From the NCBI GenBank assembly GCA_025353965.1, contig JANXNS010000146.1, positions 1 through 37,786 on the forward strand: a stretch of 37,786 nt of DNA, in the 5' to 3' direction. Within the stretch, counting starts at the first letter, position 1. Each line of letters opens with the position of its first letter. The position numbers and the translations under genes are program-made. This stretch comes from Aquihabitans sp. (GTDB lineage Bacteria; Actinomycetota; Acidimicrobiia; Acidimicrobiales; Iamiaceae). Below the pieces are notes generated by a model. That model was not told the origin of the DNA. It saw only the letters and a program-made list of their open reading frames with translations, and ran no database searches. Of the stretch, positions 1 to 37,786 are shown piece by piece.

Positions 1-1
1 C

Positions 2-1156
2 GACATCGGTGGTGGGTCCACTGAGCTCCTCATTGGCGAGGAAGGAGAAGTGCTGGCATCGATCAGTCTCAAGCTTGGCGCTGTGCGCCTGACCAACCGG
101 TTCTTCTCCGGCCACGCCCTTCACCCCTCTGCGGTCGATTCCTGTCGTCGACACATCCAGGGGGTCCTTTCCTCGTTCGATCGACCGGTACGAGACCATG
201 GCTACGAGCTAGCGATTGGCTCATCGGGCACGATCGAACAGGTGCTGCGGATTGCCCGAGGGCTAGCGAATGAGGGGCAACTGCGGACCCTCAATGGCGC
301 CACCCTGATGCGCAAAGCCATCAGCGCGGTGGTCGAAGCAGCGGTGGAGGCTCGCCGCTCGGGCGATACCAGTGGTCTTCCCGATCTGGATGTGAAGCGG
401 GCCGACATCTTGCTGGCTGGCGCACTGGTGCTGGAAGGAGTCGTGAAGCGCTTCGATGTCAAGGAGGTCGTGCTCAGTGAATATGCCCTTCGCGAAGGGG
501 TCTTTCTCGACACGCTCGCTCGCCTCCGAGGTGGGTCGCTCCCTCATCTTCGTGACGTGGCTCGGCGCAGTGTCATCGACCTCGTCCGTGCCTGCGACGA
601 AGATCCCGGACACTCCGAACACGTGGCCAACCTGGCCTTGCAGCTCTACGACGCCCTCGCCGACCGCCACGGACTTGGGGCCGAGGCACGGGCGTTGTTG
701 GAGGCTGGCGCGCTTCTGGCCAATGTGGGTTTGGTGATTTCTCACGGGCAGCATCACAAACACAGCTATTACCTCATCCGGAACTCTGATCGGCTGGTGG
801 GCTTCACCGATTCAGAAATCGAGGTGGTTGCCCAGATAGCCCGCTATCACCGAAAGAGCGCCCCCAGGGCGTCACACCCAGAGTGGGCGGCGCTGCCCGC
901 GGAGGACCAGGAGGTGGTTCGGGTGGCGGCGGCCGTCCTGCGGGTGGCGATCGGTCTGGACCGATCACACGCCCAACTCGTGACCGGGGCGACAGTCGCC
1001 CCCAGCGAGGAGGGCGAGGCCATGTCGATCGTGATCACCCCGGCAAGCCACGACGTCGATTCGGCGCTCGAGGTGTATGCCGCGGAGGAACGATCGGGTC
1101 TCCTCGCCGAAGTCCTGGGCCAACCGGTCACGATCACGGTTGCTCCGCCGGTCTGA
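2..1156 (+). CDS. Ppx/GppA-family exopolyphosphatase (5' end outside window)
   Basis: The reading frame is already open at base 2 and begins with DIGGGSTEL, the phosphate-binding signature of the Ppx/GppA (actin-like ATPase fold) phosphatases. These enzymes hydrolyse polyphosphate or (p)ppGpp. In full-length relatives this motif lies roughly 130-140 residues in, so the first part of the gene is missing to the left. The C-terminal part holds the HD-like helical domain, with HSEHVANLALQLYD, the segment LLANVGLVISHGQHHKHSYYLI and the run IARYHRK, all typical of bacterial Ppx. An in-frame GTG at 50 is internal and not the true start. The sequence does not separate exopolyphosphatase from pppGpp phosphohydrolase activity. 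Confidence 0.9.
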   Translation, partial: DIGGGSTELLIGEEGEVLASISLKLGAVRLTNRFFSGHALHPSAVDSCRRHIQGVLSSFDRPVRDHGYELAIGSSGTIEQVLRIARGLANEGQLRTLNGATLMRKAISAVVEAAVEARRSGDTSGLPDLDVKRADILLAGALVLEGVVKRFDVKEVVLSEYALREGVFLDTLARLRGGSLPHLRDVARRSVIDLVRACDEDPGHSEHVANLALQLYDALADRHGLGAEARALLEAGALLANVGLVISHGQHHKHSYYLIRNSDRLVGFTDSEIEVVAQIARYHRKSAPRASHPEWAALPAEDQEVVRVAAAVLRVAIGLDRSHAQLVTGATVAPSEEGEAMSIVITPASHDVDSALEVYAAEERSGLLAEVLGQPVTITVAPPV

Positions 1157-1181
1157 TCCGGATTCGTGCGAAACTGCGCTC

Positions 1182-2057
1182 ATGGCGACACGGACTTGCC
1201 CTGATTGTGGTGCCCAATACGTCGCCACGGTGCGTCGTTGTATCGACTGCGACGTGATGCTGGCCGACGAGGCGGTTTCCGCCGACCATGGCGACATCAC
1301 TGCCAGTGATGCCGCATCGGCCGGTGCGCCGGTGGGTGGTGGAGATCAACTTGGCTACGAGCTGGATGGCTGGGGCAACCAGCTCAAGGTCACGCTGGAG
1401 GGGATGCTGGACCGAGCGGGCATCGGCCGGGTATGGGAGGCGGGGGCGCTGGTCGTCTCGGCCGCCGACGAAGACGTCGTGGATGAGCTGATCGCCACCC
1501 TGGAAGGTGGCGAAGTCGCCGAGCTCGGCGACGATGTCGCCCGGGTGGCCTTGGAGATTGATGGCCTGGACCCCGACGGCCAGGACGACCTCGACGCACG
1601 GCTGCTAGCCAGCGCGATTCCCCATGCCTGGGATAACGAAGGCGCCCTCATCGTGGCCGAAGCGGACGAAGCACGGGTGCTCGAGATCATCGAGGAATCG
1701 CTCGATCACCAGGCCGACGATGACGGCGTCGACGGGCTGGCCGCCCAGGCCGCCCTGTCAGCGGTGTATGTGTCGGTGGACCGCCTGGTCAAGAACCCGG
1801 CGGACGCCAAACTGGCGGCCACCTTCGGTTCGGCCGCCCGGTCGCTCGTCGGTCTAGCGGTGCCGTACGGCTTCGCCGCCGCCGACTGGTCTGAGCTGTC
1901 TGACGAAATCATCGGCCTAGCGGACCTCGTTGATCCCGCCAACACTGCCGCCCCCGACGGAGCGGGCGACGGCGACAGCGACGAGGTCGTCCTGGACCAG
2001 GCCGCCGCCGGGGACTTGGCCGCGTCGCTTCGAGCTCGCCTCGTCGATCTCGTCTGA
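1182..2057 (+). CDS. Zinc-ribbon protein with duplicated DUF2007-like domain
   Basis: The 291-residue protein starts at ATG 1182 with MATRTCPDCGAQYVATV followed by CIDCD, a four-cysteine zinc ribbon (CxxC...CxxC). The middle contains two similar stretches of about 65 residues. One carries LDRAGIGRVWEAGALVVSAADEDVVDELI and the other LLASAIPHAWDNEGALIVAEADEARVLEII; both look like the ferredoxin-fold 'putative signal transducing protein' DUF2007. The C-terminus is helical and acidic. The frame is open upstream to 1077, but the ribbon begins exactly at ATG 1182, 25 nt after the preceding stop. A weak box, GAAACT, lies 6 nt before the ATG. Function is unknown; a cytoplasmic zinc-binding adaptor or sensor is the most one can infer. 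Confidence 0.8.
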   Translation: MATRTCPDCGAQYVATVRRCIDCDVMLADEAVSADHGDITASDAASAGAPVGGGDQLGYELDGWGNQLKVTLEGMLDRAGIGRVWEAGALVVSAADEDVVDELIATLEGGEVAELGDDVARVALEIDGLDPDGQDDLDARLLASAIPHAWDNEGALIVAEADEARVLEIIEESLDHQADDDGVDGLAAQAALSAVYVSVDRLVKNPADAKLAATFGSAARSLVGLAVPYGFAAADWSELSDEIIGLADLVDPANTAAPDGAGDGDSDEVVLDQAAAGDLAASLRARLVDLV

Positions 2058-2075
2058 AATGGACCTTCGGGCCGA

Positions 2076-2081
2076 TACCGT
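2076..2081 (+). promoter_or_regulatory. -10 box, leaderless start of the J-domain gene
   Basis: TACCGT with 6 nt to GTG 2088. The box lies 19 nt after the preceding gene's stop. Confidence 0.5.
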
Positions 2082-2087
2082 GGTGTG

Positions 2088-2780
2088 GTGCTGCTGGCCG
2101 AGTTGGAGGTGTTCCAGTCCCGGCCGATCGCTCCCACTCGGCGGGTGGCCATCGGGCTCACGGTGCTTCCCACCTCGCCTGCTCCTGGCTTCGGCGGGCT
2201 GCTCCTGGGGGGCATCGTTGCCGGGTTTGTCCCGGACATCGACCCGGACCTGCTCGATGACCTGACCGCGCTGACTCGTCAGCTCGAAGCGGGCCAGCGC
2301 ATCCCGCAACCGCGGCTTCGTCACCGCCTCCAGGACGACCGGATCGGGCTGACCTCGCACCGCCATCGGCTCATCGGCACGGGTGAGGAACTGGTGTTTG
2401 AGCTGGGCCAGGGAGCACCAGAGCCCAACGTGCTTGGTGCGGTCTACGCAGCGGCGCGAATCGACATCGAACATCGCTCTGCCATGTTCACGGCCATCCG
2501 TCGCGGCCTTCGGTGGCGGGGTGAAATTGGGCCGCGGCTGGTCGAACATCTCAGCGATTCGCGGCCCACCGCGGCGTGGGCCACCCATGGTTACGATCCC
2601 GTCATCTGGGCGCTTGGTATCTTGGGCTTGGGGTCGGAGGGCTCCGAGCGAGATCAGGTGCAGTACCGGTTCCGGGAGTTGTTGCGGGCCGCGCACCCGG
2701 ACCACGGTGGGGCTATCGATGCTGCTGCCCAGCGCATCACGGACCTCACCGAGGCCCGCCGGATCCTCCTGCATGGCTGA
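2088..2780 (+). CDS. Protein with C-terminal J-domain
   Basis: About 230 residues. The last 60 resemble a DnaJ J-domain: DPVIWALGILGLG, then a helix with FRELLRAAHPDHGG (HPD near residues 203-205), then a helix ending ITDLTEARRILL. The HPD loop is what J-proteins use to stimulate Hsp70 ATPase. The 165 residues before it match no family I recognise and include one glycine-rich hydrophobic stretch (GFGGLLLGGIVAGF). The domain order is reversed relative to classical DnaJ. GTG 2088 is preferred over GTG 2085 because TACCGT lies 6 nt before it, as at other leaderless starts here. The stop overlaps the start of the next gene by 8 bp, so the two are probably co-transcribed. It is a likely DnaK co-chaperone for a specific client. 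Confidence 0.78.
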   Translation: MLLAELEVFQSRPIAPTRRVAIGLTVLPTSPAPGFGGLLLGGIVAGFVPDIDPDLLDDLTALTRQLEAGQRIPQPRLRHRLQDDRIGLTSHRHRLIGTGEELVFELGQGAPEPNVLGAVYAAARIDIEHRSAMFTAIRRGLRWRGEIGPRLVEHLSDSRPTAAWATHGYDPVIWALGILGLGSEGSERDQVQYRFRELLRAAHPDHGGAIDAAAQRITDLTEARRILLHG

Positions 2781-3426
2781 TCGCTTGCCCGGTAGCGTAC
2801 GGCTCTTGCGCCCACGGACCGGTCGACCTGGCGGCTTGCTTTTGACCCCCGGAGCGGGGAGCGGGAAGGACCACCACACCTTGGTGGCGATCGACGACGC
2901 GGTGCGTCCGCTGCCGGTCTGGCGGGTGGATTTCCCCTACCGCAAGGAGGGTAGAAAGCCGCCGGATCGGGCACCCAAGCTGATCGCATCGGTGCTGGCC
3001 GACGCGGCGGCGTTCGTGGCGCAGGTGCCGTGCTCGGCGGACCGCCTTCTGCTCGGTGGGCGTTCGATGGGCGGTCGGATGTGCTCGATGGCGGTGGCAG
3101 AAGGGCTGCCCGCGGCCGGTTTGATCTTGCTGAGTTATCCGCTTCATCCGCCGGGCCAGCCCGAGCGCCTCCGCGTGGAGCATTTTCCCCATCTCACGGT
3201 TCCTTGCCTGTTCATCTCTGGCACGCGTGATCCGTTTGGTACCCCGGAAGAACTTCAGGCGGCCACCGCCACCATCCCAGGAGTGGTGACCCACCATTGG
3301 CTCCAGGACGGTCGCCACGAGGTAAAGGATGCGGACGACGAGATCTGCTCGGTTGTGCTGGCATGGATCGATGCATTGCCGCCAGTCAGCCCGATGATGG
3401 GGGCGCGGCAGCATCCTCCGGGTTGA
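2773..3426 (+). CDS. Alpha/beta hydrolase, KANL3/Tex30-like family
   Basis: 217 residues. Features of a small alpha/beta hydrolase are visible: LLLTPGAGSGKDHHT near the N-terminus (oxyanion region), GGRSMGGRM as the nucleophile elbow (Ser of GxSxG), SGTRDPFGTPEEL (acid) and QDGRHEVKD (histidine). This set matches the KANL3/Tex30 family of predicted dienelactone-hydrolase-like proteins. ATG 2773 overlaps the stop of the J-domain gene, indicating translational coupling. The 3' end overlaps the convergent MFS gene by 41 bp. The substrate cannot be told from sequence. Confidence 0.85.
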   Translation: MADRLPGSVRLLRPRTGRPGGLLLTPGAGSGKDHHTLVAIDDAVRPLPVWRVDFPYRKEGRKPPDRAPKLIASVLADAAAFVAQVPCSADRLLLGGRSMGGRMCSMAVAEGLPAAGLILLSYPLHPPGQPERLRVEHFPHLTVPCLFISGTRDPFGTPEELQAATATIPGVVTHHWLQDGRHEVKDADDEICSVVLAWIDALPPVSPMMGARQHPPG

Positions 3427-4933
3427 GTTCCTCCAGCTCGCGACGGGCCGTCTCGGGATAGAACGCCACCACGAGACCGGCCACCACCAGGGGACCGACG
3501 CCCAAGATGGCAATGCCCGGTCCGAACCGACCGAAATGCTCCTGCATCCGTCCACCGAGAATGAGGCCAGTGGCGCTCCCGGCCACCCCGGCCAGACTGA
3601 TCAGGCCGTTGGCCTTCCCGCGGAGTGCGGTCGGAAACAGTTCCGGCCCGTAGACGGCCAGGGCCGGAACGGTGGCTGCCGCCACCATCGAGCCAAGAAT
3701 GGAGAACACCCAGAGCCATGGACCGCCCACCTGGTACGTGATGGCCAGCAAGATCACCCCGCCAACCGTGCCGACGGTGCCCACCAGGCGGCGGCCCCGA
3801 ATGTCGGCCAGGCGGCCGCTGATCACGATGCCAATGCCCGCCGGCGTGCTGGTGCCGAGCGTGAACAACGTGAGCTGAAGCGCAGAGAACCCGTGCTCAT
3901 CCCGCAAGAAATCGTTCTGGAATTGGCTGTTGGGGGCAAAGAAAAGCAGCCCGAAGAATGCGGTCGAACCCAGGAGTAAGAGACGGGTTCGGTGCCCGGC
4001 CAGGGTGGTCTTGATGCCGTGCTGACGGATGAACCGTTGGCTCTCGGGCAGCCGCCGACCGATCGTCAAGAACCAGGGCAACGTCAAGAGGGGAACGACG
4101 TAGATGAGCCGCCACGCCCAGGGCGCCGCGTCTGCCACCGGAAGCAGGAGCACGGCAACCCCTGCCCCGAGCGCAGCGGTCATGGCCAGCACGCTCACCG
4201 CATAGGCCCGAACGCCGGCCGGCATTTCCTCCGCAGCGGTAACGGCAATGAGGAGGCCCATTGCCGTGGAGAACGATCGAGACACGGTCTGGGTGCCAGC
4301 CAGGACCAGAAGGTTCGGGGCCAATGCCCCGGCCGCGGCGGCCACGCTGCCGCCGATGGCGGAGGCAACCAGCAGCTTCTGGCGGCCCCGTCGATCCGCT
4401 AGGGCCATGATTGCCAGAGAGAAAAGAACGCCCAGGCGGACGGCGGCCAGGGTGGTGCCTCGAGCCGTGGTGGAAGCCCCGAATTGGTCGCCAGCAAAGG
4501 TCAGGGTCTGGGTGATGATCGTGCCCAGGTAGCCCGAGAGCAGGGCCAGTCCGCACAGCCGGCTCAGGACCTCAGCGGACCGGGCCGACAGACGAGTGGG
4601 TGGGGACCACCAGGGGGCCCGGGCCACCGATTCGCCATCGGCGGGTGGCCGCGGCGGCTCATTGCGGACCAACGTGCGTCGGACGACTCGGCGGAATAAG
4701 CCTCCCCAGATGGGAATGGCCAGGTCCCACACAATGGTCTCCGAAACCTCGTAGCCATCGCCCTCCTGGGCAACCGTGAGGGTCCGGTCGTAGTGCGTAA
4801 ATGGCCCCTCAGCCAGGACGAAATGGTCCGGCCCGTCGACGCGTTCCAGGAGTAGATCGGCGCGCGGAGAGCGCAGGGCGGCGAGCCCGGCGGCGTCCAC
4901 CGTGAACGACGTGATGTTGGTCTCAGACGACAA
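3386..4933 (-). CDS. MFS transporter with soluble SRPBCC-like N-terminal region
   Basis: About 515 residues from a TTG start. Roughly 12 hydrophobic segments follow residue ~120. They include an MFS motif A-like loop (ALADRRGRQKL) and its second-half repeat (GRLADIRGRRLVG), plus RGKANGLISLAGVAGSATGLILGG as in the metabolite:H+/sugar porter branch. The first ~115 residues are soluble and end in YEVSETIVWDLAIPIWGGLF, which resembles the last strand and helix of START/SRPBCC lipid-binding folds. The frame stays open to 5098, but that stretch is out-of-frame reading of the small membrane gene. TTG 4933 lies 7 nt after that gene's stop, so I take it as the start, although its ribosome binding site is weak. 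The substrate is unknown. Confidence 0.82.
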   Translation of the reverse strand: MSSETNITSFTVDAAGLAALRSPRADLLLERVDGPDHFVLAEGPFTHYDRTLTVAQEGDGYEVSETIVWDLAIPIWGGLFRRVVRRTLVRNEPPRPPADGESVARAPWWSPPTRLSARSAEVLSRLCGLALLSGYLGTIITQTLTFAGDQFGASTTARGTTLAAVRLGVLFSLAIMALADRRGRQKLLVASAIGGSVAAAAGALAPNLLVLAGTQTVSRSFSTAMGLLIAVTAAEEMPAGVRAYAVSVLAMTAALGAGVAVLLLPVADAAPWAWRLIYVVPLLTLPWFLTIGRRLPESQRFIRQHGIKTTLAGHRTRLLLLGSTAFFGLLFFAPNSQFQNDFLRDEHGFSALQLTLFTLGTSTPAGIGIVISGRLADIRGRRLVGTVGTVGGVILLAITYQVGGPWLWVFSILGSMVAAATVPALAVYGPELFPTALRGKANGLISLAGVAGSATGLILGGRMQEHFGRFGPGIAILGVGPLVVAGLVVAFYPETARRELEELNPEDAAAPPSSG

Positions 4934-4940
4934 CTGGCCG

Positions 4941-5102
4941 TCAGGTGTCCTGCGGCTTGTCCGCCTCGGGGTCGGCCTCGGCCCGGCTCGTCCGAGTGGT
5001 GGTAATGCGCAACAGCAACACGAGGATGGCGATGGGCACGGCGACGAGCAACATCTCGTCCCACCCACCCTCATGAGCCAGCACCCCAGCAACGCCAAGC
5101 AT
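4941..5102 (-). CDS. Small single-pass membrane protein
   Basis: 53 residues from ATG 5102. The N-terminal part has [17 protein letters not shown] running into a hydrophobic helix ([12 protein letters not shown], about residues 20-34). A charged tail rich in Arg, Glu and Asp follows ([14 protein letters not shown]). GAGAGG about 7 nt before the ATG can serve as ribosome binding site. It sits directly upstream of, and probably in an operon with, the MFS transporter. Short actinobacterial proteins with a 'HEGGWDE..L' start followed by one membrane helix are known as conserved hypotheticals. No function can be assigned. Confidence 0.7.
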
Positions 5103-5248
5103 GCGGCAGCCTCTCAGACCAGCAGCAACGGTGGCAACGCGGCGACGCGGCGACGGGGAACACCGGGGGAGACTCGACGGTTGTACGGGGCGCAGTTCGC
5201 CGTGGCCAAGATGGCCATGCGACACTGCATCGTCCCCAGAGGAGTCCT

Positions 5249-5509
5249 GTGCACGACAAGGTCAGCGCCACCATCGATGTCATTCGTCCCGCTATCCAGG
5301 CCGATGGCGGAGATATTTTTCTGCGCGACTTCAATGAGGAGACCGGCGTGGTCACGGTGGAACTCACCGGAGCATGCGTGTCGTGCCCTGCCTCCACGGT
5401 CACGCTCAAGGCGGGCGTCGAGCGGATCCTCAAGGATCGGGTGCCGGGGGTGACGTCGGTGGAGCAGTACGGGGTCGACAACCAGACTGAGTCCGCCGTC
5501 TCCCTCTGA
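5249..5509 (+). CDS. NifU C-terminal-domain Fe-S scaffold/carrier
   Basis: The 86-residue protein is a stand-alone Nfu domain: [17 protein letters not shown], then [11 protein letters not shown] containing the CxxC that binds a [4Fe-4S] cluster between two subunits, then [21 protein letters not shown]. Such proteins assemble or deliver Fe-S clusters in the cytoplasm. The start is GTG 5249 with a good Shine-Dalgarno (AGAGGAG) 5 nt upstream. It is followed 28 nt later by meaB, which has its own -10 box, so the two need not share a transcript. The divergent partner is the small membrane protein gene. Confidence 0.93.
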
Positions 5510-5524
5510 TCGCGGCCCAATCGG

Positions 5525-5530
5525 TAGCGT
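5525..5530 (+). promoter_or_regulatory. -10 box, leaderless start of meaB
   Basis: TAGCGT with 7 nt to ATG 5538. There is no purine-rich ribosome binding site in the short gap. Confidence 0.6.
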
Positions 5531-5537
5531 CGGCGCC

Positions 5538-6485
5538 ATGTCTGACCGTCCGGTGGATCTCATCCAAGCGGCGCGCACCGGAGATCGGGGTGCGCTGGCC
5601 CGGTTGCTCACGATGGTGGAGCGTGGTGGTCCCGAGGCACATGTTGTAGGGCGGTTGGCCTACCCACTGGCCGGCTCGGCGTACTCGGTGGGTATCACGG
5701 GCGCGCCCGGGGCCGGAAAATCCACGCTCACGAGTGCCCTGGTGGCACAGGCTCGGTTGGCGAACGAGCGGTTGGCGGTGCTGGCCATAGACCCGTCTTC
5801 GCCGTATACGGGTGGGGCGATCCTGGGTGATCGGGTCCGCATGAGCGAACACGCGCTGGACGGGGGAGTCTTCATCCGTTCCATGGCCACGCGAGGGCAC
5901 CTCGGGGGGCTGGCCCTGGCTGCGCCCGAGGCCATCCGGGTCCTCGACGCGGCTGGGTTCGGGTGGGTGGTCATCGAGACCGTTGGGGTCGGCCAAGTCG
6001 AGGTTGAGGTGGCTGGTTCGGCCGACACCACCGTGGTGGTGGTGAATCCCGGATGGGGCGACAGTGTCCAGGCCAATAAGGCGGGCCTCATGGAGATTGC
6101 CGACGTGTTCGTGGTGAATAAGGCTGATCGGCCGGGCGCGGCGCAGACGACCCATGACCTGGAGTCCATGATGGACCTGACCGATACCGGTTCATGGCGG
6201 CCGCCGGTGATTCGCACGGTGGCCACCGAGGGCGAGGGCGCAGACCTGCTGTGGGCCGCAGTCGGCGAGCACCGCGCCCATCTTGAACAGTCGGGACACT
6301 TGGTCACCCGGCGTGCGGCGCGCCGTCAGCATGAACTGGACCTCATCGTGGCGCAGCGTCTGCGGGCCAAGGCTGACGGGCTCCTTCGAGCCGGTCGCCG
6401 CAGGGAGCTCGAGGGCGATGTCGCCGCCGGTCGGCTGGACCCCTGGTCGGCCGCCGACGAGATCCTTGGCCCGGTCGACGCCTGA
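5538..6485 (+). CDS. meaB: MeaB/ArgK-family G-protein chaperone of acyl-CoA mutase
   Basis: 315 residues of the G3E P-loop GTPase family. A P-loop GAPGAGKST lies near residues 55-63, a LAIDPSSPYTGGAILGDRVRM block follows with the family's switch region, then IRSMATRGHLGGL and the base-recognition motif NKAD near residue 195. MeaB protects and reloads the B12-dependent methylmalonyl-CoA (or related) mutase by gating adenosylcobalamin transfer. The mutase itself is not in this window. The enoyl-CoA hydratase gene follows 45 nt later, so the pair may serve acyl-CoA metabolism. The start is fixed by TAGCGT 7 nt before ATG 5538. Confidence 0.93.
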   Translation: MSDRPVDLIQAARTGDRGALARLLTMVERGGPEAHVVGRLAYPLAGSAYSVGITGAPGAGKSTLTSALVAQARLANERLAVLAIDPSSPYTGGAILGDRVRMSEHALDGGVFIRSMATRGHLGGLALAAPEAIRVLDAAGFGWVVIETVGVGQVEVEVAGSADTTVVVVNPGWGDSVQANKAGLMEIADVFVVNKADRPGAAQTTHDLESMMDLTDTGSWRPPVIRTVATEGEGADLLWAAVGEHRAHLEQSGHLVTRRAARRQHELDLIVAQRLRAKADGLLRAGRRRELEGDVAAGRLDPWSAADEILGPVDA

Positions 6486-6518
6486 AGCGGCGGGCTTTGT
6501 CGGCCCTGCAGCGACCCG

Positions 6519-6524
6519 TATTGT
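6519..6524 (+). promoter_or_regulatory. -10 box, leaderless start of the enoyl-CoA hydratase gene
   Basis: TATTGT with 6 nt to ATG 6531. Confidence 0.6.
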
Positions 6525-6530
6525 CGCCGG

Positions 6531-7316
6531 ATGGCCGAGACTGCTGAGCCCCTGGTGTCCATCGAACGTCGTGATGACGGTGTTGCTGTGGTCACCTTGC
6601 AGAACCCCAAGGTGAACGCGCTGTCCTCGGAGGTGCTGCGCCAACTCCGGTCTGCGGCCGAGTCGTTGACGGAACAGCCGCCCGGTGCGGTGGTGTTCAC
6701 CGGGGGAGATCGGGTCTTTGCCGCCGGCGCGGATATCAGCGAGTTCTTCGGACCGGACGAGGCACGAGCGATTGGAGGCTTGTTTCTGGACGCGCTCAAT
6801 GCGGTGGCCGCCATCCCCCGAGCCACCATTGCTGCAGTGGCCGGGTTCGCCCTGGGCGGGGGCTGTGAGCTGGCCCTGGCCTGTGATTTCCGGCTGGCAT
6901 CCTCCCGGGCCCGGTTCGGCCAGCCGGAAATCCTGCTGGGGATCATTCCCGGTGGCGGCGGAACACAGCGGCTGGCCCGTCTGGTTGGTCCGGCGCGGGC
7001 CAAAGACCTGATTTTCAGCGGGCGTCAGGTGCGAGCCGACGAGGCCCTGGCCATGGGGTTGGCTGACCGGGTGGTCGACCCGGAAGCGCTTCACGCCGAA
7101 GCGGTGGCGTGGGCGTTCGAACTGGCCTCGGGGGCCGTGGTTGCTCAGGGGATGGCCAAAGCGGCGATCGACCGTGGCCTAGATGGCTCACTGGCCTCTG
7201 GTCTGGACCTCGAACAACAGTTGTTCGAAGAGGTGTTTGCCACCGATGATGCTCGCATCGGGGTGGAATCGTTCAAGGCCAATGGCCCTGGCCACGCTTC
7301 CTTCACCGGTCGCTGA
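6531..7316 (+). CDS. Enoyl-CoA hydratase/isomerase (crotonase family)
   Basis: 261 residues. The crotonase fold is clear: AAGADISEF (oxyanion hole and CoA site), FALGGGCELALACDFRLAS and FGQPEILLGIIPGGGGTQRL. Both catalytic glutamates of true hydratases are present (Glu113 in GGGCELA and Glu133 in QPEILLG), so hydration of trans-2-enoyl-CoA is likelier than pure isomerase or decarboxylase activity. The substrate chain length is not visible. It lies downstream of meaB, converges with the glucan phosphorylase gene leaving a 9-nt gap, and starts 6 nt after a TATTGT box (leaderless). Confidence 0.92.
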   Translation: MAETAEPLVSIERRDDGVAVVTLQNPKVNALSSEVLRQLRSAAESLTEQPPGAVVFTGGDRVFAAGADISEFFGPDEARAIGGLFLDALNAVAAIPRATIAAVAGFALGGGCELALACDFRLASSRARFGQPEILLGIIPGGGGTQRLARLVGPARAKDLIFSGRQVRADEALAMGLADRVVDPEALHAEAVAWAFELASGAVVAQGMAKAAIDRGLDGSLASGLDLEQQLFEEVFATDDARIGVESFKANGPGHASFTGR

Positions 7317-7325
7317 GCGGCTCGG

Positions 7326-9869
7326 TCAGGCCCAGGTGAGGCGGCCTAGGTCCAGCGTGGTGGGCAGGTCGGCGTGCGTTGGCGCAACCCGGACGGTGAA
7401 GCCATAGCGGCCCGGTAGGTCACACGGCACATCGCCGCGATATACCGCAGGCCGCGCTGACGGGTCCTCGCACGTCAACGTGGTGGTAGTGGGCGCCTCC
7501 AGCTCGTCGTGCGGGCCCACCCGACCGTGGACTAGTTGGACGGCCACATCGTTCGGTTCCAGCGAACCCAGCGCCACGGTGACGTGGACTGCCCGGGTGG
7601 CGCCCAGGTCGGCCACGTCGTCACTGGCCTCGACGGAATCGACCTCAACGCCATCCCAACCAACGAGCACTCGACTCTTCCAGCTGGCGAGTGCTTTTGC
7701 CCGGGCATGGCTGTCCGAGCGAAGCGTGTCGGCCGTGGTGGCGGTGGGCTCGTAGAGCTCGGTGACGTAGTCGCGCACCATACGCGAGGCCACCACCTGC
7801 GGGCCGAGCGAAGCCAAGTTGGCCTTCACCCGACGGAGCCAGCCGCGTGGTGGGGCGCCGGGGGAGCGGTCGTGGAAGAGGGGCACGACTTGGTGTTCGA
7901 GCAGATCAAAGAGACTGTCCGCCTCCAGCCGGTCCCGGAGTTCGAGGTCCGGCTGGTCCTCCGCCGATGTGATGGCCCAGCCGTTCTCGCCGTCGAACAT
8001 TTCGTCCCACCAGCCGTCAAGGATCGAGCAGTTGAGCGTGCCATTCAGGGCCGCTTTCTCGCCGCTGGTCCCGCAGGCTTCGTGCGGCCGCCGCGGGGTG
8101 TTGAGCCAGACATCGGCCCCTTGGTAGAGCGACCGGGCTACGGCAATGTCGTAGTCGTCCAGGAAAACGAATCGGTGGCGTACGCCCAGTTCTTTGGCAT
8201 AGGCCACGATCTGGCGGATCATTTCTTTGCCCTCGTCGTCGGCCGGGTGGGCCTTCCCGGCAAAGACGAACTGCACGGGCCGGACCGGGTCGAGCAGGAG
8301 GCGTTGCAGGCGTTCGCCCTGAGCCAGCAGCAAGTTGGCCCGCTTGTAGGTTGCGAACCGGCGGGCAAAGCCGATGGTGAGCGCATTGGGGTCCAGCAGT
8401 TCGTCTGCCCAGGCGGCCTCGGAGGCGGACGTGCCCGCCTCGATGGTCCGCTGGCGCATCCGGTCCCGCACGAAGGCCACCAGGCGTGAACGGGCCTGAT
8501 CTTTCACCCGCCAGAGTTCATCGTCGGGGGTGGACCAGATGCGGTCCCAGCTCTCGGCTTCGGCTTCGTCCCAGTCGGGGAGCACATGGCGCGAGAGCAA
8601 GTCGGTCATGTCGGCCGAAACCCACGTGCCGGCGTGGACCCCGTTGGTGACCGAGGTGATGGGCACCTCGTCGGACGGAAGTTCCGGCCACAGCGCGGAA
8701 AACATGTCTCGGCTGACGGCACCGTGCAGCTTGGAGACGGCATTGGATCGGCCCGCCAGGCGCAGCCCCATAACGGCCATATTGAAGCGGTCGACCGCAT
8801 CGGTGACCTCCTCGGGGGTACCGCCGGGACGGTGGCCGAGCGCCATGAGTTCGTCGACGGTGATGCCGACTTCAGAAACCCAGCTGCTGAAGTAGGTCTC
8901 GATCAGCTCCCGTCGGAACCGGTCGATACCGGCCGGGACCGGGGTGTGGGTGGTGAAAATGGAGGCGGCCCGGGTTGCCTCCACGGCCTCGGGAAAGGTC
9001 AAGCCCTCGTCCACGATGGCCCGTCGCATGCGTTCGAGGCCCAGGAATCCTGCGTGTCCCTCGTTGGTATGGAAGACCTGGGCATCGATGCCCAGGGCCT
9101 CCAGTGCCCGTACGCCACCAATGCCCAGAAGAATTTCCTGACGAAGCCGATGCTCGACGTCGCCGCCGTAGAGGCGGTCAGTCACCCCCCGCAGCTCCTC
9201 GGGGTTCTCCTCCACGTCGGCGTCTAGGAGGTAGAGCGGGACGCGGCCCACGTCGGCCCGCCACACCCGGGCCTCCAGCGGCGTGCCGGCCAGATCGACT
9301 TGGATCCGTATGCCTTCGCAGAGCGTGAGCGCCATGGCCCACGGATCCTGGTCTGGGAACCGCTCTTGCTGCCAGCCCTCGGCCGAGAGTCCCTGGCGGA
9401 AGTAGCCATGACGGTAGAAAAGCCCGACGCCGACCAGCGGGACACCGAGGTCGCTGGCGGACTTGAGGTGGTCTCCGGCCAAAATCCCGAGGCCGCCGGA
9501 GTACTGGGGAAGTGCTTCGGCAATGCCGAACTCCGGTGAGAAGTACGCCACCTGTCGCAGCGATGACTCGGGCCTGGTCTGGAACCAGCGCGGTGCCTCG
9601 AGGTAGCGGGCCAACTCGTCGTTGACTTCGCCAAGGAAGCGGAGGAACGCCGGGTCTGCCGCCAGCGATGCCAGGCGTTGTGGGCTCACCCGGCCGAGCA
9701 GCTGGACGGGATCGTGCCTGGTTGCATCCCAAGCATCGGGGTCTACCCAGCGGAAGAGGTCTCGAGTGCGATCGTCCCACGCCCATCGAAGGTTCATAGC
9801 CAGGTCCTCTAGAGACGCGAGAGCCTCTGGAAGTCGGGGTCTGATCGTGAAGCTCCGCAGGGCACGCAT
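7326..9869 (-). CDS. glgP: Alpha-glucan phosphorylase (DUF3417 type)
   Basis: 847 residues. The N-terminal ~110 residues are the DUF3417 cap of actinobacterial-type phosphorylases (LEDLAMNLRWAWDDRTRDLF). The GT35 fold follows: VAYFSPEFGIAEALPQYSGGLGILAGDHLKSAS, then FARRFATYKRANLL, FVFAGKAHPAD, and CGTSGEKAALNG with the pyridoxal-phosphate lysine near residue 605. It releases glucose-1-phosphate from glycogen-like glucans in the cytoplasm. The C-terminal ~120 residues form a beta-rich tail seen in this subfamily. The frame is open another 163 codons upstream, but that part is low-quality translation. ATG 9869 is chosen because the family N-terminus starts there and TACGGT lies 7 nt before it. 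Confidence 0.95.
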   Translation of the reverse strand: MRALRSFTIRPRLPEALASLEDLAMNLRWAWDDRTRDLFRWVDPDAWDATRHDPVQLLGRVSPQRLASLAADPAFLRFLGEVNDELARYLEAPRWFQTRPESSLRQVAYFSPEFGIAEALPQYSGGLGILAGDHLKSASDLGVPLVGVGLFYRHGYFRQGLSAEGWQQERFPDQDPWAMALTLCEGIRIQVDLAGTPLEARVWRADVGRVPLYLLDADVEENPEELRGVTDRLYGGDVEHRLRQEILLGIGGVRALEALGIDAQVFHTNEGHAGFLGLERMRRAIVDEGLTFPEAVEATRAASIFTTHTPVPAGIDRFRRELIETYFSSWVSEVGITVDELMALGHRPGGTPEEVTDAVDRFNMAVMGLRLAGRSNAVSKLHGAVSRDMFSALWPELPSDEVPITSVTNGVHAGTWVSADMTDLLSRHVLPDWDEAEAESWDRIWSTPDDELWRVKDQARSRLVAFVRDRMRQRTIEAGTSASEAAWADELLDPNALTIGFARRFATYKRANLLLAQGERLQRLLLDPVRPVQFVFAGKAHPADDEGKEMIRQIVAYAKELGVRHRFVFLDDYDIAVARSLYQGADVWLNTPRRPHEACGTSGEKAALNGTLNCSILDGWWDEMFDGENGWAITSAEDQPDLELRDRLEADSLFDLLEHQVVPLFHDRSPGAPPRGWLRRVKANLASLGPQVVASRMVRDYVTELYEPTATTADTLRSDSHARAKALASWKSRVLVGWDGVEVDSVEASDDVADLGATRAVHVTVALGSLEPNDVAVQLVHGRVGPHDELEAPTTTTLTCEDPSARPAVYRGDVPCDLPGRYGFTVRVAPTHADLPTTLDLGRLTWA

Positions 9870-9876
9870 GACGGGG

Positions 9877-9882
9877 ACCGTA
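9877..9882 (-). promoter_or_regulatory. -10 box, leaderless start of glgP
   Basis: On the minus strand TACGGT lies 7 nt before ATG 9869, within the 90-bp region shared with the divergent nitroreductase gene. Confidence 0.6.
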
Positions 9883-9959
9883 GCCAGCGATCCGCCCGCC
9901 CGGTAGCGGTGGCGCCGCCGGTTCACAGGAAGATCACAAAACCGCGGCACACTCAGGGG

Positions 9960-10580
9960 ATGGCAGAACCCCGGTCGCTCAACCCGCTTGGACTCGTTGA
10001 TGTGGGCGAGCTCGTGGACCAGGTGATTGCCTCCCGGCGCACCAGCTTGCTCATGGACGCCGAGACGCCGGTTCCTGCTGAGCTCATTGATCGCCTGATC
10101 TCCGCGGCAACGTGGGCACCGAATCACAAGCGAACCTGGCCATGGGCGTTCACGGTGCTCGCCGGCGAGGCCCGAGGGCAGTTGGGTGAAACCATGGCTG
10201 AGCTCGCCATCGCCAGCGACCTGGAGGGACCGAAGGTGGCCAAGCTGGCGGGGAAATATCGTCGCAGCGCTTCGGTCATGTTGATCTGGCAGATCCGCAA
10301 CGACCACGACGTCGTTCGTTGCCGAGAGGACCGAGATGCGGTGGCGGCGGCAACGCAAAACTTACTGGTGGCGGCCACCGCTCACGGGCTCGGCTCGTAT
10401 TGGGGCACCGTGGCCGACGTGCTGGTTCCGGCGGTTCGGGCCGTAGCCGGGGTGGATAGTGGCCATGACCTGGTGGCCTTGGTGTATCTGGGCTGGCCCA
10501 CTGGCACCGTTGCGGTCCCCGAACGACCCACCCCACCCGTCACCTACCTGGGCAATTCGGGCGAGTTACAGGATTCTTGA
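9960..10580 (+). CDS. Nitroreductase-family flavoprotein
   Basis: 206 residues. VIASRRTSLLMD and LIDRLISAATWAPNHKRTWPWAF form the FMN-binding entry of the nitroreductase fold. LLVAATAHGLGSYWGT supplies the second flavin contact, and LVALVYLGWP is the usual C-terminal strand. It looks like the short YdjA-type branch: FMN, NAD(P)H-dependent reduction of nitro compounds, quinones or similar; the physiological substrate is unknown. ATG 9960 follows CACACT by 6 nt, a weak version of the leaderless pattern. The upstream GTG 9909 has no support. It is divergent from glgP across 90 bp. Confidence 0.88.
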   Translation: MAEPRSLNPLGLVDVGELVDQVIASRRTSLLMDAETPVPAELIDRLISAATWAPNHKRTWPWAFTVLAGEARGQLGETMAELAIASDLEGPKVAKLAGKYRRSASVMLIWQIRNDHDVVRCREDRDAVAAATQNLLVAATAHGLGSYWGTVADVLVPAVRAVAGVDSGHDLVALVYLGWPTGTVAVPERPTPPVTYLGNSGELQDS

Positions 10581-10620
10581 AGGGTTGGATGAAACGATCA
10601 GGGAGTTCCTTGAACGGGTG

Positions 10621-10680
10621 GCGACCGTTCTGGGGCGGGGCCCCGGGGGGTGTCGGTTTACCGGCTCCCCCGATGGTCGC
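10621..10680. repeat. Imperfect inverted repeat upstream of the ATPase-BTAD gene
   Basis: Outer arms GCGACC (10621-10626) and GGTCGC (10675-10680) are complementary and extend to about 9 bp with G-U pairs in RNA. Inside are G-runs and C-runs and a second stem GTCGG-TTTA-CCGGC. There is no T-tract, so it is not a classical terminator. It lies between the nitroreductase stop and the TAATAT box. Confidence 0.5.
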
Positions 10681-10693
10681 GTCTCAGGAGCCC

Positions 10694-10699
10694 TAATAT
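10694..10699 (+). promoter_or_regulatory. -10 box, leaderless start of the ATPase-BTAD regulator gene
   Basis: TAATAT, close to the canonical -10 consensus, with 6 nt to ATG 10706. No good -35 is visible at the usual distance, which may mean an activator is needed. Confidence 0.65.
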
Positions 10700-10705
10700 C
10701 TTTCC

Positions 10706-13700
10706 ATGTCTGGGCGCCCGGTCAGGTCAGCACCGTTCGTGGGTCGCACGGAGGAGCTTGCCGCGCTGGAGGACGCCTTCGACGCGGCCGCCGATGGCCT
10801 GGTCGTCCTGCTCATCGCCGGGGATCCGGGCGTGGGCAAAACTTCGCTAGCCGAGGTGTTCACCGACGGCCTGCAAGCCCGGGGTGTGCCGGTTCACTGG
10901 GGGAGCTGTGCAGAAATTGGCGGTGCCCCCGCCTTCTGGCCGTGGATCCAAGTGCTGCGCTCCATTGGCGACGACGCGCTGGATGCGGCCCAGGAAGGTC
11001 TGGCCGCTCGGGTCGATGAGCCGTTTGCCGCCTACGACGCCGTCTACGAAGCCCTCCGCCACCGATCCGATGAGACCCGGGTACTGGTCCTGGACAACCT
11101 GCATGCGGCAGACCTCCCTTCCCTGCAGCTCTTGCGCTTCTTGGCCGGCACCGCCCGAGAGCTCCCCATTCTCATCATCGGGACCCACCGAATCCACGAG
11201 CTGCGCACCGATCGGGCCCGGGATGCGGCCTTGGCGGCGGTGGCGGCCTCAGGGCGCCGGCTGGTGCCCTCCACCCTTGGATTGGTGGAGGTCCGCGCCC
11301 TGCTTGGCTCGGAAGGGGTAACCGAGGGCGACGGCGATGGCGCGATTGCCGTTGAGGTCCTGGCCCGATCCGGGGGAAATGCCCTCTACGTCGAACAGTT
11401 GGTAGCCGCAGTGGGCAGGGGTGGTTCGGCTGGTTTGGCCGACATTCCTTCCGGCATTCGGGCCGCGGTTCGGGCCCGGCTTGAGCCGTTGCCCGAGGCA
11501 ACCAGGGAATTGCTCGCCCTCGCGTCCGTGCTCGGTCCCGGGTTTCGACCGGAGGTCTTGGCCGCCGTTGCCGGACGAACGGTCACCCGGGTCCGCGATG
11601 AGTTGGCCCCCGCCTTTGCCGCAGGCGTGGTGGCCGCCACCGGGGATGAGATCGCCTTTACCCACGCCCTGGTGCAGGACACGCTCGACGACGAACTGGG
11701 ACCGGTCGACCGATCCACCGCTCACGCCGCCGCCGCGGCGACGCTGGCCGGGCGCGGTGAGGATGTCCCAGCGGCGGTTATCGCTCAGCACCTGCTCGAC
11801 GCTGGTGCGCTGTCCGACCCGGCCGAGGTTGCCCGATGGGCGGAACGCTCGGCTCACGCCGCCCGCCGGTTGAGTGGACATCGAGAGGCGGCCCGCTGGT
11901 CCGAACAAGCGGCGCGGCATTGGGGCCGGCATGGTGACTTTGAAGCGCAAGGCAATCAGCTGGCGCAGGCCATCAGCGACCTCGTGACCGTGGGCGACGG
12001 CGTCTCGGCGTTGGCGATAAGCGCCGACCTGGCCGGCCTGGCCCGCCGATCGGATTCAGGTTCGCTGCTGGCCAAGGCGGCGCTGGCTCGCTCGGAAGTG
12101 TTCGAGGCCCAGGATTTGGACTCGCCCCCGCTCATTGTCGAGGCGCTCGCTCACCGCGATCTCCAGGATCGGCCGGAACTGCAAGCCGATCTGCTGGCGG
12201 CGTTGGCCTCCCTGCTGGGTATGCCCTCGATCGATGGTTCGCGCCGCGATGTGGTTGCGGCCCGCGGCGCTATTGGCCGGCTTGAGGCGATGGCCGCCGC
12301 CGGTGATGCCCGCAGCCAGGGCCGTCTGGCCGAGGCTCGGCTCAACGTGGAGAGCGGGCCACTTCATCATCGGGATCGCCACGGGTGGCTGGCCGACTAT
12401 CAGCGGCTGATCCCCGATGGCCACAATGCCCTCATCCGCGTTCAACATCTGTACTGGGCCACCAGCTTGGCCTTCGAGGCGGGTGAGTTGCTGGAGGTTG
12501 ATCGCCTGCTCCGGGAATGGGAGGTACTGGCCGAGCGAAGCGATTCCACCTTTTGGCGGTGGCGGGCGGCCATGGCTCGCGCCAGCCTGAGCTTTGCCCA
12601 GGGGCGCTTCGACACGGCCGAGCGCCAAGCCACGGTGCGCGGTGATCTTGTGGCCAACTTGCATCCCGACATGGCGATCCGGGTGGTGGGGGGCCTGGTC
12701 TTTGCCGTTCGTCGGGAGCAGGGTCGCCTTCAGGAGCTGGCACGTCTGCCGGGGGCAAGCCTCGGTTTGCTGGGGCTCGTCGTGGCCGCAGACCAAGGAG
12801 ATGTGGCAGAACTTCGGCGGCTGCTGCCCATTGCGATCGGTGCTGCCGACAACCTCGGACCGGACGACCTCGCGTGGTTCTGCATCATGTCGGCCATTGC
12901 CTCCGTGGTGGAGATGACCGAAGATCCAGTCCTGTGCGCCTGGGTGGCTGACCAGCTGGATCCCTATATGGGGCAGTGCGTCATGTGGGGTCGGTCGTAT
13001 GTGTTCGGGATGCCGGTGAGCGAGGCGGTGGGTTGGGGCCGCCGCGGTGCGGGCCAATTGGCCGAGGCCGCCGTTGCCTTCCGCCAGGAACTGGCGTGGG
13101 CGGATCGGGTTGGCGCGCCGGGTTTCGGTGCCCGCGCCCGGGTCGGGCTGGCTTCGGTGCTCCCGGCTGGAGATCCGGAGCGCGTGCGACTCGCCAGTCA
13201 AGCATTGGTGCTTGCTTCCCGCCTCGGAATGATATTGATTGCGGCCGAAGCCGAGCGGGTACTCGGAGGGGAGTCGGCCACCGACCAAGCGGCCGGCACC
13301 GCCGTATTCGCCTCCGGGTCGGAAGGTTCCGAAGCGGCGGCGTCGGCGCGGGTCCGTACCCTCGGGAGATTCGAGGTAGTGGGCGCAGGCATGTCCGAGC
13401 CGGTCCGCTGGTCCTCCCGCAAGGCCCGTGATGCGCTCAAGATTTTGATTTCTCGCCGGGGCCAGTCGATCGCCCGCGAGGAATTGGTGGACCTGCTCTG
13501 GCCCGACGTGGATCTGCCGACCGGGCGCGGACGCCTGTCGGTCATCTTGTCCATGGTCCGAGGCGCGCTGGACCCCCAAAAACAATTTCCGTCTGACCCG
13601 CTCCGGGCGGACCGTCAGGCCGTTGGGCTTGACCTCAATCTGGTGTCGGTCGATGTCGAAGAGTTCCTGGCCCACGCGGCGAAGGGCCTACGGGTCGGCA

Positions 13701-14041
13701 CCCTGGCGGACCCGGATCCCGATGAACTTCGGGTCGCGGCCGGCTTGGCCGATCAGGGTTCGTTCCTGGCCGAGGATCCCTATGCAGAGTTTGCGCTCGG
13801 GCTACGCAGCACCGTGGAGCGGACTCGTCGAGACGTCCTACGCGCCCTCGCCCACCAGGGCGTTGCCGAAGGAGATCTGGAGGCGGCCACGGGCTGGTGG
13901 GCGATCCTGGTGGAGATCGACCCGGATGACGAAGCGGCCTACCTTGAGCTCCTTGCGCTCCTCGAACGCCAAGGCCGCCACGGTGAGATCACCGACGTTC
14001 GAGCGGCGCACTCGGCCCGTGCCTGGGGTGGGCAATCATGA
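10706..14041 (+). CDS. Large AAA/STAND ATPase regulator with C-terminal winged-helix + BTAD module
   Basis: 1111 residues. The N-terminus is an AAA_16-type ATPase: FVGRTEELAAL, Walker A GDPGVGKTS (residues 39-47), Walker B VLVLDNLHAAD, and a sensor-like IGTHR. A long helical region of about 550 residues, probably TPR-like, follows. From about residue 881 there is an OmpR-type winged helix (RTLGRFEVVG, WSSRKARDALKILISRRGQSIAREELVDLLWPD) and a bacterial transcriptional activation domain ending in helical repeats. In SARP/AfsR regulators this DNA-binding module is N-terminal; here it is C-terminal. It is expected to be an ATP-gated transcription activator. The start follows TAATAT by 6 nt. The downstream neighbour treS, 55 nt away, is a candidate target. 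Confidence 0.87.
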   Translation: MSGRPVRSAPFVGRTEELAALEDAFDAAADGLVVLLIAGDPGVGKTSLAEVFTDGLQARGVPVHWGSCAEIGGAPAFWPWIQVLRSIGDDALDAAQEGLAARVDEPFAAYDAVYEALRHRSDETRVLVLDNLHAADLPSLQLLRFLAGTARELPILIIGTHRIHELRTDRARDAALAAVAASGRRLVPSTLGLVEVRALLGSEGVTEGDGDGAIAVEVLARSGGNALYVEQLVAAVGRGGSAGLADIPSGIRAAVRARLEPLPEATRELLALASVLGPGFRPEVLAAVAGRTVTRVRDELAPAFAAGVVAATGDEIAFTHALVQDTLDDELGPVDRSTAHAAAAATLAGRGEDVPAAVIAQHLLDAGALSDPAEVARWAERSAHAARRLSGHREAARWSEQAARHWGRHGDFEAQGNQLAQAISDLVTVGDGVSALAISADLAGLARRSDSGSLLAKAALARSEVFEAQDLDSPPLIVEALAHRDLQDRPELQADLLAALASLLGMPSIDGSRRDVVAARGAIGRLEAMAAAGDARSQGRLAEARLNVESGPLHHRDRHGWLADYQRLIPDGHNALIRVQHLYWATSLAFEAGELLEVDRLLREWEVLAERSDSTFWRWRAAMARASLSFAQGRFDTAERQATVRGDLVANLHPDMAIRVVGGLVFAVRREQGRLQELARLPGASLGLLGLVVAADQGDVAELRRLLPIAIGAADNLGPDDLAWFCIMSAIASVVEMTEDPVLCAWVADQLDPYMGQCVMWGRSYVFGMPVSEAVGWGRRGAGQLAEAAVAFRQELAWADRVGAPGFGARARVGLASVLPAGDPERVRLASQALVLASRLGMILIAAEAERVLGGESATDQAAGTAVFASGSEGSEAAASARVRTLGRFEVVGAGMSEPVRWSSRKARDALKILISRRGQSIAREELVDLLWPDVDLPTGRGRLSVILSMVRGALDPQKQFPSDPLRADRQAVGLDLNLVSVDVEEFLAHAAKGLRVGTLADPDPDELRVAAGLADQGSFLAEDPYAEFALGLRSTVERTRRDVLRALAHQGVAEGDLEAATGWWAILVEIDPDDEAAYLELLALLERQGRHGEITDVRAAHSARAWGGQS

Positions 14042-14083
14042 CTCAGGACCCCGATAGCGCTCGGCGGCCTGGCGGCGGGTCGT

Positions 14084-14089
14084 TACGCT
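14084..14089 (+). promoter_or_regulatory. -10 box, leaderless start of treS
   Basis: TACGCT with 7 nt to GTG 14097. This supports GTG 14097 over ATG 14103. Confidence 0.6.
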
Positions 14090-14096
14090 CGGCCTG

Positions 14097-15767
<1,671 letters not shown>

Positions 15768-15800
15768 ATCCGTTGACGGCCGATTTTCGGTCGATCCCGC

Positions 15801-15806
15801 TACGGT
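15801..15806 (+). promoter_or_regulatory. -10 box, leaderless start of the rhomboid gene
   Basis: TACGGT with 7 nt to GTG 15814. This supports GTG over the upstream TTG at 15808. Confidence 0.6.
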
Positions 15807-15813
15807 CTTGGCC

Positions 15814-16686
15814 GTGGATACCGCCGTCCAAACGTGTTACCGACACCCCGATCAGCCCGCTGGGGTGATCTGTCAACGATGTGATCGACCGATCTGTGGC
15901 CAGTGCATGCACCAGGCATCGGTCGGGTTTCACTGCCCGGAATGCACCAAGCAGGGCAAGCAAAAGGTGTACCAGGGGGTTGGGTCGCTTCGGGCCCGGC
16001 CGGTACTCACGCAGATTCTCATTGCCGTCAACGTCGCCGTCTTCCTCATTGGCTTGGTCATGGAGGGGAAGCAGGCGCTGAGTGGCGGCGCCGGGCAACT
16101 TCATATCGACTTTGGGCTCATCGCCAAGGCCTTCGACGGCCATCGGCTCATCGGGGTCGGTGAGGGTCAGTGGTACCGGATCATCACCTCCGGCTTCTTG
16201 CACTTCGGAATCTTTCACCTCGCCGTGAATATGTATGCCCTATGGATCTTGGGCAATGCCGTGGAAAACCTGGGTGGCCGGCTCCGCTTCGGGGTCATCT
16301 ATGGCGTGTCGCTTTGTTCCGGTGGGCTCGGGGCACTGCTGCTGTCGCCCGGCCAGCTCACCGCGGGCGCCTCGGGGGCGATCTTCGGGCTCATGGGAGC
16401 GGTCTTCCTGGCCCAGCGAGCGCAAGGGATTTCGTTCCGAGATTCACCATTGCTCGGTGTGCTGATGATCAACCTGGTCATCACCTTTGGTTTGGGGGGC
16501 ATCTCGATCGGTGGCCACCTCGGTGGCCTCGCCGGGGGGGCCGCGGCGGGCTGGATCTTGTTCGACTACGGCCGTCGGCCCGGAGTCGACAAGCGGGTGC
16601 CGCTGGCTGCTTGTGGCGCCGTTGGTGCCCTCTGCCTGGTTGTTGCGGTGGTCTTCGCCAGCGGTTGGACCCCTCCCGTCGGCTAG
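15814..16686 (+). CDS. Rhomboid-family intramembrane serine protease with N-terminal zinc finger
   Basis: 290 residues. The N-terminus holds a B-box-like zinc finger with CYRHPDQPAGVICQRCDRPICGQC and FHCPECTKQGK. Six to seven membrane helices follow. Rhomboid hallmarks are present: the loop WYRIITSGFLHFGIFHLAVNM, the nucleophile motif TAGASGAIFGL (Ser187) and the general base in GGHLGGL (His235). It should cleave membrane proteins within the bilayer; the substrate is unknown. GTG 15814 is chosen over TTG 15808 because TACGGT lies exactly 7 nt before it, 34 nt after the treS stop. Confidence 0.93.
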   Translation: MDTAVQTCYRHPDQPAGVICQRCDRPICGQCMHQASVGFHCPECTKQGKQKVYQGVGSLRARPVLTQILIAVNVAVFLIGLVMEGKQALSGGAGQLHIDFGLIAKAFDGHRLIGVGEGQWYRIITSGFLHFGIFHLAVNMYALWILGNAVENLGGRLRFGVIYGVSLCSGGLGALLLSPGQLTAGASGAIFGLMGAVFLAQRAQGISFRDSPLLGVLMINLVITFGLGGISIGGHLGGLAGGAAAGWILFDYGRRPGVDKRVPLAACGAVGALCLVVAVVFASGWTPPVG

Positions 16687-16749
16687 CGACCGGGCCACGA
16701 GACCACACGGCCTCGGGCTACCTGCGGCATGACTAGCTCCGGCAGCGAC

Positions 16750-17202
16750 TCAGGCGGCTGAGCTCCCCCGCTCCACGAGGTCTTTGAGGACACGCAGGTT
16801 GCGCTTCCAAATCTGACGCATGAGCAGTCCACCGACCACGCCGCCTACTGGGCCGCCCATCCACCACGGAAAGATCAGCCGTTCTTCCCAGGTGAATTCG
16901 GTCTGGCCCGACATGACCTCGGCCAGGGTGAACTGGCCTACGCCGGTCACCAGCCCTTGGTGCTCCACGCCCATTTCCTTGCCATCTACCCAGGCGGTGA
17001 TGGTCATCCGGTCCGTGAGCTTGAGGGGACCAACCTTGGTGAGGCAATCGAATGAGGTGCCGGTGCCGGAGATTTGCTCGGTCCGGAAGGTGATCGATGC
17101 GGCGTCGGCCATCCAGTCGACGTGTCGGTCGATGTGGCGGACTTCCTCCCAGACTGTCTCGGGCGAAGCGTTGATCACCGTGGAAACCCGAATGCGACCC
17201 AT
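16750..17202 (-). CDS. SRPBCC (polyketide cyclase/START-like) protein
   Basis: 150 residues. The sequence follows the SRPBCC pattern: an opening strand RVSTVINASPETVWEEVRHIDRHVDWM, central strands, then TEFTWEERLIFPWWMGGPVGG leading into the long C-terminal helix IWKRNLRVLKDLVE. This fold makes a hydrophobic pocket for a lipid or aromatic ligand; nothing in the sequence names the ligand. It is cytoplasmic, with no signal peptide. The start ATG 17202 follows TACAGT by 6 nt on the minus strand, so it has its own leaderless promoter. It converges with the rhomboid gene, 63 nt apart. Confidence 0.85.
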   Translation of the reverse strand: MGRIRVSTVINASPETVWEEVRHIDRHVDWMADAASITFRTEQISGTGTSFDCLTKVGPLKLTDRMTITAWVDGKEMGVEHQGLVTGVGQFTLAEVMSGQTEFTWEERLIFPWWMGGPVGGVVGGLLMRQIWKRNLRVLKDLVERGSSAA

Positions 17203-17208
17203 GAGACG

Positions 17209-17214
17209 ACTGTA
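17209..17214 (-). promoter_or_regulatory. -10 box, leaderless start of the SRPBCC gene
   Basis: TACAGT on the minus strand with 6 nt to ATG 17202. Confidence 0.6.
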
Positions 17215-17300
17215 GGCCGAGCGCTACGGGCTGCTTGCAGGCTGGTTCGGAATTCGGGACACGTCGAGAGTGGACACGCTGGCAACGCAAGCCAAGCGGC

Positions 17301-18269
17301 TCACGAGGTGAGCAGTGAGCATGCGTCTTCAGGGGCGACGATGTTGATCGGCACCCCCGTTCCCTGCTCGAACCCGCCCACGCTGTGGATACGGGGCACG
17401 ACGTGGACATGCCAATGGAACGGATCGTCAGCGTGATGAGGCAGCGTGTGAACCACCAGGTTGTACGACACGTCCCCGAGGAGTTCGCGCATCCGGTGCA
17501 GCGCGTCGCGGATGGCGTGGCCCACCGCCGCCAGGTCACCCGGTGCCGCGCGCCGTAGGTGGCCTTCATGTGCCTCCGGGATGATGAGCAACTCAAACGG
17601 CACGCCACTCCACCAGGGTGAAACCACCACCACGCCGTCCTTGTCGGAGACCATCCGGTGGCCAGCGGCACGCTCAGCGTCCACGGTTGCGCACAGCAGG
17701 CAGGCCCCCGAGAATCGACGGAACCCGGCCATTTCCTCGGCCAACTCGCCTGGTACAAACGGGATGCCCAAGAGCTGACCGTGGGGGTGGGACAGGCTGG
17801 CTCCGGCCGCCCGGCCGTGGTTCACAATGGCCTGGCTATAGCGAATGCCCGAGGACAACGAGTGGTCTTCCAGTCGGTCCCGCAGGGCGGCCATGACCAA
17901 ACCGGCTTGGCGATCATCGAGGTCAGCCCAGCTGCGATCGTGCTGGGGGGTGAACACCAACACTTCGTGAATGCCGGTGGCCGGTGCCTTGGCGAAGAGC
18001 GGACCGAGGTGCTCCACCTGCATAGCGCCAGCGCCCTCAAAGGCCGGATACCGGTTGGGCACGACCCGTAGGAGCCATTCTCCGCTGGTGCCGTAGGTCT
18101 CGAGCGCCGGCGGAAGTTCTTCTTCGTGACCGGGACAGAACGGGCACGGACTGACCGGGTTGGTTTCGACCGGGGTTTGGTCTCGGGCGAAATCTTCAGG
18201 ACGGGAGGCCCGGCCGGTGGCGACGGTGACCCATCGCCCGGTCAACGGGTTCAGCCGAAGTTGGTTCAT
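17301..18269 (-). CDS. galT: Galactose-1-phosphate uridylyltransferase
   Basis: 322 residues of the HIT superfamily. Near the N-terminus are LNPLTGRWV and CPFCPGHE, the zinc-binding cysteines Cys42 and Cys45. The active-site motif ASLSHPHGQLLG contains the uridylylated His163, and the C-terminal half has PFHWHVHVVPR. The enzyme exchanges UDP between glucose-1-phosphate and galactose-1-phosphate (Leloir pathway). No galK or galE lies nearby. A possible -10 box TACGAT (18305-18310) and a purine-rich site GGGAAAG 6 nt before the ATG suggest a leadered transcript of its own. Other uridylyl- or adenylyltransferases of this family cannot be fully excluded. Confidence 0.88.
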   Translation of the reverse strand: MNQLRLNPLTGRWVTVATGRASRPEDFARDQTPVETNPVSPCPFCPGHEEELPPALETYGTSGEWLLRVVPNRYPAFEGAGAMQVEHLGPLFAKAPATGIHEVLVFTPQHDRSWADLDDRQAGLVMAALRDRLEDHSLSSGIRYSQAIVNHGRAAGASLSHPHGQLLGIPFVPGELAEEMAGFRRFSGACLLCATVDAERAAGHRMVSDKDGVVVVSPWWSGVPFELLIIPEAHEGHLRRAAPGDLAAVGHAIRDALHRMRELLGDVSYNLVVHTLPHHADDPFHWHVHVVPRIHSVGGFEQGTGVPINIVAPEDACSLLTS

Positions 18270-18304
18270 GGCGTGTCTTTCCCAGGCCCGAGGCGGTCCC
18301 CCGC

Positions 18305-18310
18305 ATCGTA
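18305..18310 (-). promoter_or_regulatory. Possible -10 box of galT
   Basis: TACGAT on the minus strand, about 35 nt before ATG 18269. A purine-rich GGGAAAG lies between, so this would give a short leadered transcript. Confidence 0.4.
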
Positions 18311-18348
18311 GGAGCCAGCAACGCGAAAGGCGCGGCTTCCGGTGTTGG

Positions 18349-19098
18349 TCAGCATGGCGCCCGGCGGTACACGCTCACGTGGGCCGGGGCATCGCCGTTA
18401 AACGGTTCGCCCGTCCAAGTGGCCCAGCGGTCCGCCAAGACTAATCCGGCGGCAGCCGCCATGTCGTCGAGCTGGGTCGTGGTCGCCCAGCGAATGTGCC
18501 AGGGGCGCAGCTTGATCCCGGCCTCGGTGATGTCCACGTATTGCCCCAATACTTCCTGGCGCTCGGGGTTCGAACGGCTCACGCTCAGCACCACGCGATC
18601 GGCCGTGACCTGGCGCGGAGCCACCGTGTCGTCGGCGTGCGCGCTGGTATCGGGCACGAAGGCCTCCACCACGAACGACCCGTCGCTGGTCAGCATGGCG
18701 GCCACGTTGGTGAGGCAGCGTTGCTGCTCGCCCGGAGCGATCAGGTTGAAGAGTGTGTTGTAGGCCACAAATGCCAGCCCGAATGAGCCTGGGTTCAGAC
18801 CGGGTCCTTTGGGGTCCGCCATATCGCCCACTACGCCGGTCACGCCCGCTCCGCCCGGTTTGCTCGCCAGGCGGGCCAGCATGGCGGCCGAGGAGTCCAG
18901 CCCGGTGATCGCCAGGCCCCGCGCCGCCAAAGGGATGGCGAGGCGGCCGGTACCCACGCCCAGTTCCAGAACAGGCCCTCTACCGGCGAGCCGGGCGAGC
19001 GCGTCCACGCAGGCGTCGGTGTCGGTGATGTCGCCATACCAGTCGTCGTAGACATCGGCGAACCGGTCTCCGTAGGTGGTTGCATCGTATCCATCCAT
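18349..19098 (-). CDS. SAM-dependent methyltransferase (class I)
   Basis: 249 residues. The Rossmann-type SAM site is visible as VLELGVGTGRLAIPLA (motif I), ITGLDSSAAMLARL (acidic loop after strand 2) and VVGDMADP (motif II). The end of the catalytic core is FGLAFVAYNTLFNL. The N-terminal YGDRFADVYDDWYGD is typical of small-molecule methyltransferases of the Methyltransf_25/11 type. Nothing indicates the substrate. It is divergent from the cysteine desulfurase gene with only 43 bp between the start codons, and lies upstream of galT on the same strand with a gap of 79 nt. Confidence 0.87.
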   Translation of the reverse strand: MDGYDATTYGDRFADVYDDWYGDITDTDACVDALARLAGRGPVLELGVGTGRLAIPLAARGLAITGLDSSAAMLARLASKPGGAGVTGVVGDMADPKGPGLNPGSFGLAFVAYNTLFNLIAPGEQQRCLTNVAAMLTSDGSFVVEAFVPDTSAHADDTVAPRQVTADRVVLSVSRSNPERQEVLGQYVDITEAGIKLRPWHIRWATTTQLDDMAAAAGLVLADRWATWTGEPFNGDAPAHVSVYRRAPC

Positions 19099-19128
19099 CT
19101 CGCCAGTGTCGCAGGCAGGCCCGCGTCG

Positions 19129-19134
19129 TAGCCT
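19129..19134 (+). promoter_or_regulatory. -10 box, leaderless start of the cysteine desulfurase-mnmA operon
   Basis: TAGCCT with 7 nt to ATG 19142, inside the 43-bp divergent region. Confidence 0.6.
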
Positions 19135-19141
19135 TGTCCTC

Positions 19142-20323
19142 ATGCCCCACGCCTACCTCGACCACGCGGCAACCACGCCGATGCGGCCCGAGGCCGTGGC
19201 CGCCATGGCCCCACTCCTGGGGCAGGTCTTCGGCAATCCCTCGGGCTCGCATCGTTGGGCTCGGGAGGCTCGTCGTCATCTCGACGATGCCCGTGATCGC
19301 GTGGCGGCCATTGTTGGAGCGAAGCCCGCCGAGATCGTGTTCACGTCGGGCGGGACCGAGGCCGACAACCTGGCTATCAGCGGGGTGGTGGCCGTCACTG
19401 GTGGCCTCGCCGCCTGCTCGGCCGTGGAGCATCACGCCGTCCTCGAACCCGTTCGCGCCTCGGGCGGGGTCACCGTCGCCGTGGACTCGCTCGGTCGTCT
19501 CGACCTCGATGCGCTGGAGGTGCTGCTCGGAGCGGGGCCGCCGGTTGCGGTGGTGTCGGCCATGACCGCCAACAATGAACTCGGCACGGTCCAATCGATC
19601 GGAGCCATTGCGGCGGTGATCGAGCGCGTTTCCCCCTCAACGGCCCTGCACACCGACGCGGTGGCCGCCGCCCCTTGGCTGGACTTGGCCAGTCACACCG
19701 CCGCCGCCAACCTGGTGAGCCTCAGCGGGCACAAGGTTGGTGGCCCCAAGGGCATCGGCGCGCTCGTGGTCCGCAAGGGAACTCGTTTGGTCCCACTGCT
19801 GCGGGGCGGTGGCCAAGAGCAGGAGCGGCGAAGCGGTACCCCCGATGTGGCCGGTGCCGTCGGGTTCGCTGCCGCGCTCACGGCCAACGCGGCCCTACGC
19901 CAGGCCACCGGCGTCCAGACGGAGGCTCTTCGGGACCGCCTGGCTCGCGGCCTCTTGGCGGCAATCCCGGACGCGGTGGTCATGTCCCCCGCCGATGCCG
20001 CGGACCGGACCCCGGCAACGCTCCACGTGTGCTTTCCCGGGGTGGACAGAGAAGCTCTCCTCTTTCTGCTCGACCACGCAGGGATCGGTGCCTCCTGGGG
20101 TTCGAGTTGTTCAAGCGGGGCCACCGAGCGGTCGCACGTGATGGCCGCCATTGGTGTTCCGGACGCGCTGGCGGCGGGAGCCTTGCGTCTATCGCTGGGC
20201 TGGTGCAGCACCGACGCCGATGTCGACGCGGCGTTGTTGGCCGTACCCGCCGCGATCGGCCAATTGCGATCGCGGTCAGCGGTTTCCTCGCCGGTTCCAG
20301 TCGTCTTTGGGGGGCGGCCCTGA
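19142..20323 (+). CDS. Cysteine desulfurase (NifS/IscS-like)
   Basis: 393 residues of a fold-type I PLP enzyme. YLDHAATTPMRPE opens the protein, FTSGGTEADNLAI binds phosphate, VEHHAVL stacks on PLP and SLSGHKVGGPKG carries the Schiff-base Lys198. WGSSCSSGATERSH carries the persulfide-forming Cys323. It mobilises cysteine sulfur as persulfide. Its stop codon overlaps the mnmA start (TGATG), so the likely main role is supplying sulfur for tRNA 2-thiouridine, with Fe-S assembly as another possibility. ATG 19142 follows TAGCCT by 7 nt. The frame is open slightly upstream, but the family start fits here. Confidence 0.94.
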   Translation: MPHAYLDHAATTPMRPEAVAAMAPLLGQVFGNPSGSHRWAREARRHLDDARDRVAAIVGAKPAEIVFTSGGTEADNLAISGVVAVTGGLAACSAVEHHAVLEPVRASGGVTVAVDSLGRLDLDALEVLLGAGPPVAVVSAMTANNELGTVQSIGAIAAVIERVSPSTALHTDAVAAAPWLDLASHTAAANLVSLSGHKVGGPKGIGALVVRKGTRLVPLLRGGGQEQERRSGTPDVAGAVGFAAALTANAALRQATGVQTEALRDRLARGLLAAIPDAVVMSPADAADRTPATLHVCFPGVDREALLFLLDHAGIGASWGSSCSSGATERSHVMAAIGVPDALAAGALRLSLGWCSTDADVDAALLAVPAAIGQLRSRSAVSSPVPVVFGGRP

Positions 20324-21405
20324 TGCGTGTCCTGGTGATGATGTCCGGCGGGGTCGACTCCTCGGTGGCCGCCGCGCTCCTGCGCGATGACGGCCACGAT
20401 GTGGTGGGCGTGACGCTCAAATTATGGGGTGGCGAGAGCGACTCGGGGTGCTGCTCGGTTAGCGACGTGGATGACGCTCGCCGCGTGGCCGACACGCTTG
20501 GCGTAGACCACCACACGTTCAACTTTGGCGACGCGTTCACCGAGCACGTGGTGGGGCCTTACGCCGACGATCACGCCGCCGGCCGCACGCCCAACCCGTG
20601 CATCGAATGCAACCGCCATATTAAGTTCGCAGCGGTGAGCGAACGGGCCGAGACCCTCGGTTTCGACGCAGTGGCCACCGGTCATCACGCCCGCATTGTC
20701 CTGCGGCCCGACGGCACTCGTCGTATCCAACGGGGTGCAGACTCGGCCAAGGACCAGAGCTACGTGCTCCACATGCTCGGTCAGGATCAGCTGGCCCGGA
20801 CCATGTTCCCCATTGGGGGTATGGAGAAGTCCGAAGTCCGCCGCTTGGCCGCAGGACTGGACCTCCGCACCGCCACCAAGCCGGACAGTCAGGACGTCTG
20901 TTTCATAACGAAAACTCGTGGCCGCGGGTCCTTCCTGGGCGATCATATTCCTCTCACCCCGGCCCGGGTCATCGACACTGCGGGCGTGGCCGTCGGTTCG
21001 GTTCCTGCGGTTGAACTTGTCACGCTTGGTCAACGCAAGGGCCTCGGGCTTTCGGGCGGCGAGGCACCCCGCTATGTGGTGGGGATAGACCGGGCCGCAG
21101 CCACGGTCACCGTTGGCCGCGGCGCAGACTTGCTGGTGTCGACCCAAGCCGCCCGCGAGTTCGCGTGGACCGCCAGGCCCGTGGCTGGGGAGGTCTTGGT
21201 TCAGTGCAGCGCACACGGTGGACCGCAGCCGGCAACAGTGGCCACGGACCCGACCGACCCGACCGACCCGACCCGTGTTGTCGTCCGCTGGCGCACCCCC
21301 CAGCGCCGTATCGCCCCCGGCCAGAGCCTGGTGGCCTACGAAGGAGACCTCGTCGCCGGCGGCGGGCTAGCCGATGGGGATTTTCTGCTTGCTGGCCGCG
21401 TCTAG
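20323..21405 (+). CDS. mnmA: tRNA-specific 2-thiouridylase MnmA
   Basis: 360 residues. The ATP-PPase loop SGGVDSS is at residues 8-14, and the catalytic cysteines are in NPCIECNRHIKF (Cys96) and DSQDVCFI (Cys193). ATGHHAR and KDQSYVLHMLGQ are further family blocks, and a C-terminal beta-barrel follows. MnmA thiolates U34 of Lys, Glu and Gln tRNAs, taking sulfur from the desulfurase encoded just upstream with a 1-nt overlap. A run of three Asp-Pro-Thr units, encoded by a 9-bp tandem repeat, sits in the C-terminal barrel region. The last 39 bp overlap the convergent membrane-protein gene. Confidence 0.95.
   Translation: MRVLVMMSGGVDSSVAAALLRDDGHDVVGVTLKLWGGESDSGCCSVSDVDDARRVADTLGVDHHTFNFGDAFTEHVVGPYADDHAAGRTPNPCIECNRHIKFAAVSERAETLGFDAVATGHHARIVLRPDGTRRIQRGADSAKDQSYVLHMLGQDQLARTMFPIGGMEKSEVRRLAAGLDLRTATKPDSQDVCFITKTRGRGSFLGDHIPLTPARVIDTAGVAVGSVPAVELVTLGQRKGLGLSGGEAPRYVVGIDRAAATVTVGRGADLLVSTQAAREFAWTARPVAGEVLVQCSAHGGPQPATVATDPTDPTDPTRVVVRWRTPQRRIAPGQSLVAYEGDLVAGGGLADGDFLLAGRV
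21247..21273 (+). repeat. Three perfect 9-bp tandem units inside mnmA
   Basis: The unit GACCCGACC occurs three times in a row, in frame, encoding (Asp-Pro-Thr)x3. A unit gain or loss would keep the reading frame. Confidence 0.85.
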
Positions 21406-22245
21406 GAGGTGTTTCGGACGGCTTGGGGTGAACAGCAGGCTCGCCGTCGTCTTGGTCTTGGTGGCGTTGTTACCGTCACGCAGGAGTAGATCGACGGGCT
21501 CGACCAGGTCCAGTTGGAGCGCCAATCCACTGGCGCCCGCGGTGAGGTCATCGGCAGTGGTGTCGGCCAAGGCAGGGCCGAGGCGCGTGATCATGCGGCG
21601 AAGGACGAGCTGGGGTTCGGGCATGGTGAGGGAGTCGTGGATCACGAGGCCGGTCGGCACCAGGACGACCCATCGTCGGGCCAGTTGATGCAGCGATCGG
21701 GTGCCGGCGGCGGCCAGGGCCCAGCCAACGGCCAGGGCCAAGAACCCGACGATCCATTGCTCCGAGGCCAGCAGGAGGGGACCGACCGAAACCCCGAGCA
21801 CCACCACCAACCAGGCGACCGGCGCAAGGACGGCGCTGATTAGGACCGGCGGCCGAAGCAGGAGCCGCCGTTCGGGGCCATAGGAGGATCCGTCCACCCA
21901 CCTATCGCCGATCCATGGCACCAGGACCGCCAAAGTTGCCAACGATGCGACCGCAACGGTGGCGGCGTCGGCCGCAGCAACCGATGGACCCGCGAACGCG
22001 GCCGCAATCGCCGCCGCTAGGCCACCGGGTACGACAATCCGCAGCGCCGTGAGGGCCGTGCTCCGCGGTACGAGGAGGGCAACGAGGCCGGCGCACCACC
22101 ACAGGCCCAGCCCGATCAACACCACCAGTCGGACGGCCGTGCTGCGGCCTCCGACCGCGTCGTGAAGCGGTCCACCGGACATCAAGGCGAGAGCGATCCA
22201 GAGGGCTCGAGCCGGCCATGGGCCGAGCTGTTCGAAGCGGGTCAC
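21367..22245 (-). CDS. Multi-pass membrane protein, unknown function
   Basis: 292 residues from GTG 22245, rich in Leu, Val and Ala, with about six hydrophobic segments: WIALALMSGG, LVVLIGLGLWWCAGLVALLV, IVVPGGLAAAIAAAF, VAVASLATLAVLV, VAWLVVVLGVSVGPLLLA and IVGFLALAVGWALAAA. A soluble C-terminus follows (VVLVPTGLVIHDSLTMPEPQLVLRRMITRLG..., and a final basic KTKTTASLLF). I recognise no family. The 3' end overlaps mnmA by 39 bp on the opposite strand. The start is uncertain because I see no clear -10 box or ribosome binding site. Confidence 0.7.
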   Translation of the reverse strand: MTRFEQLGPWPARALWIALALMSGGPLHDAVGGRSTAVRLVVLIGLGLWWCAGLVALLVPRSTALTALRIVVPGGLAAAIAAAFAGPSVAAADAATVAVASLATLAVLVPWIGDRWVDGSSYGPERRLLLRPPVLISAVLAPVAWLVVVLGVSVGPLLLASEQWIVGFLALAVGWALAAAGTRSLHQLARRWVVLVPTGLVIHDSLTMPEPQLVLRRMITRLGPALADTTADDLTAGASGLALQLDLVEPVDLLLRDGNNATKTKTTASLLFTPSRPKHLLDAASKQKIPIG

Positions 22246-22315
22246 CCGTCGAGATTTGCCGACGCACGTCGCTGGTGGCTATTCCAGTGGGTGGGGAATC
22301 GAAGAAAGGCTTGTG

Positions 22316-23350
22316 GTGGGTGCTGTCGAGGTGGTCGTGGATCCAGGCGTGATCCTGCCTCTGGGCGCCCCCACGTCGGTCGGCAGCCTCCCGCATACGG
22401 ACCGAGAAGCAGCCATTGCGTTCGTGCTCGACCGCACTCCTGAGCTGCCGGCTGCGCCCACCCTGCCCGCCCTAGAACCCCTCGAAATGATGATCCCGCA
22501 GGCGGCTTGGGGGATCCAGGGGGTCGTGCTGGGCAATGACGGGACGCTTTCGGTTCCCGATCCAACTCAGCTGGACCCAGCTGCTCCGCTCGGGGACCGC
22601 GAGTTGCTCGGTCGACCCTTCGTGACGTGGCGTCGGTTCCTCGACGTGGTGGCCGGTCGCACCGGCGCGGTGAAGTTGCAGATCACGGGGCCGGTCACCC
22701 TCGCCCTGATGTTGATCCAGGCCGGGGTGCCCGCGGAGCAAGCATTCGCGGTGGCGGCGACGGGGGTGTCGGCCCGAGCACGTGATCTTCTCGACTTGGC
22801 CGATGCCCGTGCGCCCGGTGTGCCCCGCGTGTTGGTCTTCGACGAGCCGGGGCTTGTCGGTGGCCTTCGCCCAGACCTGCCGTTGGTGGCCGATGGGGTC
22901 ATCGACCTGCTGTCGGGCGCGCTCGCTGTGGTGGAAGGCCGGGCGGTCACGGGCGTTCATTGCTGCGGGGCGACCGACTGGCGACTGCTGCTTCAAGCCG
23001 GCCCCCAACTGCTCTCGCTGCCCGTTGGCGCAGACGTCACCGGTTCGGCCGGGGCGCTCGGCACCTTTCTCGAACGTGGGGGATGGGTGGCTTGGGGTGC
23101 GGTGGCAACCGATGGCCCGCTTGGCGAACAACCGTCGCGTTCGTGGCGGCAGTTGTCGGCCCAGTGGTGCGAGCTGGTGCAATCGGGGTGCGATCCCGTT
23201 CTGCTCCGGCGGCAGGCGTTGGTAACCCCGGTCTGTGGGCTCGCGCTGCACGATGAGGCGCAAGCCGATCATGTGTTTGCCATGACCCGGCGCCTGGCCG
23301 AGAAGATCCATGATCAGGTGATGGGCATTCGTCTGTCGGTCGGGGCCTGA
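22316..23350 (+). CDS. MetE-like (cobalamin-independent methionine synthase C-domain-like) protein
   Basis: About 344 residues. The TIM-barrel pattern of the UROD/MetE superfamily is visible: PTSVGSLPHTDREAAI, KLQITGPVTLALML, VLVFDEPGL and VTGVHCCGATDW, with C-terminal TPVCGLALHDE. His and Cys of VHCC and the Cys of TPVCGL match MetE zinc ligands, so a zinc-dependent methyl transfer to a thiol is plausible. Full MetE is more than twice as long. Actinobacteria carry such a single-domain protein beside ligA (Rv3015c in M. tuberculosis, as I recall), and that position is kept here. The start is uncertain: GTG 22316 has AAAGG 6 nt upstream, but GTG 22313 or 22331 is possible. Confidence 0.82.
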   Translation: MGAVEVVVDPGVILPLGAPTSVGSLPHTDREAAIAFVLDRTPELPAAPTLPALEPLEMMIPQAAWGIQGVVLGNDGTLSVPDPTQLDPAAPLGDRELLGRPFVTWRRFLDVVAGRTGAVKLQITGPVTLALMLIQAGVPAEQAFAVAATGVSARARDLLDLADARAPGVPRVLVFDEPGLVGGLRPDLPLVADGVIDLLSGALAVVEGRAVTGVHCCGATDWRLLLQAGPQLLSLPVGADVTGSAGALGTFLERGGWVAWGAVATDGPLGEQPSRSWRQLSAQWCELVQSGCDPVLLRRQALVTPVCGLALHDEAQADHVFAMTRRLAEKIHDQVMGIRLSVGA

Positions 23351-23359
23351 CTCCCGTCC

Positions 23360-24604
23360 TCAGAGTTTCTTGAGCGCACCCACCAAGCGCTTGAGGGTTG
23401 ACACCCGGGCGTCGGCATCCTGCTCATCAGACTTGAAGGCCACGTCCACGGGGCTTGGCTCGCCGCGCCGTCGTTTTTTCGCGCTGGTGGCCGCCGCCTC
23501 GGGCTCGTCAATGAACTGCGAGTAGAGGTCGGCCAGCCAGGCGGCGTTCGGGTCCGTGGGCCGTGGGGCGTCGAGCGAAGTCGGGGTCAGATCCTCGTGG
23601 TGGAGCGCACCACCATCGGCCACCAAGCGCGATTCGTCCCAGCGATGGGCCTCAGGGATGTCCGGTACCGCGGCGAGTCTCGGCTCGGTGAAGGCCGCCT
23701 CGTCGTCGGCCGCCAGAGCGCCGGCGATGGTGTCACCGATGTGGATGGTCAGCGGGTCGTCGGCCACGCCACGCTCGTCGAACGAGCTGTTGGCCGTGCG
23801 GTGGGGGAGTCCCATCGCTAGGAGCGGGTCCACCTCGGCTTCGATGCCCGCGGGTGCGGCTTCACTATCGCGCCGACGGATCGGGACGACATCAGCTTCG
23901 ACGTTGGTGGCGATGACCTCGACCAGACCCGCTTGCTCTAAGCGGTTCACCACCCGCGCCGTCGAGTAGCAGCCTCGGCCCAGTTCGGTGGCCAGGTCCC
24001 GTACGGTCCGGGGGCCGGACAGGGCCGTAACAAGTTCCCAGTCCTCTCGGAGAATGGTCACCTGTGCTGCGTTCCCGGGCAGGGTACGGCTGGCCTCCAC
24101 CCAAGCATCCAGATCCGGAATGGTCGAGGACCACTCGTCCGCTTCACGGACCCGCTTGCGGACTTCACCCACGATGGCGTCGACGGGGAAGGCCCGGAAC
24201 GGGCCAAGCCAGTGAACGGTGTCGGGTTCGAAGTTGAATTCGCCGGTTCCGTCCCGGAACAGATCAATCAGGGGGTCATAGATGACCGACAACACCACGG
24301 AGGCGAGCAGGTCGGGACTGATCGCACCATCGCGGACCAGTAACTCGCCCACCATCGGTCGATCGCCGGAGGCATCGATAGCACGACCCCAGTCGTCAGC
24401 GGTAAGGCGACCCGGCCGTACCAGTGCGGTCGCCAGGGCCTCGTCGGTGCCTTCATTGCGGGCGAAGTACAGCTGGCCACGGTGCAGATACACCGTGCAA
24501 CCGTGAGGTCCACCAAAGCGGACGGCCCCGGTCCGGGCGTCGGCAGACAGGACCTTGAGGATGCCGGCGGGCGAGAAATCCTCCAACGTGCCGTTCAGCG
24601 TCAT
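23360..24604 (-). CDS. DUF4388 (PATAN-like) domain protein
   Basis: 414 residues. The N-terminus MTLNGTLEDFSPAGILKVLSADARTGAVRF and TVYLHRGQLYFARN match DUF4388, the domain found in PatA-like regulators and gliding/GTPase partners. A helical stretch with MVGELLVRDGAI and a winged-helix-like part (SGPRTVRDLATELGRGCYSTARVVNRLEQAGLVEV, about residues 200-240) follow. The last ~170 residues are acidic, low-complexity and probably disordered, ending in a basic KKRRRG and LKRLVGALKKL. No enzyme motif is seen. It is probably a signalling or scaffolding protein. ATG 24604 is placed at the domain start; it is divergent from ligA across 152 bp. Confidence 0.8.
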   Translation of the reverse strand: MTLNGTLEDFSPAGILKVLSADARTGAVRFGGPHGCTVYLHRGQLYFARNEGTDEALATALVRPGRLTADDWGRAIDASGDRPMVGELLVRDGAISPDLLASVVLSVIYDPLIDLFRDGTGEFNFEPDTVHWLGPFRAFPVDAIVGEVRKRVREADEWSSTIPDLDAWVEASRTLPGNAAQVTILREDWELVTALSGPRTVRDLATELGRGCYSTARVVNRLEQAGLVEVIATNVEADVVPIRRRDSEAAPAGIEAEVDPLLAMGLPHRTANSSFDERGVADDPLTIHIGDTIAGALAADDEAAFTEPRLAAVPDIPEAHRWDESRLVADGGALHHEDLTPTSLDAPRPTDPNAAWLADLYSQFIDEPEAAATSAKKRRRGEPSPVDVAFKSDEQDADARVSTLKRLVGALKKL

Positions 24605-24606
24605 AG

Positions 24607-27063
<2,457 letters not shown>

Positions 27064-27591
27064 TCAGTTGGCGGTGATGGTCCAGGTGACAGCGCCGCGG
27101 CCCACGGTGGGCTGGCCATCACGGAAATAGTTGACCGTTATGACCACCCTGCCCTGCGGAAGCTTCTTGATGACTTTGCCCGGCCCGGGGGCGAAGAACA
27201 CGTGACGTCGGTTGTTGGGTCGCAGCGCCGGAGCTTTCTTTCCGCGTACGGCCTCAGCCGAGGTGGGGGGGACGACCCCCTCCATCTCGTTCTCCGGGAT
27301 CGAAATGCCGTTGATCACGATGCGCCCGTCGTATCCCTCGAGCAGATCCGCGCCGACTTCGGTCTGGCGCAGGGCCAGGGCATCTGGCACGGGGAATTGC
27401 GTCACCACGATCTGGTCCTTGGAACCGCTGTCGCCAGAGACGGTGCTGCGGGTCCCCCAGGCGAGCACGCCCACGGCCAAAGCCAAGAGGGCCAAAATTG
27501 CCAGGCGTCGTCCCCACCGTTGCGCGGGAGTTTCGGTGGGGAGGGCCTCCGGAGCCGGGGTCGCCGGTTGATCCGTGAAGGTGTCGGTCAC
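27064..27591 (-). CDS. Membrane-anchored protein of unknown function
   Basis: About 175 residues from GTG 27591. A Pro/Thr-rich cytoplasmic N-terminus (about 30 residues) precedes one membrane helix (LAILALLALAVGVLAW). The extracytoplasmic part of about 125 residues has beta-strand character and ends VVITVNYFRDGQPTVGRGAVTWTITAN. I recognise no family. It is divergent from the PASTA kinase gene across 109 bp, and the Thr-rich N-terminus facing the cytoplasm could be a kinase target, which is inference only. CAGACT lies 7 nt before the GTG, a weak form of the leaderless box. Its stop directly abuts the ligA stop. Confidence 0.7.
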   Translation of the reverse strand: MTDTFTDQPATPAPEALPTETPAQRWGRRLAILALLALAVGVLAWGTRSTVSGDSGSKDQIVVTQFPVPDALALRQTEVGADLLEGYDGRIVINGISIPENEMEGVVPPTSAEAVRGKKAPALRPNNRRHVFFAPGPGKVIKKLPQGRVVITVNYFRDGQPTVGRGAVTWTITAN

Positions 27592-27688
27592 GCTGTTCAG
27601 TCTGCCGGGAAATGGCGCTGGACCACCCATCGGGCGGGGCTGAACAGGACGTGACGTGAGGCTCCCCCAGCGGCGGAAGGCCGGACGG

Positions 27689-27694
27689 TACCCT
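27689..27694 (+). promoter_or_regulatory. -10 box, leaderless start of the PASTA kinase gene
   Basis: TACCCT with 6 nt to GTG 27701. Confidence 0.6.
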
Positions 27695-27700
27695 CGACTT

Positions 27701-29764
27701 GTGGCCAATCCCCGTATGTCCGCAGAGATTGGTCGGGTGCTCGGGGGGCGTTACCGGTTGGTCGCCCCCATCGGCTTGGGCGCGTCGGCCCAGGTGTACC
27801 TGGCCGACGATGTGCGCCTCCGCCGCCGCGTCGCCCTCAAAATGCTCCACGACGCGTTGGCAGGCGATGCCGAGTTCTTGCGTCGTTTCCGCGCTGAGGC
27901 CCGGGCGGCGGCGGCCCTGAGCCACCCCAATGTGATGGCGGTCTACGACTGGGGTGACGATGACGTGGCCTTCATTGTCACCGAGTATCTCGGTGGCGGC
28001 AGCCTGCGGGCCTTGCTGGATGGCGGCCAGTTACTGACCCCTTCGCAGGCGCTCACCGTTGGGCTTGAGGCAGCGCGGGCGCTTGATTACGCCCACCGGC
28101 GCGGGTTCGTCCATCGCGATATCAAGCCAGCCAACCTGCTCTTCGGGGAGGAGCAACGGCTCAGAATTGCCGATTTCGGGCTGGCCCGGGCCTTGGCGGA
28201 GGCGGCGTGGACCGAACCGCAGGGGGCCATGTTGGGTACCGCTCGCTACGCGGCACCTGAGCAAGCCAAGGGCGAGAAGCTCGATGGCAAGGCTGATGTC
28301 TATGCGCTGGCTCTGGTGATGATCGAGGCCGTTACCGGCACAGTCCCGTTTGCGGCCGACACCACGATCGGCACCCTCATGGCTCGGGTGGGCAAACAAC
28401 TCGAGGTTCCCGACTCGCTCGGTCCCCTGCAGGAGATCCTCATCCGCGCCGGCCACCCGGACCCGGACCAGCGCATAGACGCGCGGGCGCTGGCCACGGG
28501 TTTGTTGCGAGCAGCCAAGGCTCTGCCTAAGCCCGACCTGTTGCCTCTGGCTGGCGCCCTGTTGGCGGCCGATGATGCGTTGGTCGATGCCGATCCAACC
28601 ATCCATGCCCCGGCCATCGAGGTTGCCAAACCAGACCTCACCGCAGAGGACCTCGATCTCGCCCCACCCGATTGGGTCAATCAGTCGGACCCAGACCTTG
28701 AGTCCGAGCCGGTACCAGCGGGCGCCATTGTCGACGCCCCGCTGGCGGCGCCGGTAGCGGCGGTGGTTGCCCCTCCTGCTCCTGCACCGCCAACAGATGA
28801 CGACGGGCCAGGCCCCGATCCCGGCGTCGACTCAATGGGCGCAACCGGCGGGGGCCGCCGGAAGTGGCCGTGGGTGGTGGTGGTGCTGGCGCTGCTCTTG
28901 GGCGGGGGCGGTGCCGCCGCCGCGATCGCAGCTAGCCGGGATACAGCAGCTCCCCAGCGAGTGGTCATTCTTCCGGTACCCATCCTCTCGGGCCGGAGCC
29001 AGGAGGCAGCCGAGGCCGTTGCGGCTGCCGCTGGGTGGAAAACCACGGTGGTCAAGGTGCGCCGTGATGGCTCGCTCAAGGGCGAGGTTCTAGCCACGAA
29101 CCCCAAAGCCGGTACGCGGCTCAAGGCCGGTCGGGCGATAGAACTCACGGTCTCGGAAGGCCAGACCGTGGTTGCGGTACCGGTTGCCGATTTGGTTGGA
29201 AAGCCCTTGGCGGACGTAACCGCTCAGCTCGCGGCCTTGGGGCTCAAGACCACAACCGCCCAGACTCGTTTCGACGAGAAGGTGGTCGATGGGTCCGTCC
29301 TTGGTGCGGTTGGGGACACCCCGGCCAAGTTGGAGAAGGGTTCCACGGTGCGTGTCGTGGTCTCCAAGGGTCCGGAGCCACGGGTCGTGCCCTCGGGCCT
29401 GCAGGGGAGTACCCAGGCGGAGGCCACCTCGGCCATTACTGACGTCGGCCTCAAGGTAGCGGTGAACCTTCAGTACAACGACACGGTTCGCGCCGGCCAA
29501 GTGGTCTCCCAGAATCCTGCGGGCGGGTCCTCTCGTCCTCGTGGGAGCACCGTGACCATCGAAGTTTCACGCGGTCCAGAGATGGTTGCCGTTCCGGACG
29601 TCACCGGAGCCAGCACGTCGAAACAGGCTGCCGCCATTCTGCGAGCGGCGGGGCTCAAGCCGGGCTCGGTGAGCGGCCCCTCGGAAGGAAACCCCATCGG
29701 TACCTCGCCCGGGCGCGGTACCAAGGTCAAGAAGGGGTCGACGGTCAACATTCTTTTGGGCTGA
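27701..29764 (+). CDS. PASTA-domain Ser/Thr protein kinase (PknB/StkP type)
   Basis: 687 residues. The kinase domain comes first: glycine loop GLGASAQV, VALKML with Lys47, HRDIKPANLL (residues 138-147), DFGLA (158-162) and AAPEQA. A Pro/Asp-rich linker of about 100 residues follows, then one membrane helix (WVVVVLALLLGGGG, near residue 390) and four PASTA repeats of about 65-70 residues to the end. Such kinases sense muropeptides or lipid II and control cell wall growth and division. No rodA, pbpA, pstP or FHA gene lies beside it, unlike the classical actinobacterial pknAB cluster. GTG 27701 follows TACCCT by 6 nt, which settles the start. Confidence 0.94.
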   Translation: MANPRMSAEIGRVLGGRYRLVAPIGLGASAQVYLADDVRLRRRVALKMLHDALAGDAEFLRRFRAEARAAAALSHPNVMAVYDWGDDDVAFIVTEYLGGGSLRALLDGGQLLTPSQALTVGLEAARALDYAHRRGFVHRDIKPANLLFGEEQRLRIADFGLARALAEAAWTEPQGAMLGTARYAAPEQAKGEKLDGKADVYALALVMIEAVTGTVPFAADTTIGTLMARVGKQLEVPDSLGPLQEILIRAGHPDPDQRIDARALATGLLRAAKALPKPDLLPLAGALLAADDALVDADPTIHAPAIEVAKPDLTAEDLDLAPPDWVNQSDPDLESEPVPAGAIVDAPLAAPVAAVVAPPAPAPPTDDDGPGPDPGVDSMGATGGGRRKWPWVVVVLALLLGGGGAAAAIAASRDTAAPQRVVILPVPILSGRSQEAAEAVAAAAGWKTTVVKVRRDGSLKGEVLATNPKAGTRLKAGRAIELTVSEGQTVVAVPVADLVGKPLADVTAQLAALGLKTTTAQTRFDEKVVDGSVLGAVGDTPAKLEKGSTVRVVVSKGPEPRVVPSGLQGSTQAEATSAITDVGLKVAVNLQYNDTVRAGQVVSQNPAGGSSRPRGSTVTIEVSRGPEMVAVPDVTGASTSKQAAAILRAAGLKPGSVSGPSEGNPIGTSPGRGTKVKKGSTVNILLG

Positions 29765-29795
29765 CGTGACCGATTCCCGGAGAACGACCCTGGGT

Positions 29796-29813
29796 CTTGA
29801 CCCGCGGGTCAAG
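29796..29813. promoter_or_regulatory. Palindromic operator before the MFS exporter gene
   Basis: CTTGACCCGCGGGTCAAG is a perfect 18-bp inverted repeat directly abutting the -10 box TAACCT (29814-29819). Ten bases further left is another GACCC-T-GGGTC arm pair (29786-29796), so four alternating GACCC/GGGTC half-sites lie in a row. Position and symmetry suit a TetR-family repressor. The same arms occur before tetR. Confidence 0.85.
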
Positions 29814-29819
29814 TAACCT
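29814..29819 (+). promoter_or_regulatory. -10 box, leaderless start of the MFS exporter gene
   Basis: TAACCT with 7 nt to GTG 29827, directly abutting the palindromic operator. A bound repressor would block RNA polymerase here. Confidence 0.65.
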
Positions 29820-29826
29820 CCTCGCC

Positions 29827-31305
29827 GTGTCGGAGCGCAGACAGGTCGTCATTGCCGACGGGGTCGTTCCCCATAACCGCTGGCCAATTCTGGCCACGGT
29901 CCTTTTTGGACTCTTCTCGGTCAACGTAACCGTGACCATCCTGGCGATCTCGATCCACCGGATAGCCCGCGAACTCGGCACCAGCGAGCCCACCATGACC
30001 TGGGTGGTCCTCGGGCCCATGCTGGCCTTCGGCGTGATTGGTCCCTTGGTAGGCAAGCTTGGCGACCGGCTGGGGCATCGCCGCCTCTTCCTGGGGGGCC
30101 TGCTGGGGGCCGCCGTTATGGCGGCGGCTTCGGCGCTGGCTTGGAATGCGGGCTCGCTCATTGCCTTCCGGACCCTCGGTGCGATCGAGGGGGCAGCAAC
30201 AGGGCCTGCGTCCTTCGCCATCATCTCCCGGATTTTCCCGCGGACGGAACGGGTTCGGGCCCTGGGCTACTGGACCATGGTCGCGGCGGGCGCCCCGGTG
30301 ATTGGTGTGGTGGCGGGTGGCCCGTTGGTGGAGGCCTTCGGGTGGCGGATGATTTTCGTTGCCCAGGTCCCGATCGCCCTGATCGCCCTGTCGTTTGCGT
30401 GGCGGCTCCTGCCGGAGACGCCCAAGAACCGTCAGGGAAGTTTCGATCTGGCTGGCGCGGCGCTGGTTGCGCTGTCGGTTACCCCGCTGTTGTTGGCACT
30501 GACGGAAGGTCCCCGTATTGGTTGGGGTAGCCCGCTGGTGGTGGGCTGTGTGCTGGTCACCCCCGTGGCGGTGGCTGCCTTTGTCCGAGTCGAGCGTCGG
30601 GCGGCGGACCCGCTGCTCCCGCTCCGTTACCTGAGCCGACCGGGCTTCACCTTTGCCATCGTGACTCAGGCGTTTCTGAATGCGGCCTACATGGGGTCCT
30701 TCATCCTCACGCCGTTGCTCCTTCAAAACGTGTTGGGCTTTTCGGAGACTCGCACCGGTTTGGTGAGCATCTCCCGGCCCCTCGCTTTTTCATTGGCTGG
30801 CACCATGGCCGGAATGGTGGCGCTACGGCTGGGCGCCCGGCGGGCGGCAACGGGCGGGGCCATCGCGGTGGTGTGCGCCATGGCGTGGATGTCCACGTTG
30901 GGTGCGGGGTCGACGATCCCCATGATCATGGGTGCCCTGGCGTTGGCCGGGGTCGGCATGGGGATTGCCATGCCGCCGCTGGCGGCATCGGTCACGGTGT
31001 CGGTCGAGGACCACGATTTGGGTATTGCCGGGGCGGCCCAGCAAATGATGAGCCAGGTAGGCGTTGTCTTCGGCATCCAGATCATGCAGGCGGTTCAACA
31101 AGCGCGGGTTGGCGCAGTGGGCCAGGCTGCGAGCTACCACTGGGGCTATTCGGCCGGAATGATTCTGGCCTCGGTCGGCGTGGTCACCGCCACGCGGATT
31201 GTGGCGGCCAACCGCACGGCCAACGAGACGGTGGAAGACTGGAACCTGGAGGAGGACGGGGACCTGCCCGGTCCTGATCAACTGGAGCCGGTGAACCTGC
31301 TGTAG
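29827..31305 (+). CDS. MFS efflux transporter, DHA2 (EmrB/QacA) type
   Basis: 492 residues with about 14 hydrophobic segments. Motif A is in GPLVGKLGDRLGHRRLF, motif C-like AGAPVIGVVAGGPLVEAFGWRMIF follows, and the second half carries another transporter repeat. This is the drug:H+ antiporter family 2 pattern, so export of a toxic or hydrophobic compound is the expected role. The start GTG 29827 follows TAACCT by 7 nt, and a perfect 18-bp palindrome sits directly upstream of that box. The same palindrome core precedes the tetR gene at 32510, so TetR repression with ligand-induced release is the likely control. Confidence 0.92.
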   Translation: MSERRQVVIADGVVPHNRWPILATVLFGLFSVNVTVTILAISIHRIARELGTSEPTMTWVVLGPMLAFGVIGPLVGKLGDRLGHRRLFLGGLLGAAVMAAASALAWNAGSLIAFRTLGAIEGAATGPASFAIISRIFPRTERVRALGYWTMVAAGAPVIGVVAGGPLVEAFGWRMIFVAQVPIALIALSFAWRLLPETPKNRQGSFDLAGAALVALSVTPLLLALTEGPRIGWGSPLVVGCVLVTPVAVAAFVRVERRAADPLLPLRYLSRPGFTFAIVTQAFLNAAYMGSFILTPLLLQNVLGFSETRTGLVSISRPLAFSLAGTMAGMVALRLGARRAATGGAIAVVCAMAWMSTLGAGSTIPMIMGALALAGVGMGIAMPPLAASVTVSVEDHDLGIAGAAQQMMSQVGVVFGIQIMQAVQQARVGAVGQAASYHWGYSAGMILASVGVVTATRIVAANRTANETVEDWNLEEDGDLPGPDQLEPVNLL

Positions 31306-31329
31306 GTCCGCCGCCCCATGAGCAGTTGC

Positions 31330-31737
31330 TCAGTCCGTGATGCCCTGGATTTTGGCGGCGATTTCTGCGGCGATGGGGTCCGGCGATCCGGCCTGCATGG
31401 CCATGAGCTTGGTCATGTCGCCCTGGACCTTGATCTTGCCGGCCATGAAGGCCTGCATCCCGGCTTGCGGGTTGCCTTCGACGAGGATCGCCTTGGCCGT
31501 TTCGTACTCAAGGGTCACGGTGAGATCTGCGGTCTCGAGGTGGCCGAGTTCCATCTCGATGTCTCCGCTTGAGGTGTCGAGGTGGGCATCGATGTTGGCG
31601 TCGGAGACGTCCGCGGGCACATCGCTGATCACCAGGTTCATGCGCATCTGGTGAGGAGGCACGCCAGCCTTGCCCTCGTACTCAGCCCGGATGGCCTTGG
31701 CCTGGTCCAGCCACTCGCTGCTCAAGAACTTCGACAC
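31330..31737 (-). CDS. SCP2 sterol-transfer-domain protein
   Basis: 135 residues. The protein is essentially one SCP2 domain: ADLTVTLEYETAKAILVEGNPQAGMQAFMAGKIKVQGDMTKLMAMQ is the conserved lipid-binding core, and the N-terminus has FLSSEWLDQAKAIRAEY. SCP2 domains bind fatty acyl-CoAs or sterol-like lipids. GTG 31737 has a strong Shine-Dalgarno (GAGGAGG) 5 nt upstream, and a possible -10 TAGTGT lies at 31790-31795, giving a leadered transcript, unlike many neighbours. It lies between the MFS exporter and the TetR gene. Whether it belongs to that unit is not clear. Confidence 0.88.
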   Translation of the reverse strand: MSKFLSSEWLDQAKAIRAEYEGKAGVPPHQMRMNLVISDVPADVSDANIDAHLDTSSGDIEMELGHLETADLTVTLEYETAKAILVEGNPQAGMQAFMAGKIKVQGDMTKLMAMQAGSPDPIAAEIAAKIQGITD

Positions 31738-31789
31738 GGGTTCCTCCTCGGAACGAATCGGTCCACTGACCCTTTGCGGAGCCGGCCGG

Positions 31790-31795
31790 ACACTA
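31790..31795 (-). promoter_or_regulatory. Possible -10 box of the SCP2 gene
   Basis: TAGTGT on the minus strand about 52 nt before GTG 31737. The strong GAGGAGG ribosome binding site fits a leadered mRNA. Confidence 0.4.
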
Positions 31796-31856
31796 GTGGT
31801 TGGGTTAGAACGATGAGCCCAAGGTGACGAGGTTCACGCGTCAGGCCGCGGGGGTT

Positions 31857-32510
31857 TCAGGCCGGGATGGGAGCGGGTGCGACGTGGACGGCCAGGACCC
31901 TGCGGACGATCGATTCATCGGACGCAAGCGAGCACACCACCCATCGCCCAACGAAGGCGGCGAGTTCGTCGACCGGCATGGGCATGCGGCCAGTCCGGTG
32001 GAAGTGGCCGTAGTAGCCAACCGTGCCGACAACGCCGTAGGCCAATAGTTCGAGTGGCTCGTCGCGGACGGTGCCGTCGGCGATGCCCTCGCGGATGATG
32101 GTGCTCACGTCGTCGGTGTGAACCTCGGTGCCCTTGGTCCGTTCGTCGGCAAAGGCCTTCTCCATGTTCTCCACCTCGAGCAGGGCAAAGAAGTTGGCGT
32201 AGCTGGCCATGTAGCGAACGGATGCTTCTGCCCCTTGGCGGAGCCGAAGGAGCGGTTCAGCGGCCGGGTCAATGGCGTGGGCTTGTGCCCGGCGCAAACG
32301 GAGGCGATTCTGCTCAACGAGTTCGCGAAACAGCCCTTCCTTGTTTTCGAAATACCAGTAGAAGAGGCCCTTGGCCACCCCGGCGGCTTTCACGATGTCG
32401 AGAATGCGGGTCTCGGCGTACCCTCGCTCGGCGAAGAGCGTGGCCGCATGGTCGAGAAGCTGCTCCTTGCGCTCTTGGCCCTGGGCGGTGAGATGACGGT
32501 CCTCGCTCAT
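31857..32510 (-). CDS. TetR/AcrR-family transcriptional regulator
   Basis: 217 residues. The N-terminal helix-turn-helix is classic TetR: RKEQLLDHAATLFAERGYAETRILDIVKAAGVAKGLFYWYFENKEGLFRELV. The C-terminal helical domain would bind a ligand. A perfect 24-bp palindrome (32529-32552) lies 18 bp upstream of its start, and its core recurs before the MFS exporter gene, so autorepression plus exporter repression is likely. ATG 32510 is taken as the start. Further in-frame starts at 32528 and 32564 would run through the palindrome. A candidate promoter reads TTGACC (inside the palindrome), 18-bp spacer, TCCACT, then 8 nt to the ATG. Confidence 0.92.
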   Translation of the reverse strand: MSEDRHLTAQGQERKEQLLDHAATLFAERGYAETRILDIVKAAGVAKGLFYWYFENKEGLFRELVEQNRLRLRRAQAHAIDPAAEPLLRLRQGAEASVRYMASYANFFALLEVENMEKAFADERTKGTEVHTDDVSTIIREGIADGTVRDEPLELLAYGVVGTVGYYGHFHRTGRMPMPVDELAAFVGRWVVCSLASDESIVRRVLAVHVAPAPIPA

Positions 32511-32528
32511 GATCGGCCAGTGGATCAT

Positions 32529-32552
32529 CTCCTTGACCCATGGGTCAAGGAG
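32529..32552. promoter_or_regulatory. Palindromic operator before tetR
   Basis: A perfect 24-bp inverted repeat with core CTTGACCC-AT-GGGTCAAG extended by CTC and GAG on either side. It lies 18 bp upstream of the TetR start codon, and its TTGACC arm could be the -35 element. The core arms are identical to those at 29796-29813, differing only in the two central bases. Confidence 0.85.
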
Positions 32553-32646
32553 CGGCCATGCCACTCGCTGCGGGGCTGGGTGTGGTTGCCTGTCCTGGTC
32601 GCATCAAGTTGGTGCCGTGAATCGCTGCTGCCCTCCGGAGATCTCG

Positions 32647-33417
32647 ATGACCGAATCACCACTTCCTGATGACCTCATTGCGGGTGCCGAGCCCGCGTTC
32701 TTTGACGGTGGTCCCGCCGGGGCGTTGGTGTTGCACGGTTTCACTGGCAATCCCGCCTCCATGCGCGGTGTGGCTGAGGCGTTGGCTGCGGCCGGGTTCA
32801 CCGTTGACCTCCCGCTCCTCCCAGGGCATGGGACCAAGGTCGAAGACATGATCCCCACGGGCTTCGCTGACTGGTTGGGTCATGCTGAGCAGCGTTATCA
32901 GGCCTTGGCCGAGCGGTGCGACCACGTTGTGGTGGTAGGCCTCTCCATGGGTGGAGCGCTCACGGCGTGGCTCGGGTCCGAGCACCGAGAAATTGCTGGC
33001 CTGGTGTGTATCAACGCGGTGGTGTCCGTGCCCGACGGGATGCGTGAGGCCGTCACGGAGGTGCTGGCCTCGGGGGCGGATCGGTTCGCCGGCATCGGTT
33101 CAGACATCGCCGATCCGGACACGGTAGAGAGCGCCTACGCCGAGACGCCGCTGGCCCCGCTGCTCACCATGTTCGATGCGGCCGACAAGTTGGGTGGCCG
33201 CCTCGGCCAGATCACCTCACCGATGCTCATCGTGACCAGCACCCAAGATCACGTGGTCGCGCCCGAGAACTCGGATCTCCTGGCCGCTTCGGTGTCGGGG
33301 CCGGTGGAGCGCCTTCGCTGCGAGCGTAGCTATCACGTCGTCACCATGGATTACGACAAGGACATGGTGATGGCGGCCACGGTGGACTTTGCCGAGAAGG
33401 TCACAGCTGGCGCTTGA
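32647..33417 (+). CDS. Carboxylesterase/monoacylglycerol-lipase-like alpha/beta hydrolase (Est30 type)
   Basis: 256 residues. LVLHGFTGNPASMRGVAEAL (oxyanion turn) and LPLLPGHGTKVEDM are followed by VVVGLSMGGALTAWLG with nucleophile Ser100. TSTQDHVVAPENS supplies the Asp, and RSYHVVTMDYD the His. This set is that of Bacillus Est30 carboxylesterase and related lipases. ATG 32647 has CGGAG about 6 nt upstream. GTG 32617, in frame, is preceded by CAAGTT at 6 nt and is an alternative leaderless start. It is divergent from tetR with the operator palindrome in the shared 136-bp region, so it may respond to the same regulator. Confidence 0.85.
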   Translation: MTESPLPDDLIAGAEPAFFDGGPAGALVLHGFTGNPASMRGVAEALAAAGFTVDLPLLPGHGTKVEDMIPTGFADWLGHAEQRYQALAERCDHVVVVGLSMGGALTAWLGSEHREIAGLVCINAVVSVPDGMREAVTEVLASGADRFAGIGSDIADPDTVESAYAETPLAPLLTMFDAADKLGGRLGQITSPMLIVTSTQDHVVAPENSDLLAASVSGPVERLRCERSYHVVTMDYDKDMVMAATVDFAEKVTAGA

Positions 33418-33418
33418 G

Positions 33419-35674
33419 CTACCGGGTCACCCGGAGCACGAAGGTCGCGTCGTCCCCGCCGGATGAGAACCACGGTTGCCCGGCTTGCGAAATGCCGAGC
33501 CGTACTCGGTAGATCCCTGGGGGTAACGGCTGGAGCCCCGGATCGACCGCATACACGGTTACTTCCGCTCGAAACCGTTGGCCTGGCTCGACCCATCGGT
33601 CGATTTCGCCCGATGAGCGGGCACCGCCGGGGGCGTCGGTGGTGATAGGGGTGATGTCGGCCACCACCTGTACGCGGCCGTTCAGCCCGAAGCTGGCGGC
33701 ATCGGGCCAGGGCGCCACCCCACCCCGGTGGCGGCCGCGCATGGTGACGGTCACGGAACCGCCAGAGGTCACGGAAATCGTCTGTCTTGCTCGCTCATCG
33801 AGGTCAAGGTCCACTCGCCGGGCCGCTCGAGGCAGAGGCGCAGGAAAGTTCGCAGGGAGCAGGCGGCCCTGCTTGGCCAGCCGGTCTTGTTCGCCTCCGG
33901 GAGTTACCCATACGGCCAGGCCGACAGGCACCTTCCAAAAGTCCGCAAGGCCGCCTTGGTCGAGGAGGAGGACCCGATCCCCGTGCTTGATTCGGGCCGG
34001 GTCGTCGAGGCGGGCCACCACGTAGGGCGCCTCGGGCCGTTCGCCTCGGGACTGCTGGTACACGGAGACGTCGACTCCGGGCAGGTGGAATGGGTAGAGG
34101 AGCGTGGGGATCGCGTGGGCAGTTTGTCCCTCGATGGCAAGCTCCGACACCCCCAGCCGTCGGAGGTCATCGGGTGTGTTCCACCTCTCGGTGAGGAGGC
34201 TTTCAAAGGCTTGTGTGCCGGAAACGGTCCCGTATCGGGCGTAACCAAACCATCCGACCAGACCGACCACGAGGGCCAGGGCAACGCCGCGGTGCGCCGC
34301 CGGCTGGCGGCGGGCCCATGCGTGCTCCCTGAGGGCGATGAGCGCAGCGATGGCGCCGGCGCCGATCAAGCCGCCGACCGTGGCGCGCCAGAACGTTTGG
34401 CTGGGGTGGTCTCCGACGTAGCGAATGACGGCTGGAACCGCGAAGGGAGAGAACCGGCCGTCCAAGGTCATCGGGTCGCGGGCCGTTATCACGATGGCGC
34501 CGAGCACGCCGATGGCCATGGCCGCCGTGAGCATGTCGCGTAGCCGGGCCTGAATTGGCCGAGTGGCCAGCAGCGAGGCCAAGCCGAGGCTTACCCAGAG
34601 CGGGGTGAAGGAGTCGTTGTGGCGCCCGTAGATCCAGTGGTCGGCACGGAACTGGTTCTGGGCGAAGAAGACCACCGATGTTGCGAACACGACCGTCGCC
34701 GTGGCCAACAGAACACCTAAGGCGAATCGGCCTTCGACGGCCAAGTTTTTGACCCCCGCAAGAGCGCGGACTCGCACGGCTCGAAGCACCCACATCAACC
34801 CGATCACCGAGAGTCCTAGCGACCCGACAGCGAGATACCAGGCCTGCCCGAGGGCGGTGAGGATCAGTTCCCACAGGGCACTCCAGGAACTGATGAGGCC
34901 GAGCCAGTCACTCGTCCCACCCTCAAGCTGCTCGCTCGCCGCCCATCGCGATCCGATCACGACCCGGAACAACACATACCCCGCAGTGGTGAGGATCACG
35001 AGCAGAGCGGCGTTGATCCCGGCCACCCGGCGCGAGATCAATCTCGAGCGCGCCGCCACCACGAGAGCCGCTGCCGCGATCGGGAGGGTCAAGGTGAATC
35101 GCGGGTGCGTCGTCACCAGCGCGGCCACCATCGGTCCATAGGCGTACGGCCAATGCCGGCGCTCGCCCCGCTCGGTCTCGGTCATGGCCCAGGCCGCCAG
35201 TACCGAAGCAATCACCAACGGAAGGACCAGGTTTTCGGCAATGGCCGAGACGCCAGCGGCGATCACCGCGGGCACAACGGCCCCCACCCCGGCGGCGGCC
35301 AGCGCCACCCGCCGCGGCACGTTGGCCGTCTTGGTGAGCAGGGCAAACAAGAGGGGGAAAATCGACGCAAGCAGGATGGCATTGACCGCTAGCACGGCGC
35401 GCCATTGGGCTTCGGCCGTGTGGAAGACCGCCATGACCGGTGCCAGCACCACCGGATAGCCGATCGCATAGGAGGGCGATCGGGGCATCTGCCATTGGGC
35501 GCCGCCGGCCAGCCAACGGGCGTTTCCTACATAACCAGACTCGTCGAAGACAACGGATGGTCCACCGATTCGATGGGAGGACCACAGGTGGAAGGCCGCC
35601 AAGGTCAGGGTGATGACGATGAGCACGAGGTGCTGTTCAATCCCAGGCCGCCGGCCGGTGGTTGCTTTGCCCAT
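33419..35674 (-). CDS. GT-C-like multi-pass membrane glycosyltransferase (putative)
   Basis: 751 residues. After a first membrane helix, the loop PSVVFDESGYVGNARWLAGG holds Asp44-Glu45, as in the first external loop of GT-C (GT39/ArnT/PMT-like) enzymes. About 12 more hydrophobic segments follow. The last ~250 residues form an extracytoplasmic part that ends in a beta-rich region (VTVTMRGRHRGG to VRLGISQAGQPWF). It would use a polyprenyl-phosphate sugar, but donor and acceptor are unknown. ATG 35674 has an ideal GGAGGT 7 nt upstream and a TAGTGT box before it. The stop is 1 nt from the stop of the convergent esterase. Confidence 0.72.
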   Translation of the reverse strand: MGKATTGRRPGIEQHLVLIVITLTLAAFHLWSSHRIGGPSVVFDESGYVGNARWLAGGAQWQMPRSPSYAIGYPVVLAPVMAVFHTAEAQWRAVLAVNAILLASIFPLLFALLTKTANVPRRVALAAAGVGAVVPAVIAAGVSAIAENLVLPLVIASVLAAWAMTETERGERRHWPYAYGPMVAALVTTHPRFTLTLPIAAAALVVAARSRLISRRVAGINAALLVILTTAGYVLFRVVIGSRWAASEQLEGGTSDWLGLISSWSALWELILTALGQAWYLAVGSLGLSVIGLMWVLRAVRVRALAGVKNLAVEGRFALGVLLATATVVFATSVVFFAQNQFRADHWIYGRHNDSFTPLWVSLGLASLLATRPIQARLRDMLTAAMAIGVLGAIVITARDPMTLDGRFSPFAVPAVIRYVGDHPSQTFWRATVGGLIGAGAIAALIALREHAWARRQPAAHRGVALALVVGLVGWFGYARYGTVSGTQAFESLLTERWNTPDDLRRLGVSELAIEGQTAHAIPTLLYPFHLPGVDVSVYQQSRGERPEAPYVVARLDDPARIKHGDRVLLLDQGGLADFWKVPVGLAVWVTPGGEQDRLAKQGRLLPANFPAPLPRAARRVDLDLDERARQTISVTSGGSVTVTMRGRHRGGVAPWPDAASFGLNGRVQVVADITPITTDAPGGARSSGEIDRWVEPGQRFRAEVTVYAVDPGLQPLPPGIYRVRLGISQAGQPWFSSGGDDATFVLRVTR

Positions 35675-35716
35675 GCATGACACCTCCAGCCGACACTAAC
35701 GGGGTTCGGGAGGTCG

Positions 35717-35722
35717 TAGCAT
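35717..35722 (+). promoter_or_regulatory. -10 box, near-leaderless start of the gatCAB operon
   Basis: TAGCAT with 8 nt to ATG 35731. Confidence 0.55.
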
Positions 35723-35730
35723 TGACCTCC

Positions 35731-36033
35731 ATGTCTGCACGCATCACCCGCGACGACGTCATCCACGTCGCCACGCTCGCCCGCCTCGCATTAGACGACG
35801 AGCGCATCGAGACCTTCACCGGCCAGCTCGCCGCCATCCTCGAACATGCCCAGGACGTGGAGGCGCTCGACCTGGCCGATGTACCCCCCACCTCGCACCC
35901 CTACCCGCTGGTCAACGTGCTCCGGCCCGATGTCGCGACCGCAACCCTGAGCAACGAGCAGGCGCTCGCCGCAGCCCCCCAAGCCGAAAGCGGACGATTC
36001 CGAGTTCCCACCATCTTGGGGGAGGCCCCGTGA
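35731..36033 (+). CDS. gatC: Asp/Glu-tRNA(Asn/Gln) amidotransferase subunit C
   Basis: 100 residues. [53 protein letters not shown] and LRPD are standard GatC features. This small subunit wraps between GatA and GatB and stabilises the complex that amidates mischarged Glu-tRNA(Gln) or Asp-tRNA(Asn). ATG 35731 follows TAGCAT by 8 nt. Its stop overlaps the gatA start (GTGA), so gatCAB is one operon. An in-frame ORF extension to 35662 has no support. Confidence 0.95.
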
Positions 36034-37484
36034 GCGCGGCAGCAGCAGGCTCCGCCGACACCGCCCTGCGGATCGCGGCGGCCGTTCGCGCTGGCGAGCG
36101 CTCGGCGGTCGATGTCCTAGAGGCTCACCTGGCCCGGATCGATGCGACAGAGGCCGATGTCCATGCGTTCAACCTGGTCACGGTCGACGCCGCTCGCGCC
36201 GCCGCGGCCGCGGTGGATCAGCGGGTGGCGGCGGGTGAGGATCCCGGCCCATTGGCGGGGGTGCCCATTGCGCTCAAGGACAACCTCTGCACCCGCGGCG
36301 TGGCCACGACTTGCTCGTCAAAGATTCTCGAGGGATGGATCCCGCCGTATGATGCCACCGTTGTTCAGCGGGTCTGGGCCGCGGGTGCGGTGCCGGTCGG
36401 TAAGACCAACCTGGACGAGTTCGCCATGGGCTCCAGCACGGAGAACTCCGCCTTCGGGGTTACCCGAAACCCGCGAAATCTGACCAAGGTATCGGGCGGC
36501 TCCTCCGGTGGGTCTGCCGCCGCGGTAGCGGCCGGGTTCAGTGCGATCTCGCTCGGGTCAGACACGGGTGGCTCGATCCGCCAGCCCGCCGCATTGTGCG
36601 GTGTCGTGGGCGTCAAACCCACGTACGGCATGGTCAGCCGCTATGGCCTCATCGCCTTTGCCTCATCGCTCGATCAGATCGGGCCGTTTGCCACCACGGT
36701 GGCCGATGCCGCGCTCCTGCTGGAGGCCATCGCCGGGCACGACCCTGCCGATGCAACGTCGATCCCGCAGCCGGCACCGAAGCTGGTCGAGCACTTGGAC
36801 GACGGCGTGGCCGGACTACGCGTGGGCATCGTCACCGAGCTCATGGGCGATGGGATCCACCCCGATGTCCTGGCCCGTGTGCGCGACGCGGCCGACGCGC
36901 TGGCCGCAGCAGGGGCAACGGTGGAGGAGGTCTCGGTTCCGGCCATTACCTACGGTCTGTCGGCGTATTACCTCATTGCCCCCGCCGAGGCATCGAGCAA
37001 CTTGGCCCGCTTCGACGGCGTCCGCTTTGGGCTCCGGGTAGATGCCGGCACCACCAACGAGATGATGGTTGCCTCGCGCACCGCGGGTTTCGGCGATGAG
37101 GTAAAGCGTCGGATCATGCTCGGCACCTACGCCTTGTCCGCCGGTTACTACGACGCGTTCTACGGCCAGGCCCAAAAAGTCCGGACGCTCATTTGCCGGG
37201 ACTTCGACGCGGCGTATGAATGCTTCGACGTGCTGTTGTCGCCCACGTCGCCCACCACCGCATTCGACATCGGCGCTATTGCGGATCCGCTCACCATGTA
37301 CCTCAACGACATCTGCACGATTCCCACCAACCTGGCTGGCCACCCGGCCATGTCGATCCCGTTCGGCACGGGATCAGACGGGCTGCCGGTGGGCGTGCAG
37401 GTCTTGGCCCCCGCCCTCGGCGAGGTCGCCATGTTCCGAGCCGCTGCTGCCCTAGAAGCTGCCGCCCCCACGAAGGAGGCCTGA
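36030..37484 (+). CDS. gatA: Asp/Glu-tRNA(Asn/Gln) amidotransferase subunit A
   Basis: 484 residues of the amidase-signature family. The catalytic triad is complete: Lys83 in [10 protein letters not shown], cis-Ser158 in [16 protein letters not shown] and nucleophile Ser182 in [16 protein letters not shown]. GatA hydrolyses glutamine (or asparagine) and channels ammonia to GatB. GTG 36030 overlaps the gatC stop by 4 nt, and the length is normal for the family. Confidence 0.97.
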
Positions 37485-37486
37485 CC

Positions 37487-37786
37487 ATGGTCGATATCGA
37501 CTTCACCCGGATTCCCACTGACTCGCTCGGCAACCCCATTACCGTCCCTGATTCCGACGACATCACCGTCGTCGAGGCGGCGGATGGGTCCCGTTGGGAA
37601 CTGGTGTGTGGCCTTGAGGTTCATGCCGAACTGGCTACCGCGACGAAGATGTTCTCGGGCGCACCCAACCACTTTGGCGATGAGCCCAACACCAATGTTG
37701 ATCCCGTCACCCTCGGCTTGCCCGGGACGTTGCCAGTGGTCAACCAGAAAGCGGTCGAACTGGCCGTTCGTTTCGGTTGCGCGGTC
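37487..37786 (+). CDS. gatB: Asp/Glu-tRNA(Asn/Gln) amidotransferase subunit B (3' end outside window)
   Basis: The first 100 codons are present. After about 35 variable residues comes [61 protein letters not shown], the GatB/GatE N-terminal signature. It begins the kinase-like domain that phosphorylates the tRNA-bound Glu or Asp. ATG 37487 is 2 nt after the gatA stop and has AAGGAGG 7 nt upstream. The gene runs off the right end of the window. Confidence 0.96.

Follow-up and report, generated by a model that had tools for sequence, protein, structure and literature searches.

The window analysed here, a stretch of 37,786 nucleotides from Aquihabitans sp. (contig JANXNS010000146.1), carries in this order the genes for a PknB-like kinase, an MFS transporter (plus strand), an SCP2-like protein (minus), a TetR-family regulator (minus) and a divergent alpha/beta hydrolase (plus); the relevant features are listed in Table 1. 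The two perfect palindromes, which an earlier sequence-only reading had described at this locus, are real and they have the 16-bp core TTGACCC-N2-GGGTCAA in common. The distance of 1.2 kb, by which that reading separated the regulator from the pump, is correct for the gap between the MFS stop and the tetR start, but the two sites themselves are 2.7 kb apart. Further, the SCP2-like gene, which had been placed on the strand opposite to tetR, is actually on the same strand, and as the order tetR-SCP2 is also conserved, the two genes are probably co-transcribed. The alpha/beta hydrolase gene across operator 2 was absent from that reading.

Table 1. Positions in the window of the operators and genes of the tetR-MFS locus.
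Feature	Position	Strand or location	Remarks
Extra half-sites GACCCTGGGTC	29787..29797	beside operator 1	in the window's genome only
Operator 1 CTTGACCCGCGGGTCAAG	29796..29813	at MFS promoter	18-bp perfect inverted repeat
-10 box TAACCT	29814..29819	+	directly adjoins operator 1
DHA2-type MFS transporter	29827..31305	+	GTG start at 29827; Pfam MFS_1 E 3.9e-45
SCP2-like sterol/lipid carrier	31330..31737	-	Pfam SCP2 E 3.3e-08; 3' of tetR
TetR-family regulator, 217 aa	31857..32510	-	ATG at 32510; Pfam TetR_N E 4.3e-18
Operator 2 CTCCTTGACCCATGGGTCAAGGAG	32529..32552	between tetR and the divergent hydrolase	24-bp perfect inverted repeat
Alpha/beta hydrolase	32647..33417	+	Pfam Hydrolase_4; divergent from tetR

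The TetR protein scores 65.3 bits with the helix-turn-helix model TetR_N (PF00440), well over its cut-off of 24, and its structure model (pLDDT 89.7, ten helices) shows the all-helical TetR fold with its C-terminal domain for ligand and dimer contacts, with structural matches of up to Z 19.6. For the MFS protein, the best NCBIfam match is TIGR00711 (efflux_EmrB), with a score of 205.8 bits that lies under the curated cut-off of 230.2. Judging from the layout of operator 1, the -10 box and the start codon, the MFS transcript is probably leaderless. A consensus scan, which requires a -35 box, did not detect a promoter of sigma-70 type there; in leaderless actinobacterial promoters the -35 box is often absent. 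Downstream of the hydrolase gene, a 754-aa membrane-type protein is encoded on the minus strand (33419-35683), for which no Pfam match was found.

When the window is scanned for the core motif with up to 3 mismatches, only operators 1 and 2 are found (the mean for shuffled sequences is 0.26), and the 3.18-Mb genome to which the window belongs contains 5 exact copies against 0.018 expected from a second-order Markov model. The copies elsewhere in this genome are few and linked to promoters. In 61 related genomes, most of the genomes compared being incomplete MAGs, there are 59 exact sites and none of a control pattern in which the motif is read backwards. A chance palindrome of GC-rich DNA is ruled out by the absence of the control pattern and by the Markov expectation.

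Orthologues of the TetR are present throughout the family to which the window belongs and in some neighbouring families of the same order, the nearest in the named collection being that of Aquihabitans sp. G128 (87%), followed by those of Acidimicrobiales MAGs. In all 22 of the orthologous loci that are at least 55% identical and have an upstream region, the palindrome is present upstream of tetR with at most 2 mismatches, usually 35-40 bp from the start; a palindrome at the regulator's own promoter is a frequent though not invariable trait of the TetR family. In the ten nearest relatives together with the window the arms of operator 2 are 96% conserved, whereas the two flanks reach 50% and 60%. 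Of 18 MFS loci, 12 have the operator with no more than one mismatch, and in these a TAnnnT box nearly always adjoins it and the start codon follows about 8 bp further; the MFS site was not found in two loci (L057 and L058) that have kept both genes. The gene order hydrolase - tetR - SCP2 - MFS recurs in many of the relatives. In the orthologous TetR locus (L059) of a Candidatus Microthrix parvicella MAG, operators occur at tetR (1 mismatch) and at the MFS gene (exact). Candidatus Microthrix parvicella is a sludge bacterium and a known lipid accumulator. Due to the conservation of the palindromes at both promoters, and as the motif also tracks the presence of the TetR, control by one TetR of both its own gene and the DHA2-type MFS gene, as the sequence-only reading had proposed, is well supported by inference, and both palindromes are retained in most relatives, including the close ones, which possess both genes. 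However, the extra half-sites beside operator 1, although present in the window as that reading had noted, are absent in the relatives at the MFS locus, and due to this the QacR-like binding of two dimers, which it had suggested for the exporter site, is without support. Co-regulation of the hydrolase is also uncertain, because in one relative (L046) the hydrolase gene has moved away from tetR and is without a site of its own.

Outside the tetR locus, 35 of the 39 target starts, as predicted by a codon-usage gene caller, lie within 100 bp of an exact site, in comparison to about 7% of random positions, and the distances from site to start codon range from 8 to 150 bp. One of these sites lies between an acyl-CoA dehydrogenase gene (ACAD1) and a divergent FrhB-like gene, which have it in common, and it is present with 0-1 mismatch in all 9 close orthologues of the genus and on contig C6 of the window's own genome; a 73% homologue of ACAD1 is without the site. 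The pairing of a steroid-type acyl-CoA dehydrogenase with a divergent iron-sulphur flavoprotein of FrhB/F420 type recurs across several genomes (e.g. L092, 1244-4103; L005, 2-1940), and the flavoprotein is possibly an unusual electron-transfer partner of the dehydrogenase. For a second dehydrogenase (ACAD2) a site with at most 2 mismatches is present in 4 of 7 cases. Exact sites precede FMO-like enzymes in three genomes of the genus and in three other genera, but this membership is patchy, with exact sites at 3 of 17 homologues, and sites before a serine hydrolase and before an SDR are each present in two genomes (one of the latter with a mismatch). The one-mismatch sites in the window's genome precede an SDR, an FMO, a thiolase-like gene and an acyl-CoA dehydrogenase that is similar to one of the targets in G001. 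For several further sites the gene that follows (an XRE regulator, a permease or a methyltransferase) is not clearly connected with lipids. One exact operator (L006 4018; G000:C7:16517), which overlaps the stop of one gene and lies 150 bp before genes for an XRE-type regulator and a glycosyltransferase, is common to no relative in the genomes compared. In some genomes exporters of other types (MFS_3, ABC) carry the site, the ABC exporter genes being those of L115, L106 and L123 (genomes G018, G017 and G060), and different exporter types may thus fill the role of the pump. Because the motif also precedes acyl-CoA dehydrogenases, Baeyer-Villiger-type enzymes, an SDR, esterase-like hydrolases and exporters, the TetR very probably heads a scattered regulon for the breakdown of fatty or ring-shaped molecules, in which the pump is included, rather than a mere pump switch. 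The pairing of repressor and exporter proposed earlier is thus supported in part: it holds as far as the pump is an output, but it is too narrow, as the same motif stands before ACADs, FMO, SDR and hydrolases. As the motif recurs before several of the same orthologous enzymes across genomes, the pump is most probably one output of a regulon of catabolic type, and the TetR is unlikely to be a repressor dedicated to drug efflux.

The nature of the substrates can be approached through these enzymes. The best PDB matches of ACAD1 (4x28, 6wy8 and 6wy9; E about 1e-63) are steroid side-chain dehydrogenases (ChsE4-ChsE5 and Tcur3481-Tcur3483), and the FMO is similar to the Baeyer-Villiger enzyme PtlE, with a score under the PtlE cut-off. 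Together with the SCP2-like protein and the hydrolases, ACAD1 and the FMO point to lipophilic or alicyclic substrates, a link to steroids being only a possibility. However, as Acidimicrobiia are rich in acyl-CoA dehydrogenases, membership in the ACAD class alone should be taken as weak proof of the function of the regulon. Since the distant sites precede genes of catabolic type, an acyl-CoA-like or lipophilic inducer appears likelier than an antibiotic, its precise chemistry being a guess. The fold of the TetR does not decide its ligand class, because the top matches in the VIA-align ranking are nearly tied (within 1-2 Z) with drug-linked repressors such as MtrR and EthR.

The closest relatives of the TetR by sequence and by fold include PfmR, FadR and other lipid-type regulators. 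The operator has the frame of those of PfmR and SbtR, changed at one symmetric position, and the system thus belongs with the TetR-type lipid regulators, a class already known. Among PDB sequences PfmR (TTHB023) of Thermus thermophilus matches the TetR best (3vpr, E 3.9e-13), and it is also the top Foldseek hit, but the identity is about 25%, the targets are different, and the central base pair is G/C there and C/G here. PfmR has fatty-acid-related targets. Its operator is 16 bp long, of the type CTGACCG-N2-CGGTCAG (PMC7022988), and the TGACCG-N2-CGGTCA form differs from the TGACCC-N2-GGGTCA of this TetR but is found at a paralogue (G000:C100) considered below. The operator of SbtR (TTHA0167) from the same species, quoted as TGACYrnnyRGTCA in the same source (PMC7022988), shares the TGACC...GGTCA frame with TTGACCC-N2-GGGTCAA, but position 6 is a purine there and C here, and SbtR also has other targets. 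The FadR regulators of T. thermophilus, Bacillus and Sulfolobus have the same TetR fold, with beta-oxidation genes as targets and acyl-CoA ligands, but are only about 20% identical to this TetR. SaFadR is the best VIA-align match of the TetR model (Z 19.6, rmsd 2.4, 190 aligned), with a Z tied with those of non-lipid TetRs; its motif is of the same length as here, 16 bp (PMC6449355), and that of T. thermophilus FadR is 15 bp, TTRNACYNRGTNYAA (PMC5597230). The TetR also resembles KstR and KstR2 of the mycobacterial cholesterol regulons, which likewise control scattered genes for ring and side-chain catabolism; KstR2 is among its sequence and fold hits, and ACAD1 resembles steroid ACADs. However, its score with the KstR model NF033703 is 19.3 bits, far under the cut-off of 280, which places it outside KstR. 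In LfrR-LfrA and QacR-QacA, too, a TetR regulator with a palindromic operator lies beside an exporter of DHA2 type, but the targets predicted here are many, the pump being one of them, and QacR-like paired half-sites are not conserved. No prior report of this regulon or operator variant was found in the open papers searched.

Based on the enrichment, conservation and promoter position of the motif, and on its co-occurrence with the TetR, we infer both binding and repression, and we put at roughly 80% the probability that this TetR represses tetR-SCP2, the MFS gene and the distant catabolic genes through TTGACCC-N2-GGGTCAA and is probably released by an acyl-CoA-like compound. A TetR dimer bound to this motif would repress its own tetR-SCP2 transcript, and also the DHA2-type MFS gene, where an operator placed against the -10 box would block RNA polymerase. 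Repression would likewise extend to the distant targets, viz. acyl-CoA dehydrogenases with the FrhB-like flavoprotein, monooxygenases of FMO/Baeyer-Villiger type, esterase-like hydrolases and an SDR, and an acyl-CoA thioester or a similar lipophilic or alicyclic intermediate would then release the TetR, by which the breakdown enzymes and the exporter would be turned on together.

If the operator were instead common to several TetR paralogues, the apparent regulon would be a composite of overlapping regulators. The paralogue most relevant in this regard (L126, G000:C100:15000-20000; 2310-2906, minus strand) has a PfmR-like operator, TTGACCGTTCGGTCAA, 30 bp upstream, and it is about 35% identical to the TetR overall, with a nearly identical recognition helix and a motif differing at one symmetric position. 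The window's genome contains six TTGACCG-N2-CGGTCAA sites, the others of which precede thiolases, an acyl-CoA synthetase, an acyl-CoA dehydrogenase and a hydrolase, and this paralogue is a probable head of a sister beta-oxidation regulon. A common operator is also favoured by some orthologues (L056) whose own promoter carries the TTGACCG form, and by the sites that PfmR and SbtR are reported to have in common (PMC7022988). However, exact TTGACCC sites number 56 in the 28 genomes with a TetR orthologue and 3 in the 33 genomes without it (Fisher p 2e-8, a value that overstates independence as the genomes are related). When the genomes are divided by the presence of the orthologue (O) and of the 35%-identical paralogue (P), the TTGACCC form occurs 44 times in 21 O+P+, 12 times in 7 O+P-, 3 times in 13 O-P+ and 0 times in 20 O-P- genomes, and the corresponding numbers for the TTGACCG form are 106, 14, 43 and 3. 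Two of the three exact sites of the O-P+ class come from G006, which belongs to the same genus and is incomplete. From these counts each form appears to go mostly with its own TetR, with some leakage as in L056, and the 3 against 43 sites of the paralogue-only genomes make a composite regulon unlikely. The same counts disfavour the paralogue as the true reader of the TTGACCC form.

Alternatively, the TetR could be a local switch of multidrug type, which controls only itself and the exporter in answer to a toxic compound, as in LfrR/LfrA or QacR/QacA, the distant sites being incidental. The DHA2-type pump, the presence of operators before both genes in the majority of relatives and the MFS_3 and ABC exporters with sites would agree with this. 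However, the excess of exact sites over expectation in the window's genome is difficult to reconcile with it, the ACAD1/FrhB site is as well conserved as the pump site, and in three loci (L053, L054 and L055) the TetR and its own site are kept without a neighbouring DHA2 gene, and we regard a purely local role as quite improbable. The wide range of site-to-start distances could also indicate that the TetR acts as an activator, not a repressor, at some targets, but the MFS site adjoins the -10 box, a position typical of repression, and activation appears very improbable. With repression of a scattered regulon as the preferred reading, it may further be proposed, tentatively and with the balance somewhat against it, that Acidimicrobiia possess a TetR regulon, not described before, which joins the breakdown of steroid-like or terpenoid-like compounds (by the steroid-type acyl-CoA dehydrogenase with its F420-type FrhB partner, Baeyer-Villiger enzymes and SCP2) with an exporter, and that its operator has diverged from that of the beta-oxidation paralogue by one symmetric base pair, which yields two largely insulated regulons.

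A pair of paralogues with operators one symmetric base pair apart provides a clean case for the insulation of duplicated repressors, and the locus also cautions against taking every pump encoded beside a TetR regulator for a drug pump. Acidimicrobiia are common and mostly uncultured bacteria, including the Candidatus Microthrix genome (L059) noted above, whose gene regulation is little studied, and a sharp operator with a conserved list of targets offers a testable route to the substrates that they break down.
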